Of a DNA stretch of 64,000 bases, positions 1-64,000 are shown piece after piece (position 1 is the first letter of the stretch; the number at the start of each line of letters is the position of its first letter). The DNA lies in assembly GCA_012026795.1 (NCBI GenBank), contig VEPM01000009.1, forward strand, positions 62,001 to 126,000, in the 5' to 3' direction. Both the position numbers and the translations under genes were made by a program. This stretch comes from Candidatus Methanoperedens sp. Lineage in GTDB: Archaea > Halobacteriota > Methanosarcinia > Methanosarcinales > Methanoperedenaceae. Under the pieces are notes generated by a model that was given only the letters and a program-made list of their open reading frames with translations, ran no database searches and was not told the DNA's origin.

Positions 1-760
1 ATTATTGATCGGATCATCTGTGTTTTTATTCGTAAGTCTTGAAGAAATAAAACAAAAAGATACATCTATCGCAGCTTTATCCGTTGAGGTAACATCGCAA
101 AAACAACAAATTTCACAACTTGAATCTAACATCTCAGACCTGAAGGAAGATCTATCCAGGACAGAAATGCTCCTGAGGAACGAAACTCAAACACGCCAGA
201 AGCTGGAAGGAGAGATCGTAAATCTTACGATGGTCACCAAAAGTGACTACGCAGTGCTTGGTGTCGATGATAATGATATCGGGCATGTGATACCTCTTGA
301 AGTCATAATTAAAGATGGTAATGGAAAGTTGTTTCTTGACGTCGCCAATATTCTTGTTGATGAATCAATGCAATCATCCGCCCAGACCGCAATAAAAGTA
401 GCCCGGGAAGCGACAAGGACAAGCCTTACCGATAAAGATATCCTTATAAATATCAAAGCACCCATCCAGGATGGGAAGTTGAGTATTTCAGGGGGCAGCG
501 CAGGCGGAGCTATTACAATAGCAGCCATTGCGGCAATGAAGGGAATACAGCCGCGAGAAGATGTGCTTATGACAGGAACGATAAGAGAAGACCATTCAAT
601 AGGACAGATCGGTGCGCCAAGGGCAAAAGGCATTGCTGCGCGTGAGAATGGCGTAAAGCTGTTCCTTGTGCCGCCCGGTCAAAAGGGAGAGGCAGGGGAT
701 ATAGGGATAGAAGTGATGGAGGTCAGGACTATTGAAGAGGCTGTAAAGTATGCGATATGA
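1..760 (+). CDS. S16 (Lon-like) archaeal serine protease, 5' partial
   Basis: The reading frame is open at the left edge, so the N-terminus lies outside the window; the first internal start-like codon is a TTG at 5. The visible part begins with the end of a hydrophobic segment, followed by a heptad-like coiled coil (about residues 12-75 counted from the TTG) and a Lon-type proteolytic domain (about 80-251). The GGSAGG motif carries the likely nucleophile Ser165, and RAKG carries the likely Lys208 of the Ser-Lys dyad. There is no ATPase domain, which matches the archaeal S16-like proteases of COG1750 rather than full Lon. A membrane-anchored, coiled-coil-tethered peptidase is likely; its substrate is unknown. 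The gene ends against the convergent histidine kinase. A decayed copy of its C-terminus lies at 8387-8460. Confidence 0.8.
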   Translation, partial: LLIGSSVFLFVSLEEIKQKDTSIAALSVEVTSQKQQISQLESNISDLKEDLSRTEMLLRNETQTRQKLEGEIVNLTMVTKSDYAVLGVDDNDIGHVIPLEVIIKDGNGKLFLDVANILVDESMQSSAQTAIKVAREATRTSLTDKDILINIKAPIQDGKLSISGGSAGGAITIAAIAAMKGIQPREDVLMTGTIREDHSIGQIGAPRAKGIAARENGVKLFLVPPGQKGEAGDIGIEVMEVRTIEEAVKYAI

Positions 761-3673
761 TCAATGTTTATTATTGAATTTAATATGAAATTCTGTTCCG
801 TGATTTCGATTTAAATATATCTCGCCATGAAGCTGGTTTTCTGCCAGTATCGTGACCAGATGTAAACCTAATGATTCGGTTTTTCTAAAATCCAGATCTT
901 TAGATATGCCAATGCCATTATCCCCGATCACAAGTTCAAGCATATTTTCACCAGTTTCGAAAAAAGCGATCTTGATTTCACCTTTTCTTCCCTCTGGAAA
1001 AGCGTATTTCAAGGAATTAGTGACCAGTTCATTGATTATCAATCCGCACGGAATAGCAAAATCAATATCCAGTCGAACGTTCTGGATATTCATGTTGAGC
1101 TTCATATTTCCCGAATTGGAATTATAAGACTGGAAAAGGTTAGCCACCAGATCGTTGATGTAATCATTGAAGTCGATTTTTGCCAGGTCTTTTGACCGGT
1201 AAAGTTTTTCATGGATAAGAGACATCGACGAGATCCTGTTCTGGCTTTCTGTAAAAATATCGATCACATTTTTATCTTTAATATACTGGGTCTGATGATC
1301 CAGAAGACTGGAAACAATCTGCAAATTGTTCTTGACACGATGGTGGATTTCTTTCAGAAGCGTTTCTTTTTCCTGGAGGGATGTCTTAATCTTATCCTCA
1401 GCAAGCTTGCGCTCAGTGATATCCCTGAATACTACCAATCCCATTTGCTTACCCGCAAATACAACATTATTTCCGGTTATATCTACCGGGACCATCTTGC
1501 CGTCTTTTCTCAGTATCGGCAGATCATTTAAAACCGCTGGCTCTTTTTGTATTCCTTCTTTAAATGAAACCCTGATTCTTTCACGCTCCTCTTCCGGATG
1601 AAGCTGAAAGATTTTCATTGTTAAAAGCTCATTTTTATTGTAGCCTGTAAGTTGCTCAGCCTTTTTATTCGCATCTACAATGTTTTCTCTGGTATCTACC
1701 AATATAATCGCATCACTGGCATCGTTCATCAAAACACGATATTTTTCTTCAGATTCCCTTAGCGCCTCTTCCGCATGCTTACGGTCGGTTATGTCCCTGA
1801 TTATCGCCATCTCCGCCCGTTTACCTTTATAATCAATCAAAGAAGCATTTATTTCAACAGGTATATTTTTGCCTTCTTTTGAAATGATTGCTATTTCATA
1901 TCTATTCGGGATTTCCTCTCCTGCTAATCTCTTTTTATAGTTGTTAATTACTACTTCTTTAAATTCCGCAGATACGAAGTTAATGAATGATTTTCCAATT
2001 ACCTCCTTTATGGGGTATCCCGCGATTTCAGACATCTTTGAATTTATAAATTCCAGAAAACCATTCTGGATAATAACAATTCCATCATTTCCTTTTTCCA
2101 CAAGTGTTGAGTATTTCTTTTCACTTATTTGCAGTGCCTCCTCCATATGCTTACGGTCTGTTATGTCGCGGGAATTAATTATGACCTGGACATTAGTATT
2201 GATTAATCCGGCCTTATCATCCATCGTTTTGCCTACTGCTTCAAGAACGCGCCATGAACCGTCTTTATGTTTGAAACGAAACTCAATTGACTGGGCAGAA
2301 CCCGGATTTCCAATTACTTGATTAAAAGAGCTCATGGAACGATGCAAATCTTCCGGGTGTATGAATTCAAATGCTATTTTGCCAATCAACTCTTCAGCTT
2401 TATATCCGAGCACCCGTTCGACAGAGGGACTCTGGTAGCCTATTGTTCCATCTCTATTAAGAATTGTAATAGTATCCAGGGCGTTTTCGATGAATGAGCG
2501 GAAAAGTTCTTCCTTGCGACGCAGTGTATCCTCCATCTGCTTACGATCAGTAATATCCTTAGCTACATATACGATCCCAAGTATGTTTCCTTCATTTCCG
2601 CGCATGCTTGATATCGATAATAATACGGGTATTTTTCTTCCATCTTTTGCAAGGCAGGTTTCTTCTAAATTAATGATACCTTTTTTGAATAATTCATCCA
2701 GCCATGGACTGCTGGATTGCGTATTTTCATGAGAAAATAGCTTATCAACAGGCTGTCCCACAAGCTCTTCTGATCCATATCCCAGCAATTCACATACGGC
2801 TTTATTCACTGTCTTGATATTACCATCAGTCGTGGCGACTACCAGTGAGTCGAACATGCTTCTGATAATATTCTCCACATATTCGTTTGAAACAGTTGTT
2901 TTTTGCAGCTCTTTGGCCATTTTATTGAGGGCAGAGGCCAGTTGCCCTACTTCATCATTCGATTGGATCGGGATATTTACATTTAAGCGCCCCTTACCGA
3001 TTTCATTGGTGGCGTCCTTTAGTTTGTCTATTGGCCGGGAAATGGATCTTAAAGTAAAGTAAGAGAGGAATATTCCAAGCATCAGGATAAAGACGTTAAG
3101 AATTAAAAATATTTTAATACTTTCATAAATAAGCCTCTGCTGTTCATGAAAATTATCCTCTTTATCATTCGTAGTTTTTAACAACAGTTCGCTATTCTTC
3201 TTTCTGTTTTTATCTATCAGTTGATAAATTATAATTCTTCTTTCATTGATTTCTCTTGAATTTGCAGGATTATTTTTTAAGGCCACTATATTGTTAAAAT
3301 TCATGTTAATTTCATTCAATATCATTTTCATATCCTGAAAACTATTTATTGAATTATTATTACTGGAATTTTTTTTTAAAGACTCAATAATTAAATTCAT
3401 TTTCTGGAAATCTTTATTGGCCTTGTCCTGACTATCTTCATCATTAATTACAAAATACCTGTCCAGGTCCCTTTCCAGGGTTTCCATGGAAATAGAGAAT
3501 TCTTGCAGTGAATTGATCTGGGAATTTAATGGCACTGCCCGGTCTGCAAGGATACTTATTTCCTCCATTTCCTGATAACTTATCAGTGTCATACCCAGAT
3601 AAATACCAATAAAAATTGAGAAACCAAGTAAAATTTTATTTCCAATAGATAATTTGAGTATTTTTTTAGACAT
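761..3673 (-). CDS. Membrane sensor histidine kinase, HAMP-4xPAS-HisKA_2-HATPase
   Basis: 970 residues. Two membrane helices (about 13-32 and 187-209) enclose a helical extracytoplasmic sensor region. They are followed by a HAMP linker (about 210-258), four PAS/PAC units (about 262-380, 385-510, 515-630, 637-757, each ending in a DITDRK-like PAC tail), a HisKA_2 dimerisation domain with the phospho-acceptor in EIHHRVKNN, and a C-terminal HATPase with N-box NELVTNSLKYAF and G-box GDNGIG. It autophosphorylates on histidine, but no response regulator is encoded nearby. It follows the lipoprotein gene at 3684-4694 by 10 nt, so the two are probably cotranscribed and the lipoprotein may present the ligand. 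The catalytic module is close to that of the kinase at 4888-7248. Confidence 0.9.
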   Translation of the reverse strand: MSKKILKLSIGNKILLGFSIFIGIYLGMTLISYQEMEEISILADRAVPLNSQINSLQEFSISMETLERDLDRYFVINDEDSQDKANKDFQKMNLIIESLKKNSSNNNSINSFQDMKMILNEINMNFNNIVALKNNPANSREINERRIIIYQLIDKNRKKNSELLLKTTNDKEDNFHEQQRLIYESIKIFLILNVFILMLGIFLSYFTLRSISRPIDKLKDATNEIGKGRLNVNIPIQSNDEVGQLASALNKMAKELQKTTVSNEYVENIIRSMFDSLVVATTDGNIKTVNKAVCELLGYGSEELVGQPVDKLFSHENTQSSSPWLDELFKKGIINLEETCLAKDGRKIPVLLSISSMRGNEGNILGIVYVAKDITDRKQMEDTLRRKEELFRSFIENALDTITILNRDGTIGYQSPSVERVLGYKAEELIGKIAFEFIHPEDLHRSMSSFNQVIGNPGSAQSIEFRFKHKDGSWRVLEAVGKTMDDKAGLINTNVQVIINSRDITDRKHMEEALQISEKKYSTLVEKGNDGIVIIQNGFLEFINSKMSEIAGYPIKEVIGKSFINFVSAEFKEVVINNYKKRLAGEEIPNRYEIAIISKEGKNIPVEINASLIDYKGKRAEMAIIRDITDRKHAEEALRESEEKYRVLMNDASDAIILVDTRENIVDANKKAEQLTGYNKNELLTMKIFQLHPEEERERIRVSFKEGIQKEPAVLNDLPILRKDGKMVPVDITGNNVVFAGKQMGLVVFRDITERKLAEDKIKTSLQEKETLLKEIHHRVKNNLQIVSSLLDHQTQYIKDKNVIDIFTESQNRISSMSLIHEKLYRSKDLAKIDFNDYINDLVANLFQSYNSNSGNMKLNMNIQNVRLDIDFAIPCGLIINELVTNSLKYAFPEGRKGEIKIAFFETGENMLELVIGDNGIGISKDLDFRKTESLGLHLVTILAENQLHGEIYLNRNHGTEFHIKFNNKH

Positions 3674-3683
3674 GTTTTTCGAA

Positions 3684-4694
3684 TTAGTGAATAATTTCAG
3701 CGTTTTTAAGTATCTCCGGATTGATAATTACACCTAACTTTTCTGCAATCTTCAGGTTCAGATAAAGTCTGCCTTTCTTGTTTGTAACTATCGGGATATC
3801 CGATGGGCGGGTACCGTTAAGAATACGCAAAGCTGCCATTGCTGACCATTCTCCCTGTTCCTCAGCTATTTTTGTCATACCTATTAACGAATAGGGTGGC
3901 ATCCAGTCCAGAGTTGCACCAGCAGGGATTTTTGTATTTTCCAGAACAAAGGCCTGAGCTTCATTATTGTCCCAGTCTGTTATCCCGGCGTTATTTTCAA
4001 GTATAACGATATCAACTTCTTCCTGAAGCTTCAGGAAATCCCTTTTCCATTCTTCAAACGTCGTAACATGATATTTCCTGGTGAAATTAATATTATATAA
4101 TTTCGTATAATATTCTGCATTCTTCCGGTCAGTAGTAGTATTTCCTGCAATAAACCCGATCCTATCACCCTTTGAATATTCCTTCAAATAAGAGATTAGC
4201 TGCGGGGTTAGACTTACTTCTATCATTCCGGCAGTATTTTCGTATGGTGCACCATAAATAGAAACATCCCAGTTTATACCACAGAAAACAACAGGCAGGG
4301 CTGCATCCCTGTAATAAGGCATTATCACATATTTGAAAGCAGGATCATCGCAAGTAATAACAACGTCAGGCTGAAAATCTTCAATAACAGATTTTGCTTT
4401 TATCCCTTCCTGTTTCCCGAAATCTTCAGAATCGTTTCTCTTGGTATCCATCCTGAAGATTTTAAGTTCAATGCCTGTATTATTAAGTATGTTCTCAATA
4501 CCTTTTGTCTCACCATCGCTCCATTCATAACCTGTATTATAGGAATCTATGTAAAGAATTTTTTTACCTTCAAAAGTTTTTGTGGACGCTTCATCGGCTT
4601 TGACATCTTTTGTGGAACTTCCAGTTGTCATGCAGCCAGAAAATATTGTTATCAAAATCATGCCAGCCAGTAACAGGGTTACTTTTTTTTTCAA
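3684..4694 (-). CDS. ABC-type substrate-binding lipoprotein (sensor partner candidate)
   Basis: 336 residues with a lipoprotein signal: a lysine-rich start, a hydrophobic stretch and a lipobox ending in FSGC (Cys near residue 21), then a Ser/Thr-rich linker. The mature part resembles the periplasmic-binding fold of the ABC_sub_bind family (YIDSYNTGYEW... and MDTKRN near the start). The start codon is TTG at 4692-4694, preceded by GAGGTAG at good spacing. No permease or ATPase gene is adjacent. Instead the gene abuts a histidine kinase 10 nt downstream, so I infer that it delivers a small ligand to that kinase rather than feeding a transporter. The ligand is not predictable. Confidence 0.75.
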   Translation of the reverse strand: MKKKVTLLLAGMILITIFSGCMTTGSSTKDVKADEASTKTFEGKKILYIDSYNTGYEWSDGETKGIENILNNTGIELKIFRMDTKRNDSEDFGKQEGIKAKSVIEDFQPDVVITCDDPAFKYVIMPYYRDAALPVVFCGINWDVSIYGAPYENTAGMIEVSLTPQLISYLKEYSKGDRIGFIAGNTTTDRKNAEYYTKLYNINFTRKYHVTTFEEWKRDFLKLQEEVDIVILENNAGITDWDNNEAQAFVLENTKIPAGATLDWMPPYSLIGMTKIAEEQGEWSAMAALRILNGTRPSDIPIVTNKKGRLYLNLKIAEKLGVIINPEILKNAEIIH

Positions 4695-4764
4695 AGTTTC
4701 TACCTCTATTTTCTATCGCCTGCGATGTTTCTGTTAATTGACATAATCATGAGCATGGAATTCC

Positions 4765-4785
4765 ATTCAATTATATAATAATCGT
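4765..4785 (-). promoter_or_regulatory. Candidate TATA box for lipoprotein/kinase operon
   Basis: In the 193-base gap upstream of the lipoprotein gene, an ATTATATAAT-like AT element sits about 75 bases before the TTG start on the minus strand. A second AT-rich element (TTATTTATAG on the minus strand) lies about 30 bases further upstream. No other structure was seen in this gap. The call rests only on resemblance to archaeal TATA boxes. Confidence 0.3.
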
Positions 4786-4887
4786 AATGATGATAATGTA
4801 CTATAAATAATTAACTCCCCACGGATGATGATTTCAATTAAAGGGAATGCATTTGTGATGCGGTCTCCCCATCCATATTACCATGTA

Positions 4888-7248
4888 TTATGATGTCCCT
4901 CTGAACTTAATTTGAAATTCTGTTCCATGATTTCGAATCAGGTTGATTTCACCATGTAGCTGGTTTTCTGTCAGTATAGTGACAAGGTGTAAACCCAATG
5001 ATTCGGTTTTTCTAAAATCCAGATCTTTCGGCAGACCAATGCCATTATCTCCGATCACAAGTTCGAACATTTCTTTATCCGTTTTATGTAATACTATCCC
5101 GATTTCGCCTTTTATATCTTCTGGAAATGCATATTTTAAAGAATTTGTGACCAGTTCATTGATTATCAGTCCGCAAGGAATGGCAAAATCAATATCCATT
5201 TGAATATTTTCAATGTTCATATCCAATGTTATTTTTCCAGAATTGGAATTATAAGACTGAAAAAGGTTAGCCGTCAGATCATTTATATAATCTTTGAAGT
5301 CTATTTTTGCCAGATCTCTGGATTGATAGAGTTTTTCATGGACAAGAGACATCGATGCTATCCTGTTCTGGCTTTCTGTAAAAATATCGATCACATTTTT
5401 ATCTTTGATATAATGGGTTTGATGTTCAAGAAGACTGGAAACAATTTGCATGTTGTTCTTGACGCGATGATGGATTTCTTTAAGAAGTGTTTCTTTTTCT
5501 TTCAGGGAGACTTCAATTTGTTTTTCTGCCAGCTTGCGGCGTTGATCGATCCTGTAAGCTTCTATAATATTTGCACATGTAGTCAAAAAAGGCTTCAGAT
5601 ACTCTATAATATCTTCATTATAATCCTCAGGGCAATTAGCAACACCAATCATGCCATTAAGTTTCCCTCCATGATAAAACGGTATACCTAAGAATTTATA
5701 AATCTGTGGATGCCCTTCAGGTAGACCTCCTCGCCTGGAATCTGTTGAAAGGTCATTGGCAATTACCGGTTTTCCATCTGTTATTACTGAACCGAATAGC
5801 GTTTTAAGATCATAGAACTCAATTCCTTGCGGAGCATTCTTTTCATAGAAATCTTGATTCTCTTTATTCCATGCAATGTTTGTGAATGCATGGATTTTTA
5901 AAAATGGATCATCTTTTGCAGTATAGAGGATCTCACCGATGAAACCGTATTCACTTTGGGTCAATGAAAGAACATTGCTTAAAATGTCATTAAGTGTAAT
6001 TTTTATATCTGAATCAACAATAAAATTATCCTGGACGTTTTTTATAGTATCCAGCAGGTTGCGGCTTTTGTTTAATGCTTCTTCTGTCTGCTTGCGCTTT
6101 GTGATGTCCCTTGCAATTTCAATACCTGCAATAATATTATCTGTTGAATCCTTTAAGGGGGAGGATGTTATTTCATAAAATAATTTCTGTCCATCCTTGA
6201 TCACAGACCTTTCTTCAATATGGATTTTACCATCCATAAATGTCATATTCACCGGGCAACCCTCACAAATGTGACCTTTGTGTTCATATTCCCTGTAACA
6301 ATATTTGCCCTTTTGGTCTCCTGTAACATCCTGATGTATCTTATTCTGGTATAACACCTTAAAATCAGTATCCTGGATACTGATCGCATCTCCAAGTGCA
6401 GCAATAATACTCTCTGTTTTGGCTTTTTCTTCTGCCATAGCCAGTTTTTCGTATGGTAGTTCTACAGATGATTTATATAAGTCAAGATAAAAATAAAAAA
6501 ATCCGGTAATTATTAGAAAATGCCCTGAGAATTCATAATCAAAGTAAACCAGATTACTGAAAAGTATTATGATAGAACCATTTGTTAAATTTAGAAAATT
6601 TTTCTGATTTGTTTCTCTAGCTCTTTTTATATAAAGATAGCAAGTGACTAAAGTAATAATTGTAATTACGGATAATAATATAGTTATAGTGGAATAACTA
6701 TCAAGTTTATATGCTGCAAAGATTAAATCCTCATGAAAGAAAACAGGTGCCGCTAAGATTAAATCCTCATGAAAGAAAACAGGTGCCGCTAAGATTGATA
6801 ATATTGCTATTATAAACAAGATCATTATATTTTTGTTAATCAATCCAGGAAGTGAATGATCATATATATATGCACTAAAAAGAAGTAAAATGGCCAGGAT
6901 GAGTCGGGATTCAATAAAGAAAATCCCTGCTTTATGGGATGAATTGGGATTGATGAAATCAGGCATAAAAGGATAGGAAAGTAGATGAAACAGGATTAAG
7001 ATCCCGGTAATAAGAAAAGTAGCGCCAAGTAAAAGAGAATGATTATCCTGGCTTTTATTATATGCATACCACGTTATGCCAAAAACAGAGATTGCCACAA
7101 ATACGGAAAATAACTCAGAAATTATCTCCAGGGGTTCTTCCAGTGATTTTATGTTATCCGATTCTGAAGAATCAATGGTTTCCTCAAGAAAAAACCCTAT
7201 CAAGAAAACTAACACTATTATTGCAAACAGTTTTAACGCATGTTTCAA
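4888..7248 (-). CDS. Membrane sensor histidine kinase, MASE3-PAS-GAF-HisKA_2-HATPase
   Basis: 786 residues. The N-terminal third is a multi-helix MASE3-like membrane sensor (motif ELFSVFVAISVFGITWYAY, then GILILFHLLSY). Next come a PAS domain with a cysteine cluster (KYCYREYEHKGHICEGCP), a DITKRK PAC tail, a GAF domain (about 400-570) and the HisKA_2 (EIHHRVKNN) / HATPase (NELVTNSLKYAF, GDNGIG) catalytic module. The PAS cysteines could hold a metal or sense redox; this is inference. The MASE3 region contains a perfect 12-residue tandem duplication (LAAPVFFHEDLI twice), discussed separately. The start is ATG with GAGGTAG rather far upstream. No response regulator is adjacent. Confidence 0.88.
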   Translation of the reverse strand: MKHALKLFAIIVLVFLIGFFLEETIDSSESDNIKSLEEPLEIISELFSVFVAISVFGITWYAYNKSQDNHSLLLGATFLITGILILFHLLSYPFMPDFINPNSSHKAGIFFIESRLILAILLLFSAYIYDHSLPGLINKNIMILFIIAILSILAAPVFFHEDLILAAPVFFHEDLIFAAYKLDSYSTITILLSVITIITLVTCYLYIKRARETNQKNFLNLTNGSIIILFSNLVYFDYEFSGHFLIITGFFYFYLDLYKSSVELPYEKLAMAEEKAKTESIIAALGDAISIQDTDFKVLYQNKIHQDVTGDQKGKYCYREYEHKGHICEGCPVNMTFMDGKIHIEERSVIKDGQKLFYEITSSPLKDSTDNIIAGIEIARDITKRKQTEEALNKSRNLLDTIKNVQDNFIVDSDIKITLNDILSNVLSLTQSEYGFIGEILYTAKDDPFLKIHAFTNIAWNKENQDFYEKNAPQGIEFYDLKTLFGSVITDGKPVIANDLSTDSRRGGLPEGHPQIYKFLGIPFYHGGKLNGMIGVANCPEDYNEDIIEYLKPFLTTCANIIEAYRIDQRRKLAEKQIEVSLKEKETLLKEIHHRVKNNMQIVSSLLEHQTHYIKDKNVIDIFTESQNRIASMSLVHEKLYQSRDLAKIDFKDYINDLTANLFQSYNSNSGKITLDMNIENIQMDIDFAIPCGLIINELVTNSLKYAFPEDIKGEIGIVLHKTDKEMFELVIGDNGIGLPKDLDFRKTESLGLHLVTILTENQLHGEINLIRNHGTEFQIKFRGTS
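6719..6790 (-). repeat. Perfect 36-bp tandem duplication inside the MASE3 kinase
   Basis: Two identical 36-bp units (6719-6754 and 6755-6790) are followed by the first six bases of a third (6791-6796). The length is a multiple of three, so the frame is kept and 12 residues are duplicated in a membrane-sensor loop or helix. Absolute identity means the event is recent, or the tract is a slippage-prone microduplication. Confidence 0.97.
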
Positions 7249-7450
7249 AACTCACTACCTCATTAATTGTTGAATTTTTTATTGATTCTTAAGTTCCTGT
7301 TATCTTTTAATGAGTTTATAAATGGATTTGTGAAAATTGTGTGAATCTGGAATTATTTCTTAAGCAACTGTTCTGGGTTGCTGGCATCTTAAAATAGCTT
7401 TTTTCGTCAAATATCTGTAGATTTAACAGTACCTTATAGACAAAAAGATT

Positions 7451-7482
7451 AAATATATATACTTAATGTACAATATACATTA
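7451..7482 (+). promoter_or_regulatory. TATA box plus inverted-repeat operator before DUF2178/XRE pair
   Basis: An AT-only TATA-like tract (AAATATATATA, 7451-7461) is followed directly by TAATGTA-CAATA-TACATTA (7464-7482), an inverted repeat with perfect 7-base arms and a 5-base spacer. It lies where the initiation complex would sit, about 50 bases before the DUF2178-like gene. The downstream operon encodes an XRE repressor, so autoregulation is a reasonable inference. Confidence 0.5.
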
Positions 7483-7531
7483 CATAAAGATGATATAACT
7501 TGACAGAAAATTATTACGAAAAAACACATAA

Positions 7532-7750
7532 TTGGCAGATGAAAGAATACAGATGATATGGCTAAAGGCAGGTGACGCAACCTTTAGAATGTTTGCTTTA
7601 AGGTTTGGATCGCTATTTTTTATCAACTACTACTATCCTTTTATAAGACCGTTGACATCCGAAGGTGCAGGCAGCATGTTTGGATATCTCGCTGCTATCA
7701 TGATGATATGCCAGCAGTTCCTCTTTGCATATTACAAAAGCAGGATGTAG
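7532..7750 (+). CDS. DUF2178-like small membrane protein
   Basis: 72 residues from a TTG that directly follows an in-frame stop; an ATG at 7553 is an alternative start. The opening ADERIQMIWLKAGDATF fits the 'DER..I..KAG..TF' pattern at the head of small DUF2178-type membrane proteins. Two hydrophobic segments follow, ending in a basic tail. An 18-codon frame starting with TTG at 7500 precedes it in another frame, so a leader peptide or a frameshifted N-terminus is possible. It sits 10 bases before the XRE regulator, the usual partner of this family. Its function is unknown; such proteins are often the membrane partner of the regulator. Confidence 0.6.
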   Translation: MADERIQMIWLKAGDATFRMFALRFGSLFFINYYYPFIRPLTSEGAGSMFGYLAAIMMICQQFLFAYYKSRM

Positions 7751-7760
7751 GCGATAGCGC

Positions 7761-7958
7761 ATGAGAAATACTCTTAAAGTACAAAGGGCAATTCATGATA
7801 TGACTCAAGATGATCTTGCAAAAAAAGTGGGTGTTACCAGGCAGACGATAAATGCCATTGAACTAAAAAAATATGACCCATCTTTAAGTCTTGCCTTCAA
7901 ACTGGCAAAATTATTTAATGTGACAATAGAAGAGTTATTCAAATACGAAGAAGAGTAG
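7761..7958 (+). CDS. XRE-family HTH transcriptional regulator
   Basis: 65 residues, almost entirely one Cro/C1-type helix-turn-helix. MTQDDLAKKVGVTRQTINAIE spans helices 2-3, followed by KKYDPSLSLAFKLAKLF and an acidic tail. This is the short archaeal/Gram-positive type that is typically cotranscribed with a small membrane protein, as here. It probably binds the inverted repeat at 7464-7482. The length is normal for the group. Confidence 0.88.
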   Translation: MRNTLKVQRAIHDMTQDDLAKKVGVTRQTINAIELKKYDPSLSLAFKLAKLFNVTIEELFKYEEE

Positions 7959-7961
7959 TTT

Positions 7962-8117
7962 TCAAGCCTGATGTTCTCTGTACTTACCATCAATCAATTC
8001 CAAAAGTAGCCTCAGTGAGTTAGTTTCTTTTTTGGGATTTTTGATGGCTGCGATAAACAAATTTGTGTCAACCAAAAATCGACGGATGTTTTTTCCTAAT
8101 TTTTTCTTTGATGTCAC
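7962..8117 (-). pseudogene. Truncated VapC-like PIN-domain toxin
   Basis: Overlapping the end of the AbrB-like antitoxin in another frame is a peptide reading RFLVDTNLFIAAIKNPKKE and continuing through LLLELIDGKY to a stop. The VDTNLFIAAI segment, with the first catalytic Asp, is the hallmark N-terminus of PIN-domain ribonucleases. The frame ends after about 40-50 residues, whereas intact VapC has about 130, so three of the four acidic active-site residues are missing. The start is uncertain (GTG at 8115-8117 or TTG at 8073-8075). I read it as a 3'-deleted toxin gene abutting the unrelated XRE gene. Confidence 0.7.
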
Positions 8118-8331
8118 TACGCACCTTGCCGACTACTGCATCGACGTTAATTTTCTTAAAGTCTTTCTCAAGCTGCTCCGCCAGTTCTTCGATATTTACC
8201 TTTTTTATAATCAGGAGGTCATTCTTAACATCTGCTATGAGCAGTTTAAAACTCTCATTCAGCTTTAGCTTCTTTCTAAGGATACCCGGAATAACGATCC
8301 TGCCAGCCTTGTCGATGCTCACAATTTCCAT
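8068..8331 (-). CDS. AbrB/MazE-type antitoxin (VapB-like)
   Basis: 87 residues with an N-terminal swapped-hairpin AbrB fold (MEIVSIDKAGRIVIPGILRKKL, about 1-45) and a helical C-terminal part (EELAEQLEKDFKKI...) of the kind that wraps a PIN toxin. It is intact, but the overlapping vapC is truncated, so it is now an orphan DNA-binding antitoxin. An inverted repeat just upstream (8335-8357) suggests autoregulation. The start is ATG, with a very short or absent leader given the position of the TATA-like element. Confidence 0.85.
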   Translation of the reverse strand: MEIVSIDKAGRIVIPGILRKKLKLNESFKLLIADVKNDLLIIKKVNIEELAEQLEKDFKKINVDAVVGKVRSDIKEKIRKKHPSIFG

Positions 8332-8334
8332 ATT

Positions 8335-8357
8335 ATACCATTATGGTAATTTGGTAT
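8335..8357 (-). promoter_or_regulatory. Inverted repeat at AbrB antitoxin promoter
   Basis: ATACCA (8335-8340) and TGGTAT (8352-8357) form 6-base arms around an 11-base spacer; a nested near-palindrome TACCATTATGGTA shares the left arm. It lies three bases upstream of the antitoxin start and overlaps the expected initiation site (a TATA-like ATTTATA lies at about 8357-8366). It is a likely autoregulatory site. Confidence 0.45.
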
Positions 8358-8386
8358 AAATATTTTTATATCGACAATACAGTCGA

Positions 8387-8460
8387 GGCATAGCTGTGCG
8401 GTAGAATGGCGCAAAGCTGTTCCCTGTGCCGCCTGGTCAGAATGGCGAAGTTGAAGTTAT
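8387..8460 (+). pseudogene. Decayed fragment of S16 protease C-terminus
   Basis: Read in frame from 8387 this gives GIAVR-stop-NGAKLFPVPPGQNGEVEV. The protease at 1-760 reads GIAARENGVKLFLVPPGQKGEA in its catalytic-lysine region (bases about 628-700). The nucleotide match is strong over about 60 bases, and the Glu codon has become TAG. No rest of the gene is present, so this is a short leftover of a second copy, or a recombination scar. Confidence 0.7.
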
Positions 8461-8714
8461 TCGTGATTTCTCCATTTAGTATCATTTAACCACCGTTTCA
8501 TCCTCCAGGGGTCTAAACCAGTTTGAAGATACTCCTTTTTGTTAATCACATCAATAAGAAGGTCATCAAGTGCCTCCATTTTCTTATCTGATAGAATCTT
8601 GAAAGCGTCAGATTTCATAAACTCCTTGATTTCTCCCTCCAGTTTTAGAAGTTCGAGCCTGTTGGAAATTACCGAGAATCTATTTTTGAGGTCTATCACA
8701 ATATCAGTCATCAT
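8457..8714 (-). CDS. Small helical hypothetical protein downstream of ileS
   Basis: 85 residues, rich in Leu, Lys, Asp and Glu, predicted to be all alpha-helical, with no cysteines or membrane segment. The C-terminal part contains DPWRMKRWLNDTKW. It begins 4 bases after the ileS stop, which suggests cotranscription and translational coupling. I do not recognise the family. Its position between ileS and the decaying toxin zone gives no functional clue; the helical character would fit an antitoxin-like or adaptor protein, but nothing confirms it. Confidence 0.5.
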   Translation of the reverse strand: MMTDIVIDLKNRFSVISNRLELLKLEGEIKEFMKSDAFKILSDKKMEALDDLLIDVINKKEYLQTGLDPWRMKRWLNDTKWRNHE

Positions 8715-8718
8715 TCCC

Positions 8719-11700
8719 CTACTTCCTCCTCCCTATCCCCACCCTCATCTTAACATCCTCTACATCCCAGTCCTTCACAAGCTCACCCTCTACATCAACC
8801 TCAGGGCCTATCGCCAGTGATTTTGCACGTACCTCACCAGCTATGAAATCTTTCATTTCAAGAACAAGTATAGCAACCCTTTCATCCTTGATCTCCACTG
8901 CTGCCCTTATTTCTTCTTCTACTGCAAGATCAAGCTCCTTTCGCATATCCTGAATCCTGCGAATGACTTCGCGTGAATAACCTTCGGATTCAATTTCCCG
9001 GGTAAGTTCGGTGTCCACATATACGTCGCCTGCTGAGAATCCCGCTGCTGCAATGGCAGGCGGGATCAAATCCTTAAAAGTAACCATCTCGGCGGTGATG
9101 GTCCCGGCCTTCAATTCGAAACTTCCGGTTCCCACAATGGATCTTTTTATTGCCCTGCCATCTGCTGTTTTTAGTTCGGCAATGACTTTTCCTGCGTCTT
9201 TCTTAAAAGCAGGACCAAGAACTGCATGATTGGGAAGGACTTCAACGCCAAGCTCATTGAAAGTTTCACCGGTCTTCAATAAGACGATCTCCTTGGCATT
9301 TGTCTGTTCTTTCAGTACGGTTTCAAGGCCCAGAACAGCTTCATTTACGATTTCATTCTTTGGCGCTACTACAATTCTTTTAACAGGCCATCTCAATTTG
9401 CGTTTGAGTTTCTGCCGTGCATTCGAGGATGCTTCCACTATCTCCCTTATGATATCCATCCTCTTTTCAAGTTCAATATCAATAAATTTCTCATCCGGCC
9501 CCTGCCAATCGCACATGTGAACGCTTTCAGGCGCATCAGGATGGATATTTCGCACGAGGTTCCCATACATTTCCTCAGATATATGAGGTGCAAACGGAGC
9601 CAGCACTTTTGTCAGGGTGACAAGAACTTCGTATAAAGTATAATATGCTGCAAGTTTGTCAGGATCATTCGCTTCAGTCCATGTCCTTGGCCTTATAAGC
9701 TGGATATACCAGCGCGAGAGGTCTTCAAGAATGAATTCCGATATTGGCCGCGTGGCTTTATGAAGATTGTACTCTGACATTGCAGTTTCAATCTTCTTGA
9801 TCAGGCTCTGTACTCTTGAAAGGATCCACCTGTCCTCAACCCTGAGCGGCAGCGCGGCAAGACGCTCTTTAACGTCCACGGGATTGAAATTATCAAGGAT
9901 CATATAGGGCAGCGGGAACCGATAAACATTCCACAGGATGTTGAGCATCCTGTTAATAGTTCCGACTTCTTCCCATATGAATTTCAGGTCATCCCAGGGC
10001 GCATTTTGCGAAAGCACGTACAAGCGAAGAGATTCTGCCCCATATTTGTTAATAACATCATCAGGAGAAACCACATTGCCAAGGCTCTTTGACATCTTCT
10101 TTCCTTCCGTGTCCAGGGTAAAACCATGCATCAGGACGCTTTTATAAGGAGCTTTCCCGAATGAGACCATGCTTGCTCCCATCTGGGAATAGAACCAGCC
10201 GCGGGTCTGGTCATGGCCCTCGGTAATAAAATCGGCAGGCCACCATTCCTTATACGTTTTCTCATCGCGCGGGAAATTCAATGTTGCCCATGATGCCACT
10301 GCTGAATCAAACCATACATCAAATACGTCAGGAACGCGGGTCATTCTCTTTTCGCATTTACTGCACTTGATATGGATATTGTCTACATAGGGCCGGTGGA
10401 GATCCGTGAGATTTTTCACACCCGACCTGCTCTTTAACTCTTCCATGGTCCCCATTACTTCTGTCTCGCCGCAAAAATCGCATATCCATACCGGGATCGG
10501 GATACCCCAGTATCTCTGGCGGGAGATGCACCAGTCGCGCGACCCTTTTACCCAGTCGGCAAAACGGGCTGAACCTGCCCAATCAGGGTACCATTTTACT
10601 TTCTTTATCTCATCAAGCATTTTTTCCTTCAGGTCAGTAACTCTCAGGAACCACTGCTCTGTGGCAAGATATATTATCGGGGTCTTGCATCTCCAGCAAT
10701 GACCATACCTGTGCAAGATTTTTCCGCTTGCAAGCAGGAGATCTTTTTCAGAAAGGTCATCAAGAACTACTTTATTAGCTTCCCTGACATGCATCCCTTT
10801 ATATTCGCCCGCTTCCTCAGTATATTTTCCATCAGGCCCGACAGGACAAAAAATGGGGAGCTTGTGTTTCATTCCAAGTTCAAAGTCGTCAATACCGTGA
10901 CCCGGCGCGATGTGGACGCAACCTGTGTTTTCAGCAGTAACAAAGTCAGCCATATAAACATTATGGGGGAACGTGTTCTGTTTTGGCACTTTATGCCCAA
11001 GAGGAGCTTTATATTCGATCTTAAGATCTTCACCCAGAATAGTTTCAAGAACCTCAGATTTCTGGTATCTTCCCTGTTTCAGGACATTTTTCAGAAGTTC
11101 TTTTGCCATTATCAGGATCTCTTCCTTTTCGTTCCTGGTCGCTCTTACTTTTACGTACTCAAACGAAGGATGAACCGCCACAGCGATATTGGCAGGAATA
11201 GTCCAGGGGGTTGTTGTCCATATTACTATGAAGGTATTCTCCTCACTGGCAACAGGGAACTTGATATAGACCGAAGGGTCTGAAACATCCGAGTATTCAA
11301 CCTCGGAGTCAGCTATGGCAGTTTCACACCTGGGACACCAGTTTACGACCCTTAAACCTCTTTCAAGAAGGTTCTTTTCATGCGCTTTCTTAAGAGTCCA
11401 CCAGGCAGCTTCAATATATTCATCGCGCAGCGTCATGTATGGGTCTTTCCAGTTAAGCCAGACACCCAGGTTCTGGAACTGGAGAGTCATTTCATCACGA
11501 TGTGAAAGCGCGAATTCCTTGCATTTTGCCACGAAATTCTCCACACCGTATTTTTCAATATCCTTTTTTGATTTGAATCCAAGAACCCCTTCGACTTTTA
11601 CTTCTATGGGAAGACCATGCATATCCCATCCTGCCCGGTCAAGAACATGGAAACCGTTCATGGATTTATAACGCAGTATCGAGTCCTTTATAATTTTATT

Positions 11701-11877
11701 CCAGGCAGTCCCGAGATGTATGCGTCCTGTAGTATAAGGCGGGCCGTCAACGAAAAAGAATTTCTTCCCGTCTATCCTTTGTTCTCTCACCCGGGAATAG
11801 GCATCAATTTCATCCCATAATTTATGGATTTTCTGTTCAAGTGATTTAGCATCATATTGCCCGGCTTCTTTTAGCAT
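8719..11877 (-). CDS. ileS: Isoleucyl-tRNA synthetase
   Basis: 1052 residues, full length for the archaeal/eukaryotic-type enzyme that charges tRNA-Ile with isoleucine. The class I signature [16 protein letters not shown] holds the HIGH-like HLGT at 54-57, and KKMSKSLGN the KMSKS loop. Paired cysteines (CPRC; CDFC and CSKC in the editing/insert region) look zinc binding. Next to the signature is the nucleotide-binding core; the CP1 editing domain ([11 protein letters not shown]) follows. The C-terminal anticodon-binding domain is complete. It is transcribed divergently from the stress-protein gene at 11980, with about 100 bases of shared promoter region. Confidence 0.97.
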
Positions 11878-11979
11878 AAAATAATCTCCAAGGTAATGAG
11901 TGGTTAGTAAGGCGATGAAGCAATTAAAACCTTATGGTACTGTAAGCTTTAATATTGTTTAACGCCTAAAAAATCATTT

Positions 11980-12378
11980 ATGGTAAAAGTTGAAGTTCTT
12001 CTGGCGACCGATGGTTCAGATTCGGCAAAAAAAGCGGAGATAGCGGCTTTAAAAATCACAAAATCATATAATATTCGAATGGCGGCCCTGTATGTGGTGA
12101 ATGTCCCGTCCACATCTGAACAGGCAGAATTGATAAAATTCGGTGAAAAAGTACTGGAAGAAGTGGCCGAAGATGGAAAAAAGATGGGCATAGAAGTCCA
12201 AAAAATATTAAAACTCGGAAGTCCGGCTGACACGATTCTTAATGTGGCAAAAAGCCTCAACGTCCATACTATCGTGATGGGCTCTGAAGGGAAAAAAGGA
12301 TTAAAGAGAGTACTTCTGGGAAGCGTAGCCGAAAACGTTGTAAGGAATGCGCAATGTAGCGTCCTTGTTGCAAGATGA
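11980..12378 (+). CDS. Universal stress protein (UspA family)
   Basis: 132 residues with the canonical Usp Rossmann-like fold. The N-terminal VLLATDGSDSAKKAE carries the Asp of the ATP site. The C-terminal VMGSEGKKGLKRVLLGSVAENVVRNAQCSVLVAR carries the G-2x-G-9x-G(S/T) nucleotide-binding pattern, so it is an ATP-binding type. It opens a run of four same-strand genes (12411, 12788, 13258). It may be a stress or energy-state adaptor; no specific partner is evident. Confidence 0.93.
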   Translation: MVKVEVLLATDGSDSAKKAEIAALKITKSYNIRMAALYVVNVPSTSEQAELIKFGEKVLEEVAEDGKKMGIEVQKILKLGSPADTILNVAKSLNVHTIVMGSEGKKGLKRVLLGSVAENVVRNAQCSVLVAR

Positions 12379-12410
12379 TCCGATTATAAATCAAGGGAGT
12401 GACATGAAAT

Positions 12411-12818
12411 ATGAAATATACTAATATCCAGATATCAGCAGATTCAGGTGCAGAAGATATTGCTCACTTTGCACTGGCAATACATGAACTTCTGGGGCTT
12501 CCGGTTACTATGAGAAGCCTGAATAAAAAAGGGGTCAGGATCGAAAAAGGAAAGATTCTTGATAATAATTATTCAGGTCCCGTACTTGAAGCAGTCCTGA
12601 AAGAAAACAAGACATTGCGTACAATTCCCACAAGCGGCAAATACGCCGGGATTCCTGTTATTGTGGTACCGATTAGAAATAAAGAAGGCTATGGCATTGC
12701 TGCCATCGGGGTAGTTGATGTAGTGGGTACGGTGGACCTTGGTTTCATCTTCGGTGATTATCCTGAAGTGGTAAAACAGGTCCAGGAATGCGTGAGGGCA
12801 CGCGTGACGGTTCCTTGA
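12411..12818 (+). CDS. DUF2111 family protein (methanogen-type)
   Basis: 135 residues matching the DUF2111 family found mainly in methanogenic archaea, as judged from the overall pattern (HFALAIHELLGLPVTMRS..., then VPIRNKEGYGIAAIGVVDVVGTVDL). It looks like a compact alpha/beta regulatory fold with a PAS/GAF-like feel and no catalytic motif. It lies 33 bases after the Usp gene and runs into the acetyltransferase gene, so these genes are probably cotranscribed. The function is unknown. Confidence 0.7.
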   Translation: MKYTNIQISADSGAEDIAHFALAIHELLGLPVTMRSLNKKGVRIEKGKILDNNYSGPVLEAVLKENKTLRTIPTSGKYAGIPVIVVPIRNKEGYGIAAIGVVDVVGTVDLGFIFGDYPEVVKQVQECVRARVTVP

Positions 12819-13261
12819 AGGCACATATCCGTTTAGCAACAAAGGAAGATCTTGCTGCCCTTTTGAATCTTGAAAATATATGTTTCAAGGAAGAGACATT
12901 TCATAGAAGGCAATTAAAATACCTGCTGCAGAAAGCCAGATCGATAATATTGGTCGCAGAAATTGATGGCAATATTATCGGATCGATTATAATCCTGTTA
13001 AGAGAACATATTTTAAATGCAAGGATATATTCTTTTAATGTGCATCCAGAACACAGGCGCAAGGGGATAGCAAAGTTGCTCATGGATACTGCCTTTGAAA
13101 TATTAAAAGAAAAAGGATATAAAAAAATCACGCTTGAGGTAGGGGTCAATAACCGGATCGCCCGGAATCTATATCAGTCAAAGGGTTTTATTGTTGATAA
13201 AAAGCTATACAATTACTATACGAATGGCGATGATGCGCTGCATCTTATAAGAAAATTATGA
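12788..13261 (+). CDS. GNAT N-acetyltransferase, RimI-like
   Basis: 157 residues with a GNAT acetyl-CoA site at VHPEHRRKGIAKLLMDTA (motif A, R/Q-x-x-G-x-A) and a C-terminal NRIARNLYQSKGF motif B, the signature of RimI/ArdI-type N-alpha-acetyltransferases that modify protein N-termini. The ATG at 12788 overlaps DUF2111 by 31 bases; a TTG at 12815, overlapping the DUF2111 stop, would give a start nearer the conserved IRLATKED and is equally plausible. Its stop overlaps the next start (ATGA), so translation is coupled to the exported protein downstream. Confidence 0.85.
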   Translation: MREGTRDGSLKAHIRLATKEDLAALLNLENICFKEETFHRRQLKYLLQKARSIILVAEIDGNIIGSIIILLREHILNARIYSFNVHPEHRRKGIAKLLMDTAFEILKEKGYKKITLEVGVNNRIARNLYQSKGFIVDKKLYNYYTNGDDALHLIRKL

Positions 13262-14436
13262 AACTTAAAAATGGCATAATAGTAGTGATATTTGCGTTAT
13301 TAATACTATTAATACCGGCAATGCCGGCAACACAGGCTGCAAAAATCGACCATTATAAACAAGGAATCGGATGTGCTTTTACAGATAAGGTATATATCCA
13401 GGGATGCATCAACGACTCGAAAAAACAAGGCGCAGATGCCATAATCTATGGACTGGATGCACGTTCTATAGACCAGATCCGTAATTATGGAGGAACGGAC
13501 TATCTTAAAATAGCAATCGATAGGTCACATGAGCTTGGGATGAAGTTTATCTTTGTTTTTGACCCGAAGAAATATGCATCAGATGCCAAGTCGAAAAATC
13601 TATTTGAAACCGAACCACAAGCCAAAATCGCATTCATGTCAGACTTAGAATGGATGCTAATAACATACCCTGAGCTGGATGGTATTCAAATTGAAGAACC
13701 AAATGGCCAGGATAGTCCAACCAGATTAGCTTTCAATAACAAATGGTTTACTGAGATGTATCAACTTGTTCGACAATATAAAGTAACTCAATCATCATAT
13801 GATAATTTCTATTTTGGATTCAATTATCCAAGCAATAGTTATTCTGGCATATCAACGGGTGGTCTTGATGTTTCTTACATAAATGGAAAAAATCCTCTCA
13901 ATGTTCCTCTTTTTAACGCCTTCGAGTTTCAATTGCCTACATCTGATCAGACCCTATCAGACAGTGAAGCAAAAACCATGTACGAGAATTTGTTAAATAC
14001 CTGGAAATCCCGTTTTACAAATATAGATGTTGGTGCGTGGATTTATGTATCGTCCAGTGGACTTATAAATAAACCAACATGCATAAAACTGCCTGCTGGA
14101 GGATATGGTAGTCCTGATTGTTATAACCAGCAGTTTTTCTCGGAGTTATCCTATGCAAAACAGAAGAGTTACAAAGCCATAATATTTAGAGAAGGATTAT
14201 TGGCAAGTGGGAATAATGTTACTCTTCTGTGGCCGGATTCCGGAAATTATCCGGGTTCAACCGCAGAAGAAAAAGTAATTAACATCTGGAGAGGTTCTGT
14301 TCCGGCCATTACTCCAGAAAGCACTTCGACCTTGATTCTGACTCCAGCATATACCTATGCTGCTCCTGCTGTGGCTGCCACAGCATTAATATTAATAGGA
14401 TATAAGTATGGAATATTTAAAAAAAAGAGGAAATAA
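13258..14436 (+). CDS. Exported, membrane-anchored protein of unknown function, possible TIM-barrel hydrolase
   Basis: 392 residues: a Sec signal (residues 1-28, ending ATQAA), a long extracellular domain, and a C-terminal membrane anchor (about 368-386) followed by FKKKRK. The body has alternating strands and helices (DAIIYGLDARS, KFIFVFDPKKY, DGIQIEEPNG) with acidic residues at strand ends, as in TIM-barrel glycoside hydrolases; the ELDGIQIEE stretch would fit an active-site strand. I recognise no specific family. It overlaps the GNAT gene by 4 bases. It may be a surface-glycan enzyme or part of the cell envelope. Confidence 0.6.
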   Translation: MKLKNGIIVVIFALLILLIPAMPATQAAKIDHYKQGIGCAFTDKVYIQGCINDSKKQGADAIIYGLDARSIDQIRNYGGTDYLKIAIDRSHELGMKFIFVFDPKKYASDAKSKNLFETEPQAKIAFMSDLEWMLITYPELDGIQIEEPNGQDSPTRLAFNNKWFTEMYQLVRQYKVTQSSYDNFYFGFNYPSNSYSGISTGGLDVSYINGKNPLNVPLFNAFEFQLPTSDQTLSDSEAKTMYENLLNTWKSRFTNIDVGAWIYVSSSGLINKPTCIKLPAGGYGSPDCYNQQFFSELSYAKQKSYKAIIFREGLLASGNNVTLLWPDSGNYPGSTAEEKVINIWRGSVPAITPESTSTLILTPAYTYAAPAVAATALILIGYKYGIFKKKRK

Positions 14437-14455
14437 ACATGTTATTTTGGAATTA

Positions 14456-15319
14456 TTATACCAGTGCGTTTATTATCTTTTCGTAAATATCCTTGTCCAC
14501 TACATCCTCATATCCATCATATATGCTTGGATTATCGTTTATCTCGATGACCTTATATCCATCATTTGTTTCTTTTACGTCAAGACCATAAAGACCATTG
14601 CCCACACATTTTGACAGGGTTATGGATATTTCCTTCAGTTCCGGTGAAATAGAATCCCTTGATATTGGAATAGTATCTCCCCACACATTTCTCCCATTTA
14701 TCTTTGATTTTACCTTCCAGCCTCCTTTTGGCATGCAATACTTGCATAAATAAATCACTTCATTCCTGAGTATCCCGACACGCCAGTCAAAATCCGACTG
14801 GATGTATTCCTGGAGTACAAGAACTTTAGCTTTTATCAGTAAATGTTTTGAGATTTTAATGAACTCGGCTTCATCCCTGGCTTTTTCAACATGGGATGAA
14901 AAACGCGTATATGGTGTTTTAATTATCACTGGCAATCCAAGAGTCTTGAAAATCAGATCAAGATTTTCCCTTGAATAATCGCCTTGAAACAAAATGGACT
15001 TTGGCGAAGGTATATTATTTTTCTGGAAAAGGTCATGGAGTATTGCTTTGTTCGAACATGTCCTGATAGAGTGAGGGTCATCGATGACCTTCAATCCTGA
15101 TTGTTCGGCAAGTCTTGAAACGATGTACGCCGAATTACCAGGATCAGTGGTCGCCCTGATGAAAAGGGCATCATAATCTGCGATTTTCGAAATATCGTCT
15201 TTATAGATAAATTCAAATGCATGCCCCATCGATTCTGCGGTGGACTTGAATTTATTCAGGGCGCTGCGTTCGGATTTATCAGTAAAGTTATAACCTTCGA
15301 CAAAACATGCTATTTTCAT
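14456..15319 (-). CDS. RimK-like ATP-grasp ligase
   Basis: 287 residues with an ATP-grasp fold of the RimK group: DALFIRATTDPGNSA and VIDDPHSIRTCSNK precede the domain, VIIKTPY carries the ATP-binding lysine, LVLQEYIQ the hinge, and GLDVKETNDGYKVIEINDNP the metal-binding acidic/Asn residues. Such enzymes join a carboxylate to an amine with ATP, for example adding amino acids to a protein or peptide. The gene follows the RLAN-domain gene (15352-16014) by 32 bases. In most genomes the two parts form one protein, so this is a split ligase whose halves should act together. The substrate is unknown. Confidence 0.87.
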   Translation of the reverse strand: MKIACFVEGYNFTDKSERSALNKFKSTAESMGHAFEFIYKDDISKIADYDALFIRATTDPGNSAYIVSRLAEQSGLKVIDDPHSIRTCSNKAILHDLFQKNNIPSPKSILFQGDYSRENLDLIFKTLGLPVIIKTPYTRFSSHVEKARDEAEFIKISKHLLIKAKVLVLQEYIQSDFDWRVGILRNEVIYLCKYCMPKGGWKVKSKINGRNVWGDTIPISRDSISPELKEISITLSKCVGNGLYGLDVKETNDGYKVIEINDNPSIYDGYEDVVDKDIYEKIINALV

Positions 15320-15351
15320 ACCATACTCTTCTCATGCTGTAGCATCAATTT

Positions 15352-16014
15352 TTATCGGCTTCCAATCGTTCTTTCGCCGATTATCTCGTGCACTTTATCA
15401 TGAACAATATCCCACTTCACTTCTTTTTTTGTTGCAGGTTCGCAATGGTTCAGTATGACACCACCATCGTCTATCTGAACAACCAGTTTACAAATAGGGA
15501 TATTGAATACATCATAAAATTTTTTTGCAAATTCTGATGTTTCCTCGCTGGTTGATTCCCCGAACATCTGTATTATTTCCACCACTTCTCCTGTAAGAGG
15601 ATGTAACGAGACAGGAAATCTTGCACCCATACTCATTCTCTTTATCATTCCGGGAAGTTTTGAGCCTGAATCTACCACTTTCATTGAGTTATTGGTAAAA
15701 GGATTTACGGCAAACATTACTACCGGGGCGTCAATTTCACTCCTGAGATATGTTACAAGCCTGTAATTACTGGTGCGAAGGCCATTTCTTTTCGCTTTTT
15801 CCATCAAAAGCGGGTTCCTGTATGCATCCATTATTTCGGTACAATTCGGTGTGACCTCTACTCCAAAGGTTTCAGCATGCGCAGATACATAATATCCCAT
15901 TCTTAAATAACGGTAGTCATGGTTAACATTAAGTACGCTGTCGTGTACTGGTTGCCCTAAAAAATTAAACGGATTAGAGTCGCTATCATCTTCGTCTTCA
16001 CTGACTATAATCAT
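15352..16014 (-). CDS. RLAN domain protein (RimK-like ATP-grasp N-terminal domain)
   Basis: 220 residues matching the RLAN domain that normally precedes a RimK-like ATP-grasp. Diagnostic are YRYLRMGYYVSAHAETFG and TEIMDAYRNP, the middle of the domain. An acidic N-terminus (SEDEDDSDSN) is unusual. With the ATP-grasp gene 32 bases downstream it recreates the usual fusion as two cistrons. RLAN domains are predicted to bind or present the substrate of a peptide-ligase reaction. The start is an ATG with no strong ribosome site visible. Confidence 0.75.
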   Translation of the reverse strand: MIIVSEDEDDSDSNPFNFLGQPVHDSVLNVNHDYRYLRMGYYVSAHAETFGVEVTPNCTEIMDAYRNPLLMEKAKRNGLRTSNYRLVTYLRSEIDAPVVMFAVNPFTNNSMKVVDSGSKLPGMIKRMSMGARFPVSLHPLTGEVVEIIQMFGESTSEETSEFAKKFYDVFNIPICKLVVQIDDGGVILNHCEPATKKEVKWDIVHDKVHEIIGERTIGSR

Positions 16015-16113
16015 TGTTGATATCAGTCCGTTACCTTATCATTATAACCTGAGTATATAAAAGTAACGACATGCAACAAAGGTTTTAAGTGAAATATCCT
16101 TATCCAGCCAAAC

Positions 16114-18504
16114 TTATCCGTCTTTTGATTTTGTTTTCACTGCCATTATCAGGATTATTCCTAATGCAAAAAGTACAACGCCTATCCATGCAAAATTCAC
16201 AGCAGGAATTATTTTCAAAGTGAGTGGTACAGTTCCGCCGCCAAGACCCTGGAATATAACATATACGTCGGTTCCTGTTATGCTGCTGTCAACAAGCGGG
16301 AATGTCCCGCTTCCGCCGTCTGATTGAAGGTATTCTGCAACTCCACTTCCGATTTTCCTGTTATCCTGGTAAACTTCAAGCCGGACGCTCTGGACATTAT
16401 ATTTGCCTGCAGCTGTTGCCCCACCTGTGATCTGTTCAGGGCTTGAGAAAACAATGAGATCGCAGGGAGTTACTGCTGTACAGGGCGAACCTGTAGAATT
16501 ACTCTTGAAACCTGTCATCAGGAAGCCTTCCATAGTAAGTTCCAATCCTTCCTGGATGTTCAAAGGTTCATCCGACTGTGTTGCGGCCCAGAGGCCATCT
16601 GTGTATGTTCCATCATTTATTTTCATATAGGTCGTATAAACAACAGGAGGCGGAGACTGAACATTTGCTACATCTGTGACTTTTCCGCTGATTTTTACAT
16701 TATTACTTACATAATTTTCAGGACTTCCGTATATTTCCGATATACTTACTGCTCCTGCCGGGACATTCTTAGTTTCAGCAAGGTTGCGTGTTGAAAAATC
16801 AATTATTTTTATACCATAGCCATGTCCGACAGGGACCAATTCTCCTTTCGTGGCAAGAGGTATATTGATCCTGTCAATGGTCTGGGTAAAATTTGAACTT
16901 AAGATTGCACCTAACAGGATAAATACTACGCCAAAATGAACGATAGCTATGCCAATCCCTTTTATTTTGGGTTTGATGCTTTCGATCCTGAGATAAGTTA
17001 TGAGACGCTGGATCGTTGACCATGTGGCGTATATCAGGGATGGGAAAATAGATATTACAGAAATATTACCTATCAGTTTATAAAAGGGAGGCTCCCTTGC
17101 CCAGAAGGGACTGCTATGATCAAGCACATAAAATGTCTCTGTCCGAAGGAACATGGTAACTATCGTCAGACCAATTACTATGAATAATATCTTTTTCTGC
17201 TCTTCCTTTTCCCTCTCATTATAATTCAAACAGAACCCGAGAGCAAGCAGCAATACTATTGTGAAAGGATAGCTCCATACATTGAAGAAATTCTTTGTAT
17301 CTGAGGCAACACCTACTTTGAGTCCCTGTGTAAGCTGGATGAACGCAGGGAAGGAAATACCCCATAATGAGATAAATGCCAGGATGACGAACAAGAGCAG
17401 GGTAACATAGAATATATTTGTTTTATTCCAGAATCCGCTGTCCTCAATTATTTTATCCGGCTCTTCAAAATAACGCCGCATACCCAGAACTAAGGAGACC
17501 AGCGAAACTATAACAATGAATATTATAAGCAGCGTACCCGTGGAAGTTTCGCCGAAAGCATGAACTGAATTGAACAGCCCGCTCCTGACAACTATTGCGG
17601 CATAAAGCACCAGTATAAATGATACGATGGCAAGTATTGGTGCGGCTGTTGAAAATGTGGTTTTATTCTTCCTGTGAAGAGCTGCAGCATGCATGAAACC
17701 AGTCAGCGTAAGCCAGGGTATAAATGAAGCTGTCTCGACCGGATCCCATGCCCAGAACCCGCCCCAGCCCAATACCAGGTATGCCCATACGCCGCCTACC
17801 GCAATACCCATACCAAGCAATAGCCAGGTAAATCGTGTCCACTGCCTGCCAAGTTCCTCCCAGCCATCTTCTTTTGTAAGAAGATATACAATTGCTGCAG
17901 CAAACGGTATTGTCATAGTTGCATAGCCAATGAACATAAAAGGCGGATGGACGATCATCCAGAAATTGACAAGGAGCGCATTAAGGCCATTGCCAACCTC
18001 AGGGACAAAATCAGGTTGCAGAGTCCCTTTCGCGATCATTTCAACGACTTCAGGCCGCTCGATAATAAGCTTGAAAGGTGTCTGTATGAGAGTAAGTATG
18101 ATTAAATAAATCCCGGTAAGCAGAGTTATAATCTGGGTTCTTCTTGCAAGCGCAGTTGAATGCTTTGTAGTCCAGGCAAGCCATGCAGCTGACAGGTACA
18201 CTACCCATACCCACAGGAGGTACGTTCCGGGCTGGCCTGCCCAGGTACCTGATAGCTTATATACAAGGGGAAGGTCGCTACTTGAATATTGCCAGACATA
18301 GTCATATTCAAAGTTGCCATTTACAAAATAATACGTAAGGAGAAGATAAGAAAATGTTAAAATCCCTGCCACCAAAATTATTGCAGGCGTGACAAACTTA
18401 TTCAATAATTCGATATTTTTCAGATCTTTCAACAGCAATCCGGCAAGTGCAATAACGCTAACTGCAAGACTTGCATAAAGTAATATATCACCGAGTGGTA
18501 TCAT
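16114..18504 (-). CDS. ccmF: Cytochrome c-type biogenesis protein CcmF with extra OB-like domain
   Basis: 796 residues, longer than typical CcmF (about 650). The many-helix membrane core carries the WWD heme-handling motif (GWGGFWAWDPVETASFIPWL) and conserved His residues around it. It acts at the outer face of the membrane, ligating heme to apocytochrome CxxCH motifs. After the penultimate helix (GIGIAIVHFGVVFILLGAIL) an extracytoplasmic stretch of about 130 residues is present (YVSNNVKISGKVTDVANVQ...), which reads like an OB-fold, the fold of heme chaperone CcmE. The last helix is at the C-terminus. It lies 5 bases after a thioredoxin-like gene in a two-gene operon. Confidence 0.92.
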   Translation of the reverse strand: MIPLGDILLYASLAVSVIALAGLLLKDLKNIELLNKFVTPAIILVAGILTFSYLLLTYYFVNGNFEYDYVWQYSSSDLPLVYKLSGTWAGQPGTYLLWVWVVYLSAAWLAWTTKHSTALARRTQIITLLTGIYLIILTLIQTPFKLIIERPEVVEMIAKGTLQPDFVPEVGNGLNALLVNFWMIVHPPFMFIGYATMTIPFAAAIVYLLTKEDGWEELGRQWTRFTWLLLGMGIAVGGVWAYLVLGWGGFWAWDPVETASFIPWLTLTGFMHAAALHRKNKTTFSTAAPILAIVSFILVLYAAIVVRSGLFNSVHAFGETSTGTLLIIFIVIVSLVSLVLGMRRYFEEPDKIIEDSGFWNKTNIFYVTLLLFVILAFISLWGISFPAFIQLTQGLKVGVASDTKNFFNVWSYPFTIVLLLALGFCLNYNEREKEEQKKILFIVIGLTIVTMFLRTETFYVLDHSSPFWAREPPFYKLIGNISVISIFPSLIYATWSTIQRLITYLRIESIKPKIKGIGIAIVHFGVVFILLGAILSSNFTQTIDRINIPLATKGELVPVGHGYGIKIIDFSTRNLAETKNVPAGAVSISEIYGSPENYVSNNVKISGKVTDVANVQSPPPVVYTTYMKINDGTYTDGLWAATQSDEPLNIQEGLELTMEGFLMTGFKSNSTGSPCTAVTPCDLIVFSSPEQITGGATAAGKYNVQSVRLEVYQDNRKIGSGVAEYLQSDGGSGTFPLVDSSITGTDVYVIFQGLGGGTVPLTLKIIPAVNFAWIGVVLFALGIILIMAVKTKSKDG

Positions 18505-18509
18505 TTTTT

Positions 18510-18989
18510 TTATCTCCTTACGTCATCTCTTATCTTCGTAACAATCGGAAGTAGATAATCCGCATCAACAGCACCTGGTACCCGTTGCAGGATATTACCT
18601 TTCGGGTCCATGAAAACAAGATATGGGGGATAGCTCACCGCGTATTGCCGGGCGACTTCCCTGTCGATATCAAGATCCATTGCTACAAGAATATAGTCTT
18701 CCTCAAGGATCTTCTTTACCTGGGGGTTCCCCAGTGTATTTGTCTGGAACCCGGCACAATACTGGCACCATATAGCCCAGAAATACATCATTATGGGTTT
18801 ATTTTCCTGCTGGGCGATCTGGAAACTCTCCTCAAGCCCTGATGCTGCACGATGGAATTTTATTCCTCCCAGATAACTGGCATTCTTATCGCTTAAAGTA
18901 AAATTACTAAGCGCAGTATTATAACTAAAATACGCAAATAATAATATTAATACCAATACAATTATTGACACTAATTTTTTGGTTCTCAT
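18510..18989 (-). CDS. Membrane-anchored thioredoxin-like protein
   Basis: 159 residues: an N-terminal signal anchor (about 8-26), then a thioredoxin fold with redox motif WCQYC inside FWAIWCQYCAGFQT and the cis-proline loop at SYPPYLVFMDPKG. It is of the thioredoxin_7/DsbD-gamma type and faces outward. With CcmF next to it and CcdA nearby, it likely keeps apocytochrome c heme-binding cysteines reduced (a CcmG/ResA-like role). It is cotranscribed with ccmF. Confidence 0.88.
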   Translation of the reverse strand: MRTKKLVSIIVLVLILLFAYFSYNTALSNFTLSDKNASYLGGIKFHRAASGLEESFQIAQQENKPIMMYFWAIWCQYCAGFQTNTLGNPQVKKILEEDYILVAMDLDIDREVARQYAVSYPPYLVFMDPKGNILQRVPGAVDADYLLPIVTKIRDDVRR

Positions 18990-19115
18990 ATGTTATTTCC
19001 TATTGTTTTGAATCGAATATAAGTATATATGTTTTATCCATTTTTTTGCAGATATTGAATTGTGGTTATATCTATCCTGTTTGGCCATATACTTTACGTC
19101 GGATGTAAAGTTGAT

Positions 19116-20525
19116 TTAGATTATAGGTAAAGTCAGAATCTTAACTCCAATGATTAAATAAACAACAGCAGTAAATCCAATCGCAATCATACTTTGCTGC
19201 AATTCGTTTTCATCCAGTGAATCCCTTTTGCTGATAAGATAGCCTGCCCATAAGGTGAAGATAAAACCTGAAACCAGCAGGAGTATCTGCAACCTGTTGA
19301 TCGTATCAAAATCGGGTGAAAATTCCCATAATCTCCCGAAGAAGCTTCCGATGCTTGCAGCTATATAAAACAATCCTTTTATGAGGCGGAATGTGTTTTC
19401 AGCAAGATAGACCGACAAACTCAGGGGGATGAAAGCATAGGATAATTCAATAAATTTTTGCTTTGCTTTTTTCCCTGAAGTTGCCCTTGTGGAAATATAC
19501 ATCAATCCTGCTGCGCCAAGCGTTATCAGGGCGAATATGATTATAGCCCACATATTTCTCCAGTAAAGGTCAAGAAACGTTATTGAATCAACAGGAAGAG
19601 TTGATTTTACAAAACTGATGATCACATTCCTGAATTGCAACCGTTCCATACCCAGGACAAAAAGAAATATTATGATTATCCCGTGAACCAGGTATGCTTC
19701 AGCAAGATGTATCTTCTTTGAATGAATTAGATCCGCTCCCGGAAGTCTCGGACTTAATCTGATATTCCCCTTTGAACATGATTTGACGCATTCCATACAC
19801 ATGATGCACTGGTTGTTCCTTTCCATAGTCTGGGGAAACTCACCGACTGGGCAGGCTTTCCCTGATTCGTTCCCTAATACACATTCCTTGATATCATGAT
19901 CCTGGCATGTTTTCTTTGATTTGCATCGCAGTTCTATGCTTGAGAGCATGGAGAATAAACCCAGAACAAGCCCGATGGGGCAGATGTAGCGGCAAAAGCT
20001 TCTTTTTTCGTAGATAGCTCCCATAACCACAGCAAGCCCGGTGAAAAAGACAAGAAGATATGCAGTATTCGGAGGGTTTCTTGTGAACATGAACAGATGC
20101 CGCTCTGCTGCGAAAATGAAAAGGAAAAGTATTACTGCTGCCCAGAGATTGCGGTATTTTTCAGGATATTTCCTGTTAAGGCTGAAAACAGACTGCGTCC
20201 AATCGCCGACAGCTCCGATTGGACATGCAAAGCACCAGAGCCTTCCAAAAAGTATCAGGGTAAAAGCAAGCAGTGGATGCCACAAATCCCATATCATGGT
20301 TGTGGCGAATGGTATTCCCCCAGGGAAACGCAGATCGGGTTCGCTTGAAAGACCAAAATAGATTATTATTAGAAGGAAAATAAATAAAAAAAAGTTGACA
20401 ACCGGCTTAAAAAACCTGTTCTTTACAATGTTCCTGAAATAATAGACATCAAGCAGGTCATATTTTTCTATGCTTTCGTGATTTTCTTTATCTTCGTTTT
20501 TTCCAATCTTTTTTTTATTTACCAT
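19116..20525 (-). CDS. NapH/YccM-like 4Fe-4S membrane protein
   Basis: 469 residues with several membrane helices and three iron-sulfur elements: FGRLWCFACPIGAVGDW, SFCRYICPIGLVLGLF, and a ferredoxin-like CIMCMECVKSCSKG (about residues 245-260). An extra cysteine-rich stretch (CKSKKTC...CVLG...CPVGE) lies between. This family passes electrons across or along the membrane, for example from quinols to periplasmic partners. It is 2 bases downstream of ccdA, suggesting that it feeds reducing power to the thiol-redox branch of cytochrome c assembly; that role is inference. Confidence 0.85.
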   Translation of the reverse strand: MVNKKKIGKNEDKENHESIEKYDLLDVYYFRNIVKNRFFKPVVNFFLFIFLLIIIYFGLSSEPDLRFPGGIPFATTMIWDLWHPLLAFTLILFGRLWCFACPIGAVGDWTQSVFSLNRKYPEKYRNLWAAVILFLFIFAAERHLFMFTRNPPNTAYLLVFFTGLAVVMGAIYEKRSFCRYICPIGLVLGLFSMLSSIELRCKSKKTCQDHDIKECVLGNESGKACPVGEFPQTMERNNQCIMCMECVKSCSKGNIRLSPRLPGADLIHSKKIHLAEAYLVHGIIIIFLFVLGMERLQFRNVIISFVKSTLPVDSITFLDLYWRNMWAIIIFALITLGAAGLMYISTRATSGKKAKQKFIELSYAFIPLSLSVYLAENTFRLIKGLFYIAASIGSFFGRLWEFSPDFDTINRLQILLLVSGFIFTLWAGYLISKRDSLDENELQQSMIAIGFTAVVYLIIGVKILTLPII

Positions 20526-20527
20526 AA

Positions 20528-21292
20528 TTAACCAAAATATAGTCCATAAAGCCTTGAAATTTCATTGTCGATATTGACTGAATAAGGAAGGAACAGTATC
20601 TTCAGATATTTATCTATGCCAAATAGCATCATCAATCCCACAAGTATCAGGATCAATCCGGAGAGTTTCTTAAAGAAATGGCTTCTCTTTGAAAACCATT
20701 TGACGCGGCCTGACATACTTTTTCCCGAATATGCTATAACAAGCATTGGTATGCTGACACCCAGGGAATATGCAAGAAGAAGAATCATACCAGAAGAAAT
20801 ATTACCAGAACCTGCTGAACTTTCGGCTACCACAGAGAATACTGAACCCAGTATCGGGCCCACGCATGGTATCCATAGTATTCCAAGCGACATTCCCAGG
20901 AATAGACCGCCCAGAAGTCCTTCAGGATTGGCTTTTGAGGTAATTTTTCCAATAAAAGTCACATGCTCACGGAAATAATTCAAAATGGAGCTTGATATTT
21001 TCACATAAATTTCATTCATATCATCGTCAAACAGCACCGCACCCATTCCTATAATTACAAATATCGAGAACCAGCGCAGGTATTCTGTAAAAAAACCAAA
21101 TGATGCGACTGTAAAAACAAGAAGACCCATTAGTGTGAAGCTCACAGTCATTCCGGTGACAATCGCAAGAGGACGAAGCCTGCTCCCTACAGAACCCGAT
21201 AAAACCGCAGGCAGGATGGGAAGAACGCATGGCGTTGCAACTGTTGCCATGCCTGCCAGGAATACCAGTAATATAGGGGGGGCTTCAACCAT
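20528..21292 (-). CDS. ccdA: Cytochrome c biogenesis / thiol-disulfide transporter CcdA
   Basis: 254 residues, six membrane helices, matching the CcdA/DsbD-beta core. The two membrane cysteines that carry electrons are in ATPCVLPILPAV (Cys22) and WIPCVGPILGS (Cys143), each in the expected proline-rich setting. It moves reducing equivalents from cytoplasmic thioredoxin to extracytoplasmic thioredoxin-like proteins such as those at 18510 and 22600. The start almost touches the PCYCGC gene stop, and the Fe-S gene follows within 2 bases: tight operon. Confidence 0.95.
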   Translation of the reverse strand: MVEAPPILLVFLAGMATVATPCVLPILPAVLSGSVGSRLRPLAIVTGMTVSFTLMGLLVFTVASFGFFTEYLRWFSIFVIIGMGAVLFDDDMNEIYVKISSSILNYFREHVTFIGKITSKANPEGLLGGLFLGMSLGILWIPCVGPILGSVFSVVAESSAGSGNISSGMILLLAYSLGVSIPMLVIAYSGKSMSGRVKWFSKRSHFFKKLSGLILILVGLMMLFGIDKYLKILFLPYSVNIDNEISRLYGLYFG

Positions 21293-21293
21293 T

Positions 21294-22592
21294 TTATGTT
21301 CTTGCTACCGCATCAATATTATCGCTTTCGGCCTGTATGGTCGAAAGGGCATCTGTCATTTTGATCACAAGAACATTACCTTTTGTTTCGGGATTATATT
21401 TGGCAAGACCTGCTGGAACGGATTTAGCATCCGTGATATTGAATGCCTTGATAAGTTCTACTTTACCTCCTGCAGGGGTTAAACTCATGTAATCCATATC
21501 CGAAAAACCGGTCTTTTCAGAGAGCACAAGCGCATATGCAGCATCCTGGTAATCCACGGCATCAAGCAGTGGTTTATAGGTGGAATATGAAGTACTCATG
21601 CTGTTCGGGTCATTTATTAATTTTGCAGCATTATCCGCATTCTGGCTATGTCCGTATATTAGCGGTCTTGTCGTTACAATATTTTTCATTCCAGGCTGGA
21701 TCTTTGCTTTTATGGATGCATCATTTTTGCTGTCATAACCCAGGTCATGAAGTTCTATCCATGAATCCGTGCTGAAATCAGCGCTATACATACCTATTAT
21801 TTTCTTACCATAGAAGCCAGTCGCCTGAACCTGCCCCTGTAAAATCGGGGTTTCCAATCCAGTTCCTGCAAGGGTCCTGGTATTAACAAAATATGCCCTG
21901 TTTACACCTGCTGGTGTGAGTTTCAGGCCGTCGGCGATTGATTTGAAACTATCTGGCAGTGATAGCGTTGACAGATCAACTGATGGGGCAGGCGTAGCCT
22001 GGCTGGCAGGCTGGCTGGCTGATAATCCCGTAACAGGAATTCCTGTTGGTAAGTAGCTCTGTGCTTTTGTTGCTATGCCGATGCACACATCACAGAATGA
22101 GGCGTGGTCATCATAAACACCACTATCTGATACGAAGCAATCTCTAACAGACTTGTGAGGTTTTCCCTCGGATACTATGCTTCCATGATCTCCGCAACCG
22201 CAGTAGCATGGTATCTGCTCAAGCACCTCAGGATGCTCAGTCGCGTATTTATATGCTTTCAATGTCATAGCATTAGTAACTGCAAAATCCGGCATTTTGC
22301 CTGCTGCTCTTGGTGCAAATATCGGTAGATAATTATCCTTCACAGGAGGCGTGTTTGTCCCTGCCCCACCTCTATTTCCGTATTCTGTATCGATCAATTC
22401 CCTCACCTGCTTAAGAGTCATTTTCTGGGCCGGTTCTGTTTTTTGCGAACCACCACTCAGGAGAACGAATGCTCCGATGAGAATAATTGCTGCGACTGCA
22501 ATTATTATAATATTATTATTATTTCCTTTCTTTTTCGTTATCTTTTTGTTCTTTTGTGCATTATTTATTTTCTTTTCAGGCTTCATTTTCAT
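21294..22592 (-). CDS. PCYCGC-motif membrane protein
   Basis: 432 residues: a Lys/Asn-rich N-terminus, one membrane anchor (about 28-46), then a PCYCGC motif (128-133) in the setting EQIPCYCGCGDHGS, further Cys at 152 and a CDVC pair (167/170), as in the DUF of that name. A second domain of about 250 residues follows a Ser/Ala/Pro-rich linker, with strands such as ARTLAGTG, ending in a mixed alpha/beta region; I do not recognise it. The cysteine pattern suggests a metal or disulfide exchange role. The position between ccdA and a thioredoxin-like lipoprotein supports redox or metal handling in cytochrome assembly. Length is above that of most PCYCGC proteins. Confidence 0.75.
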   Translation of the reverse strand: MKMKPEKKINNAQKNKKITKKKGNNNNIIIIAVAAIILIGAFVLLSGGSQKTEPAQKMTLKQVRELIDTEYGNRGGAGTNTPPVKDNYLPIFAPRAAGKMPDFAVTNAMTLKAYKYATEHPEVLEQIPCYCGCGDHGSIVSEGKPHKSVRDCFVSDSGVYDDHASFCDVCIGIATKAQSYLPTGIPVTGLSASQPASQATPAPSVDLSTLSLPDSFKSIADGLKLTPAGVNRAYFVNTRTLAGTGLETPILQGQVQATGFYGKKIIGMYSADFSTDSWIELHDLGYDSKNDASIKAKIQPGMKNIVTTRPLIYGHSQNADNAAKLINDPNSMSTSYSTYKPLLDAVDYQDAAYALVLSEKTGFSDMDYMSLTPAGGKVELIKAFNITDAKSVPAGLAKYNPETKGNVLVIKMTDALSTIQAESDNIDAVART

Positions 22593-22599
22593 GCCTCCT

Positions 22600-23067
22600 T
22601 TATTTTACGATTTTATTTATTTCATCGAGGAACGTTTGATTTGTCCTGTATCCAAGTATTCTTTTTATTTCAGTTCCATTTGAATCAAGGAATATTTCAG
22701 TCGGAGTAGCGCGTATCTTAAAATTCCTGGTTTCTGTTTTTTGATTATCCACATCTATAGAGACCAGTATGAAATCCGTATTCAATTTTTCGATCACGGT
22801 CTCGTTAGTGAAGGTTTCAGCTTCGAATTGTTTGCATGCCCCGCAATATTGCGACCTTGCATATACAAATACCGGCTTTCCCTGTGCTTTTGCTAAAAGG
22901 AGGGCCGGATCAACTTCTGTGTTGAAGGTCAACCCCTGTAACGTTATCTGTTTCTGCCCCGGAATTTTTTTATTTGAAATATTACCTGCCATATCGCCTG
23001 ATCTGGCACTCAAACATCCTGAAAGCAGGACAAAGAGAATGATTAGTACGAATATCCATTTCTTCAA
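22600..23067 (-). CDS. Thioredoxin-like lipoprotein
   Basis: 155 residues: a lipoprotein signal with lipobox LLSGC (Cys near 18), then a thioredoxin fold with the CGAC active site in ARSQYCGACKQFEAET and the cis-Pro at RATPTEIFLD. It is similar in design to the protein at 18510-18989, but lipid anchored. It heads a four-gene operon (22600-23067, PCYCGC, ccdA, Fe-S protein). It probably receives electrons from CcdA and reduces apocytochrome or PCYCGC thiols. The gap to the divergent regulator gene is about 90 bases. Confidence 0.87.
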   Translation of the reverse strand: MKKWIFVLIILFVLLSGCLSARSGDMAGNISNKKIPGQKQITLQGLTFNTEVDPALLLAKAQGKPVFVYARSQYCGACKQFEAETFTNETVIEKLNTDFILVSIDVDNQKTETRNFKIRATPTEIFLDSNGTEIKRILGYRTNQTFLDEINKIVK

Positions 23068-23164
23068 GTTCTATCCTGTTTACGATGAGTGTAAAGTTAT
23101 ATAAGGATTGCGGTTATCAATTGTGAGCAGGGTTTTATTATAATAGCAGGACAATACAGTGATT

Positions 23165-23470
23165 ATGCCGGAAATAAGTGATGACGACCTGGAAGCAATG
23201 CTTGAGCGTAAACCTACAATGCGTGAAGCAAAGGTAGATGACCACGCCCTCATGGTAAAGGCGCTTGAACATCCTGTCAGGCGAAAGATGATAAAAACAA
23301 TAGGAATATTCGGGAAAACAAAGCATGAATTGAAAAAAGAAGTCGGGGTGGATGAGGCCATGTTAAATTTCCAGATAGATTTCTTTATTAAAGGAAATTA
23401 TCTCAAAATTGAAGAAGGTAATTACAGGCTGACTGACAGGGGACTTGTTTTGTTATCGAATATCCCGTAA
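23165..23470 (+). CDS. Winged-helix DNA-binding protein
   Basis: About 101 residues from ATG 23165 (a GTG at 23159 is possible). After an acidic leader, EHPVRRKMIKTIGIFGKTKHELKKEVGVDEAMLNFQIDFFIK forms an ArsR-like winged helix-turn-helix with the wing at EGNYRLTDRG. It is transcribed divergently from the cytochrome assembly operon starting at 23067, with about 95 bases between them, so it is the natural candidate regulator of that operon. No metal-binding cysteines are visible. Confidence 0.8.
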   Translation: MPEISDDDLEAMLERKPTMREAKVDDHALMVKALEHPVRRKMIKTIGIFGKTKHELKKEVGVDEAMLNFQIDFFIKGNYLKIEEGNYRLTDRGLVLLSNIP

Positions 23471-23487
23471 TTATCCACGAAAATTTA

Positions 23488-24399
23488 TCAAATATCCTGA
23501 AATAATTTAAGTATATTCCTTGCCAGCAATTCACTTTTTTCAACTGATGTCATTATTGTATCAAACCTTACTGTTTTCATGCCAGAATCCGGTTCTTTTG
23601 CAGTATCCTTATCGTCAATAACCATAATATCAAGAATATCCCCATAATACCGGGCAACTCCGTTTGATGATACAGGATACCCTTTTGCACCCATCAATTT
23701 CCCGGCAGGACCGCTAACCGGGGAATCCCCTATTATAGGGCTTACAGCTATAACGTTCTTTGTCATTAAAATTTCCCTGATCCCTTTCAGGGCAAGTATC
23801 GGTCCTATGCTTGTTATGGGATTGCTGGGTCCGATAATTACATTTTTCTCAAGTTCCAGGGCATCCAGTACTTCTTTTGTAGGCATGGCCTTCCTGATCC
23901 CCGTAATATCAACATCAAGAACCTCCGGAGTTCCACGGGAGCCGACCCAGAAATCCTGGAAATGCAGGATACCTTCCGGCGTTTTTATCATTGTGTCCAC
24001 TTTTTCATTACACATGGGCAGTATCTTTGCTTTTATCCCAAGCGCGGCAGACAGCGAAAGTGTAGCTTCTGTTAAAGAAGCACCTTTTTGCATAAGCACC
24101 TCCCGGAAAATACAGGTGGCGCGGTCAGCATCCCCGATCATGAGTTTTTCACTGATGCCCATTTTTCTTAATGCATTATTCGTATGAAAAGTGTCATTCC
24201 TGATACCCCACCACTTTGAGGTATCAAGCGCTCCCGAAAAAAGATACAGGATCGTATCCACATCGGGTGAAACAAGGCTTCCTGAGACCATTATATCTTC
24301 TGCCGTGTTCACAATTACAGTGATTTCCTCATCAGGAATGATCTTCCTTATGCCCTGAAGGAGTTTGGGCGTACCTGTTCCGCCAGACAGGAGGATCAT
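23488..24399 (-). CDS. cofD: 2-phospho-L-lactate transferase (F420 biosynthesis)
   Basis: 303 residues, full length. CofD transfers the phospholactyl (or phosphoenolpyruvyl) group from an activated guanosine diphosphate donor to FO, making F420-0. Visible family features are the N-terminal LLSGGTGTPKLLQGI, ITVIVNTAEDIMVSG, the GPSNPITSIGPILAL loop and the SPIIGDSPVSGPAGKLM substrate loop. F420 is the hydride carrier of methane metabolism. The stop of the ABC-2 permease gene lies just upstream on the same strand (1-base gap), an apparently accidental neighbour. Confidence 0.95.
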   Translation of the reverse strand: MILLSGGTGTPKLLQGIRKIIPDEEITVIVNTAEDIMVSGSLVSPDVDTILYLFSGALDTSKWWGIRNDTFHTNNALRKMGISEKLMIGDADRATCIFREVLMQKGASLTEATLSLSAALGIKAKILPMCNEKVDTMIKTPEGILHFQDFWVGSRGTPEVLDVDITGIRKAMPTKEVLDALELEKNVIIGPSNPITSIGPILALKGIREILMTKNVIAVSPIIGDSPVSGPAGKLMGAKGYPVSSNGVARYYGDILDIMVIDDKDTAKEPDSGMKTVRFDTIMTSVEKSELLARNILKLFQDI

Positions 24400-24400
24400 A

Positions 24401-25171
24401 TCAGGCCCTCATTTTCCCGAACAGTTTCCCGCCCAGCGCTATCATAGCGATAGAGAATATTACAAGTACTATGATGCTTTGCCATACAGGAATTATGGAA
24501 TTGCCAAGAAGGAAATAGCGCAGGGCTTCAACACCATAGGTAAGGGGATTCAGGTATACAAGGATCTTTAGCCAGGCAGGAAGGTTCGAAATCGGGAAAA
24601 ATGCCCCGCTCAGTAAAACAAGAGGCATTGTGAGAAAACTCATCACCATCTGGAAACCTTCATGGCTTTCGATCTTAGAAGCGATCGCTATTCCCAGCCC
24701 TATAAAGCCTATCCCCGAAATGAACATGACCGCAATACCTGCCAGGACTCCCCAGAATGATCTAAAATGAATCCCGATAAGCCATGCAATAATCATTATC
24801 AATATTCCCTGTATCATTGCTGTTGTAACACCGCCTATGGCTTTCCCTAATGAGACAAAAAAGCGGCTTACAGGGGCGATCAGTATTTCCTTAAGAAATC
24901 CAAATTCACGATCCCAGATAATGGATACGCCCCCCATCAGTGAAGCAAAAAGTACGGACATTCCGATAAGACCCGGAGCCAGGTAGCTCTTATCGAAAGT
25001 TCCGCCTCCTTTTACCTGGAAAGCTGAACTGAAACCCGTGCCAAGTATTATGAGGAAAAAAAGAGGTGTCGCAAGCGCCCCTATTATACGTGATTTTGAG
25101 CGTGAGAACCGTAACATCTCGCGCAGCCACATTGTATAAACAGTCTGAACCGCCCGGTCTAACGTCATCAT
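24401..25171 (-). CDS. ABC-2 type exporter permease
   Basis: 256 residues, six membrane helices, with the ABC2_membrane signature LSGAFFPISNLPAWLKIL and NPLTYGVEALRYFLLG. It forms the channel of a DrrAB-type exporter with the ATPase encoded upstream (overlap of 4 bases). The substrate is unknown; this family exports drugs, lipids or polysaccharides. The palindrome of the neighbouring TetR gene suggests that expression is induced by a toxic small molecule. Confidence 0.9.
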   Translation of the reverse strand: MMTLDRAVQTVYTMWLREMLRFSRSKSRIIGALATPLFFLIILGTGFSSAFQVKGGGTFDKSYLAPGLIGMSVLFASLMGGVSIIWDREFGFLKEILIAPVSRFFVSLGKAIGGVTTAMIQGILIMIIAWLIGIHFRSFWGVLAGIAVMFISGIGFIGLGIAIASKIESHEGFQMVMSFLTMPLVLLSGAFFPISNLPAWLKILVYLNPLTYGVEALRYFLLGNSIIPVWQSIIVLVIFSIAMIALGGKLFGKMRA

Positions 25172-26166
25172 CTCCTCCTTGATCGCATTTTGTACCCTAC
25201 TTCTTCCATCAGGCTTACTTCCTTATCCCTTATTGCCTGGCCGGTATAGTGTATAAATACATCATCAAGCGTGGGTTTCCTGAGGCTCACTGAAATTATA
25301 GGAATTCCTGCGTGTGAAGCAAGCGAAAGGATATGGGGGATCTGGCGTTCGCCATTACTGACCGTAATAAAAACCTCGTTTTGTTTCCGGGTAATTGTAA
25401 TGGCGCATCCGTCTTTCTGGTAAGAACTGCATAACCTATCGACATCACCGGGATTTCCAAGCCCCAGTGTTATTACATCCCCGCCGAGTGAATTTTTAAG
25501 ATCCTGCGGAGTATCAAGAGCAACGATCCGGCCATTGTCGATTATTGCTATCCGGTCACACAATTTGTCAGCTTCTTCCATATAATGTGTGGTAAGCAAT
25601 ATGGTTACTCCTTCTTCTTTATTTAATTTTTTTATGTAGTCCCAGATATGCATACGCGTCTGCGGATCAAGCCCGAGCGTGGGTTCATCAAGGAACAGGA
25701 CATGGGGATGATGCATGAGCCCGCGTGCGATCTCAAGGCGCCTCATCATCCCTCCTGAATAAGTTTTGACAATGGCATCAGCCCTTTCCGTAAGCTCAAC
25801 AAGAGATAGCACTTCCTTGATGCGCTCTTTTCTCTTTATTCCATCAAGCCCATAGAGCCTTCCGTGAAGATCAAGGTTCTCCCTGCCCGTAAGCCTGTCA
25901 TCAAGAGTTGTATCCTGGAAAACCACGCCGATATTCTGCCGCACAGAATCAGCATCTTTCATTACATCATGACCCCAGACAAGAGCGCTTCCTCCTGAGG
26001 GTTCTATCATCGTTGAAAGCATGCTTATCAATGTCGTTTTTCCTGCACCGTTCGGACCGAGCAGCCCGAACAATTCCCCGGGTTTTACAGAGATGGTGAT
26101 CTTATTTACTGCGATCATCTCATCAAAGCGCTTTGTTATTCCTGAGGTTTCAATGGCGTAGAGCAT
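25168..26166 (-). CDS. ABC exporter ATPase, DrrA-like
   Basis: 332 residues. Walker A GPNGAGKTTL (about 38-47), Q-loop near VVFQDTTLDDRLTG, signature YSGGMMRRLEIARG, Walker B VLFLDEPTLGLD and H-loop TTHYMEEAD are all intact. The C-terminal extension (about 230-332) matches the DrrA-type regulatory tail. It is the first gene of the exporter operon, divergent from the TetR gene. The ATG sits about 40 bases after the expected transcription start, and a weak inverted repeat (26189-26217) lies in the leader. Confidence 0.93.
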   Translation of the reverse strand: MLYAIETSGITKRFDEMIAVNKITISVKPGELFGLLGPNGAGKTTLISMLSTMIEPSGGSALVWGHDVMKDADSVRQNIGVVFQDTTLDDRLTGRENLDLHGRLYGLDGIKRKERIKEVLSLVELTERADAIVKTYSGGMMRRLEIARGLMHHPHVLFLDEPTLGLDPQTRMHIWDYIKKLNKEEGVTILLTTHYMEEADKLCDRIAIIDNGRIVALDTPQDLKNSLGGDVITLGLGNPGDVDRLCSSYQKDGCAITITRKQNEVFITVSNGERQIPHILSLASHAGIPIISVSLRKPTLDDVFIHYTGQAIRDKEVSLMEEVGYKMRSRRR

Positions 26167-26188
26167 AGTTTACAGGTTTAATTAAATT

Positions 26189-26217
26189 GAATGATATTAG
26201 AATTTGCCTTAATATTC
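26189..26217 (-). promoter_or_regulatory. Weak inverted repeat in exporter leader
   Basis: GAAT-GA-TATTA and TAATATTC flank a 10-base spacer; the left arm has a two-base insertion. It lies between the exporter start and a TATA-like tract at about 26233-26240. It does not match the strong operator at 26281-26314 closely, so a role is uncertain. Confidence 0.25.
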
Positions 26218-26280
26218 TGAAAAGTGCACATATTTTATGGAGCAGTTATTTAACATTTGACGATGATAAATTCCTATCTT

Positions 26281-26314
26281 TAATTCAAAAATGAATTTAT
26301 TCATTCTTGAATTA
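26281..26314. promoter_or_regulatory. Long palindromic operator for TetR regulator
   Basis: TAATTCAAAAATGAATT and TATTCATTCTTGAATTA form a 34-bp palindrome with 15 of 17 arm positions complementary. It covers the region just before the TetR gene, overlapping its leader, and lies between two divergent transcription units. This is typical of a TetR-family operator that represses both its own gene and the exporter. Confidence 0.75.
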
Positions 26315-26334
26315 GAGTTATGGAGGATGGTCTG

Positions 26335-26916
26335 ATGCAGGATGTAATGAATCGCAGGGATAGGAAAAAACTACAGGTACAGAAATCTATAGTTGATATT
26401 GCACTGAAACTGTTTATAGAAAAGGGCATTGAGAAAACGACTGTCGCTGAAATCATGGAAAAGGCGGATTTTGGTATAGGTACTTTTTATAATTATTTTC
26501 AATCTAAAGAAGATATCCTTAAATATGTCTTGGCTCAGAAAATCGACGAGGCTAAAAAATTGCTTGAAGAACTGAACCAATCACCGGTTAACCCTTCACA
26601 AAAAATCACTCAAATTTTATTGCTCTTAGGGACGATTTATGAAGACAATCAACAATTATTCAAATTATATAGTGACCAATTACTATCATCAACTCAACCG
26701 TTACACGGCCCAGAGTTTAAAAACATTTTAATTAGCGTTATTCAGGAGGGACAGGAAAATGGAGAATTCAAAGCGACTATTCCAGTTGAAATAGTTATTG
26801 AGATGTTTATGGGACTGATCCAATCAGCTATGGCCAGCCGTTCGCAAATTCCTTTTCTGGAAAACCTCAAATATAAACTGGTTTTGTTTTTGGAGGGACT
26901 AGCGGAGAAAAAATAG
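26335..26916 (+). CDS. TetR-family transcriptional repressor
   Basis: About 193 residues from ATG 26335. That start is preferred because GGAGG (26322-26326) lies at correct spacing; an ATG at 26320 would be inside the ribosome-site region. The N-terminal TetR helix-turn-helix is clear (KTTVAEIMEKADFGIGTFYNYF). The C-terminal ligand domain is all helical. It is likely autoregulated through the palindrome at 26281-26314 and likely controls the divergent ABC exporter. A related site precedes the DJ-1 gene at 27203. Confidence 0.92.
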   Translation: MQDVMNRRDRKKLQVQKSIVDIALKLFIEKGIEKTTVAEIMEKADFGIGTFYNYFQSKEDILKYVLAQKIDEAKKLLEELNQSPVNPSQKITQILLLLGTIYEDNQQLFKLYSDQLLSSTQPLHGPEFKNILISVIQEGQENGEFKATIPVEIVIEMFMGLIQSAMASRSQIPFLENLKYKLVLFLEGLAEKK

Positions 26917-27156
26917 CAAAGTGTGTTCCAGTTGAGCGATAACCGTTAAGAGCAATGCTGGTGATATCATAAAATAGTGTTGCATTGCTGTACTTTTCTT
27001 TGAAATTTTCAGAAACATTTTGTTCTATTGTCCTGGAAATAATAGCTGGCAAGCCGAATCGAAACGCTGTAATAAATTATAGGGGTAAAGTTGGGTATAA
27101 AATACCTTGAATGTGAGAACCAATCAGAAAGCTTTAAGAACATTGAGCATATAATT

Positions 27157-27185
27157 GAATACGTTCATATATGAAAATATTCATT
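27157..27185. promoter_or_regulatory. Second palindrome before DJ-1/Fe-S operon, matching the TetR operator core
   Basis: GAATACGTTCATA and TATGAAAATATTC (27157-27182) are inverted repeats with 11 of 13 positions complementary. Within the stretch, ATGAAAATATTCATT (27171-27185) matches ATGAATTTATTCATT of the TetR operator (26291-26305) at 13 of 15 bases. It lies directly upstream of the GGAGA ribosome site of the gene at 27203, so binding there would block its transcription. Confidence 0.6.
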
Positions 27186-27202
27186 ATTAAGGAGATGGAA
27201 AA

Positions 27203-27925
27203 ATGCTGAAACCTATTGATCAGACACTAAAGGTTGCTACACTCGTTTGTCCCGGTGTATTTTTACCGGACGTTGTGGATGCAAATGCAGCGTTTAGCAT
27301 GTCACCAAATGTCGAAACCCACCTCGTCTGGAAAACTCTTGAGCCTTTCAACGGGATGCCAAACTGGCCTATGGCTGCAACGACCACCTATGACGAATGC
27401 CCTGATGTTGACGTGCTGATTGTCGGTGCGATACCACCAGAAGTTATTGTCGATCCTGAAGTCATTGCCTTCTTCAAACAAAAGGCTAAACATGCTGCTG
27501 CTATCATCGGTATTTGTTACGGGGTTCTGGTGCTTGGTACGGCTGGCCTTCTGGAAGGTCGGCGTGCCACAACGAATTTTCAGTTGGGTGAATCATTGAA
27601 GGATTTTGGGGCCGTACCTGTTTCGGGCGGACGGGTTGTTGTCGATGGTAATTTATATACTGCGGGCCCGGTACACGGTTGTTTTGAGGCAGCACTTATC
27701 GCTCTTGCTGCACTGCGTGGTGAGGATATTGCCAAAATGATTGAGCTAACTTTGGAATACAATCCTCATCCGCCATTCAAGGTGGGGAGCCCTGAACTTG
27801 CGGGTCCGGATCTTATGAAGAAATCGCTGGATTCTTTCCAGGAAATAACCAACATCTACCTAGAGACAGCACGCACCGCCTACCAGATAAACCGCACTGG
27901 AGCCGACGTTTTAAGGTTATCTTGA
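27203..27925 (+). CDS. DJ-1/PfpI-superfamily protein (isonitrile hydratase-like)
   Basis: 240 residues of the DJ-1/PfpI (ThiJ) fold. Cys105 in the nucleophile-elbow motif GICYGVLVLG, followed by GLLEGRRATTNF, recalls isonitrile hydratases and related amidotransferase-like enzymes. It is a cytosolic single-domain protein with no AraC-type DNA-binding tail. The start is ATG with GGAGA upstream. The stop overlaps the Fe-S membrane protein start (ATGA), so translation is coupled. The operator at 27157-27185 suggests control by the TetR regulator. A detoxification role for a reactive small molecule is inference. Confidence 0.82.
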   Translation: MLKPIDQTLKVATLVCPGVFLPDVVDANAAFSMSPNVETHLVWKTLEPFNGMPNWPMAATTTYDECPDVDVLIVGAIPPEVIVDPEVIAFFKQKAKHAAAIIGICYGVLVLGTAGLLEGRRATTNFQLGESLKDFGAVPVSGGRVVVDGNLYTAGPVHGCFEAALIALAALRGEDIAKMIELTLEYNPHPPFKVGSPELAGPDLMKKSLDSFQEITNIYLETARTAYQINRTGADVLRLS

Positions 27926-28950
27926 AGCATGGCAGATTGACTATGCCCAAAAAGCTTGCGATAACATCGTCCCTTCAAATTTGGCGCCGAATTGTACAGG
28001 CCAGTTTCATACTTCTCTCTATCAGTATCGGATTACAATTTAACACATTTTACAATCAAATTGTGTCAGGTGGTCCTGTAACTACTCCTCGGCCAGCAGG
28101 GGTTGAAGCATTTTTGCCAATATCGGCTCTCCTTGGAATGAAGAGATTGCTTTTAACCGGCTATTGGGACATGATTCATCCTGCAGGGTTGACTTTCCTG
28201 GTTGCAGTTATAATTGGCGCAATATTTTTCCGCCGTGCATTCTGCTCCTGGATCTGTCCTTTTGGCTCATTATCGCATTTTCTTGAATGGGCTCATCATA
28301 GGCTGGTCAATCTACCATTACATTGGAACATTCCAAGATGGCTCAAAATAACTGCGCTCGGAATCAAATACATCCTCCTGATCCTAATTCTTTGGATAAT
28401 GGTCTTTACAATGCCTCTTTCAAGCATTGAGTGGTTTTTGTTTCTACCTTACAACCTGGCTGCTGACGCAAACATGCTCATATTCATTAGCCACATTTCA
28501 ATCATTGTCATGATTGTCATTGCTGGATTAATTGTCTTTACAATCATAGTAAAAAACGGCTGGTGTAGATTTCTTTGCCCATACGGGGCCCTCTTGTCGG
28601 TTTTAGGATTGTTGTCACCACTAAGAATAACCAGAAATGATGTCTCATGCCAGCACTGTATGTGTTGCAATCTGTCTTGTGGGGTAGGCATACAAGTAGA
28701 GGATAAGCACATAATACATTCTCCAGAATGTACTATGTGTTTATCTTGTGTCTCGGCATGTCCCACCGAGAACACTTTGGTGGTTCGCACCTTGTGGGGT
28801 ACTCGTGCCGGCAACTGGCTTATTCCCTTAGGAATAGTGGGGATAATTTTTGTTGCCTATGCTATCGCAATATGGACCGGCCACTGGAATTCGGTATTGA
28901 CTCTTGATGATTTCAGGAATGCCTATCAAATGGGAGTGAGACACAAGTGA
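27922..28950 (+). CDS. NapH-like 4Fe-4S membrane protein
   Basis: 342 residues, about five membrane helices, with cysteine motifs FCSWICPFGSL and WCRFLCPYGAL (the NapH/NosR pattern), followed by a two-cluster ferredoxin part: CQHCMCCNLSCG and CTMCLSCVSACP. The layout resembles the protein at 19116-20525, but sequences are clearly distinct. It probably takes electrons from a membrane carrier and passes them to a soluble partner. Coupling to the DJ-1 protein is unusual; I suggest a redox detoxification pair, but the partner is not proven. Confidence 0.85.
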   Translation: MKHGRLTMPKKLAITSSLQIWRRIVQASFILLSISIGLQFNTFYNQIVSGGPVTTPRPAGVEAFLPISALLGMKRLLLTGYWDMIHPAGLTFLVAVIIGAIFFRRAFCSWICPFGSLSHFLEWAHHRLVNLPLHWNIPRWLKITALGIKYILLILILWIMVFTMPLSSIEWFLFLPYNLAADANMLIFISHISIIVMIVIAGLIVFTIIVKNGWCRFLCPYGALLSVLGLLSPLRITRNDVSCQHCMCCNLSCGVGIQVEDKHIIHSPECTMCLSCVSACPTENTLVVRTLWGTRAGNWLIPLGIVGIIFVAYAIAIWTGHWNSVLTLDDFRNAYQMGVRHK

Positions 28951-29238
28951 TAGAATTGTTCACACTGGCTGCGCTTGAAAGCCTCTGACTTCTGGCTGAC
29001 GTTTTGCACGTTGCATCGGGATCACCCCTAGTCAATACCGGACCGTTTCCGGTGAAAACCGGGAAATGCAAACAATTGAAGATTACTATGATATGGCCGG
29101 GAGAGGAACAATAATATAAATCAGGCTTTATTTGATATATTGTAGATGATTCTTCTTTTTTCAAATTTGGATATAAGGCTAAATTATACGACAATTTTAA
29201 AGCTAAACTTCAATTTCAATTTATTTATATTTTATTAA
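28951..29238. other. Intergenic stretch with short inverted repeats
   Basis: The first half is richer in G and C than its surroundings and contains ACCGG-N7-CCGGT (near 29039-29055) and, on the minus strand, ACCG-GAAA-CGGT, a GNRA-loop hairpin shape. The rest is AT-rich. No credible gene or element was recognised, and the convergent genes on both sides would fit a terminator zone. Confidence 0.3.
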
Positions 29239-30396
29239 TTATCCATTCACAGCTACCCTGATACAATCTTCCGTCCTTGCCAGTACACTGTTAACCCCGC
29301 AAAGGTTTGGCACATACTTATGCGCCTTACCTGAATTCACCATCATGCATTTGAACTTCTCACTTGCCGGGGATACCACCATACAGGTATCACAAAAAAC
29401 CTTAGCTCCGCTTTTTTCGATCCTTTTTATCAATTCAGGGTGCTTATTCTTTAAGGCGCGCGATGTGCAAACCCAGACTTCCTTTTTCACTTTTTTCCCA
29501 CCAAGGAGCTGGGCCAGTTTTTCAAGTTCCTTAACACTGCTGTGAGGACATCCGAAAGCTATGAGGTCGGGCTCGCCTGTTTTATAAACTTCTTTTATCT
29601 GTTGCTCTTCAATTGTTATTTTTTCGCGAGGTAATTCGTATTTGCCTGATTCCATCGTAACCCCGCGAACGTGATACAGCGCAACAGAACCTGAAGCCGC
29701 CATCGCAGCCCCCAGGGACCTGAGTTCATCTTTTGTCGGGATGGTATTGAGATCAAAAACCGGGACTTTATCGCCGATCATCTCACCAACAATGTATCCC
29801 AGCGCCCCATAATCAGAATCATAAAGCTCTGGCTCCACTTCGATGAGGATGACCGGGCGCCTGTTCTCATCCAGGTGGAAACCGTAATTCGGCGTTTTCC
29901 CGATAAGTGCAGCCGAGAGGGCGCCTGGCCCGCCTTCCCTGTTCGTGCGCGCGCCGATCACGGAGTTGGCGTAAGAAATAGCCGAGGACTCGCTCCATGC
30001 CACATGGTCGCCAAAGCTTGCAAGATCATCATAGATATTATACGGGGTGCAGGAGCATTCTGTCCTGACGCCGAGCGCCTCATAGGCTTTGATTATTTCC
30101 TGCTGCTTATTCGCAAAATCCTCGCTTATTCCCATTTCCCTCCAGCATTCCAGGTCCATGCCTGCGGGATTGAGGATCGATGGCACAACCACTTTTCCTT
30201 TCAGGCCGGATATCCATTCAAGACCGGCATCGCCTATCGTCTTATACGAAACACCTGCGATCTGCGCGCTCTTTATGGGGATCAGCCTGTCCGCGCCGTA
30301 TATGTCCCCAAGGGCAGCGAGAATCTCGATGGCTTTCTGGTATGCGGGGCCGCTCTCTCCGTTCATGAGCTTTTCTTCTTCAGGGGTGAGGTACAT
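29239..30396 (-). CDS. Aconitase X, phosphomevalonate dehydratase large subunit
   Basis: 385 residues of the AcnX catalytic domain, full length for the separate large subunit. In archaea this enzyme dehydrates mevalonate 5-phosphate to trans-anhydromevalonate 5-phosphate, the first step of the modified mevalonate pathway. Visible features are NREGGPGALSAALIGKTPNYG, cysteines positioned as Fe-S ligands (for example CSCTPYN, KVFCDTCMVVSPASEK), and the start MYLTPEEEKLMNGE. The ribosome site GGAGG precedes the ATG. The small swivel subunit (DUF126) is not in this window, but UbiD and UbiX partners are (33230-35058). Confidence 0.88.
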   Translation of the reverse strand: MYLTPEEEKLMNGESGPAYQKAIEILAALGDIYGADRLIPIKSAQIAGVSYKTIGDAGLEWISGLKGKVVVPSILNPAGMDLECWREMGISEDFANKQQEIIKAYEALGVRTECSCTPYNIYDDLASFGDHVAWSESSAISYANSVIGARTNREGGPGALSAALIGKTPNYGFHLDENRRPVILIEVEPELYDSDYGALGYIVGEMIGDKVPVFDLNTIPTKDELRSLGAAMAASGSVALYHVRGVTMESGKYELPREKITIEEQQIKEVYKTGEPDLIAFGCPHSSVKELEKLAQLLGGKKVKKEVWVCTSRALKNKHPELIKRIEKSGAKVFCDTCMVVSPASEKFKCMMVNSGKAHKYVPNLCGVNSVLARTEDCIRVAVNG

Positions 30397-30503
30397 TCAG
30401 GCCTCCTGTTTAATGGCGTTTTGCTTTCTCATACAATCACTTAAGAGGAATTGTGTAGCTTGAGTATTATTCTTATTATTGAAATAATCTATGCAATTCA
30501 AAA

Positions 30504-30534
30504 CCACAGAGAACACCGAGAACACAGAGAAAAG
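30504..30534. repeat. Short 9-base-period repeat (CCACAGAGAACACCGAGAAC type)
   Basis: The intergenic stretch between AcnX and the FIST gene contains a run of GAGAACAC units spaced by 9 bases (CACAGAGAACACCGAGAACACAGAGA). Similar purine/CA runs are dispersed in many microbial genomes; no gene is associated here. The flanking sequence holds a TATA-like AAATTTATATCC at about 30590. Confidence 0.55.
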
Positions 30535-30648
30535 AAAAACTGGACATTAACATTCAATTTTTATGCTCATTATAATTAGTATCATATAGAAAAATTTATA
30601 TCCTTATAAATATAATCATAAATAAAAAACAATCAAGAGGCGAAAAAA

Positions 30649-32022
30649 ACGAAATCCATCACTCTATTCAGCAATAAGAAGAGCCCTGATCAGGCAGCAT
30701 GTGATCTAATTGAACAGGCTGATGATAAGCTGGATTTTAAGCCTGATCTCGCTTTATTTTATGCAACTTTAAAGTATCACGGCAAATACCAGTCAATGCT
30801 GGATATATTAAACGATGAATATGGCGACATCCCGCAAATAGGCGCCTCCGTTGATGGTATGATTTTTCCCGATGACATGAGGGCCGACGGTGCGGCGCTG
30901 GTGCTGTGTGAAGATGGCGATGCCAGGATACGGGTGGATGGGGTTAAAGGAAAGGGCATAATTGAGTCTGCCAGAAAACTTGCAGAAAAAGTAAAATGTG
31001 AACATGGGATTATTATGCTGCATTTTCCGATGGTTCATGTACCAAATGCTATCAGGTTCGCCAGGTTTTTCGCAAACGGATTTTATTATAGTAAAAAATC
31101 CAAAAAAGCTAATTTAGAAAAACAGAAAGAATATGCAGGTAAATTTTCTGAATACTGCGACAGAGAAAATATTTTCTACCAATCCTCCCGAATTTTAAAT
31201 ATCTTTGCCAGGCAGACGAATTATAAAGTTCCAATTATGGGTATGAATGTGATGCATACACAGGTTAGATTCAACTCTCCTAATATATTTTCTAACTTCG
31301 AGGATATAGATGGCGGTATTGCAGCACTGACCATAGAGAAAAAGGATATAAATGCTGTTTATGATGATATTTTCCCCCAGAAGGGGAAAAATTTTGAAGA
31401 AACTAAAAATATTGTAAGTAATGAATTTAAATTTATCCAGGAATTTAAAGCAAAGTTTGAAAAAAATATATTGATCTCCCTTGACGGCAAGCCGCCTGTA
31501 GAGGCAGTAAAAAATTTAATATATATTTCAGGCGAAGAAGAAAAAGAATTACATGAACATCTCGATAAAGGGGATTTTAAAGTTCAAATGCCCTATGAAC
31601 TATTATTTCTAAATAAACAGACAAATGGGGCGTTTCTTCTTGGAATAGGATCTTATTTTCCTTTTGAGTTATTTCCTTTTTTCATGGATATTTCGGATTA
31701 TTCGGAAGATGTTGCACTTGTATATGAAAATATTGATGATAAATTTGATGCTTTCATTTCATGTCTGGATAATTTGAAATATGATGATGGCAGATTCATT
31801 TTTTTCTCTATGGATGTTGGAGCTGTCGCAGCATTCGGGAAAAAAACTTTAGAATACAAGGATAAAATAAATAATTTATTAGGTGATAACTATTTTGGAA
31901 TTATGTCAGCGCCTTCTTCAGCTTATATTCCACCTGAATTCAGGTTAAGAAATTATTTATCTGAAACACATAATAATACTTTTTTCATGGGTGCAGGAAC
32001 AAGTAGTTGCCTGGAAATTTAA
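30649..32022 (+). CDS. FIST-domain sensory protein with apparent ACG start
   Basis: About 457 residues if started at ACG 30649, homologous throughout to FIST N and FIST C (ligand-binding sensory domains). Only starting at the later ATG 30796 would lose the first 49 residues of the domain, including LFSNKKSPDQAA and DLALFYATLKYHGKY. No ATG, GTG or TTG occurs in frame between the stop at 30619 and 30796; an AGAGG site lies 8 bases before the ACG, where ATG would be expected. So the start is either a rare ACG initiation or a mutated ATG. The 3' end overlaps the convergent UbiA gene by 4 bases. No signalling partner is adjacent. Confidence 0.7.
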   Translation, partial: TKSITLFSNKKSPDQAACDLIEQADDKLDFKPDLALFYATLKYHGKYQSMLDILNDEYGDIPQIGASVDGMIFPDDMRADGAALVLCEDGDARIRVDGVKGKGIIESARKLAEKVKCEHGIIMLHFPMVHVPNAIRFARFFANGFYYSKKSKKANLEKQKEYAGKFSEYCDRENIFYQSSRILNIFARQTNYKVPIMGMNVMHTQVRFNSPNIFSNFEDIDGGIAALTIEKKDINAVYDDIFPQKGKNFEETKNIVSNEFKFIQEFKAKFEKNILISLDGKPPVEAVKNLIYISGEEEKELHEHLDKGDFKVQMPYELLFLNKQTNGAFLLGIGSYFPFELFPFFMDISDYSEDVALVYENIDDKFDAFISCLDNLKYDDGRFIFFSMDVGAVAAFGKKTLEYKDKINNLLGDNYFGIMSAPSSAYIPPEFRLRNYLSETHNNTFFMGAGTSSCLEI

Positions 32023-32921
32023 ATAAAGGCGCTCAGTCCTAAAAAAATAAAGGATGCATATATCGAATTACCCATATGCTTAAGCAATAGAAAATCTCCG
32101 GATCCTAAAGTCCAATCTTTTTTATACATAGGAATAAATGTATTTTTTAAAAAATAAAGAAATGGGATCGTAATAACCAGAATACCATAGGAGCCCAGAT
32201 TAATTAGATTCAATAGGGCCAAATAATAAAACACCATAAAGTAACATGAATACCGAACAAGTTGAAATGGAGGGAAAACAACCCCGAAAGTTTTCAGGCC
32301 AGCTTTCATATCACCGGATATATCTTTTAAATCCTTTAATAGCAACGTTGATACACTGAAGAAAAAGACCGCTACAGTAATTAACAGTCCATTTGAATTT
32401 AGATCAGAATATACAAGCCAGATGCTCAAAGTGAACATGGGCATCGCGATACTATAAGCAGCCAACTCACCCAGATAATGGTCTTTCAATCTGAAACCAA
32501 TCACTTTTTTAAGGATCAAATTATCTGAATACCACCATGTAGCAATAATCCAGATTAAAGTAAACAGATAGATCGGCCGTTTAAATTCGATAGATAAATA
32601 ATAAACAAAAAGCAAAGAACAAGCATAAAGTAATACTGAGATAAAAAGAGCTTTCTTCTGCATCGAGCTGTCCTGAGTTAAGATAGTTTTTTTCCCTCCT
32701 GCTCTATCTTCCTTTAAATCATTGCAATGGTTCCATAAATTAGAAGGAAAGGCTAAAAGCCATGAAACAACTATTCCAGCAAACAAAACTGGAAAGTTAT
32801 AAATTGATAACTCTTTGTGCGATACTAAGAAAAGCGATATGGCGAACAGAGGAAAGGGGGAATATATTGTAGCTGGAGTGTTGCATAACTTTAGTAATGC
32901 AACAGGTTTACTCCAGTACAT
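32019..32921 (-). CDS. UbiA-family prenyltransferase
   Basis: 300 residues, about eight membrane helices, with the first acidic motif NHCNDLKEDRAGGK and the second KDLKDISGDMKAG; both match the UbiA superfamily Mg-binding motifs. These integral membrane enzymes attach an isoprenoid tail to an aromatic or lipid acceptor, such as quinone heads or archaeal lipids. The subfamily is not clear from sequence alone. It follows a 30-residue small ORF by 12 bases. The position within the isoprenoid gene group supports membrane lipid or quinone biosynthesis. Confidence 0.8.
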   Translation of the reverse strand: MYWSKPVALLKLCNTPATIYSPFPLFAISLFLVSHKELSIYNFPVLFAGIVVSWLLAFPSNLWNHCNDLKEDRAGGKKTILTQDSSMQKKALFISVLLYACSLLFVYYLSIEFKRPIYLFTLIWIIATWWYSDNLILKKVIGFRLKDHYLGELAAYSIAMPMFTLSIWLVYSDLNSNGLLITVAVFFFSVSTLLLKDLKDISGDMKAGLKTFGVVFPPFQLVRYSCYFMVFYYLALLNLINLGSYGILVITIPFLYFLKNTFIPMYKKDWTLGSGDFLLLKHMGNSIYASFIFLGLSAFI

Positions 32922-32933
32922 ATTGATTTCTAC

Positions 32934-33026
32934 TTACCAGGCCCACAGACGTGCTTTCTTAAACATCTGTTCTGCTACTTTCTGTTCCTCATCTTTTTTT
33001 GGACTAACCTTTTTTTCGTTTTTCAT
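32934..33026 (-). CDS. 30-residue small protein upstream of UbiA
   Basis: ATG at 33024-33026 is preceded by AGGAGG, the best ribosome site in this stretch, at correct spacing. The product is highly charged: a Lys/Glu-rich N-half, then MFKKARLWAW at the C-terminus. It ends 12 bases before the UbiA start, so it could act as a translational leader or a small functional peptide. No family was recognised. It is too short for normal gene finding; evidence is the ribosome site, the position and the amino-acid character. Confidence 0.5.
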   Translation of the reverse strand: MKNEKKVSPKKDEEQKVAEQMFKKARLWAW

Positions 33027-33229
33027 TTATATTTCCTCCTAATTTTTTGCCACTGAAGGGCAATATTAAATCACACACCAATGATTAATATATTTATTCA
33101 GAAAAAAATGCTAATAGTTATAATAATTATTATAGAATATTTTTATGATCAGGATTTTCCTTTAGAAATTATAAAATATCATAGGCATCAACCACAACCA
33201 ATGCCTGTTATGAAAATATCAACTTTATG

Positions 33230-34507
33230 TTATTTGTCTTTCTTTATCCTGGGCCTCTTTGCCCTCTCAAATTTCCATTTCTTGCTCAAATCCATCGTTG
33301 CATCAATCCCTACTTTCGTCCCAATCCCATTCTCAGAGCGCGGATCAAGCGTGCTGCCCCTGACATCCGGGTAGATATAGATGTCCTCATCACCTTTTAC
33401 TCTCGTGGCAATTGCAAACTCGATATCGTTCGGATCAAAAATATTGATATCATCATCTACTATTACTACATGTTTCAGGCTCTTGTGCGCTGCAAATGTG
33501 GCATCAATAGCTTTTTTGGGTTCATCATCATTCGTTTTATGTATCTGCACTGCGGCATGGAAATAATAGCATCCTCCAGGGGTCATAATAACATTCCTGA
33601 CGTCCGCAGCTTTCTTGACTTCATTAAAGATCAGGGGCTCATAAGGAATTCCCATCAAAATATGATGCTCACTTCCTGCAGGGATCAGTGCATGGTAAAT
33701 AGGGTCGCACCTGTGTAATATTTTAGTAATATGGATCACAGGCTGCTTTCTCACAATATCATAAGTGCCGCTTATATCCACGAACGGACCTTCATCAACA
33801 AGTTCGGTAGGATGTATGTATCCCTCAAGTACGATTTCAGCATGCGGTACCTTTATCCCGTTTTCCAGCTCAATTACCTCAAGCGGCTCGCCAGCAAGAG
33901 CCGCCGCATAATTGTACTCCTTTCCCTCTGGCACGCGGGTCGAGATGGCAAACAGGGTAACCGGGTCTATTCCGATAACTATCGCTATCGGAAGCGGCTC
34001 TCCTTTTTCAGCAGCTTTTTTATGAAGATTATAAGTGTGCCTGAATTCAACGAGCCGCGCAGCCAGCCGGTCTTTCCCGATGACTCTGAGCCTGTGGATG
34101 GAAGCGTTCATCAGACCACCATATTCAGAAACGACAACACCCGCAGTGATATACGGGGCGCCGTCTCCTTCAAAATGCGTAAGGATCGGGAGCCTGTACA
34201 GATCAGGTTTTTCAATCACTTCTCTTGTTGGTGAATCTTTTACCAGCTTTACCTCTCCATCAGGCGGGCAGGATGAAAGATGTTCTATGATTTTATCAGG
34301 CTCTACTCCCAGAGCTTCAGCCAGAAGTTCCCTTGATGACAGGATGTTCATGATAACCTTTGACCCGTTGACATTAGTATAAAGTGTGGGGTCTTTTCCT
34401 GCACCGGCAGAAACCTCATAAACCGGTGAGAGGGATTTTTTTATCTCGGTGAGTTTGCCCTCTGATCTTAATTGTTCAATGAAGCCACGAAAAGTCATTC
34501 CCGCCAC
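33230..34507 (-). CDS. UbiD-family decarboxylase (anhydromevalonate phosphate decarboxylase)
   Basis: 425 residues, whole-length UbiD fold using prenylated FMN. Visible are FEGDGAPYITAGVVVSEYGG, RHTYNLHKKAAEKGEPLPIAIVIGIDPVTLFA and SGTYDIVRKQPVIHI, with the conserved Glu/Arg area of the active site. In archaea with AcnX dehydratase, the UbiD homologue removes the carboxylate from anhydromevalonate phosphate to give isopentenyl phosphate. Overlap of 13 bases with the UbiX gene, which makes its cofactor. Assignment to this substrate rests on context; other UbiD substrates are possible. Confidence 0.83.
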   Translation of the reverse strand: MAGMTFRGFIEQLRSEGKLTEIKKSLSPVYEVSAGAGKDPTLYTNVNGSKVIMNILSSRELLAEALGVEPDKIIEHLSSCPPDGEVKLVKDSPTREVIEKPDLYRLPILTHFEGDGAPYITAGVVVSEYGGLMNASIHRLRVIGKDRLAARLVEFRHTYNLHKKAAEKGEPLPIAIVIGIDPVTLFAISTRVPEGKEYNYAAALAGEPLEVIELENGIKVPHAEIVLEGYIHPTELVDEGPFVDISGTYDIVRKQPVIHITKILHRCDPIYHALIPAGSEHHILMGIPYEPLIFNEVKKAADVRNVIMTPGGCYYFHAAVQIHKTNDDEPKKAIDATFAAHKSLKHVVIVDDDINIFDPNDIEFAIATRVKGDEDIYIYPDVRGSTLDPRSENGIGTKVGIDATMDLSKKWKFERAKRPRIKKDK

Positions 34508-35058
34508 CGCTTGTATAAATTATGCTCAATATCAAGTAAGTCCAGGGCGCGTCCTGCCATAAAATCAATAATATCATCAATGGTCCCGGGCCTGGGATAG
34601 AAGGCCGGGCATGCAGGAAGGATGCAAGCTCCGGCTTCCATTGCTTTTTTCATATTTTCAATATGAATCAGGTTCAGAGGCGTTTCCCTGGCCATGATTA
34701 TCAATGGGCGTTTTTCTTTCAGGCAGCAGTCGGCAGCCCTGGATATTAATGTATCAGACATCCCGCTGGCAATGGATGCAAGGGTTTTCATGCTGGATGG
34801 CGCAATTATCATTCCCTTTGACCTGTGTGATCCGCTTGCTATCGGGGCTGTGAAATCATGATCGTCATAAACGTTATCACCCAGGTTTTCCACATCTTTG
34901 ACCGAATAATCGGTCTCAATTTTTATAAGTTGCTTTGCGGATTCGGAAATTACCAGATGAGTTTCAAAACCTTTCATTTTTTTTAAGGCTTCAAGTATGC
35001 GTATTCCGTACTGGATACCTGAGGCGCCACTCATGCCTATTATTATCTCATTTTTCAT
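34495..35058 (-). CDS. ubiX: Flavin prenyltransferase UbiX
   Basis: 187 residues, full length. Links a dimethylallyl group to FMN, producing the prFMN cofactor of UbiD. The N-terminal IIGMSGASGIQYGIRILEAL is the FMN-binding motif and IAPSSMKTLASIASGMSDTLISRAADCCLKEKRPLI is the conserved family core. It overlaps its client gene ubiD by 13 bases and follows a 67-residue hypothetical gene by 2 bases: three-gene operon. Confidence 0.94.
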   Translation of the reverse strand: MKNEIIIGMSGASGIQYGIRILEALKKMKGFETHLVISESAKQLIKIETDYSVKDVENLGDNVYDDHDFTAPIASGSHRSKGMIIAPSSMKTLASIASGMSDTLISRAADCCLKEKRPLIIMARETPLNLIHIENMKKAMEAGACILPACPAFYPRPGTIDDIIDFMAGRALDLLDIEHNLYKRWRE

Positions 35059-35060
35059 AA

Positions 35061-35264
35061 TTAAGGGCCGGGCTTTTTTCTTCTTAATTTCCCGATCAGT
35101 GTTTTCAGGCGGTTCTTACTTGCATTTTTAATTTTTAACCGGAGATATCCCCTCTTTGAATTAATAACCATCCTGAATACCGTATCTTCAGGACAGGAAT
35201 CAAGATAATTCTTTATCTCTCCTGCTACAGTCTCTTTATTAACTCCTGTATACTCTATACTCAT
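35061..35264 (-). CDS. Small basic hypothetical protein before ubiX
   Basis: 67 residues, basic C-terminus (LIGKLRRKKPGP), with an alpha/beta pattern (KETVAGEIKNYLDSCPEDTVFRMVINS...). It starts from an ATG with no strong ribosome site and ends 2 bases before ubiX, so it is in the same operon. It is not the DUF126 small subunit of phosphomevalonate dehydratase, which is about 130 residues. Function unknown; a regulator or accessory factor is possible. Confidence 0.6.
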   Translation of the reverse strand: MSIEYTGVNKETVAGEIKNYLDSCPEDTVFRMVINSKRGYLRLKIKNASKNRLKTLIGKLRRKKPGP

Positions 35265-35371
35265 ACACTATCTGTAACAATCGGAATTATTATATATCTA
35301 TCCTTCAAATCATGCAATGCTTTAACTAAAATCAAAGGCTTAATACGATAATCTTAAAATGGAAAGAAAAT

Positions 35372-36694
35372 ATGGTACTTGATAAACTTGGGGGCTCGCT
35401 TCAGGATGCCCTTAAAAAATTAGTCGGTGCAGGCCGGATCGATGAAAAGTTAGTGGACGATGTAGTCAGGGATATCCAGCGCGCCATGCTGCAGGCGGAT
35501 GTGAACGTAAAGCATGTGATGGCGCTGTCCCAGAAAATAAAACAGCGCTCACTCAAGGAAGAACCGCCAAGCGGTATGAATCCGAGAGAGCATGTAATAC
35601 GCATCGTTTACCAGGAATTGATAAATATCCTTGGAAAAAGCGCAAATATCAAACTTGCGCCACAGACAATAATGATGGTGGGGCTCCAGGGAAGCGGAAA
35701 AACCACAACGACTGCTAAACTTGCCCGCTATTTCCAGAGAAAAGGATTGAAAGCTGCTGTCATATGCGCAGATAATTTCAGGCTTGGAGCTTATGACCAG
35801 TTAAAGACTTTGTGTGAAAGGAGCGGCGTTTTTTTCTATGGGGAAAAAGATGTGAAAGATGCTGTTGGTATCGTACAGCGCGGCCTCAAAGCAATTGAAA
35901 AATTCGATGTCAAGATAATAGATACTGCGGGAAGGCATGCCCTTGAAACAGATCTTATCAAGGAAATGGAGAATATTCACCAGGCTGCAAAACCGGATCA
36001 CAGGTTCCTTGTTCTTGATGCGGCTATGGGTCAGCTTGCAAGCGACCAGGCAAAAGCTTTCAATTCATCTATAGGGATAACCGGTGTTATTATAACAAAG
36101 CTTGACGGGACAGCCAAAGGCGGAGGCGCTTTATCCGCTGTTTCCGATACCGATTCATCTATTGCTTTTCTCGGGGTTGGCGAAACTCCCGATGACCTAG
36201 AGAGGTTCGAAGCCGACCGGTTCATTTCACGCCTCCTTGGAATGGGGGATCTCAAATCCCTGCTTGAAAAAGCCGAGGAGACTCTCAAAGCAGAAGATTT
36301 TGATATGGAATCAATGCTCAGCGGGAAATTCACTCTTAAAGATATGTACAAACAGATGGAAGCAGTGAACAAAATGGGACCTCTTAAACAGGTCATGTCA
36401 ATGATACCTCTGGGGAAACTTGGAATGAAGGTCTCGGATGATATGTTCACCGTTACCCAGGAAAAAATGAAGAAATACAAGTATATCATGGATTCCATGA
36501 CCGACAAAGAGCTTGAAGACCCGAAACACATAAACAGCCCAAGGATCACACGGATAGCTCGGGGATCGGGGACGAAATATGATGAGGTAAGGGAACTTCT
36601 GAAATACCACAAAATGATGCAAAAGACCATGAAAGGTATGAGTGGCGGCGGAAAGTTCAATATGCAGAAAATGATGAAGAAATTTGGAATGTGA
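35372..36694 (+). CDS. srp54: Signal recognition particle 54 kDa GTPase
   Basis: 440 residues, full length for the archaeal protein. N domain (1-90), then G domain with G1 GLQGSGKT (104-111), G3 [13 protein letters not shown]4 [11 protein letters not shown]; the C-terminal methionine-rich M domain ([12 protein letters not shown]) binds signal peptides and 7S RNA. It targets nascent membrane and exported proteins to the membrane with FtsY. The promoter is the AT tract upstream; the 3' side leads to a structured RNA candidate. Confidence 0.97.
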
Positions 36695-36765
36695 TGTCCA
36701 CTATTTTGATTATGATAATAGGATTATGGAAAATATTTATAAGGAATGAGATTTATATTACTTAC

Positions 36766-36813
36766 GGGGCAGCGGCATCGCATCCATCCCCTCCGATGTT
36801 TCCGCAAAGCCCC
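36766..36813 (+). ncRNA. Candidate structured RNA hairpin
   Basis: Strongly paired: GGGGC (36766-36770), GCGG (36772-36775) and CATCG (36776-36780) pair in order with GCCCC (36809-36813), CCGC (36802-36805) and CGATG (36794-36798), giving a 14-pair stem with internal loops A/AAA and -/TTT and a 13-base pyrimidine-rich loop. The stretch is GC-rich within an AT-rich intergenic region, and a TATA-like TTTATAAG lies about 30 bases upstream, so independent transcription is possible. No protein frame fits, and the stem is not followed by a T run. Either strand could be transcribed. Confidence 0.45.
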
Positions 36814-36918
36814 CTTTATCTCCGACATTAGAAACCAATAGATACTTGTGAAATAGAACACGTGAAATAGATGGCGCGGTTCTCATTGATAATTCAAAAC
36901 GATAGAAAATTTCAATCA

Positions 36919-37197
36919 TTAATTAAAAAGATGTTTTCTCTTGAATTTTTCGAATATCTGAACTCCTTTCTCTGTCAAAATATACCTCTTCCAAGTATGC
37001 TTTTCAGGAGTGAGGCATTCTATCAACCCATAATCTTCAAGTTCCCGAACAGCATGACTTATATTCTGCAATGATCTACCTGTCTTTTCGGCAATCTGGG
37101 ATGTTTTTATCAGTTCATTTTCCTGGATTTCCTTAATTACCAGTACTCTTCTATCTACACTCAATACCCATCTTGTCAGTTCGTCTATATCCATCAT
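36919..37197 (-). CDS. Winged-helix transcriptional regulator
   Basis: About 92 residues from ATG 37197 (a longer frame runs into the upstream gene). It starts MMDIDELTRWVLSVDRRVLVIKEIQ, followed by a MarR-like winged helix (KTSQIAEKTGRSLQNISHAVRELEDYGLIECLTPEKHTWKRYILTEKG). The stop lies 105 bases after the hairpin RNA candidate. It follows the gamma-carbonic-anhydrase-like gene by 16 bases on the same strand, so coexpression is likely. Confidence 0.8.
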   Translation of the reverse strand: MMDIDELTRWVLSVDRRVLVIKEIQENELIKTSQIAEKTGRSLQNISHAVRELEDYGLIECLTPEKHTWKRYILTEKGVQIFEKFKRKHLFN

Positions 37198-37213
37198 TCC
37201 AAAAATATACTTA

Positions 37214-37798
37214 TTAGCTATTAATCTTTTGTAATGCATCGAAATCCCTATGCACGTCAATGAGGTGCTTTTTGGAATAATTTCTGGCGAGCTTAATGTT
37301 CGTTTGTATGACATTATTATTAAATTCCAAAATTTCCCCTGTAATTTCCCCAAGCTTATTCGCATCAGCCTGTTCATTAATTACTCCCCCATCCTCTACA
37401 ATCCTTCTGTCAGAAATACTTACATTTTTTACCAGGGCCCTATGTGAAATAAAGCACATGTTCCCAATCGAGCAATCAAATACAACAGAATTAAACCCAA
37501 TAAAACAGTTCATACCTATATTGACCGGCCCATGTACAATACAGCCATGGGAAAGTGAGGTAAAATCATCAATAATTACTTTTGTATTTGCCAGAGCATG
37601 TACTATCACGTTATCCTGAATATTGCAGTTGTTTCCAATTATTATTGCGGAACCAGGCTCATCGGCACGAATGCTGGTATGAGAGGATACAAATACATTC
37701 TCCCCGATAATGACATTCCCTATGATCATCGCTGATTTACAGACATAAGCTGTCTTATCGATTTGCGGTATATCTCCATTCGGATTTCTTAATAACAT
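37214..37798 (-). CDS. Gamma-carbonic-anhydrase-like hexapeptide protein
   Basis: 194 residues, left-handed beta-helix: repeats of hexapeptide I/V-I/G pattern (GNVIIGENVFVSSHTSIRA, GNNCNIQDNVIVHAL, SLSHGCIVHGPVNIG). The three metal-ligand His of Cam-type carbonic anhydrases can be placed in NVIVHAL and SLSHGCIVHGP. It may hydrate CO2 in the cytosol, or be a related acyltransferase-like protein; activity is not provable here. Signal peptide absent. The C-terminal helix packs the trimer. Confidence 0.82.
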   Translation of the reverse strand: MLLRNPNGDIPQIDKTAYVCKSAMIIGNVIIGENVFVSSHTSIRADEPGSAIIIGNNCNIQDNVIVHALANTKVIIDDFTSLSHGCIVHGPVNIGMNCFIGFNSVVFDCSIGNMCFISHRALVKNVSISDRRIVEDGGVINEQADANKLGEITGEILEFNNNVIQTNIKLARNYSKKHLIDVHRDFDALQKINS

Positions 37799-37927
37799 AA
37801 AAATCTTCCTTTTCGATAGAAATGATTTATTATAACCCTGAGTTCAACACAAAACTATAAATAATTTCTCATATACTATAATAAAATATCATGTTTAAAC
37901 AGTATCATCTAAAAAAAAGGGAACAGA

Positions 37928-38146
37928 ATGATTGATTATTACCCGGTACCTGGTTTTGGAATATTGAAGTCCGAGATTCTTGATATGGGACTCTGCAGTG
38001 GTTGCAGTATTGTCTGCCCAAGAGCAGGGGTTATCTCACAGAAACTGCAAAAAGATTGGGAAATCCTTGACAGGCATGCTATTATCTGCTCTGCAAGGAG
38101 TACTGATGATGGTATTTTGAAAGTATGCCAGGATAGACGACTGTGA
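37928..38146 (+). pseudogene. Truncated FrhB-like F420 hydrogenase/dehydrogenase beta N-terminus
   Basis: 72 residues. GLCSGCSIVCPRAGVIS and HAIICSARSTDDGILKVCQD match the start of FrhB/FdhB-type proteins (normally CxxC..CP then ARATDEE.LKVCQDGG...). Here the frame stops right after CQDRRL, before the FAD and second Fe-S region, so at most about one fifth of a normal protein remains. It is probably a remnant gene; a genuine small protein is possible. Context: TerC gene next. Confidence 0.5.
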
Positions 38147-38207
38147 TAATTCGAAGTGAACCGATTAAACTTCTTTATTTAAATTATAAAAAACTATAAG
38201 ATGAAAA

Positions 38208-39167
38208 ATGTTTGATCAACAAAGTCTGTTATGGATTGGATTTATTGTATTTGTGTTCTTAATGCTTGCCCTGGATCTTGGGGTATTTAATCGAAAAGCC
38301 CATGTCATCAAAATCAAGGAAGCACTTATATTAAGTATTTTCTGGATATCCCTGGCCATAATATTCAATATAGGGATTTATTTCTTGTTTGGTCCGCAGA
38401 AAGCTCTTGATTTCTTGACAGGATATGTGATAGAAAAGGCGCTCAGTGTTGATAACCTGTTTGTCTTTTTAATGATATTCTCTTACTTTCATGTTCCCTC
38501 GATCTACCAGCATAAGATCCTTTTCTGGGGTATCCTTGGCGCTCTTGTAATGCGAGCGATATTCATTGCCGCTGGCATCACGCTAATTGAAGAATTTCAT
38601 GCGATCATATACATTTTTGGAGCATTCCTGATTATTACAGGCATCAAAATGGCATTTCAGGGGGATAAAAAGATAGAACCTGAAAAAAATCCCCTGCTCA
38701 GGTATTTTCGTAGGGTGATGCCTGTTACGGAAAGTTATGAGGAAGATAAGTTCTTTGTAAAACGAGCCGGGAAATATTTTGCAACGCCGCTATTCATTGT
38801 ACTTCTTGTCGTTGAAAGTACGGATTTGCTCTTTGCTGTTGATTCAATACCTGCCGTCCTCGCAATCACTACCGATGCGTTTATTGTATATACATCGAAC
38901 GTGTTTGCAATTTTAGGTTTGCGTGCGCTCTATTTCGCTCTTGCGGGAGTTATGCCAATGTTCTATTACCTCAATTACGGGCTTTCCGCTATACTTACTT
39001 TTGTCGGGACAAAGATGCTGATATCTGACTACTATAAGGTGCCAACTATGGTTTCCTTAGGTGTTGTGGCTGGCATCCTGATAGCTGCTGTGATATTTTC
39101 TGTTGTACGTGCCCGTATGTTAGAATACAGGGCTAAGGAGTTAAAGAGATTTCAAGACCGTAAATAA
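38208..39167 (+). CDS. TerC family integral membrane protein
   Basis: 319 residues, about nine membrane helices, with the TerC signature EKALSVDNLFVFLMIFSYFHVP and a second VESTDLLFAVDSIPAVLAIT. Family members are linked to tellurite resistance, manganese export or metalation of exported proteins. The tandem acidic residues in the helices suggest ion passage. No operon partner is evident. The C-terminal tail is basic. Confidence 0.9.
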   Translation: MFDQQSLLWIGFIVFVFLMLALDLGVFNRKAHVIKIKEALILSIFWISLAIIFNIGIYFLFGPQKALDFLTGYVIEKALSVDNLFVFLMIFSYFHVPSIYQHKILFWGILGALVMRAIFIAAGITLIEEFHAIIYIFGAFLIITGIKMAFQGDKKIEPEKNPLLRYFRRVMPVTESYEEDKFFVKRAGKYFATPLFIVLLVVESTDLLFAVDSIPAVLAITTDAFIVYTSNVFAILGLRALYFALAGVMPMFYYLNYGLSAILTFVGTKMLISDYYKVPTMVSLGVVAGILIAAVIFSVVRARMLEYRAKELKRFQDRK

Positions 39168-39194
39168 AGCAATTCCGGCAATTATTACGGGATT

Positions 39195-39389
39195 TTAATC
39201 GAACAATTCTGATATCCTGTCGAAAAATCCCCTCTTCTTTCCCCTATTATCATTGTCCTGTTCGTCATCTTCTTCATAGTACTTCCTTTTTTTTTCATCT
39301 ATTTCATTCACTTCGTCTCTTCGGCGTTTTCTTGGTTTATCTTCCCTTTCCTCTCTTTCGAAGAGATCTTCTATTATGTCTAATACCAT
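39195..39389 (-). CDS. Highly charged small protein
   Basis: 64 residues, dominated by Glu, Asp, Lys and Arg (EREEREDKPRKRRRDEVNE then KKRKYYEEDDEQDNDN), with an amphipathic N-terminus MVLDIIEDLF and C-terminal FFDRISELFD. Similar charged stretches are common in archaeal low-complexity proteins. A gene is plausible because both ends form amphipathic helices and the frame is long for its composition; no function is known. Confidence 0.4.
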   Translation of the reverse strand: MVLDIIEDLFEREEREDKPRKRRRDEVNEIDEKKRKYYEEDDEQDNDNRGKKRGFFDRISELFD

Positions 39390-39593
39390 GTTATATACTC
39401 CTTTGCTTTTTGATTGCAGTCAATCTTCAACTGGTTTTATTAGTTTATATTAGTAATTATGACAAGATACTTAAACTACACGGTCGATTAAAGAGAAAAA
39501 AGGTGAGAAAATGTGCTTCAGAGTTCATAACGACCGGAAGATAATATCTTGGTAATGATGCTCTGGATAGTCCTCGGACTTCTCATTATAGCA

Positions 39594-40769
39594 TCACTTT
39601 TTCAGATAGTTTTTTATATTCAATAAGAAAGGTATGAATATTATTGCTATCACTAATACAGCAGCTCCAGCTACAGCAAAGCTTACATGAAAACCATACA
39701 TATCTGCTATCAGCCCACCTATGAATGGGCCTATTGCAAAACCCAGTGAACCGAACATGTTGAAACCACCCATTGCAGTCCCGCGCTTTGCAGGATTTGA
39801 AAGGTCGCCTGCTAACGCTGCTGATGGGGGATACATGAGTGCTCCGACAATGCCGCCCAGCACCATAACTAAAGCCAGCACTGGCGGCGCAATTGTACCT
39901 ACACTTATAACTATAATGCCGTAGAGCAAGGAACCAACTATGAGAGGAGGTGCTCTTCCTATTTTATCGGATATCGCGCCAAGGGGATACTGAAGGAGGG
40001 CAAAAGGTATCAAAAACGCTGCCATGTGCATCCCGATACTCCCGGAGCCCATATCGTATTTCATGGCAAGCATCAACGGGAATACACCCACAAAAAACCC
40101 CACTGTGAATCGCTCCACGAAGGAAAAGGCATAAGGTATGAATATCTTTTTTTCCTCCCGAAGCAGCAGCAACGCATCCTTCAGGGATGCTGGTCTGGAC
40201 TCAATTTTTTGCTCTTTGAGAGCTATTGATGCAATTAATCCTCCAAGCAGAAGCATGAATGAGCCAAAATAGAGGGGATATAAGGAATTAACGGCGCCGA
40301 TTTTCCCGCCAACTGGAGCACCCAGCGCATTGCCCAGAGCCATGCCCATACCAAGTATTCCCATGCCTTTGCCGTAGTGCGTATGCCTCATTACATCAAG
40401 AACTGAAGTCATGAGGATAGAGAAAGCCATCACGGTGAAGCTCCCTTCTATAAAGCGCAGCATCAGCAGCGAAGGCATGGTAGGTGCCAGCGTGAGGCTG
40501 AACATAATGATAGCGTTCCCCAGAAAACCCATAATAATGAATACTTTTCTTTTTCCAATTCTGTCCGATATGCTACCCCATATAAGAGCGAATATCACAT
40601 AAGCCGCAAGATTTACGGAGACAAAGAGGCTTGTTTCTGCCACGGATTCGACTTCAAACCTTTCCATGACAAATCCTTCCAGTACAGGGTAGATGAGGGT
40701 AACGCTGAACATCAGCAGGAACATCAAAATGCCAAGGAGGTATATCTCCTGGTAGTTTTTATTTTGCAT
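39594..40769 (-). CDS. Major facilitator superfamily transporter
   Basis: About 391 residues from the ATG at 40769, chosen because GGAGAG precedes it at normal spacing, whereas the longer frame adds 13 non-membrane residues. Twelve membrane helices, with MFS motif A variants GSISDRIGKRKVFIIMG (loop 2-3) and AISDKIGRAPPLIVG (loop 8-9). It resembles sugar/drug:H+ antiporters (DHA1 type). Substrate unknown. It stands alone. Confidence 0.92.
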   Translation of the reverse strand: MQNKNYQEIYLLGILMFLLMFSVTLIYPVLEGFVMERFEVESVAETSLFVSVNLAAYVIFALIWGSISDRIGKRKVFIIMGFLGNAIIMFSLTLAPTMPSLLMLRFIEGSFTVMAFSILMTSVLDVMRHTHYGKGMGILGMGMALGNALGAPVGGKIGAVNSLYPLYFGSFMLLLGGLIASIALKEQKIESRPASLKDALLLLREEKKIFIPYAFSFVERFTVGFFVGVFPLMLAMKYDMGSGSIGMHMAAFLIPFALLQYPLGAISDKIGRAPPLIVGSLLYGIIVISVGTIAPPVLALVMVLGGIVGALMYPPSAALAGDLSNPAKRGTAMGGFNMFGSLGFAIGPFIGGLIADMYGFHVSFAVAGAAVLVIAIIFIPFLLNIKNYLKK

Positions 40770-40970
40770 ATGCAACTCTCCTTTAACCTGGATGTATTCC
40801 AGTTTCAATAATTATAAGGCTTTTTATTAGAATATATGATACGTGTGATAAACCCCAGTTTTTACTGTAATACTTGTACTCCGGTTAATTATGTCCCACA
40901 GCCTGCACCCTGGAAATGCTTTAATACCAGGGAGATTAATTAATTTATACGGAAAAATGGGAGTGAAAGC

Positions 40971-41165
40971 ATGGATAAAAAGAAATCAGAGAATGAGCCA
41001 GAAAAGGAACATGTTGCCGGCGTAGGCGAAAAAGAGCAACGTCAGTATGAACATATTAAAGAATCGGCTGAAGAATCGGGCCGCTATGGGAAACGTGCTA
41101 AGGAAGTGGCTGCAAGGACGGTTCTGAAACACCATAAAGAGAAAGGTCACGAGAAAGGTGAATAG
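40971..41165 (+). CDS. Small charged protein, plasmid-stabilisation-like
   Basis: 64 residues. After a Lys/Glu head, EKEQRQYEHIKESAEESGRYGKRAKEVAARTVLKHHKEKGH recalls short bacterial and archaeal proteins with RQ-x-HI, S-x-x-G, K-x-AxxxAxxTVxK, often annotated as plasmid stabilisation or ChaB-like proteins. The similarity is by eye. The gene is alone, 161 bases from the MFS start on the other strand. Confidence 0.55.
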   Translation: MDKKKSENEPEKEHVAGVGEKEQRQYEHIKESAEESGRYGKRAKEVAARTVLKHHKEKGHEKGE

Positions 41166-41204
41166 GAAAGACGAATACGGGTTTTAAAAGGTAATATTTC
41201 TTAT

Positions 41205-43226
41205 TCACCTCACCCGCATCCCTTCCTTTACCTCTTTCTCCGGCATCAGCAGCACCGCGCCTTCAGCATCAGCCGCCAGCACCATCCCGCGGGATTCCAC
41301 TCCGAAGAGTTTTGCAGGCTTCATATTTGCCATCACAACGACCTGCCTGCCAACAAGTTCTGAAGGATCATGGGATTTTGCGATCCCTGCAACGATCTGG
41401 CGTTTCTCGCCAATATCAACTTCCAGTTTCAGTAGTTTATCAGAACCCTTGATGGGCTCGGCAGACAATATTTTCCCGATCCTGATATCAAGTTTCTGGA
41501 AGTCTTCGTATGTTATTTCGGTCTTCTCTTCCTTTGTTTCTTCATCGTGCTTTTTCTCTTTTGACATTGCTATCTTTATCCTTTTATCAAGGATCGCTTC
41601 CATTTCCTTGATCTTCTTGTCTTCAATTTTTGTGAATAATATCTCAGGTACTTTTAATTCCCCGGCAGGTATCTCGATTAGCGCATCTTCAAACTGCGCA
41701 CTGTGAACATCGCCTGCAAGTCCGAGCTGTTTCCATGCCTTTTCCATATTTCCCGGAAGGATGGGCTCAAACAATAATATGAGCGCCTTTCCTATCTGGA
41801 GGCAGTTCTTAACAACACGGGCGCATGCATCTTTATCTGTCTTTATAAGCGCCCAGGGTTCCCTGGATTGGAAATATGAGTTCCCGTATGCAGCAAGTTC
41901 CATCATTGCATCGGTGGCTTTCTTGAATTCGTATTCATCAAGAGCCGAAACCACGGTTTCAATAGTCGCATTTATTTTTCCAAGAATTTCTTTATCTACT
42001 CTCCCATCAGGGACAGCGCCGAAATTCTTCTGGGCAAAATGCTGCGTCCTGTGCAGGAAATTGCCAAGCGCTCCCACAAGTTCGTTATTGACCTTTTCCT
42101 GGAACACTTTCCATGAGAAATTTAATTCTTTTGTATGGGATGTGTAATTTGCAATATAATACCTCAAAAGGTCGGGATGGAAACCATGGTCAAGGTAATC
42201 CTCATCAACCCATACCACGTATCCGCGGCTCTTTGAAAATTTCTTATCATCTATCTTCAGCATACCTGATGCAACAACAGCCCACGGCGGGGTGTAACCA
42301 GCTCCTTTTAGCATCGCAGGCCAGAATATACAATGGTGGTATGTGATATCCTCTCCTATGAAGTGAATTATGCGCGAATCACGGCGCCAGTATTTTTCCC
42401 AGTCGCCGCCTGTTTTTTTTGCCCATTCCTCTGTGAACGAGATGTAACCTATTGGCGCATCCACCCAGACATAAACGACAAGGTCATCATGACCGGGGAA
42501 TCGCACGCCCCATTCGAGATTTCTCGTAATGCACCAGTCCTTCAATTCCTTTGCCCATTCTTTTGCGTAGTTGATGGCATTAGATGTACCTCCGAGTGTT
42601 TGAAGGTAATCCGAGAGGAAGCCCCCAAAAGACGAAAGTTTAAAAAAGAAATGCTCCTGCTCGCGGTATTCTGCGGGATTCCCGCATATGCGGCATTTAG
42701 CATTCTTGATCTCACCGGGTTCAAGATGTTTTCCGCATCCCTGGTCGCACTCGTCACCACGTGCTGGTTTTGCGCAATAAGGGCATATCCCTTCAACATA
42801 CCTGTCAGGAAGGAATCGCTCATCATACGGGCAGTAAGCAAGTCTTATGACCTGAGGATAGACATATCCCCTCTCGATCAGCGCTTCCACAATGCTGGTC
42901 GTTCTTGCATGGTTTGTAGGTGAATCGGTATTGCCGAAGATACTGAAATCCACCTCCATCGCTTTGAAAATGTTCTCAAAATGCTTGTGGTATTTATTAA
43001 CAAGTTCTGTCGGGGTTGTCTTTAGCTCTTCAGCATTCACCACGATCGGCGTACCGTGGGCATCAGAACCACATACGAAAACAGCATCTTGCCCCTGTTT
43101 CCTCAGGGATCGTACAAAAATATCACCCGGTACATAAGTACGCAGGTGCCCGATATGGCATTTGCCGTTAGCATAAGGAAGCCCGCAGGTAACAAGAACA
43201 GGTTTATCAGATGGAAAGTTTGACAT
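41205..43226 (-). CDS. metG: Methionyl-tRNA synthetase
   Basis: 673 residues. HIGH at 24-27 in [17 protein letters not shown] as KFSKSRGY, and a zinc-binding knuckle set (CPYDERF...CPYC...CDQGC...CRIC). The C-terminal part (about 560-673; [24 protein letters not shown]) is the dimerising EMAPII/Trbp111-type tRNA-binding domain, fused here as in many archaea. It charges tRNA-Met for initiation and elongation. The preceding region carries an acidic [15 protein letters not shown] linker. Confidence 0.97.
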
Positions 43227-43271
43227 GGGTGCTACATGGGATTTCTTTATAAAATATGTTTCTGTAAAAAA

Positions 43272-44096
43272 TTATTTTATTCCCTGTACCTTGATACTCA
43301 CCACCGAATCAGCAATACTTTTTAGCTCCTCCTCAGGGATATTGAAATTCTCGACAATTGCCCTTGCTGTCGGGTCGTTTGCCATCAATTCGATCGGATA
43401 TTTTGTCTCATCGATTATCCTGACATCTTTGAACCCTTCACTTTTAATTGTTTTTATATATGCATCTTTCTTAATCGCACCCGAAAGACAGCCAATATAC
43501 GATTCAACTGAATTCTTAATAATCTCAGGAAGCTCTTTATGTAATACAATATCAGAAACCATTAACCTGCCGCCAGGTTTTAAAACCCTGAACGCCTCTT
43601 TGAAAACCTGCTTTTTATCAGGAGACAGATTGATCACGCAATTGGATATGACAGCATCAACAGAATTATCCGCAGCAGGCAGGTTTTCGATCTCACCGAG
43701 CCTGAATTCCACATTGCTGTAATTCCCATTCCGGGCATTTTCCCTCGCTTTTTCTAACATCTCAGGAGTCATGTCAACGCCTATGACTTTCCCGCTGGTT
43801 CCTACTTTTTTGGCTGCAAGGAAACAATCAAACCCTGCGCCTGAACCCAGGTCAAGAACAGTTTCACCAGGCTTAAGTGTTGCCAGAGCTACCGGATTTC
43901 CGCATCCAAGCCCGAGATTTGCGCCCTCAGGAACTGATTCGATTTCATCTTTTCCATAGCCTATTTTTTGGCTTATCTCTACTGCACGCCCCTCGCTACC
44001 GCAACAGGAAGTTACAGGTGAACAGCACGATTTCCCTTTTGTCGCAATTTTCGCATAGCCTTCACGAACATTCTTCTTTATATCTTCTTCTTTCAA
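43272..44096 (-). CDS. arsM: Arsenite S-adenosylmethionine methyltransferase
   Basis: 274 residues. SAM-binding motif VLDLGSGAGFDCFLAAKKVG (about 80-100), then IGVDMTPEMLEKA and LPAADNSVDAVISNCVINLSPDK. The three conserved arsenic-binding cysteines fit Cys65 (LGCGNP), Cys153 and Cys203. The N-terminus has two CC pairs (24/25 and 31/32), as in many ArsM. It methylates As(III) using SAM. Upstream by 15 bases is a Cys-rich AbrB-type gene, likely its partner. Confidence 0.93.
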   Translation of the reverse strand: MKEEDIKKNVREGYAKIATKGKSCCSPVTSCCGSEGRAVEISQKIGYGKDEIESVPEGANLGLGCGNPVALATLKPGETVLDLGSGAGFDCFLAAKKVGTSGKVIGVDMTPEMLEKARENARNGNYSNVEFRLGEIENLPAADNSVDAVISNCVINLSPDKKQVFKEAFRVLKPGGRLMVSDIVLHKELPEIIKNSVESYIGCLSGAIKKDAYIKTIKSEGFKDVRIIDETKYPIELMANDPTARAIVENFNIPEEELKSIADSVVSIKVQGIK

Positions 44097-44111
44097 ATTG
44101 ATCTCTCCCTT

Positions 44112-44396
44112 TTAGAGTACATCTTTGATTAATGGCCCGAGCATGTCTTTTACTATTCCAGCAAGTTCTTCGGCTTTGATAAAACTAATACAGCAAATCT
44201 TGCCGTCCTTTTCCCAGCACACAACTGCCAGTTTATCGCCCGCATGGATATTTGCCCTCTCCCTGATCTCTTTCGGCAGCACCATTTGTCCGCGCTCATC
44301 CACGCTTATCATGGATTCTACCTTACAGCAGCTTGACGTGGCATCAAAGCCGCAACATGATTCGTTTTTATCTTTCCGGGTCATTTTCGTCCTCAC
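44112..44396 (-). CDS. Cysteine-rich AbrB-family protein (HgcAB-associated type)
   Basis: 94 residues: an N-terminal cysteine-rich part (ESCCGFDATSSCCKVES), then a SpoVT/AbrB fold (ISVDERGQMVLPKEIRERANI) and a helical end. Proteins like this are annotated near hgcAB in mercury methylators and near arsM. DNA-binding plus vicinal thiols suggest a metal(loid)-responsive regulator. Here it is coupled to arsM, which follows 15 bases downstream, so arsenic sensing is the better guess. Confidence 0.75.
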   Translation of the reverse strand: MRTKMTRKDKNESCCGFDATSSCCKVESMISVDERGQMVLPKEIRERANIHAGDKLAVVCWEKDGKICCISFIKAEELAGIVKDMLGPLIKDVL

Positions 44397-44467
44397 TGGA
44401 AGATGGATTTCTGAATATTTATACTTTACTGATTAATCAGAAAAATCTGAATTAGTGGAAAAAAGAA

Positions 44468-45235
44468 TCAGCGAATACCGATATATTTGCGCAGATCAGC
44501 TATCCCCACTTTCTTTGTCAGGTTGTCTACCCAGGTCGAGTTCAACTCCCACCCCAGGTCCAATTGCGAATAATAGTAGAGAGTTCCAAGAAGCCCTGTT
44601 GCCTCAAGACGCCGGGATGAGTTCATAACTTTTATCTGGGGAAAATATCTTGTAGTTCCAAGCGTGCTTATCCGCCTGCTGAAATCAACGTCCTCCAACA
44701 GGACATTATGATAGCCTCCACATTTAAAGTATGCATCACGCCGGACTATAGTATTAAATCCTGGCAATGTCGCAGAATTCAATTTATCACGCAATAAAAA
44801 ATATTCATTGGCAACACGCTCGGCGAATTTTATTTTATTTGATCGTTCTGAAAATTTAAAGCCCGTTGAGAATGCGATAAGATCAGGATTGGTTTTGAAT
44901 GTTTCGTATATGTAGGCAAGAAAATATCCCGGGATAATGGTATCTGCATCGATGAATACAAAATATTTGCTATTATCATTTGAATTCATAACGCCATAAT
45001 GCCTTACCGCCCCGATTCCGGGTTCTTCACACTGGAGCACGAAATCAGTGTATCTCTTCGCGATATCCATACTCTCATCCGTGCTTCCATTATCAACAAC
45101 TACAAGTTCGAAATGTATGTTTGTATTCTGGTTCTTGATCGATTCAAGAGTTGGCTCAAGGTATTTTGCCTCATTAAGGACCGGGACGATTATTGAAATT
45201 TCTGGAGTAATGTTTTTTGTCATAGTATTCTCCAA
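44468..45235 (-). CDS. Family 2 glycosyltransferase
   Basis: 255 residues, GT-A fold: SIIVPVLNEAKYLEPTLESI at the start, VVVDNGSTDES, then the DxD metal site as FIDADT. The C-terminus lacks membrane helices. It transfers a sugar from an NDP-donor, likely for glycoprotein or lipid glycans. The acceptor cannot be told. It stands apart from other envelope genes. Confidence 0.9.
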   Translation of the reverse strand: MENTMTKNITPEISIIVPVLNEAKYLEPTLESIKNQNTNIHFELVVVDNGSTDESMDIAKRYTDFVLQCEEPGIGAVRHYGVMNSNDNSKYFVFIDADTIIPGYFLAYIYETFKTNPDLIAFSTGFKFSERSNKIKFAERVANEYFLLRDKLNSATLPGFNTIVRRDAYFKCGGYHNVLLEDVDFSRRISTLGTTRYFPQIKVMNSSRRLEATGLLGTLYYYSQLDLGWELNSTWVDNLTKKVGIADLRKYIGIR

Positions 45236-45414
45236 ATATCAGGTATTTAATAGATCCCAATTATATTAAAGTTGCCCATTTATAATTAAAAGAGAATTCA
45301 GATGTTTGGAGCGTTGAAGAAAAACGGAATAATATCGTATTCTATACTTAGATATAACAGAAAAATATAACTATGATAATAAGCATGTAACCTGCTATAA
45401 AAGGAGGTGATAAA

Positions 45415-45678
45415 ATGTCAGGGTGCAATCCAATAACATATCATAACGTTCCACCGGATGTATTTACATGTATGAAACAAAAACTTGAGAGCGCTGGAAT
45501 TCATGTTCCACCTGGAAACAGTGGCGACATGGAGGGCAGTGGCGTTAAGGCACATTTTGAATGGGACGGGATAAAAAATCTAACGATTACGATACGAAGC
45601 ATACCATTTATAGTAACTTGTGGCTATGTAATCGGAAAAATAACAGATTTCGTACATCAGTGTCATGGTAACGAATAA
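45415..45678 (+). CDS. Hypothetical small protein with strong ribosome site
   Basis: 87 residues from ATG 45415, with an unusually complete ribosome site AAAGGAGGTGATAAA directly before it, which supports real translation. The sequence (MSGCNPITYHNVPPDVFTCMKQKLE, WDGIKNLTITIRSIPFIVTCGYVIGKITDF) is mixed alpha/beta with four cysteines and no known family. It stands alone before the tRNA gene. Function unknown. Confidence 0.72.
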   Translation: MSGCNPITYHNVPPDVFTCMKQKLESAGIHVPPGNSGDMEGSGVKAHFEWDGIKNLTITIRSIPFIVTCGYVIGKITDFVHQCHGNE

Positions 45679-45685
45679 ATTCAGG

Positions 45686-45694
45686 AAAAAAAAA
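45686..45694 (-). terminator. Poly-T terminator of tRNA-Cys
   Basis: On the minus strand nine T residues follow the tRNA 3' end directly. Archaeal RNA polymerase stops at such T runs. This also shows that CCA is not encoded. The first T may double as the discriminator base. Confidence 0.6.
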
Positions 45695-45765
45695 GCCAAG
45701 GTCCGGAGTCGAACCGGATTGTAATCGCTCTGCAGGCGATTGCGTAGCCGTTCCGCCACCTTGGC
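45694..45765 (-). tRNA. tRNA-Cys (GCA)
   Basis: On the minus strand GCCAAGG pairs with CCTTGGC (acceptor, 7 bp), ATCGC with GCGAT around the loop CTGCAGA (anticodon GCA), and TCCGG with CCGGA around TTCGACT (T arm). The D arm is GCGG-AACGGCTA-CGC. About 72 bases, no intron, CCA not encoded. Discriminator U73 is standard for tRNA-Cys. Confidence 0.95.
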
Positions 45766-45852
45766 AGGGGGAGTAACGCTACATATTCATAATAGATAAT
45801 AAGATTATCGCAATAGGCAATACTTTGTAGTTTTTAAATTCGAAGAACGCAA

Positions 45853-46986
45853 TTATGCCCCCAGGGCGCTCATGAACCTTTTCTTTATTTCATTAGCAGA
45901 AAAGGGAATCTCTTTACATCTGGCATTCACTGGTTTTACGATTACATGAATGAATTGTGCTTTGCGCCTCAGGGCTTCGCTTAGATCATCCTGGGAATGT
46001 GCTTTTACTGTATCATTTACCCCGCTTGCTTTTGCCAGCAGTTCAAGATCGATCAGGCTTTGTGTACATGTCTCCTGGTTGCCGGTTGAGCCGTATGATG
46101 CATTGTCAATAGCAATAACCGTGAGATTGTGCGGTGAATATTCGCCGATGCTGATCAGCGCATTTGGATTCATAAGCAGGCTGCCGTCCCCGTCAATCAC
46201 ATATACATGCTTCTTTTGAATGATCGCAAGCCCAAGACCTATTGATGAAACAAGCCCCATTGAACCAAGCATGTAAAAATTGAGTTCCCTGTCCTTTATC
46301 TCAAATAATTCCTTTGACGGGATGCCCAGGTTGGCGATGATAATATTATCGTCATTATTTTCACCGATCGTTCCTGCAATGGTCCTTATCGCTTCGTATC
46401 TTGTTAAAACCGGTTTTTGAATGGTTACACTGAATACCAGGTCAATATTCCTGCCGCATATATCCATGGGTTCAGGAACATCACTTGTTGAACCCTCCCA
46501 GACAGCAGGAGACACCAGAATAACATGCGGATGAAAGTTATCAAAGGATTCTTTGATCGCTTCATCCAATCTCCCGATTTCTTTTAGCGATTCTATGATC
46601 GTAAACTTCATCCCTGAGGCTGCCAGGATATCAGGCAACCTTCTCCCAAGCTGCCACTGCGCTTCTATCGATTCTTTATAAACACCTCGCCAGCTTGCGA
46701 TTATCGGAAGAGGGATGCTGTATGTAAGATTAAGTGAAAGAAGTGCATTTATCATGTTGCCGATGCCAGTGCTCTGGATGACCATGACAGGCCGCCCCCC
46801 GCCAAGATAAACGCCTGCGCATATCCCCACACCATTCTCTTCCCGCGTGAGAGGAAGCGTCTTTATGTTCCGGGCAACAAGTGGAAGAAGCGCCTTTATC
46901 CTGTCACATGGGAGTGTGGCTGCAATATCTACCCTGTTTTGTTTAAGAATATCGACAACTTTCTGTTCCGGGGTATCTGCATTCAT
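45853..46986 (-). CDS. comDE: Sulfopyruvate decarboxylase, fused alpha-beta (ComDE)
   Basis: 377 residues. Thiamine-diphosphate enzyme; the N-half carries the Glu-containing TREENGVGICAGVYLGG (alpha-type) and the C-half GDGSLLMNPNALISIGEYSPHNLTVIAIDN (TPP/Mg motif). It decarboxylates sulfopyruvate to sulfoacetaldehyde in coenzyme M synthesis. ComD and ComE are separate in some methanogens; fusion into one chain is the Methanosarcina layout. The cysteate synthase gene lies just upstream on the same strand, and the two fit one pathway. Confidence 0.92.
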   Translation of the reverse strand: MNADTPEQKVVDILKQNRVDIAATLPCDRIKALLPLVARNIKTLPLTREENGVGICAGVYLGGGRPVMVIQSTGIGNMINALLSLNLTYSIPLPIIASWRGVYKESIEAQWQLGRRLPDILAASGMKFTIIESLKEIGRLDEAIKESFDNFHPHVILVSPAVWEGSTSDVPEPMDICGRNIDLVFSVTIQKPVLTRYEAIRTIAGTIGENNDDNIIIANLGIPSKELFEIKDRELNFYMLGSMGLVSSIGLGLAIIQKKHVYVIDGDGSLLMNPNALISIGEYSPHNLTVIAIDNASYGSTGNQETCTQSLIDLELLAKASGVNDTVKAHSQDDLSEALRRKAQFIHVIVKPVNARCKEIPFSANEIKKRFMSALGA

Positions 46987-47034
46987 TTATATTTATCTGT
47001 GTTTTTATATCGGTGCAATTATGTTGATCCAATA

Positions 47035-48345
47035 TTAAATTATCTCTTCCAGGGGAACATTCGCATTCTCAGCATGTGCAGATGGTTCAATCTTATAAAG
47101 ATGATGATCCTGCTCAACACGTTTTACTCCGCCGCCAGTGATATTTAATACGATATAATCATCCTTTTTCACTTTTCCGGCATCTATCGCTTCGATCAAT
47201 GAGGCAACAGCAACTCCTGCAGGCGGGAAGATATCAATGCCTTCAAGATCTTCAAATAACGTTACACCGTTCTTTGCGTCGTTGTTGGAGATCGCATACA
47301 TGCTGCCATTCGTTGCACACAACGCATCATATACGCCTCCAGATGCTGAATATGGTGGTTCCCTGTTGGAAAGGATATCTGCATACATCTCATGAATGAG
47401 TTTTTTTGGCTCAGGCATATCAATATCTTTTATGATATCGCGCCGCCCTGCTTTCCATGCATTGTACATCGGTACAAATGGAAGGTTCTGGGAAAGATGA
47501 AGTTCGGGGAGAGCCGTACCAAATCTTCCGTCTTCAAGCAGTCTGAGTGCTGCTTCCCATGCGGCTATTCCTCCTGTTCCGCTTCCTATTGCCTGGAAAT
47601 AATGATCCGGAATCCGTTTCATAAAAACCGATGCATCAAGCATCACTGTTCCCATACCATCTCTTCGTGCCACGTTCCTTGCACCGCCTTCAGCCTGCAT
47701 ACCCGGAGCGGCGGAAAGTCTTTCTGCAAGATGGATGGAATCCGTATAGTCGCAGTTATTACCCATTTGTATAAAATGAATTGAATCAGTGGGCTCTTCC
47801 GGCAGCCACATTCTTGATATTCCGCTTCCGGGCACCACGATATAAACATTTACTCCAGTCATTGCAGACACGTGGGCAAAAGCCCGCGCCGTATTCCCGG
47901 CAGAAGCAAGGACAAGGGATTTACCTGAGTTCTTGAATTTTGATAGCGTTGGAAAAGCTTCCAGCTCCTTGAAGCTGCATGTTTTTATGTTTGCTCCCCT
48001 TTCAGGCCAGTAGCCGTTGAAACCGATGAAAAGATTCTTCAGGCCAAGATATTGTGCAAGTTCCGTGCTCCTGTATGTTACCGGGCCCGAATCAGTGGTG
48101 ATGAGTTCATTAACAGGCAGCCAGTCATGGAATTTTCCTATTCCGGGAGCATCTTTTAATTCAAGTTTTTTGTTCCTGTAATTTGTGCGCAGGAGGCCAT
48201 TGTCACAATCACATTTGAGGCGATCGTTAAAATAAGCGGTTTTGCAGCCTGTACATATAAGATCGTACTTCTGGTTCTCAGGTATTGTGATGGCAGGATT
48301 TTTGTCTAAAATGCTCCCACGGCACACGGTTTCACTTATTGTCAT
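47035..48345 (-). CDS. Cysteate synthase (PLP-dependent)
   Basis: About 436 residues, fold-type II PLP enzyme related to threonine synthase: the lysine lies in ANIKTCSFKELEA, the phosphate-binding loop in GSGTGGIAAWEAAL. It turns phosphoserine and sulfite into cysteate, the entry to coenzyme M in Methanosarcinales. An N-terminal zinc ribbon-like CTGC...CDC is present. Start is taken at ATG 48345 because a TATA box about 25-30 bases away puts the transcript start at that ATG (leaderless); the longer frame begins at 48360. Confidence 0.88.
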   Translation of the reverse strand: MTISETVCRGSILDKNPAITIPENQKYDLICTGCKTAYFNDRLKCDCDNGLLRTNYRNKKLELKDAPGIGKFHDWLPVNELITTDSGPVTYRSTELAQYLGLKNLFIGFNGYWPERGANIKTCSFKELEAFPTLSKFKNSGKSLVLASAGNTARAFAHVSAMTGVNVYIVVPGSGISRMWLPEEPTDSIHFIQMGNNCDYTDSIHLAERLSAAPGMQAEGGARNVARRDGMGTVMLDASVFMKRIPDHYFQAIGSGTGGIAAWEAALRLLEDGRFGTALPELHLSQNLPFVPMYNAWKAGRRDIIKDIDMPEPKKLIHEMYADILSNREPPYSASGGVYDALCATNGSMYAISNNDAKNGVTLFEDLEGIDIFPPAGVAVASLIEAIDAGKVKKDDYIVLNITGGGVKRVEQDHHLYKIEPSAHAENANVPLEEII

Positions 48346-48365
48346 AATTAATAGTTTCAATCGAT

Positions 48366-48380
48366 GAGTATATAGTTTTA
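48366..48380 (-). promoter_or_regulatory. TATA box for cysteate synthase, leaderless start
   Basis: Minus strand TAAAACTATATACTC centred about 28 bases upstream of ATG 48345, the spacing expected between TATA and transcript start in archaea. No ribosome site precedes that ATG, consistent with leaderless translation. Confidence 0.5.
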
Positions 48381-48462
48381 TCCATTGGATTCACAGAATT
48401 GCCCGTAATGGGACATTATTTTTTATAAAAAATACGATTGTCCAATCATTTATATAACTAAT

Positions 48463-49083
48463 TTATATACTTATACCAATTATGCCATCTACCATGCCAG
48501 AACCACTTAATTTGTAAAAAGGCACTGCGATTACTTTCGGAGATGAAAGTCCAAGAGAATATGTAATATTTTTTAACATATCGGATTTCCCTGCTTCAAT
48601 GCTCAGGAAAATGAAATCAGCGATCTTTTCAGCATCTTTACTTGAACAGGAACATCCGTTCAGCTTGCCCTTTTTTATAACAGCGAACTCAGGCTGGCTC
48701 TTTGTGAATTCAAGCCCAAGTTTGCGGATATTTTCCAATGATGTCTCAAATGCAGGGACATAGAATTTTCCAACATGTTTATCTTCTTTGCCAAAAATAT
48801 TCATGATAAAACCGGTGATGCTTCCTGCTGCATCCCTTGAACTGATTTTGATATCTGCTTCAAAAACCCAGAAAGGCAAATATATTTTCCCGGTATCCAT
48901 ATTTTTATTCGGAACCGCAAAATCAATATTCACAGGAACAAGTTCGTCTTTTTCACTGATAAGTTCAAAACCTGAATCGCAATTGCCGCAATAATATACC
49001 ACGTCCCTGGTATCTGCATTTAGAAGCGACCCGCATTTTTTGCATTTTAAAGGTACTAATCTTAATCCTGAATGGTCAGTCAT
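48463..49083 (-). CDS. Zinc-ribbon protein of the SPFH-linked cluster (last gene)
   Basis: About 206 residues from ATG 49083, preferred because the preceding gene stops at 49088. N-terminal zinc ribbon CKKC...CGNC (about residues 14-36), then a beta-rich domain with YLPFWVFEADI, a phrase shared in kind with the two genes upstream. A membrane segment is not clear. It shares family character with 49088-50140 and 50137-50886, so the three are paralogues. Function unknown; it is the last gene of the operon. Confidence 0.75.
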   Translation of the reverse strand: MTDHSGLRLVPLKCKKCGSLLNADTRDVVYYCGNCDSGFELISEKDELVPVNIDFAVPNKNMDTGKIYLPFWVFEADIKISSRDAAGSITGFIMNIFGKEDKHVGKFYVPAFETSLENIRKLGLEFTKSQPEFAVIKKGKLNGCSCSSKDAEKIADFIFLSIEAGKSDMLKNITYSLGLSSPKVIAVPFYKLSGSGMVDGIIGISI

Positions 49084-49087
49084 TATC

Positions 49088-50140
49088 TCATCCCGGTGTA
49101 TTGTCAAAACCAATTTCTTTTAATGAATTGAAGGTCTCCTGAAGGCCCTTTGCCTTAAATCCTGTTGTCTTTCCTTCGATCACCTCGCCACCATACCTGA
49201 ATTTACTGAAACCAAAGATTATCAATGCAATACCTGCTATTGCACCCGCAATTATTAATTCATTTGATTCCTCAGAAAATAGCCGGAGCGATGTCGTAAG
49301 TATGAGGTTCCCTATCATCAGGCTTGCGACGAACATGCTAACCCTGTAAATGGTGCTTCCGGGTGCACGCCCATACAGAAGCTTGTTGTGAAGCCCATCA
49401 ATTACAAGCTGGTAATTCCTGTCTTTGAATTTATACCTGACAATCCAGAGAGGATAATAAATAATGGATAATTTTTTTCCTGTGGAGTGAAGTTTCTGGA
49501 AAGTAACTTCATCTATATCCACACTTCTTTTTGCCTGGTTTAACATCCAGTTTTCTGACTCTAAAACGGCATCTGTTCTTGAATGCATTGGCTCAAACAC
49601 CATTCCCTGTTTTTCAACTGTTGAGATATCAAAGGGTTCAAGGTTCCCGGAAATCCCTGAATTGTCTATTTCTTCAACGCCAAATTCGGAAACATCGCAG
49701 GCCGCTTTATTCCAGATATATTCTTTCATGATCATGCGTTCAACCGGCTCTTTTCTTGTAGTAGTGTGCATATTGCCTTTGTTGTCCCGGTGTGTCTCAT
49801 GATGTATCTTATTCCCGAAAATCCAGCCGCATACCTGGCCGATGGATCTCCAGAATGGCAGGTGGACAAGGAATATCTCAGTAAACTCGGCTCCTGTTCT
49901 CAGTTTCCTGTCCTTGTCGAATTTACCGAACCAGTTTTTTGCGGCGGCTTTTGTATCAGTTTCACTGACCTTGCTTTTTACATAATATTGTATCACGCCC
50001 TCATCGCCCATTACAAGAAGAGGTATCTCACAATACGTACATTTAAGGACATTATTTCCTTCCCTGAGCTCAACTGTTCCCCCGCAGCCAGGACACATTA
50101 GCCCCTTTATTATTTCATGCTTGCCTGATTCCATTTTCAT
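49088..50140 (-). CDS. Zinc-ribbon membrane protein, long paralogue
   Basis: 350 residues: N-terminal CPGCGG...CTYC zinc ribbon, a YYVKSKVSETDTKAAAKNWF segment (matching YMLKSTIDEVAAAASLRRWM in the gene upstream), a central domain with FLVHLPFWRS, two C-terminal membrane helices (SMFVASLMIGNLILT, LIIAGAIAGIALIIFGF) and a short tail. It overlaps the preceding gene by 4 bases and is followed after 4 bases by the next. Role unknown; the ribbon-plus-membrane layout suggests a sensor or scaffold at the membrane. Confidence 0.8.
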   Translation of the reverse strand: MKMESGKHEIIKGLMCPGCGGTVELREGNNVLKCTYCEIPLLVMGDEGVIQYYVKSKVSETDTKAAAKNWFGKFDKDRKLRTGAEFTEIFLVHLPFWRSIGQVCGWIFGNKIHHETHRDNKGNMHTTTRKEPVERMIMKEYIWNKAACDVSEFGVEEIDNSGISGNLEPFDISTVEKQGMVFEPMHSRTDAVLESENWMLNQAKRSVDIDEVTFQKLHSTGKKLSIIYYPLWIVRYKFKDRNYQLVIDGLHNKLLYGRAPGSTIYRVSMFVASLMIGNLILTTSLRLFSEESNELIIAGAIAGIALIIFGFSKFRYGGEVIEGKTTGFKAKGLQETFNSLKEIGFDNTPG

Positions 50141-50886
50141 ACCCTCTCAGCAACGAATACTGCTGCAATAACAACAATTATTGCAGTTATTATGTATGCT
50201 CCCAGCACCTGTGGAAAATCCATTGACATACCTTCAAGGAAAAATATTATTGCGGCTCCGCCTCCAACCAGAAAATAAGGCATCTCCTGTTTGGATGGGT
50301 ATTCCGAAGCCATGATCTTGCCTGATGAGCCATCCACTATGGCTGTGTATGCATTTTTTTTGTAATTATAATGAAAAATATATAGAGGTATATGGACAAG
50401 AGCGCTCTGGGTGATATTGGACACATCTACAGCTTCTTTTTTCAGCCATTCCACTGCTGATAAGTATAACACAGTAGGATCTTTTATGACCGGGTTACCT
50501 GCATCTTCCTGTCCATAGAACCTAAAATCTCCTGCAGGAATAACCATTGTTCTTATTCCAGGCAATGGGGCAGGTAATGCCGGTTGTATCTTTATTACCT
50601 CTTTTTCCCCCTGTTTTATCTTGAAATACCATATCGGAAAATATACATATTCTTTTCCTGATATCGCTGCTTCCTTATCCAGACCTTTCACAGTGGAACT
50701 TCCCGCCATCCAGCGCCGAAGCGATGCGGCGGCTGCAACCTCGTCAATAGTGGATTTTAGCATATAATGGAATACAATTTTGCTTTTATCAATGTAAATG
50801 GCAGATGAACAATATTCACACGTTAAAAATGTCTGGCCTTCTATGGCTTTGACATCTGCGCCGCATTGAGGACATTTTATTTCCAT
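50137..50886 (-). CDS. Zinc-ribbon membrane protein
   Basis: 249 residues: zinc ribbon CPQCGAD...CEYCSSAI at the N-terminus (about 4-27), a middle YFPIWYFKIKQGEKEVIKI domain, and two C-terminal hydrophobic segments. It overlaps the next gene by 4 bases and starts 22 bases after the SPFH gene stop. It is a shorter paralogue of the product of 49088-50140. It resembles the zinc-ribbon partner (YdjG-like) of bacterial YdjI-type stress operons. Confidence 0.8.
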   Translation of the reverse strand: MEIKCPQCGADVKAIEGQTFLTCEYCSSAIYIDKSKIVFHYMLKSTIDEVAAAASLRRWMAGSSTVKGLDKEAAISGKEYVYFPIWYFKIKQGEKEVIKIQPALPAPLPGIRTMVIPAGDFRFYGQEDAGNPVIKDPTVLYLSAVEWLKKEAVDVSNITQSALVHIPLYIFHYNYKKNAYTAIVDGSSGKIMASEYPSKQEMPYFLVGGGAAIIFFLEGMSMDFPQVLGAYIITAIIVVIAAVFVAERV

Positions 50887-50908
50887 TACTGCCTTCCTCC
50901 TGCTCTTC

Positions 50909-52087
50909 CTATTCTATCTTTGTGCCGCATGATGGGCAGAACTTAGCCCCTGGTGCAAGCTCGGCGTTGCATTTCGGACAATTTGAGATAATTTTATATC
51001 CGCAGCCAGGACAGAATTTTGAACCGGCCGGAATATCTGCTTTACATTTCGGGCATGATATGCCTCCTCCGATCTTGTTTCCGCAATTAGTGCAGAATTT
51101 AGAACCTGAAGGTAAGTCAGCGCCGCATGAGGGGCATTTTATTCCATTTGGGCGCGCTTGCTGTTGTTGCGGCTGCATAGTTTGCCCCAGCTGGGAAGCC
51201 ATCATCATTCCCATTCCCATGCCGGCCCCCAGCCCGACACCAGCCCCTGCCCCGGCGCCTGCTGCCCCGCCTTCCTGTTTTGCAGCATCCCGCATGGCAC
51301 TTCCAGCCTGGAAAGCAAGAAATGCTTCCTTCTGTCTCTGGTCTGTTAAACCAAGTGCGCCTATGCCAGAGCGCGTATCAATGGCTTTCTGGACTTCTTC
51401 TGGGAGGTTGATGTTAAGTTCTGCGATACGCATGACCTTTAGCCCGTACTCAGCCACGTTTGTCTCAACCTTTGAAAGTAGCATCTGTGAGATTTCTTCA
51501 AGATATGCAGGTATATCTAAGACTGATAATTGTTTTTTAGACTTGAGCTCACCGAGGGTATCATTGAGCTGCATGATTATCTCGCCCTTTAGCCAGCCCA
51601 CTACCTGGTCGCTGTCGCTAAATCCTTTTGTGCCCACAAACTGGGTAATGAACTGTATGGGGTTAACAACTTTATAAGCGAACTGCCCGAAAATCCTAAG
51701 CCTGACAATCCCGAAATCCTGGTCCCTGAATACCATTGGTTCGGCACTTCCGAATTTACTTCTCAGTTCCCTGCGCTGGACGTAATATGCTTCAGCTACA
51801 GGCTGGGTACCAGTTACTATTCTCTGGAGTTCTGTAAGTACGGGAATATTAAGTGTTGAGAGCCCGAACCTGCCCGGGCGGTCAAGTACTGTAAGTATTT
51901 TCCCATCCCTGAGGAAAACCGCATACTCATCTTCCCTGACAACTACATTATCATTCCAGATAAGGTTCCTTGGTATCCTGAATATTACATTTTCGCCTTT
52001 TGCCGCATCATCCCACATTAAAGTGGTAGAGCCAAGGATACTTCCACCTGAACCCGATGTTGTTGGGGTTTTTTTATCAAATAACAT
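50909..52087 (-). CDS. SPFH-domain (YdjI/virion-core-like) protein with triple zinc ribbon tail
   Basis: 392 residues. SPFH/band-7-like core (about 20-250; NLIWNDNVVVREDEYAVFLRDG, PVAEAYYVQRRE, then LNINLPEEVQKAIDTRSG), a Gly/Ala/Met/Gln-rich linker (about 265-305) and three double-CxxC ribbons in the last 85 residues: CPSC..CTNC, CPKC..CPGC, CPKC..CPSC. Bacillus YdjI-type proteins show the same layout and form membrane scaffolds under stress. It is preceded without gap by a coiled-coil gene and followed by the zinc-ribbon genes. Confidence 0.88.
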   Translation of the reverse strand: MLFDKKTPTTSGSGGSILGSTTLMWDDAAKGENVIFRIPRNLIWNDNVVVREDEYAVFLRDGKILTVLDRPGRFGLSTLNIPVLTELQRIVTGTQPVAEAYYVQRRELRSKFGSAEPMVFRDQDFGIVRLRIFGQFAYKVVNPIQFITQFVGTKGFSDSDQVVGWLKGEIIMQLNDTLGELKSKKQLSVLDIPAYLEEISQMLLSKVETNVAEYGLKVMRIAELNINLPEEVQKAIDTRSGIGALGLTDQRQKEAFLAFQAGSAMRDAAKQEGGAAGAGAGAGVGLGAGMGMGMMMASQLGQTMQPQQQQARPNGIKCPSCGADLPSGSKFCTNCGNKIGGGISCPKCKADIPAGSKFCPGCGYKIISNCPKCNAELAPGAKFCPSCGTKIE

Positions 52088-52618
52088 CTAACTTACCTCC
52101 AGCCCTGTAATTATAGAAATCCTCTTATCGAATATCAAATTAAAATCCTTCAATGCTTTTATTATTTCTTTCATTTTCTGCCCTGATGTACCATCAGAGC
52201 TTATTATGGAACTATTGAGTTCGTCCGCTGTTTTCCCGATAAAATCTATATTTTGAAGAAGAGAAAGGTCCCATTCATACATTTTATTGAGTTCTTCTTC
52301 TTCTATCCGGATATCTGCTGATACTCCTGAATATCCCTGCTCTGTATGCCGTATCTTATTTTCTATCTGTCTTGATAATTTCAATACATCACCTATATCC
52401 GAGACGAGCTCAAGTTCCAGGGCTCTTGTCAGCTCTTCCCTGCAATTCTCAAACTTTCTATTTATCTCACCCATACGCCTGGCAAGCTGTTGTCTTAGCA
52501 GGCTATCTGCGGCCCGCAAATCCTCACGCCGGCGGTATCCTTTAAAACCGGGTATGAAAAGCTCGATCTTTTTCAATAGTCCCCTATCTGCCTCAACTCG
52601 TGTTCGAAGGTCTGTCAT
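52088..52618 (-). CDS. Coiled-coil protein, first gene of SPFH operon
   Basis: 176 residues, almost all helical with heptads (RREDLRAADSLLRQQLARRMGEINRKFENC; VLKLSRQIENKIRHTEQG). No membrane segment. It ends right where the SPFH gene begins, so the two are translated together. It fits the position of PspA-like partners in YdjI-type operons, though similarity to PspA is not clear. Role suggested: membrane-stress scaffold partner. Confidence 0.75.
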   Translation of the reverse strand: MTDLRTRVEADRGLLKKIELFIPGFKGYRRREDLRAADSLLRQQLARRMGEINRKFENCREELTRALELELVSDIGDVLKLSRQIENKIRHTEQGYSGVSADIRIEEEELNKMYEWDLSLLQNIDFIGKTADELNSSIISSDGTSGQKMKEIIKALKDFNLIFDKRISIITGLEVS

Positions 52619-52709
52619 TTTTTCACTCTTTTAAAATTTTATAATGTTTTCCAAAATTTTGACTGTGAATTATTTCATTGTAATTAAATGTTTGTGTAAT
52701 GAAACTTTC

Positions 52710-53669
52710 TCATATAGATGTATCATATAAATGGCATATAACAAAATGTCCTTTCCCGATCTCTTTCATTCCAGGCTCAATTATATTGCATATATCCAGC
52801 TTTTTTTCACAGCGTGTATGAAATCTGCATCCATTCGGCGGGTTTATTGGTGAAGGGACCTCCCCTCTTAAGGTTTTCCGGTTCTTACTACCCGGGATTG
52901 AAGATAATAACGCTACAGTATATGGATGTAGCGGATTCTCAAATAACTCATCTTTACTGGCAAGCTCCACGATCTTTCCAAGATACATAATTGCCACCCT
53001 GTCAGAGATATAGCGGATGACATACAGGTTATGGGCGATGAATAAATACGAAATTTTAAGCTCTTTTTTTAACTCCATCAGAAGGTTCAGGATCTGGGCA
53101 TGTACTGAAACATCAAGAGCGCTTACAGGTTCATCTGCAACTATCAGTCCGGGATTAACTGCAAGGGCTCTTGCAATGCCTATTCTTTGCTGCTGGCCCC
53201 CGCTCAGTTCATGCGGATATCGTGCGATAAAACCAGGTTCAAGACCAACCTTTATAAGCAACTCTTCAACAATATTTTCGCGCGTTTCCCTGCTGCCAAT
53301 ATTATGAATTACCAGTGCTTCCTCGATCGAATTCCCAACTGTCATTCTCGGATCAAGACTGGATTTTGGGTCCTGGAATATTATCTGGCATTCTTTCCTG
53401 AACTCTTTTAACTGATCTGTTTTGAAATTGGCGATATCCCTGCCCCTGAACAATATCTTTCCTGAATCAGGCTCTTCAAGTCTTAAAATGATTCGTCCTA
53501 ATGTGGATTTACCGCATCCGGATTCACCTGCAAGGCCAAGTGTCTCGCCTCTTCCAATTGAAAGTGAAACACCATCAACTGCTTTAACATCACCTCTTTT
53601 CCTTGAAAAAAAACCACGTTTTACAGGATAATATTTCCTTATATTCTCAATTTCAATCAGGTTATTCAT
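52710..53669 (-). CDS. Oligopeptide/nickel ABC transporter ATPase (DppF/OppF type)
   Basis: 319 residues. Walker A GESGCGKST, signature LSGGQQQRIGIARAL, Walker B LIVADEPVSALD, C-terminal peptide-transporter tail GCRFHTRCEKKLDIC. It is the last gene of the Dpp set and overlaps dppD by 4 bases. The transported substrate could be peptide or nickel chelate. Confidence 0.93.
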   Translation of the reverse strand: MNNLIEIENIRKYYPVKRGFFSRKRGDVKAVDGVSLSIGRGETLGLAGESGCGKSTLGRIILRLEEPDSGKILFRGRDIANFKTDQLKEFRKECQIIFQDPKSSLDPRMTVGNSIEEALVIHNIGSRETRENIVEELLIKVGLEPGFIARYPHELSGGQQQRIGIARALAVNPGLIVADEPVSALDVSVHAQILNLLMELKKELKISYLFIAHNLYVIRYISDRVAIMYLGKIVELASKDELFENPLHPYTVALLSSIPGSKNRKTLRGEVPSPINPPNGCRFHTRCEKKLDICNIIEPGMKEIGKGHFVICHLYDTSI

Positions 53670-54643
53670 GAATATCCCTCATACAGGAAGCAGCTGACAT
53701 AATGTGCTTCGTTGATCTGTTTTAACAGGGGTCTCTTTTTCCTGCAAATTTCCATTGCATTAATGCATCGTGGATGAAAAACGCATCCTTCAGGGAGATT
53801 TATTAAATTCGGTATCGTTCCCGGGATTGGAACGATTTCCCCATGATGGGAAGGCAGGCACCCAATTAATCCTTTCGTATAAGGATGCAACGGATAATCC
53901 AATATATCTTCCCTGCTTCCTTTTTCCATAATTCTTCCTGCATACATGACAACTATATTGTCCGCTATTTCGGATACCACCGCAAGGTCATGTGTTATGT
54001 AAATTATTGACATGAAAAATTTATTGCGAAGCTCTAAAAAAAGGTCAAGGATCTGTGCCTGTACTGTCAGGTCAAGAGCAGTTGTCGGTTCATCTGCTAT
54101 CAACACCTCAGGATGGCATGCAAGCGCCATTGCAATAACAACTCTCTGTTTCATCCCGCCTGAGAACTGGTGGGGATAATCATGATATCGCTCTTTAGCC
54201 ATTGGAATTCCTACAAGTTCCAGAAGTTCGATGGTTTTTGATGTAATTTCATTTTGATTGAGTCTTTTATGCGCGGTTATTGCCTCATCTACCTGGTATC
54301 CTATTGTAAAAACAGGATTAAGCGATGAATGCGGGTCCTGGAATATCATAGCAATTTTACTCCCACGAACTCCCTGCATTTGTTCAGGGGAAAGCCCAGG
54401 AAGATCCCTGCCATCCAGGATAATTCTCCCGCCAATTATTTTCCCGGGACTTTCTATAAGTCGCATGATGGATAATGCGGTTACGGTTTTTCCTGAACCG
54501 GATTCACCAACAATGCACAGGAGTTCTCCTTTCCGCAAGTCAAAGGAAATGTCATCAACTGCCTTTATAGTTCCTTTTTTTGTAAAAAAATAGGTCTTAA
54601 GATTCGAAACTGAGAGGATTGGCTCCATTTTATCCCCCATCAT
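53666..54643 (-). CDS. Oligopeptide/nickel ABC transporter ATPase (DppD type)
   Basis: 325 residues. Walker A GESGSGKTVTAL, signature FSGGMKQRVVIAMAL, Walker B VLIADEPTTALD and C-terminal GCVFHPRCINAMEIC. Works as a pair with the DppF ATPase. Start ATGATG overlaps the end of the upstream permease gene; an ATG five codons later is possible. Confidence 0.93.
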   Translation of the reverse strand: MMGDKMEPILSVSNLKTYFFTKKGTIKAVDDISFDLRKGELLCIVGESGSGKTVTALSIMRLIESPGKIIGGRIILDGRDLPGLSPEQMQGVRGSKIAMIFQDPHSSLNPVFTIGYQVDEAITAHKRLNQNEITSKTIELLELVGIPMAKERYHDYPHQFSGGMKQRVVIAMALACHPEVLIADEPTTALDLTVQAQILDLFLELRNKFFMSIIYITHDLAVVSEIADNIVVMYAGRIMEKGSREDILDYPLHPYTKGLIGCLPSHHGEIVPIPGTIPNLINLPEGCVFHPRCINAMEICRKKRPLLKQINEAHYVSCFLYEGYS

Positions 54644-55542
54644 CCATTTTTTGGATCAAAGGCATCGCGAAGACCTTCTCCCAGGAAATTAAATGAAATA
54701 ATAGTAAGGAATAACATAATCCTAGGCTCAACTGCGATCCACCATGCGGTCTGGATATCATTCTGTCCTGCATTTAAAATATTTCCCCAGCTTGCAACCT
54801 GCGGGTCTCCGAGACCTATAAAACTCAAAACAGCTTCAGCAAGTATCGCCCCGGGGATTGTGAGAGTTGCCAGCACGATTATTGAGCTGATCGTATTGGG
54901 AAGAAGGTGATAGAAAATTATCCGTAGATTGCTTGCCCCAAGAGCTTTTGATGCAATCACAAATTCCCTTGTCCGAAGGGACAGTGTCTCGCTCCTTACC
55001 AGCCGTGCCGTTCCAGTCCAGCCTGTGAGACCTATGGAAAGTATTATTAATGCCAGGCTGGAGCCAAACATATAAACGATAAGTATCAGGAGAAGGAGGA
55101 AAGGAAAAGTCATCATAATGTCTGTAAATCTCATCAGGATATTATCTACGATCCCTCCGAAATAGGCTGAAGAAACACCTATAATCGCACCTATTATTAT
55201 CGCAAGACCGGTAGCGAACAAGCCTACAAGCAAGGAAATCCTCGCCCCTGAAATGAGCTGTGATAGCAAATCACGTCCCATGCCATCCGTGCCAAGAGGA
55301 TGTTTCCATGTTCCCTGGACATGAGTTGGGATCAAGCCTCCTGCTTCCTTGCTGTATTTTGATTGTTCTATGGAAAAACCGATTGGAGGAAGGTTCTTTT
55401 CATCAAAATTCACAACAGTCGGGCTTACAGTGAAAAATGGACCGATGGAGGCTATTAAAATGAGAATTATAATAAATGCCAGGCCAGACATGGCAAGTAT
55501 ATGCCCTTTTATTCGTTCCCAGTAATATATTGTGAACTTCAT
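54640..55542 (-). CDS. Peptide/nickel ABC transporter permease (DppC type)
   Basis: 300 residues; one N-terminal helix, extracytoplasmic loop, then five helices with the EAA motif in ALGASNLRIIFYHLLPNT. Matches the DppC/NikC pattern, including FSVSP-like segment and GMGRDLLSQLISGARISL. Forms a dimer with the DppB product and overlaps the DppD gene by 4 bases. Confidence 0.93.
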   Translation of the reverse strand: MKFTIYYWERIKGHILAMSGLAFIIILILIASIGPFFTVSPTVVNFDEKNLPPIGFSIEQSKYSKEAGGLIPTHVQGTWKHPLGTDGMGRDLLSQLISGARISLLVGLFATGLAIIIGAIIGVSSAYFGGIVDNILMRFTDIMMTFPFLLLLILIVYMFGSSLALIILSIGLTGWTGTARLVRSETLSLRTREFVIASKALGASNLRIIFYHLLPNTISSIIVLATLTIPGAILAEAVLSFIGLGDPQVASWGNILNAGQNDIQTAWWIAVEPRIMLFLTIISFNFLGEGLRDAFDPKNG

Positions 55543-55545
55543 GTT

Positions 55546-56505
55546 TTATTCATACCTTATCCTCGGGTCTAAATATGTATATGCGATATCTGCTATCAGG
55601 TTGAATAATAATGTCACAAATGCCCCGATCAATGTAACGGCCAGTACAACAGAATAATCATCGGAAAAAACAGCCTTAAGGGACATCCATCCAAGACCAG
55701 GTATCCCGAAGATCACCTCGGTAATATATGCGCCCCCGAAAAAGATACCGCTCATATCAAGCATGATTATAGTAACGATCGGGAGAAGCGCATTTCGAAA
55801 TACATGCCTTCTTATGACTATACTTTCAGGGAGTCCTTTTGCTCTTGCTGTTCTTACAAAATCCTTGTTCATGTTTTCAAGCATTGCGCTCCTGACATAC
55901 CTGCTGTATCCTGCTACCATACCAGTAGCAAGAGTTATAACAGGTAATATAAGTGCATATAGATTGGAAAGTGAGAACATGGGAAGACCGGTATCATAAT
56001 ATGTTTTGAACCAGCCAAGTTTCACAGAAAAAATAAGGATAAGCATCATACCGAGCCAGAAGTTAGGAATAGAGATCCCTGCAAATGAAAAAAATGTTGT
56101 AATGTGGTCTGCTGTTGTATTCTTTTTTGCGGCTGAAAAAATTCCAATAATTATGCCGAGCAATATCGCAAAAATCGAACTCAGGAGAATTAGCTGGAAT
56201 GAATATACCCAGTGGGTACGGATAAGGTCGCTGACAGGCATTGAAGTACTGAATGACCAGCCCCAGTCCCCATTGAGAAGGGAACTGATGTAAGTGAAAT
56301 ACTGCTCATACAGCGGCCGGTCAACACCATAACGGGATTCGATTGCAGCCGCGACCTGGCTCACATTATGGCCTGCCCCAAGGGTTGCCAGATATTTATC
56401 AGCCGGGGAATGCGGGCCGATCCTCATCAGGAAAAAGGCTGCGGTCATGACACCCCATGCGATAAGGAATGTGTGGAGGAGCCTTTTTGCGATGTAGGAT
56501 TTCAT
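55546..56505 (-). CDS. Peptide/nickel ABC transporter permease (DppB type)
   Basis: 319 residues, six helices, EAA-loop ARAKGLPESIVIRRHVFRNALLP, C-terminal ALLFNLIADIAYTYLDPRIRYE-type ending typical of DppB/NikB. It is the first of the four core genes here. The substrate-binding gene lies about 2 kb upstream, beyond an inserted toxin-antitoxin-like island. Confidence 0.93.
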   Translation of the reverse strand: MKSYIAKRLLHTFLIAWGVMTAAFFLMRIGPHSPADKYLATLGAGHNVSQVAAAIESRYGVDRPLYEQYFTYISSLLNGDWGWSFSTSMPVSDLIRTHWVYSFQLILLSSIFAILLGIIIGIFSAAKKNTTADHITTFFSFAGISIPNFWLGMMLILIFSVKLGWFKTYYDTGLPMFSLSNLYALILPVITLATGMVAGYSRYVRSAMLENMNKDFVRTARAKGLPESIVIRRHVFRNALLPIVTIIMLDMSGIFFGGAYITEVIFGIPGLGWMSLKAVFSDDYSVVLAVTLIGAFVTLLFNLIADIAYTYLDPRIRYE

Positions 56506-56528
56506 AAATAGTAAAATATAATGGGAGT

Positions 56529-56639
56529 TTATAACTTTCTCAAATATTCCTCATATTCATCTTGACGAACGCGCTCAAAGCCAAGATTGAACAACAACTT
56601 CTCCATTTTTCTGGCATCGATTATTCGAAGCCTGCTCAA
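56529..56639 (-). pseudogene. Truncated HicA-like toxin
   Basis: 36 residues from TTG (overlapping hicB stop, TTGA): MSRLRIIDARKMEKLLFNLGFERVRQDEYEE... This matches HicA up to the point where VRQ-GSH normally continues to the catalytic His. Here the frame runs into DEYEEYLRKL and stops. Normal HicA is about 60-80 residues, so the RNA-binding catalytic half is gone. The downstream boundary falls just before the dppB stop region. Confidence 0.65.
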
Positions 56640-56857
56640 ATACCTACCTCAACTTGCTGAATTCCGATAAATTGAGGTAAATGTTGCTTGTTCTCAGGCT
56701 CCATTTCTTCCAGACATAATTCCAGTACCTCTTTAAGGTTGTCTTGAAGCTCATCAAGAGTCTCTGCCTGAGTATGGGCGCCAGGAATTCCCGGAACTAT
56801 GGCCACATACAGGCCAGTTTCCGGATCTTTTTCGATATATGCTGTTAGTGTAGGCAT
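56636..56857 (-). CDS. HicB-like antitoxin
   Basis: 73 residues: MPTLTAYIEKDPETGLYVAIVPGIPGAHTQAETLDELQDNLKEVLELCLEE is the classic HicB partial RNase-H fold. It is intact and its stop overlaps the start of the hicA remnant by 3 bases. A palindromic TGTAATTACA lies upstream. No extra DNA-binding domain is fused. It was once one half of a HicAB module. Confidence 0.88.
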   Translation of the reverse strand: MPTLTAYIEKDPETGLYVAIVPGIPGAHTQAETLDELQDNLKEVLELCLEEMEPENKQHLPQFIGIQQVEVGI

Positions 56858-56867
56858 TTTAAACCTC

Positions 56868-56877
56868 TGTAATTACA
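56868..56877. promoter_or_regulatory. Perfect 10-bp palindrome upstream of hicB
   Basis: TGTAATTACA lies 11 bases before the hicB ATG, near the expected transcript start (TATA-like element around 56884-56892). It is short; a possible antitoxin operator. Confidence 0.35.
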
Positions 56878-57015
56878 AATTGATTTATAGTTGCTGATTT
56901 CTCTTATACTTATTTAAACCGTAAAAAATGAATAATAAATCAAAGTGAGTATATATATGCACATCGTGTATAGTGAAAGTTAAGGATTTATAAAATTCTA
57001 TGGAGAAATAAATGA

Positions 57016-57660
57016 ATGAAATGCCCACATTGCCTTGTTGAAGTTCATCTAACATCAGAGAACCGTGACATTGGAGCGGATAATGAATTCTATTGGAAGA
57101 CATCGATTGCTACGTGTCCTCATTGCAAAAAGTGTATTATATGGTTAGAGCAATATTCGACAGACAAAATTGGAAATTTGAATTTCATAAAAGAATTTCT
57201 TGTTTATCCCAAAGGAATATCTAGGGCACCTCTGAGCCCGGTGGTGCCTGATATATATGCTCAGGAATATAAAGAAGCGTGCTTGGTTTTATCAGATAGT
57301 GCAAAAGCAAGTGCGGCTTTAAGTCGTCGTTGCTTGCAGAATCTTCTGAGAAATGTTCAAAAGGTAAAATCTTCAGATTTAAGCAAACAGATTGATGAAG
57401 TTCTCGGATTGAAGGTACTTCCATCTCATTTATCTGAAGCGATTGATGCTGTTAGAAACATCGGTAACTTTGCTGCACATCCTATTAAAAGTACCAATAC
57501 GGGGGCAATCGTTGATGTTGAACAGGGAGAAGCTGAATGGCTACTTGATGTCTTAGAAGGACTTTTTGATTTCTATTTTGTGCAACCGGATATATTGCAA
57601 AAAAAGAAGGCTGCATTGAATCAAAAATTGAAGGATGCAGGAAAACCTCCCATGAAGTGA
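57016..57660 (+). CDS. DUF4145 (HEPN-like) protein with zinc ribbon
   Basis: 214 residues. N-terminal zinc ribbon with MKCPHC and CPHCKKC, then a helical domain with SDSAKASAALSRRCLQNLLRNV and IGNFAAHPIKS, matching DUF4145, a HEPN-fold family often found with defence and restriction genes. It starts at ATG 57016. It precedes the MNT/HEPN pair by about 120 bases on the same strand. A nuclease role is possible but no catalytic RxxxxH is clear. Confidence 0.8.
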   Translation: MKCPHCLVEVHLTSENRDIGADNEFYWKTSIATCPHCKKCIIWLEQYSTDKIGNLNFIKEFLVYPKGISRAPLSPVVPDIYAQEYKEACLVLSDSAKASAALSRRCLQNLLRNVQKVKSSDLSKQIDEVLGLKVLPSHLSEAIDAVRNIGNFAAHPIKSTNTGAIVDVEQGEAEWLLDVLEGLFDFYFVQPDILQKKKAALNQKLKDAGKPPMK

Positions 57661-57782
57661 AAAAAATAATAGGTTATAGACATATCATTCAAAATAAGCT
57701 GAGATAAAAAAGAAAAACATTGAAGGGGTATAAATACTAACAAATATAAAAAAGGTATTATGACTTGAGACGCGGGTGCAAA

Positions 57783-58112
57783 ATGGAAGAAACAGAAAAT
57801 TCTAAGATTCTAATAAAAGCAAAAATTTTTGAAATATTGCAAAATGCAGGAACCTCAGCCCGTATTATTCTTTTTGGTTCAAGAGCAAGAGAGGATTATA
57901 CCAAATTTAGCGATTATGACATTCTTTTGATAACTGATAGAACAATTGAAATCAAAGAAAAAATGAATTTATCTAAAAAAATAAGGGAATATCTCGCAAA
58001 AGCAGGTTTTGATGTAGATGTAATTATAAAATCAGACGCTGAAGTCCAATTTTTGAGAGAGAAAACAGGAAGTATCATAAAGAGTGCATTGAAGGAGGGG
58101 ATTGCATTATGA
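57783..58112 (+). CDS. MNT-type nucleotidyltransferase (antitoxin)
   Basis: 109 residues from ATG 57783 (a TTG at 57765 is the alternative). Catalytic G-S and D-x-D motif is in GSRAREDYTKFSDYDILL, typical of minimal nucleotidyltransferases paired with HEPN toxins. It overlaps the HEPN gene by 4 bases. In characterised MNT/HEPN modules the MNT neutralises HEPN, some by AMPylation. This is an intact pair. Confidence 0.88.
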   Translation: MEETENSKILIKAKIFEILQNAGTSARIILFGSRAREDYTKFSDYDILLITDRTIEIKEKMNLSKKIREYLAKAGFDVDVIIKSDAEVQFLREKTGSIIKSALKEGIAL

Positions 58113-58507
58113 ATGATGATTATGTCAAGAAATGGACCATGAAAGCTATAAATGACATCAATATCTCAAAACATGAGTTAGTCCACCCGGAAAGCGAGAT
58201 GGTTACCGACGCTATATGTTTTCACTGTCAGCAATCAGTCGAGAAATTCTTGAAAGCTTATCTTGTCCTGAAAAATATCGATACTGGAAAAACACATAAC
58301 CTGGAATTTTTATTGGAACTCTGCAAAAAACAAGACCTTGATTTTGGGAAAATAGATGTCGGGAATCTTTCATTTTATGCTGTGGCAGTCAGATATCCTG
58401 ATGAATTTTACATGCCTTCCGTGCAAGAGGCAAAAGAATGTTTCAAAATAGCGTCTGCGGTCAGGGATTTTGTATTAAGGAAGTTGGAATTAGATAGGGA
58501 TATTTAG
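58109..58507 (+). CDS. HEPN-domain protein (toxin partner of MNT)
   Basis: 132 residues, all helical. Visible are CFHCQQSVEKFLKAYLVLK, KTHNLEFLLELC and AVRYPDEFYMP, all standard positions in HEPN proteins of MNT/HEPN type. The presumed RNase R-X4-6-H motif is not clearly seen, so toxic activity is uncertain. It is separated from the SBP gene (58520) by 12 bases, tail to tail. Confidence 0.87.
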   Translation: MNDDYVKKWTMKAINDINISKHELVHPESEMVTDAICFHCQQSVEKFLKAYLVLKNIDTGKTHNLEFLLELCKKQDLDFGKIDVGNLSFYAVAVRYPDEFYMPSVQEAKECFKIASAVRDFVLRKLELDRDI

Positions 58508-58519
58508 AAGAAAGCGAGA

Positions 58520-60283
58520 TCATCCAAAATACCATTCCTGGTAATTATAGCTCATACTTATCCCCGGCTCGATCCCTTTGACCTTTGCAGAAAAAGCCAT
58601 ATTTGCCGCCGGATATGCCAGGAAATCAAGGGGCTGGTCATCTGAAATGATCTTTGATAGCTCAGCGTATATCTTTTTTCTTGCATCTTTATCAAGCGCT
58701 TCTTTTGAGCGTACTTTCTTGAACAGGGCATCAACCTGCGGATTTGAGTATCCATAGGTATTCAGGCCTCCGTCCGTGACAAAGAATATCTCAGTTCCTG
58801 AGGGCTGCAATGGGTCAGTGACCTGCCCGGCATAAATGAGATCCCATGGTTCCTCACTCACTGCACGCAGACCGTTGTTGTTCCTTTCAGGCTGGTCGCT
58901 GCCAGGAACTTTATTCATGTAATATTTACGAAGAATTGTTTCCCATGGAACGAACTTTATTTCTACATCAATCCCGATATCGCCTAATTCCTGTTTTATC
59001 AGGTATGCCATTGACTCATGGACTGCGCTTCCTGTTATTGTGACAAAATTTAACTTTATTTTTCCCCCTTTCTTATCAATGACCTGGATTTCACCATTTT
59101 TCTCAATTCCATAGCCAGCTTCCTTCATCAATTGTTTCGCCCCGTTCTTGTCATACAGTGTGCCAACCCCGAACATAGAAAGCCCTGCTTCATCATACCA
59201 TGGAGAGACCTTTGGTATGAAACTGAATGCTGGCTCACCAAAGCCAAGCAAGATCTGCTGGATTATTTTTTCTTTACTGATCGCCATTGAAAGCGCCTGT
59301 CTGACTTTCTTTTCCCGCAAACCCGGCCATCCGTTATCTCTCATATTATACTGCAATATCCGATACCCGGATGTCGGTACTGTAAAAACCTGGATTGAAG
59401 GAATGGCTTTGAACTTCATGACCTGTTCGGGATCGATACCAGTAGATGTAATATCGCCTGCTTCCATTGCTGCATGACGTGCAGCCGATGTCCCGAATAT
59501 CTTGACTACATATTCTTCAAAATACGGCTCACCATGTTGTTTTCCCAGGTAATAATCAGGATTTCGTTCCATCACGATCTTGTCATTTCGTATCCATTCC
59601 TTGTACCGGTAAGGGCCAAGATTTCCTGTATAAGACAGGTTATTTAGTTCAGGAGCCTGGGTGAACGCCTTAACATCACCTTCATATTTTGAGACAATGT
59701 GTTTCGGGTATACAAGCAGGTCGGTTACAGTGTACAGGAACTCAGGATCAACGGTCTTCCTGTGGATTGTGAGAGTGGTTTCGTTCTCTGTCACGGGTTC
59801 TACGTAGACGCTCTTACCGTCAACCTCTTCCATCCAGTCTCCCGCATAGGTATATGCCATCCAGTCGGAAAACATCAGGTTTTTCATGGTGTAAACAAAA
59901 TCATCTGTTGTAACAGGCTTGCCATCGCTCCAGAAAAGGTCATCGCGGATTGTGACAGTATAGGATAATCCATCTTCAGATGCCTGAATTTCATTTTTTA
60001 GCCAGCGATTAACAATATTGAACTTGTTGTCATAAGTTATCAAACCATCAAGTGCAAGCCCGATATATCCAAGGGAGGTAGCATCTGCGGCAAGGATCCA
60101 GTTGAGAGTTTCGGCATCGGCTCCTGATGCGCCGTCTATGAAAGTCCCGCCCAGTTTGGACGTAGCTGCCGTTGAATTCTTTGATTCGACATTTTTTGCC
60201 CCAAGACACCCTGAAAGCCCTGTGCCTGCGGCAAGGAGCGCTGCCTTCCCGCACATGCTCATGAATCTGCGCCTGCTGATCAT
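58520..60283 (-). CDS. Tat-exported substrate-binding lipoprotein (SBP_bac_5, Dpp/Nik type)
   Basis: About 587 residues from ATG 60283, chosen because MISRRRFMSMCGKAALL begins a Tat signal with lipobox LSGC; the frame runs 23 codons further upstream but adds no signal-like residues. The mature part matches family 5 peptide/nickel-binding proteins (WILAADATSLGYIGLALDGLITYD; RDDLFWSDGKPVTTDDFVYTMKN; EAGYGIEKNGE). An own TATA-like element lies at about 60335. It probably feeds DppBCDF (52710-56505), despite the inserted island. Confidence 0.88.
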   Translation of the reverse strand: MISRRRFMSMCGKAALLAAGTGLSGCLGAKNVESKNSTAATSKLGGTFIDGASGADAETLNWILAADATSLGYIGLALDGLITYDNKFNIVNRWLKNEIQASEDGLSYTVTIRDDLFWSDGKPVTTDDFVYTMKNLMFSDWMAYTYAGDWMEEVDGKSVYVEPVTENETTLTIHRKTVDPEFLYTVTDLLVYPKHIVSKYEGDVKAFTQAPELNNLSYTGNLGPYRYKEWIRNDKIVMERNPDYYLGKQHGEPYFEEYVVKIFGTSAARHAAMEAGDITSTGIDPEQVMKFKAIPSIQVFTVPTSGYRILQYNMRDNGWPGLREKKVRQALSMAISKEKIIQQILLGFGEPAFSFIPKVSPWYDEAGLSMFGVGTLYDKNGAKQLMKEAGYGIEKNGEIQVIDKKGGKIKLNFVTITGSAVHESMAYLIKQELGDIGIDVEIKFVPWETILRKYYMNKVPGSDQPERNNNGLRAVSEEPWDLIYAGQVTDPLQPSGTEIFFVTDGGLNTYGYSNPQVDALFKKVRSKEALDKDARKKIYAELSKIISDDQPLDFLAYPAANMAFSAKVKGIEPGISMSYNYQEWYFG

Positions 60284-60348
60284 CCGGTTGTAAATTATAA
60301 AATCACCATTTGTTCTGGGAGTCGAATATGTCTCACAATATATAAATC

Positions 60349-61686
60349 TCACGCATATTTACTGCATTGTCGCAGGAACTCATCAAATGAATTCGAAGCC
60401 GGATGCGTATGCATGTAACTTGCCATTGTATTATGCTCCATCAAACCATCCCGCCCTTCAATAATCCCCTTCCCGCGCCTCAATTTATACACAAAACGCG
60501 CATCTCGGTCGCATTCCGTTACGGAATAATGGAACTCATGCCCCCTTATTATTTTGCCTTTTTTCGCCACCGGAGAATCAATAACAGATTCAGCTTCGGT
60601 ATAACCCAACGCCTGGAGCTTCCCTGTCATCCTTGAATTTGCGCCAAAGACTCCTGCCATTTTATAAGTCTTATCGGTTTCGAGGCTTTTACATAAATAT
60701 AAAAGCGCGCCACATTCACCATATACGGGCATCCCGTCTTCTGCTGCTTTTTTTATCTCGTGGCGTGTGCCTGAGGCTTCAAGTTCCTTCGCAAATAATT
60801 CAGGATACCCTCCTCCAAGGTAGAGTCCATCGACTTCCGGCAGCGTATCGTTCATTGGACTGAAAAAGATAAGCTCTGCTCCCGATCTTTTAAGTGCATC
60901 AAATGTATCCTGGTAATAGAAGCAGAAGGCGTTGTCATTTGCAATGCCTATTTTCACATTGAATTTTGCATCTGATTCCTTAAAATCAATATCATGTGCT
61001 CTAAAGTTCCCTGCAATTGTTTTCACTGAATCCAGATCGATATGCTGTTCAATAAAATTGGCAAGTTCCGATGTTTTCGGATCATTTTCACCGGCCATAT
61101 GAAGGCCGAGATGCCGGGATGGGATTGATAATTCTTTGTTTCCTGGAAGCGCGCCGATAACAGGTATTTTGATCCCTGCGCTGTGCAGCGAATCCCTGAT
61201 GAGATTAACATGCCTGTCGCTTCCTGTATTATTGAGTATTATTCCCTGGATGTTGACACTGCGGTCAAATTCAGAGAAACCTTTTATAATAGCAGCAATG
61301 CTTCGCGATACTCCGTGCGCATTAATAACAAGTAGAACCGGCACATCCAGGATCTTTGCAATATGGGCAGAACTTGCGATCTCGGTTGAATCGAGGCCGT
61401 CAAATAAGCCCATGACACCTTCAATTATGCAATATTCAGCACCCCTGGATGCGCGCGCGAATGTTTCCAGCACACCTCTTTCTCCCATCATGAAGCTGTC
61501 AAGATTCCTCGATTGTCGGCCGCAAATCTGCGTATGATGCCCCGGGTCGATAAAATCAGGACCGACCTTGAAAGGCTGTACTATGTGATTTTTGCCAAGG
61601 GCAGCCATAAGACCTGTTGCGACCGTGGTTTTTCCCACGCCACTGGCGGTCCCTGCGATCAAAAGCGCCCTTGTTTTATCTATCAT
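60349..61686 (-). CDS. cfbB: Ni-sirohydrochlorin a,c-diamide synthase (CfbB; CbiA family)
   Basis: 445 residues. P-loop AGTASGVGKTTVATG (11-25) and the C-terminal class I glutamine amidotransferase with the nucleophile Cys325 in YGECGALLYLC. It amidates the a and c carboxylates of Ni-sirohydrochlorin with glutamine and ATP, a step of coenzyme F430 synthesis. The close relative CbiA of cobalamin synthesis cannot be excluded by sequence alone; the methanogenic context favours CfbB. It overlaps hemD by 11 bases. Confidence 0.85.
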   Translation of the reverse strand: MIDKTRALLIAGTASGVGKTTVATGLMAALGKNHIVQPFKVGPDFIDPGHHTQICGRQSRNLDSFMMGERGVLETFARASRGAEYCIIEGVMGLFDGLDSTEIASSAHIAKILDVPVLLVINAHGVSRSIAAIIKGFSEFDRSVNIQGIILNNTGSDRHVNLIRDSLHSAGIKIPVIGALPGNKELSIPSRHLGLHMAGENDPKTSELANFIEQHIDLDSVKTIAGNFRAHDIDFKESDAKFNVKIGIANDNAFCFYYQDTFDALKRSGAELIFFSPMNDTLPEVDGLYLGGGYPELFAKELEASGTRHEIKKAAEDGMPVYGECGALLYLCKSLETDKTYKMAGVFGANSRMTGKLQALGYTEAESVIDSPVAKKGKIIRGHEFHYSVTECDRDARFVYKLRRGKGIIEGRDGLMEHNTMASYMHTHPASNSFDEFLRQCSKYA

Positions 61687-62374
61687 AAATATAAAATAAT
61701 GAAGATAGACAATTTTCTAAAGTCCCATTCCCCACAAAATCCGGGTGTACACCATATTTCCTCATAGCATCAGCAGTTTTTGGCCCAATCGCAATTGATT
61801 TGATTTTTTTCCCATTTCCGGGTTTGAATCCTGAAAGCTCAAAAGATTTCGCGCTTGTAAATATCACCGCATCAACATCATTTAATACTTCAAGAATACT
61901 GTTCCCGGCAGGCTCTAACCGATATGCTGGGGCTTCAATAGCCACTGCGCCTTTTGACTCCAGTGATCCTATCAATTCAGGATTCGGAACTTCTGCACGC
62001 GCGATGCCTATGGTTTTGCCTTTTATTTCGCCCAGGTAACCAGCGAAATTCTCCGAGGAGAACTTTTCAATGATCTCACTCTTCAATCCGTACTCTTCCA
62101 CTTTCTTTGCAGTTTTAGGCCCCACGCTTACGATTCTTATTTTTTTCCCGGGCTTTACATTATCGAGGAGTTTCTCAGCGCCAAGTGAGCTTGTGAGAAT
62201 AAGAATATCTATCTTCTCTTTCGATATCATATCGCACAACCTTAAAAGCGGTTCAGGGTCGGAGGGGGCAGCAGCACGCATCGTTGATACTATTACTGCT
62301 TCATGGCCATAGCTCCTGAATAGTTCATGGACACCTTCGGATTTTTCTTCAAGTTTAGTTACTGCGATTTTCAC
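61676..62374 (-). CDS. hemD: Uroporphyrinogen-III synthase
   Basis: 232 residues, two-lobe HemD fold: ILTSSLGAEKLLD, SVGPKTAKKVEEYG, KGAVAIEAPAYRLEP and FTSAKSFELSGF, ISAIGPKTADAMRKYG-type loops. It closes hydroxymethylbilane to uroporphyrinogen III, the common precursor of F430, heme and cobalamin. It overlaps cfbB by 11 bases and is divergent from the TctA-like gene. Confidence 0.92.
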   Translation of the reverse strand: MKIAVTKLEEKSEGVHELFRSYGHEAVIVSTMRAAAPSDPEPLLRLCDMISKEKIDILILTSSLGAEKLLDNVKPGKKIRIVSVGPKTAKKVEEYGLKSEIIEKFSSENFAGYLGEIKGKTIGIARAEVPNPELIGSLESKGAVAIEAPAYRLEPAGNSILEVLNDVDAVIFTSAKSFELSGFKPGNGKKIKSIAIGPKTADAMRKYGVHPDFVGNGTLENCLSSLFYIYDR

Positions 62375-62437
62375 AAAGCTAAAATCACACTTGAAAACAT
62401 AACCCTTTTGTTTAAGAGATGCTTTCAGGAGAAATCC

Positions 62438-63736
62438 ATGGACATCTCCCTGACAATCCTGATCATATCAATAATGTTCGGCTTCCTGCTTGGTATCATA
62501 ACAGGCCTTACCCCGGGGATACATGTAAATAATTTCGCCTTAATACTTGTTGCGATATCGCCTTTTCTTTCAGGGATCGGGTTTGCTCCATTCTACATTG
62601 CCGTAATAATCCTTTCAAATTCGATAGCTCATACCTTTCTGGACATAATTCCCTCAATTTTTCTTGGCGCTCCTGAAGCAGATACTGCCCTTGCCGTGCT
62701 CCCCGGTCATGCGCTCCTCATGGAGGGAAGAGGCGCTGAGGCAATACGCCTTTCTGCCATAGGCAGCGCCGGGGCGGTCATCGTATCTTTGATAATGGCA
62801 ATCCCAATGGCTTTTTTCTTTCTGGAAATATATGGAATGATCAACGCTTACATCGGGTGGATCCTTATTTTGATTGTAGTACTGATGATAGCCACAGAGA
62901 ATGGGGAATACGTGGAAGGCCAGGGGTCGCTTGTGCATCTTAAATTCAAGTTTTATGCAATTCTTCTTTTCTTTATTTCCGGGTTCCTTGGCATATTTGC
63001 ATTTGACAACGCAGTATTGATGCAGCCCCTTGTTAAATTTGGCGAGCCCTCAATTCTTTTACCCCTTCTTTCGGGATTATTCGGTGCTTCCATGCTCGTT
63101 ATTAGCCTCATGACAAAATCCGAATTGCCGCCTCAGCAGAAGAACTGCATGTTCGTGCTTCCCGGAAAAAGAATTATCAGGGGGATGGTGTCAGGGACAG
63201 CAGCAGGCTCTTTTGTGGCATGGCTTCCTGGTGTATCATCAGCGGTAGGGACACTTCTTGCGAGGCTCTTTGTCCGCGAGGAAAGGGATAGCATGTCATC
63301 AAAAGAATTCATGGTTTCAATAAGCAGCGCCAATACAGCAAATGCGATTTTCAGCCTTATTGCCCTGTTCATTATTGGAAAAGCAAGAAGTGGTGCAATG
63401 GTCGCGATCGACCAGCTCGTGGATGTCAGCGAATGGGATTATTCGATCATTATCCTCCTGTTGATCGTCATAATCTTTGTTTCTGTAATTTCATATTTTA
63501 CAACGATCTATCTTGGCGGCAGGATTTCGGGCTTCCTTTCAAGGATCAATTATTCTAAATTGTGTGCAACTGTGTTGGCGGGACTGGCAATTATGGTATT
63601 TGTGTTCACAGGCTGGTTCGGGTTTATCATATTTTTGATCTCCACGCCTGTTGGAATGATAGCATCGTATGCAAAGATAAGGAAAATAAACGCAATGGGG
63701 GTCATAATGCTGCCTGTGATATTGTATTTTATATGA
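62438..63736 (+). CDS. TctA-like integral membrane protein (COG1784)
   Basis: About 432 residues from ATG 62438, chosen since CAGGAGA precedes it at the right spacing and a longer frame would overlap hemD. About ten membrane helices, with GIITGLTPGIHVNNFALILVA and a duplicate GMVSGTAAGSFVAWLPGVSSAVGTLLAR, typical of the large membrane subunit of tripartite tricarboxylate transporters. Archaeal members often lack partners, as here. Substrate unknown. Confidence 0.82.
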   Translation: MDISLTILIISIMFGFLLGIITGLTPGIHVNNFALILVAISPFLSGIGFAPFYIAVIILSNSIAHTFLDIIPSIFLGAPEADTALAVLPGHALLMEGRGAEAIRLSAIGSAGAVIVSLIMAIPMAFFFLEIYGMINAYIGWILILIVVLMIATENGEYVEGQGSLVHLKFKFYAILLFFISGFLGIFAFDNAVLMQPLVKFGEPSILLPLLSGLFGASMLVISLMTKSELPPQQKNCMFVLPGKRIIRGMVSGTAAGSFVAWLPGVSSAVGTLLARLFVREERDSMSSKEFMVSISSANTANAIFSLIALFIIGKARSGAMVAIDQLVDVSEWDYSIIILLLIVIIFVSVISYFTTIYLGGRISGFLSRINYSKLCATVLAGLAIMVFVFTGWFGFIIFLISTPVGMIASYAKIRKINAMGVIMLPVILYFI

Positions 63737-63769
63737 TGAATAGAATTTTATCTATTAGCATGATTCCTT

Positions 63770-64000
63770 TTAATCAATCTTTTTTATAAATCCAAGCCCA
63801 AATGATGGTTTAGGGCCAGCACCTATGAGTAAACCAATGCGGAGTAATTGAATTGCATTCTCATCTATTTTCTGAATGGAGTATTCAGCAGTTCCTGTAT
63901 ATGTAAAGAAGTCCCTTTTACCTTCCCTTTGCGATCTGCTCTTAATGTTATGAAAATGGACACTTGAAGATTTTATGGATGCGCTGCATTCAAAATCAGG
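63770..64000 (-). CDS. cas6: Cas6-like CRISPR RNA endoribonuclease, C-terminal part
   Basis: 77 residues to the right edge; the N-terminus is outside. HNIKSRSQREGKRDFFTYTGTAEYS and the glycine-rich GLLIGAGPKPSFGLGFIKK fit the C-terminal half of Cas6-type RAMP proteins, whose G-rich loop binds crRNA repeat. This implies a CRISPR-Cas locus just beyond 64000. No repeat array was seen inside the window. Identification is by motif only. Confidence 0.65.
   Translation of the reverse strand, partial: PDFECSASIKSSSVHFHNIKSRSQREGKRDFFTYTGTAEYSIQKIDENAIQLLRIGLLIGAGPKPSFGLGFIKKID

Follow-up and report, generated by a model that had tools for sequence, protein, structure and literature searches.

Candidatus Methanoperedens carries, within a 64,000-nucleotide window (the whole stretch of DNA that was analysed), five packed minus-strand genes, read from 52618 to 48463, which form a conserved module: its anatomy, its co-occurrence and linkage across genomes, and the homology of its three zinc-ribbon proteins are established. 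Our analysis suggests that the five products may act as one membrane-associated assembly working like Bacillus PspA-YdjGHI, without PspA, a reading that we consider evenly balanced. The set of five is undescribed in the literature that we searched, which covered PF13421/Band_7_1/COG4260 and Methanoperedens with SPFH, and the type of system, a Ydj-like SPFH module, is already known. All five open reading frames were found where a previous sequence-only reading had placed them:

CC, 52088 to 52618, minus strand: 176-residue helical protein (open reading frame, family alignment, AlphaFold2 model).
SPFH, 50909 to 52087, minus strand: 392-residue Band_7_1 protein (PF13421 and zinc-ribbon matches).
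Z3, 50137 to 50886, minus strand: 249 residues (open reading frame, 25-row alignment A3, hydropathy, CxxC counts).
Z2, 49088 to 50140, minus strand: 350-residue paralogue of Z3 (26-row alignment A2, profile match, model).
Z1, 48463 to 49083, minus strand: 206-residue soluble paralogue (26-row alignment A4, Z2 profile match).
AT-rich gap, 52619 to 52709, minus strand: 91 bp upstream of CC (read from the sequence).

CC and SPFH abut (spacing 0 nt in the sequence), 22 nt separate SPFH from Z3, the start of Z2 overlaps the stop of Z3 by 4 nt (ATGA), and 4 nt lie between Z2 and Z1 if the latter begins at the ATG at 49083, a start backed by the alignment of orthologues, the listed TTG (49113) being too far upstream. 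The tight packing with overlaps claimed at the outset stands for the small spacings, with Z3/Z2 as the single true overlap. The 91-bp gap is the only upstream gap with room for an operon promoter and is thus the putative promoter site.

The SPFH protein matches Pfam Band_7_1 (PF13421) at 3.8e-41 over residues 46-242 and ends in three zinc ribbons (matches at 315-392) preceded by a Gly/Met/Gln-rich linker, which bears out the predicted triple-ribbon tail. It is the sole PF13421 gene of its genome; the family also matches in the B. subtilis control genome. Hydropathy reveals no membrane helix, and a 97%-identical orthologue has no 19-residue hydrophobic window. With an SPFH domain, no membrane helix, a low-complexity stretch, and C-terminal ribbons, the protein is of the YdjI type. 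YdjI itself lacks a membrane anchor, carries a C-terminal zinc finger, and depends for its localisation on two membrane proteins, YdjG and YdjH, according to the portion of PMC8581546 at hand.

The resemblance to the Bacillus operon, put forward from the sequence, is real: excerpts of PMC8581546 and PMC11237479 describe, for B. subtilis pspA-ydjGHI, a soluble YdjI-type SPFH protein with a C-terminal zinc finger, zinc-ribbon and transmembrane partners, and a small operon, and the module likewise joins a ribbon-tailed SPFH protein to partners with ribbons and membrane hairpins. The differences are several. First, the module has no PspA in the operon and has instead a distinct CC family. Second, three homologous ribbon proteins replace YdjG and YdjH. 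Third, the TPM_phosphatase domain typical of YdjH has no match in any of the five products (Pfam, E<=1). Fourth, the module occurs in many genomes without PspA. Lacking both PspA and a TPM protein, it is not a member of the Bacillus PspA-YdjGHI system.

The three ribbon proteins have no Pfam matches other than weak ones to generic ribbons, and profile comparisons establish them as true homologues at the level of sequence (Z2-Z3, probability 99.8%, E 1.6e-29; Z2-Z1, probability 97.8%, E 7.5e-13). The CxxC...CxxC pattern is kept in 25/25 aligned orthologues of Z3, 26/26 of Z2, and 24/26 of Z1. Hydropathy finds two C-terminal hydrophobic segments in each of Z3 and Z2 and none in Z1, in agreement with the proposal of three ribbon paralogues, two of them membrane-borne. 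Z3 consists of an N-terminal zinc ribbon, a predicted cytosolic domain, and a C-terminal two-helix membrane hairpin, and Z2 ends in a similar hairpin. YdjG combines zinc ribbons with a YpeB-related NTF2-like domain and a membrane segment; ribbon and membrane hairpin are the features seen in Z2 and Z3. In the Z2 model (pLDDT 77.4), the best VIA match is the lipoprotein 4exr, at a Z-score of 6.3 (rmsd 2.3 over 63 residues), which is under the level of trust; we take 4exr to be a PepSY-type protein, and PepSY is absent from the Pfam matches of Z2. The top Foldseek matches of Z2, to pore-forming toxins, are meaningless (TM about 0.1, rmsd over 20). Ribbons could also bind nucleic acid, and tethered Z proteins could then sense the envelope and control transcription; a DNA-binding, regulatory role was suggested for the YdjG ribbon by Popp et al., in the part of PMC9239133 available. 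The five products contain no DNA-binding domain beyond short ribbons, and ribbons in three proteins as well as in the SPFH tail suit contacts between proteins at least equally, so that we regard such a regulatory system as improbable.

The module is kept together across genomes. Full-length PF13421 SPFH (E<1e-30), Z3, and CC are found together in the same 7 of 39 relatives; in one further relative a diverged CC occurs, with neither a full SPFH gene nor Z3. Among the 26 loci of the phylum selected by CC, this gene adjoins SPFH in 22 and all five genes are present in 17, in two block orders (CC-SPFH-Z3-Z2-Z1 in 8, Z3-Z2-Z1-CC-SPFH in 9) which both leave Z3-Z2-Z1 unbroken. Neighbouring genes vary around the module and the five-gene block stays whole. 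Co-occurrence and synteny show the genes to be linked in relatives, not scattered, scattering being one of the outcomes set in advance as refutation of the sequence-only reading. Patchy presence and a conserved block amid changing flanks would also suit a role in anti-virus defence or conflict. In PADLOC-DB the five products have just two matches, both weak and both at the Z3 ribbon (E 0.047 and 0.058), and Pfam finds no nuclease, NTPase, or toxin domain among the five products, which makes this the least probable of the explanations that we weighed.

Four loci have the CC-SPFH pair and no Z gene in the stretch fetched, as do 16 of 54 pairs of a wider set within 4 kb; this suggests that the putative anchors are not always encoded locally, a point against a single joint assembly. 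The pair is also found in Thermoplasmata, in Thaumarchaeota, and in several phyla of bacteria, and one actinobacterial (Gaiellales) contig carries the whole set of five. The notion of a system peculiar to an archaeon with ether-lipid membranes must be abandoned, and of the supposed expansion of ribbon paralogues there remain three homologues, in a trio that is old and fixed rather than locally expanded. Simpler variants also pair an SPFH protein with an adjacent ribbon protein, both homologous to those of the module. In Thermoplasmata and Thaumarchaeota the arrangement is CC-SPFH-ZnR, with one ribbon protein where the module has three; in Desulfobulbaceae, SPFH stands beside one double-ribbon protein, and these loci have no CC match. 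The tree is a quick one, with L150 and L059 on very long branches.

The sole recurrent extra gene, among neighbours of archaeal modules compared by clustering and annotated in part, encodes a 4-TM protein that belongs to no known family and adjoins CC in 14 archaeal loci; present in 0/12 genomes of families f1, f2, and f14, it lies outside the core module. This bears on an explanation based on membrane-protein quality control or assembly, where the SPFH/zinc-ribbon scaffold would be a chaperone-like ring gathering membrane complexes, with the Z proteins as clients or assembly factors and no special link to stress. The parts of two studies to which we had access lend it weight: Ravi et al. argued that the band-7 partners of PspA serve chaperone-like assembly of membrane-linked complexes (PMC11237479), and FtsH has been linked to several SPFH subfamilies (PMC2636767). 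However, neither FtsH (Pfam, NCBIfam) nor NfeD, the partner of SPFH1/SPFH2 stomatin or flotillin (Pfam and NCBIfam, E<=1), has a match among the five products, and the recurrent neighbour is of no known family. We view this explanation as rather unlikely, if worth keeping in mind.

Although described as a coiled coil from its sequence, CC is modelled by AlphaFold2 (pLDDT 85.8, pTM 0.82) as a compact four-helix bundle (31-172) behind a short N-terminal helix (4-21) and a conserved IPGFxGYxxxED turn. P23, Y28, D38, D117, and R166 are invariant in the family alignment (A1, 35 rows). Most members (33/35, at E 0.01 or better) match NF047596, the LIMLP_15305 family of Leptospira; the window's CC is a remote match (55.4 bits, E 6.8e-15), far under the curated cut-off of 210 bits. 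In the accessible text of PMC7567364, LIMLP_15305 is named only in one table row, on non-coding RNAs. Searches of the PDB gave weak helical matches by sequence (best E 0.0066) and, with the model in Foldseek, no match at E<=0.001. By VIA, IncA ranks first (Z 15.3), ahead of a V-ATPase c-ring subunit (12.6) and designed bundles; IncA being only slightly over the helical background (about 14), we assign CC to no fold family. The hydrophobic moment of its N-terminus is modest (0.14-0.31, windows starting at residues 1-13) and thus gives weak backing to membrane binding.

That CC is PspA in disguise is rejected at the level of sequence: the profile comparison gave a probability of 0.9%, its PspA side consisting of 14 PspA-search sequences kept by a size rule, one of them sub-cut-off. 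PspA and ESCRT-III chains are absent from the listed structural matches of CC, which leaves room for kinship. The module might then be a sorting system resembling ESCRT, CC being a highly derived protein of the ESCRT-III/PspA superfamily and SPFH its cargo adaptor, on the pattern of the Meth_adaptin loci that Makarova et al. described. These archaeal loci include, as described in the section of PMC10936438 consulted, SPFH with a coiled coil and a zinc ribbon, and CC has a helical model that includes an N-terminal helix. The five genes include no counterpart of the Vps4 or adaptin-like parts of those loci, Pfam finds no ATPase domain in the products, and the profile comparison argues against the idea, which we hold to be very improbable.

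Pfam gives no PspA match among the five products. The absence of PspA noted earlier is true of the operon and not of the genome, which has two copies, both on other contigs. PspA over the family cut-off is missing in 16 of the 26 genomes with the CC-SPFH pair, and the module is independent of PspA.

For the favoured assembly, we infer the topology, the contacts, the membrane-stress function, and the role of CC as follows. Z3 and Z2 would be held in the membrane by the two-helix hairpins at their C-termini, their ribbon and domain facing the cytosol, and would recruit SPFH through ribbon or domain contacts; SPFH, itself without a membrane helix, would oligomerise into a scaffold; Z1, a member of the Z2 and Z3 family, would be a soluble adaptor; and CC would be a peripheral effector, in the operon slot held by PspA in Bacillus. 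The task of the assembly might be to mark stressed patches of the membrane, or to stabilise or remodel them.

Of the 915 archaeal genomes examined by Popp et al. (PMC9239133), over half have no Psp domain of any kind. The five genes are conserved as one block, occur in archaea without PspA, and make a unit small enough to be deleted or expressed whole. They provide a fixed set of partners for SPFH proteins of the YdjI type; in the literature surveyed, the way in which such a protein is anchored has been established for a single bacterium. More tentatively, it may be an ancient, PspA-independent machine for membrane maintenance in Archaea and Bacteria, in which CC, as an undescribed family of four-helix bundles, replaces PspA as the effector of a zinc-ribbon/SPFH scaffold. 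If so, methanogens without PspA would depend on this module against envelope stress.

By anatomy, homology, and linkage, five minus-strand genes form one module, which encodes a helical protein (CC), an SPFH protein with a zinc-ribbon tail, and three homologous zinc-ribbon proteins (Z3, Z2, and Z1). It was delimited from ORFs, a reading of the sequence, and the alignment of orthologues:

52618 to 48463, minus strand: five-gene module
minus strand: CC, helical protein, 176 aa
minus strand: SPFH protein, 392 aa
minus strand: Z3, ribbon protein, 249 aa
minus strand: Z2, ribbon protein, 350 aa
minus strand: Z1, ribbon protein, 206 aa counted from the ATG at 49083

In gene order, the intergenic gaps read off the sequence are 0, 22, -4, and 4 nt. 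The Z3-Z2 gap ranges from -17 to 3 nt across 25 aligned loci and the Z2-Z1 gap from -62 to 12 nt across 26, the biggest overlaps possibly reflecting the choice of start codon by the mechanical ORF caller. In family profile searches, one neighbour matched cysteate synthase (TIGR03844, 3.7e-180) and another a sulfopyruvate decarboxylase, here an alpha-beta fusion. Directly downstream, the stretch 45694-48360 holds this coenzyme M pathway pair and, after it, a tRNA-Cys at 45694-45765. Apart from the window, the pair stands beside the module only in the two closest relatives. Among the other Methanoperedens-type loci checked, cysteate synthase is downstream only in BLZ2 (of which our loci L004 and L195 are one and the same) and FeB_1, and the upstream dpp genes adjoin the module in none.

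The genes occur together and are physically linked. We searched 40 genomes, the genome itself (G000) and 39 relatives, three times. Full-length PF13421 matches (E<1e-30) were found in G000, G002, G008, G011, G012, G018, G020, and G024, leaving out short weak matches (E 1e-7 or worse, <90 positions) that come from other SPFH genes; Z3 occurs in the same eight genomes, and CC in these eight plus a lone diverged copy in G006. The chance of identical sets if 7 of the 39 relatives were drawn randomly twice is about 1 in 1.5e7, a figure that ignores shared ancestry. Across a phylum sample, which we take to be of Halobacteriota, CC was present in 24 of 392 genomes, and 26 of the 29 match places were fetched (omitting the genome itself, a 33-aa fragment in G246, and a weak match in G060). 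SPFH adjoins CC on the same strand in 22 of these 26 loci; 17 of the 22 also carry Z3-Z2-Z1, L134 a single Z, and L143, L145, L146, and L148 none. As for the remaining four, L155 and L156 are without SPFH, CC is broken in L154, and the SPFH-like ORF of L157 is not within 300 bp. Eight loci have the order CC-SPFH-Z3-Z2-Z1 (L132, L133, L135-L138, L150, L151) and nine the order Z3-Z2-Z1-CC-SPFH (L139-L142, L144, L147, L149, L152, L153); the two blocks have therefore been rearranged yet still kept together.

Several loci show further features. L150, a further locus in a genome of family f19, and L151, in a same-order genome of family f5, hold a diverged five-gene version in which the Z1 ribbon is incomplete. 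A four-helix membrane protein of ~115 aa, of no Pfam family, directly adjoins CC in 14 archaeal loci (L139, at 4645-4989, L144, L147, L151, and ten others) and is missing from the tested genomes of Methanoperedens and f14. Diverged second CC genes without SPFH (L155:8152-8691; L156:8172-8696) adjoin a many-helix membrane protein of ~400-450 aa, a relative of which is also found near CC in L021, L133, and L154.

From an SPFH scan, 80 of 216 relatives were retained, and CC accompanies 34 of the 80. Thermoplasmata and Thaumarchaeota have the CC-SPFH pair, in most cases alongside a single ribbon protein (304-345 aa), and CC also occurs in Planctomycetota, Chloroflexota, Acidobacteriota, and others. 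The locus L034, on a Gaiellales contig, encodes Z3-Z2-Z1-CC-SPFH; the Z genes there gave best matches of 8.7e-10, 7.4e-23, and 2.1e-16, with Z1 hidden in the output of one gene caller. Bacterial sequences form one group in a quick SPFH tree (support 100, branch 1.5), and because L034 lies inside it, its set seems not to have been acquired recently from archaea. Over 110 loci (one included twice, L008 being L132), 54 of 58 CC genes (E<1e-8) have a same-strand SPFH gene no more than 300 bp away. Within 4 kb of these 54 pairs there are three Z genes in 24 cases, one in 14, and none in 16. SPFH similarity was the basis on which most of these loci had been chosen, which leaves the 26 CC-picked loci as the only fair test. 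Desulfobulbaceae loci gave no CC match, and their SPFH adjoins a double-ribbon protein of ~415 aa. L042, L046, L053, and others of this family conserve the order SPFH, ~415-aa double-ribbon protein, ~170-aa ribbon protein, and ~340-aa ribbon protein.

The SPFH protein matches Band_7_1 in Pfam (PF13421, 3.8e-41) and carries three double-CxxC ribbons in residues 315-392. It shares 97% identity with its counterpart in Methanoperedens sp. BLZ2, which places the window in a Candidatus Methanoperedens genome. It is the sole PF13421 gene of its genome, where the generic Band_7 model finds two further SPFH genes elsewhere. A Pfam search of Z3, Z2, and Z1 gave no family apart from weak ribbons; profile comparison showed them to be mutually homologous over most of their length (probability 99.8% for Z2-Z3, 97.8% for Z2-Z1). 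In the alignments, ribbons are complete in 26/26 rows of Z2, 25/25 of Z3, and 24/26 of Z1. At a hydropathy threshold of 1.3, at least two membrane segments are found in 24/26 rows of Z2 and 25/25 of Z3, and none in 25/26 of Z1. As read by eye from the sequence, the short inter-helix loops of Z2 and Z3 in the window have a net acidic character, with basic residues after the last helix, which fits a ribbon and C-terminus located inside. In the Z2 model (pLDDT 77.4), two helices come after an alpha/beta domain with long strands, and structural comparison gave the model no fold placement.

The alignment of the CC family comprises 35 members; P23, Y28, D38, D117, and R166 are invariant, and identity to the window protein ranges over 15-92% among the other members. 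In the model (pLDDT 85.8), a helix at 4-21 leads through a turn bearing the conserved IPGFxGY into four helices, which we take as a bundle from the structural matches. The only curated relative, the LIMLP_15305 family of Leptospira, is matched by 33 of the 35 members, with the window CC far under its cut-off, and by none of 14 control genomes. The best PDB match was IncA (Z 15.3 in the structure-comparison tool VIA, rmsd 2.6, 142 aligned), followed by a V-ATPase c-ring subunit and then designed bundles; we draw no kinship, because helical models commonly reach a best Z of around 14.

The sequence-only reading had likened the set to the Bacillus Ydj operon, with no obvious PspA. Profile comparison found no similarity between CC and PspA (probability 0.9%). 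The genome encodes two PspA on contigs other than that of the module, in agreement with Popp et al. on BLZ2 (PMC9239133). We searched 29 genomes for PspA and, excluding G006, G228, and G388, counted 26 with CC-SPFH: 20 from the phylum sample (including G008 and G024) plus G000, G002, G011 (where CC is split at a contig end), G012, G018, and G020. PspA was above cut-off in 10, below it in one (G002), and without a match in 15; the genomes G011 and G177 have a completeness of only 87%. The module is therefore independent of PspA.

Ravi et al. cover the ydj operon as well as contexts of band-7 with PspA, and mention PspA-free band-7 operons of the flotillin/YuaF type in bacteria and archaea (PMC11237479); Makarova et al. 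place an SPFH protein with a ribbon in the archaeal Meth_adaptin ESCRT loci (PMC10936438). In the portions available of the open-licence literature searched, we found no description of the CC-SPFH-Z3-Z2-Z1 set. The B. subtilis SPFH protein YdjI has a C-terminal zinc finger and lacks a membrane anchor, and deletion of ydjG or ydjH abolishes the membrane foci of both YdjI and PspA (PMC8581546). The archaeal set follows the logic of the Ydj system: it combines an SPFH/ribbon protein that is soluble with ribbon proteins that have membrane hairpins. For the module we infer a topology, contacts, and a stress role in which Z2 and Z3 would be the anchors, SPFH the scaffold, Z1 the adaptor, and CC the effector, which would occupy the slot of PspA.
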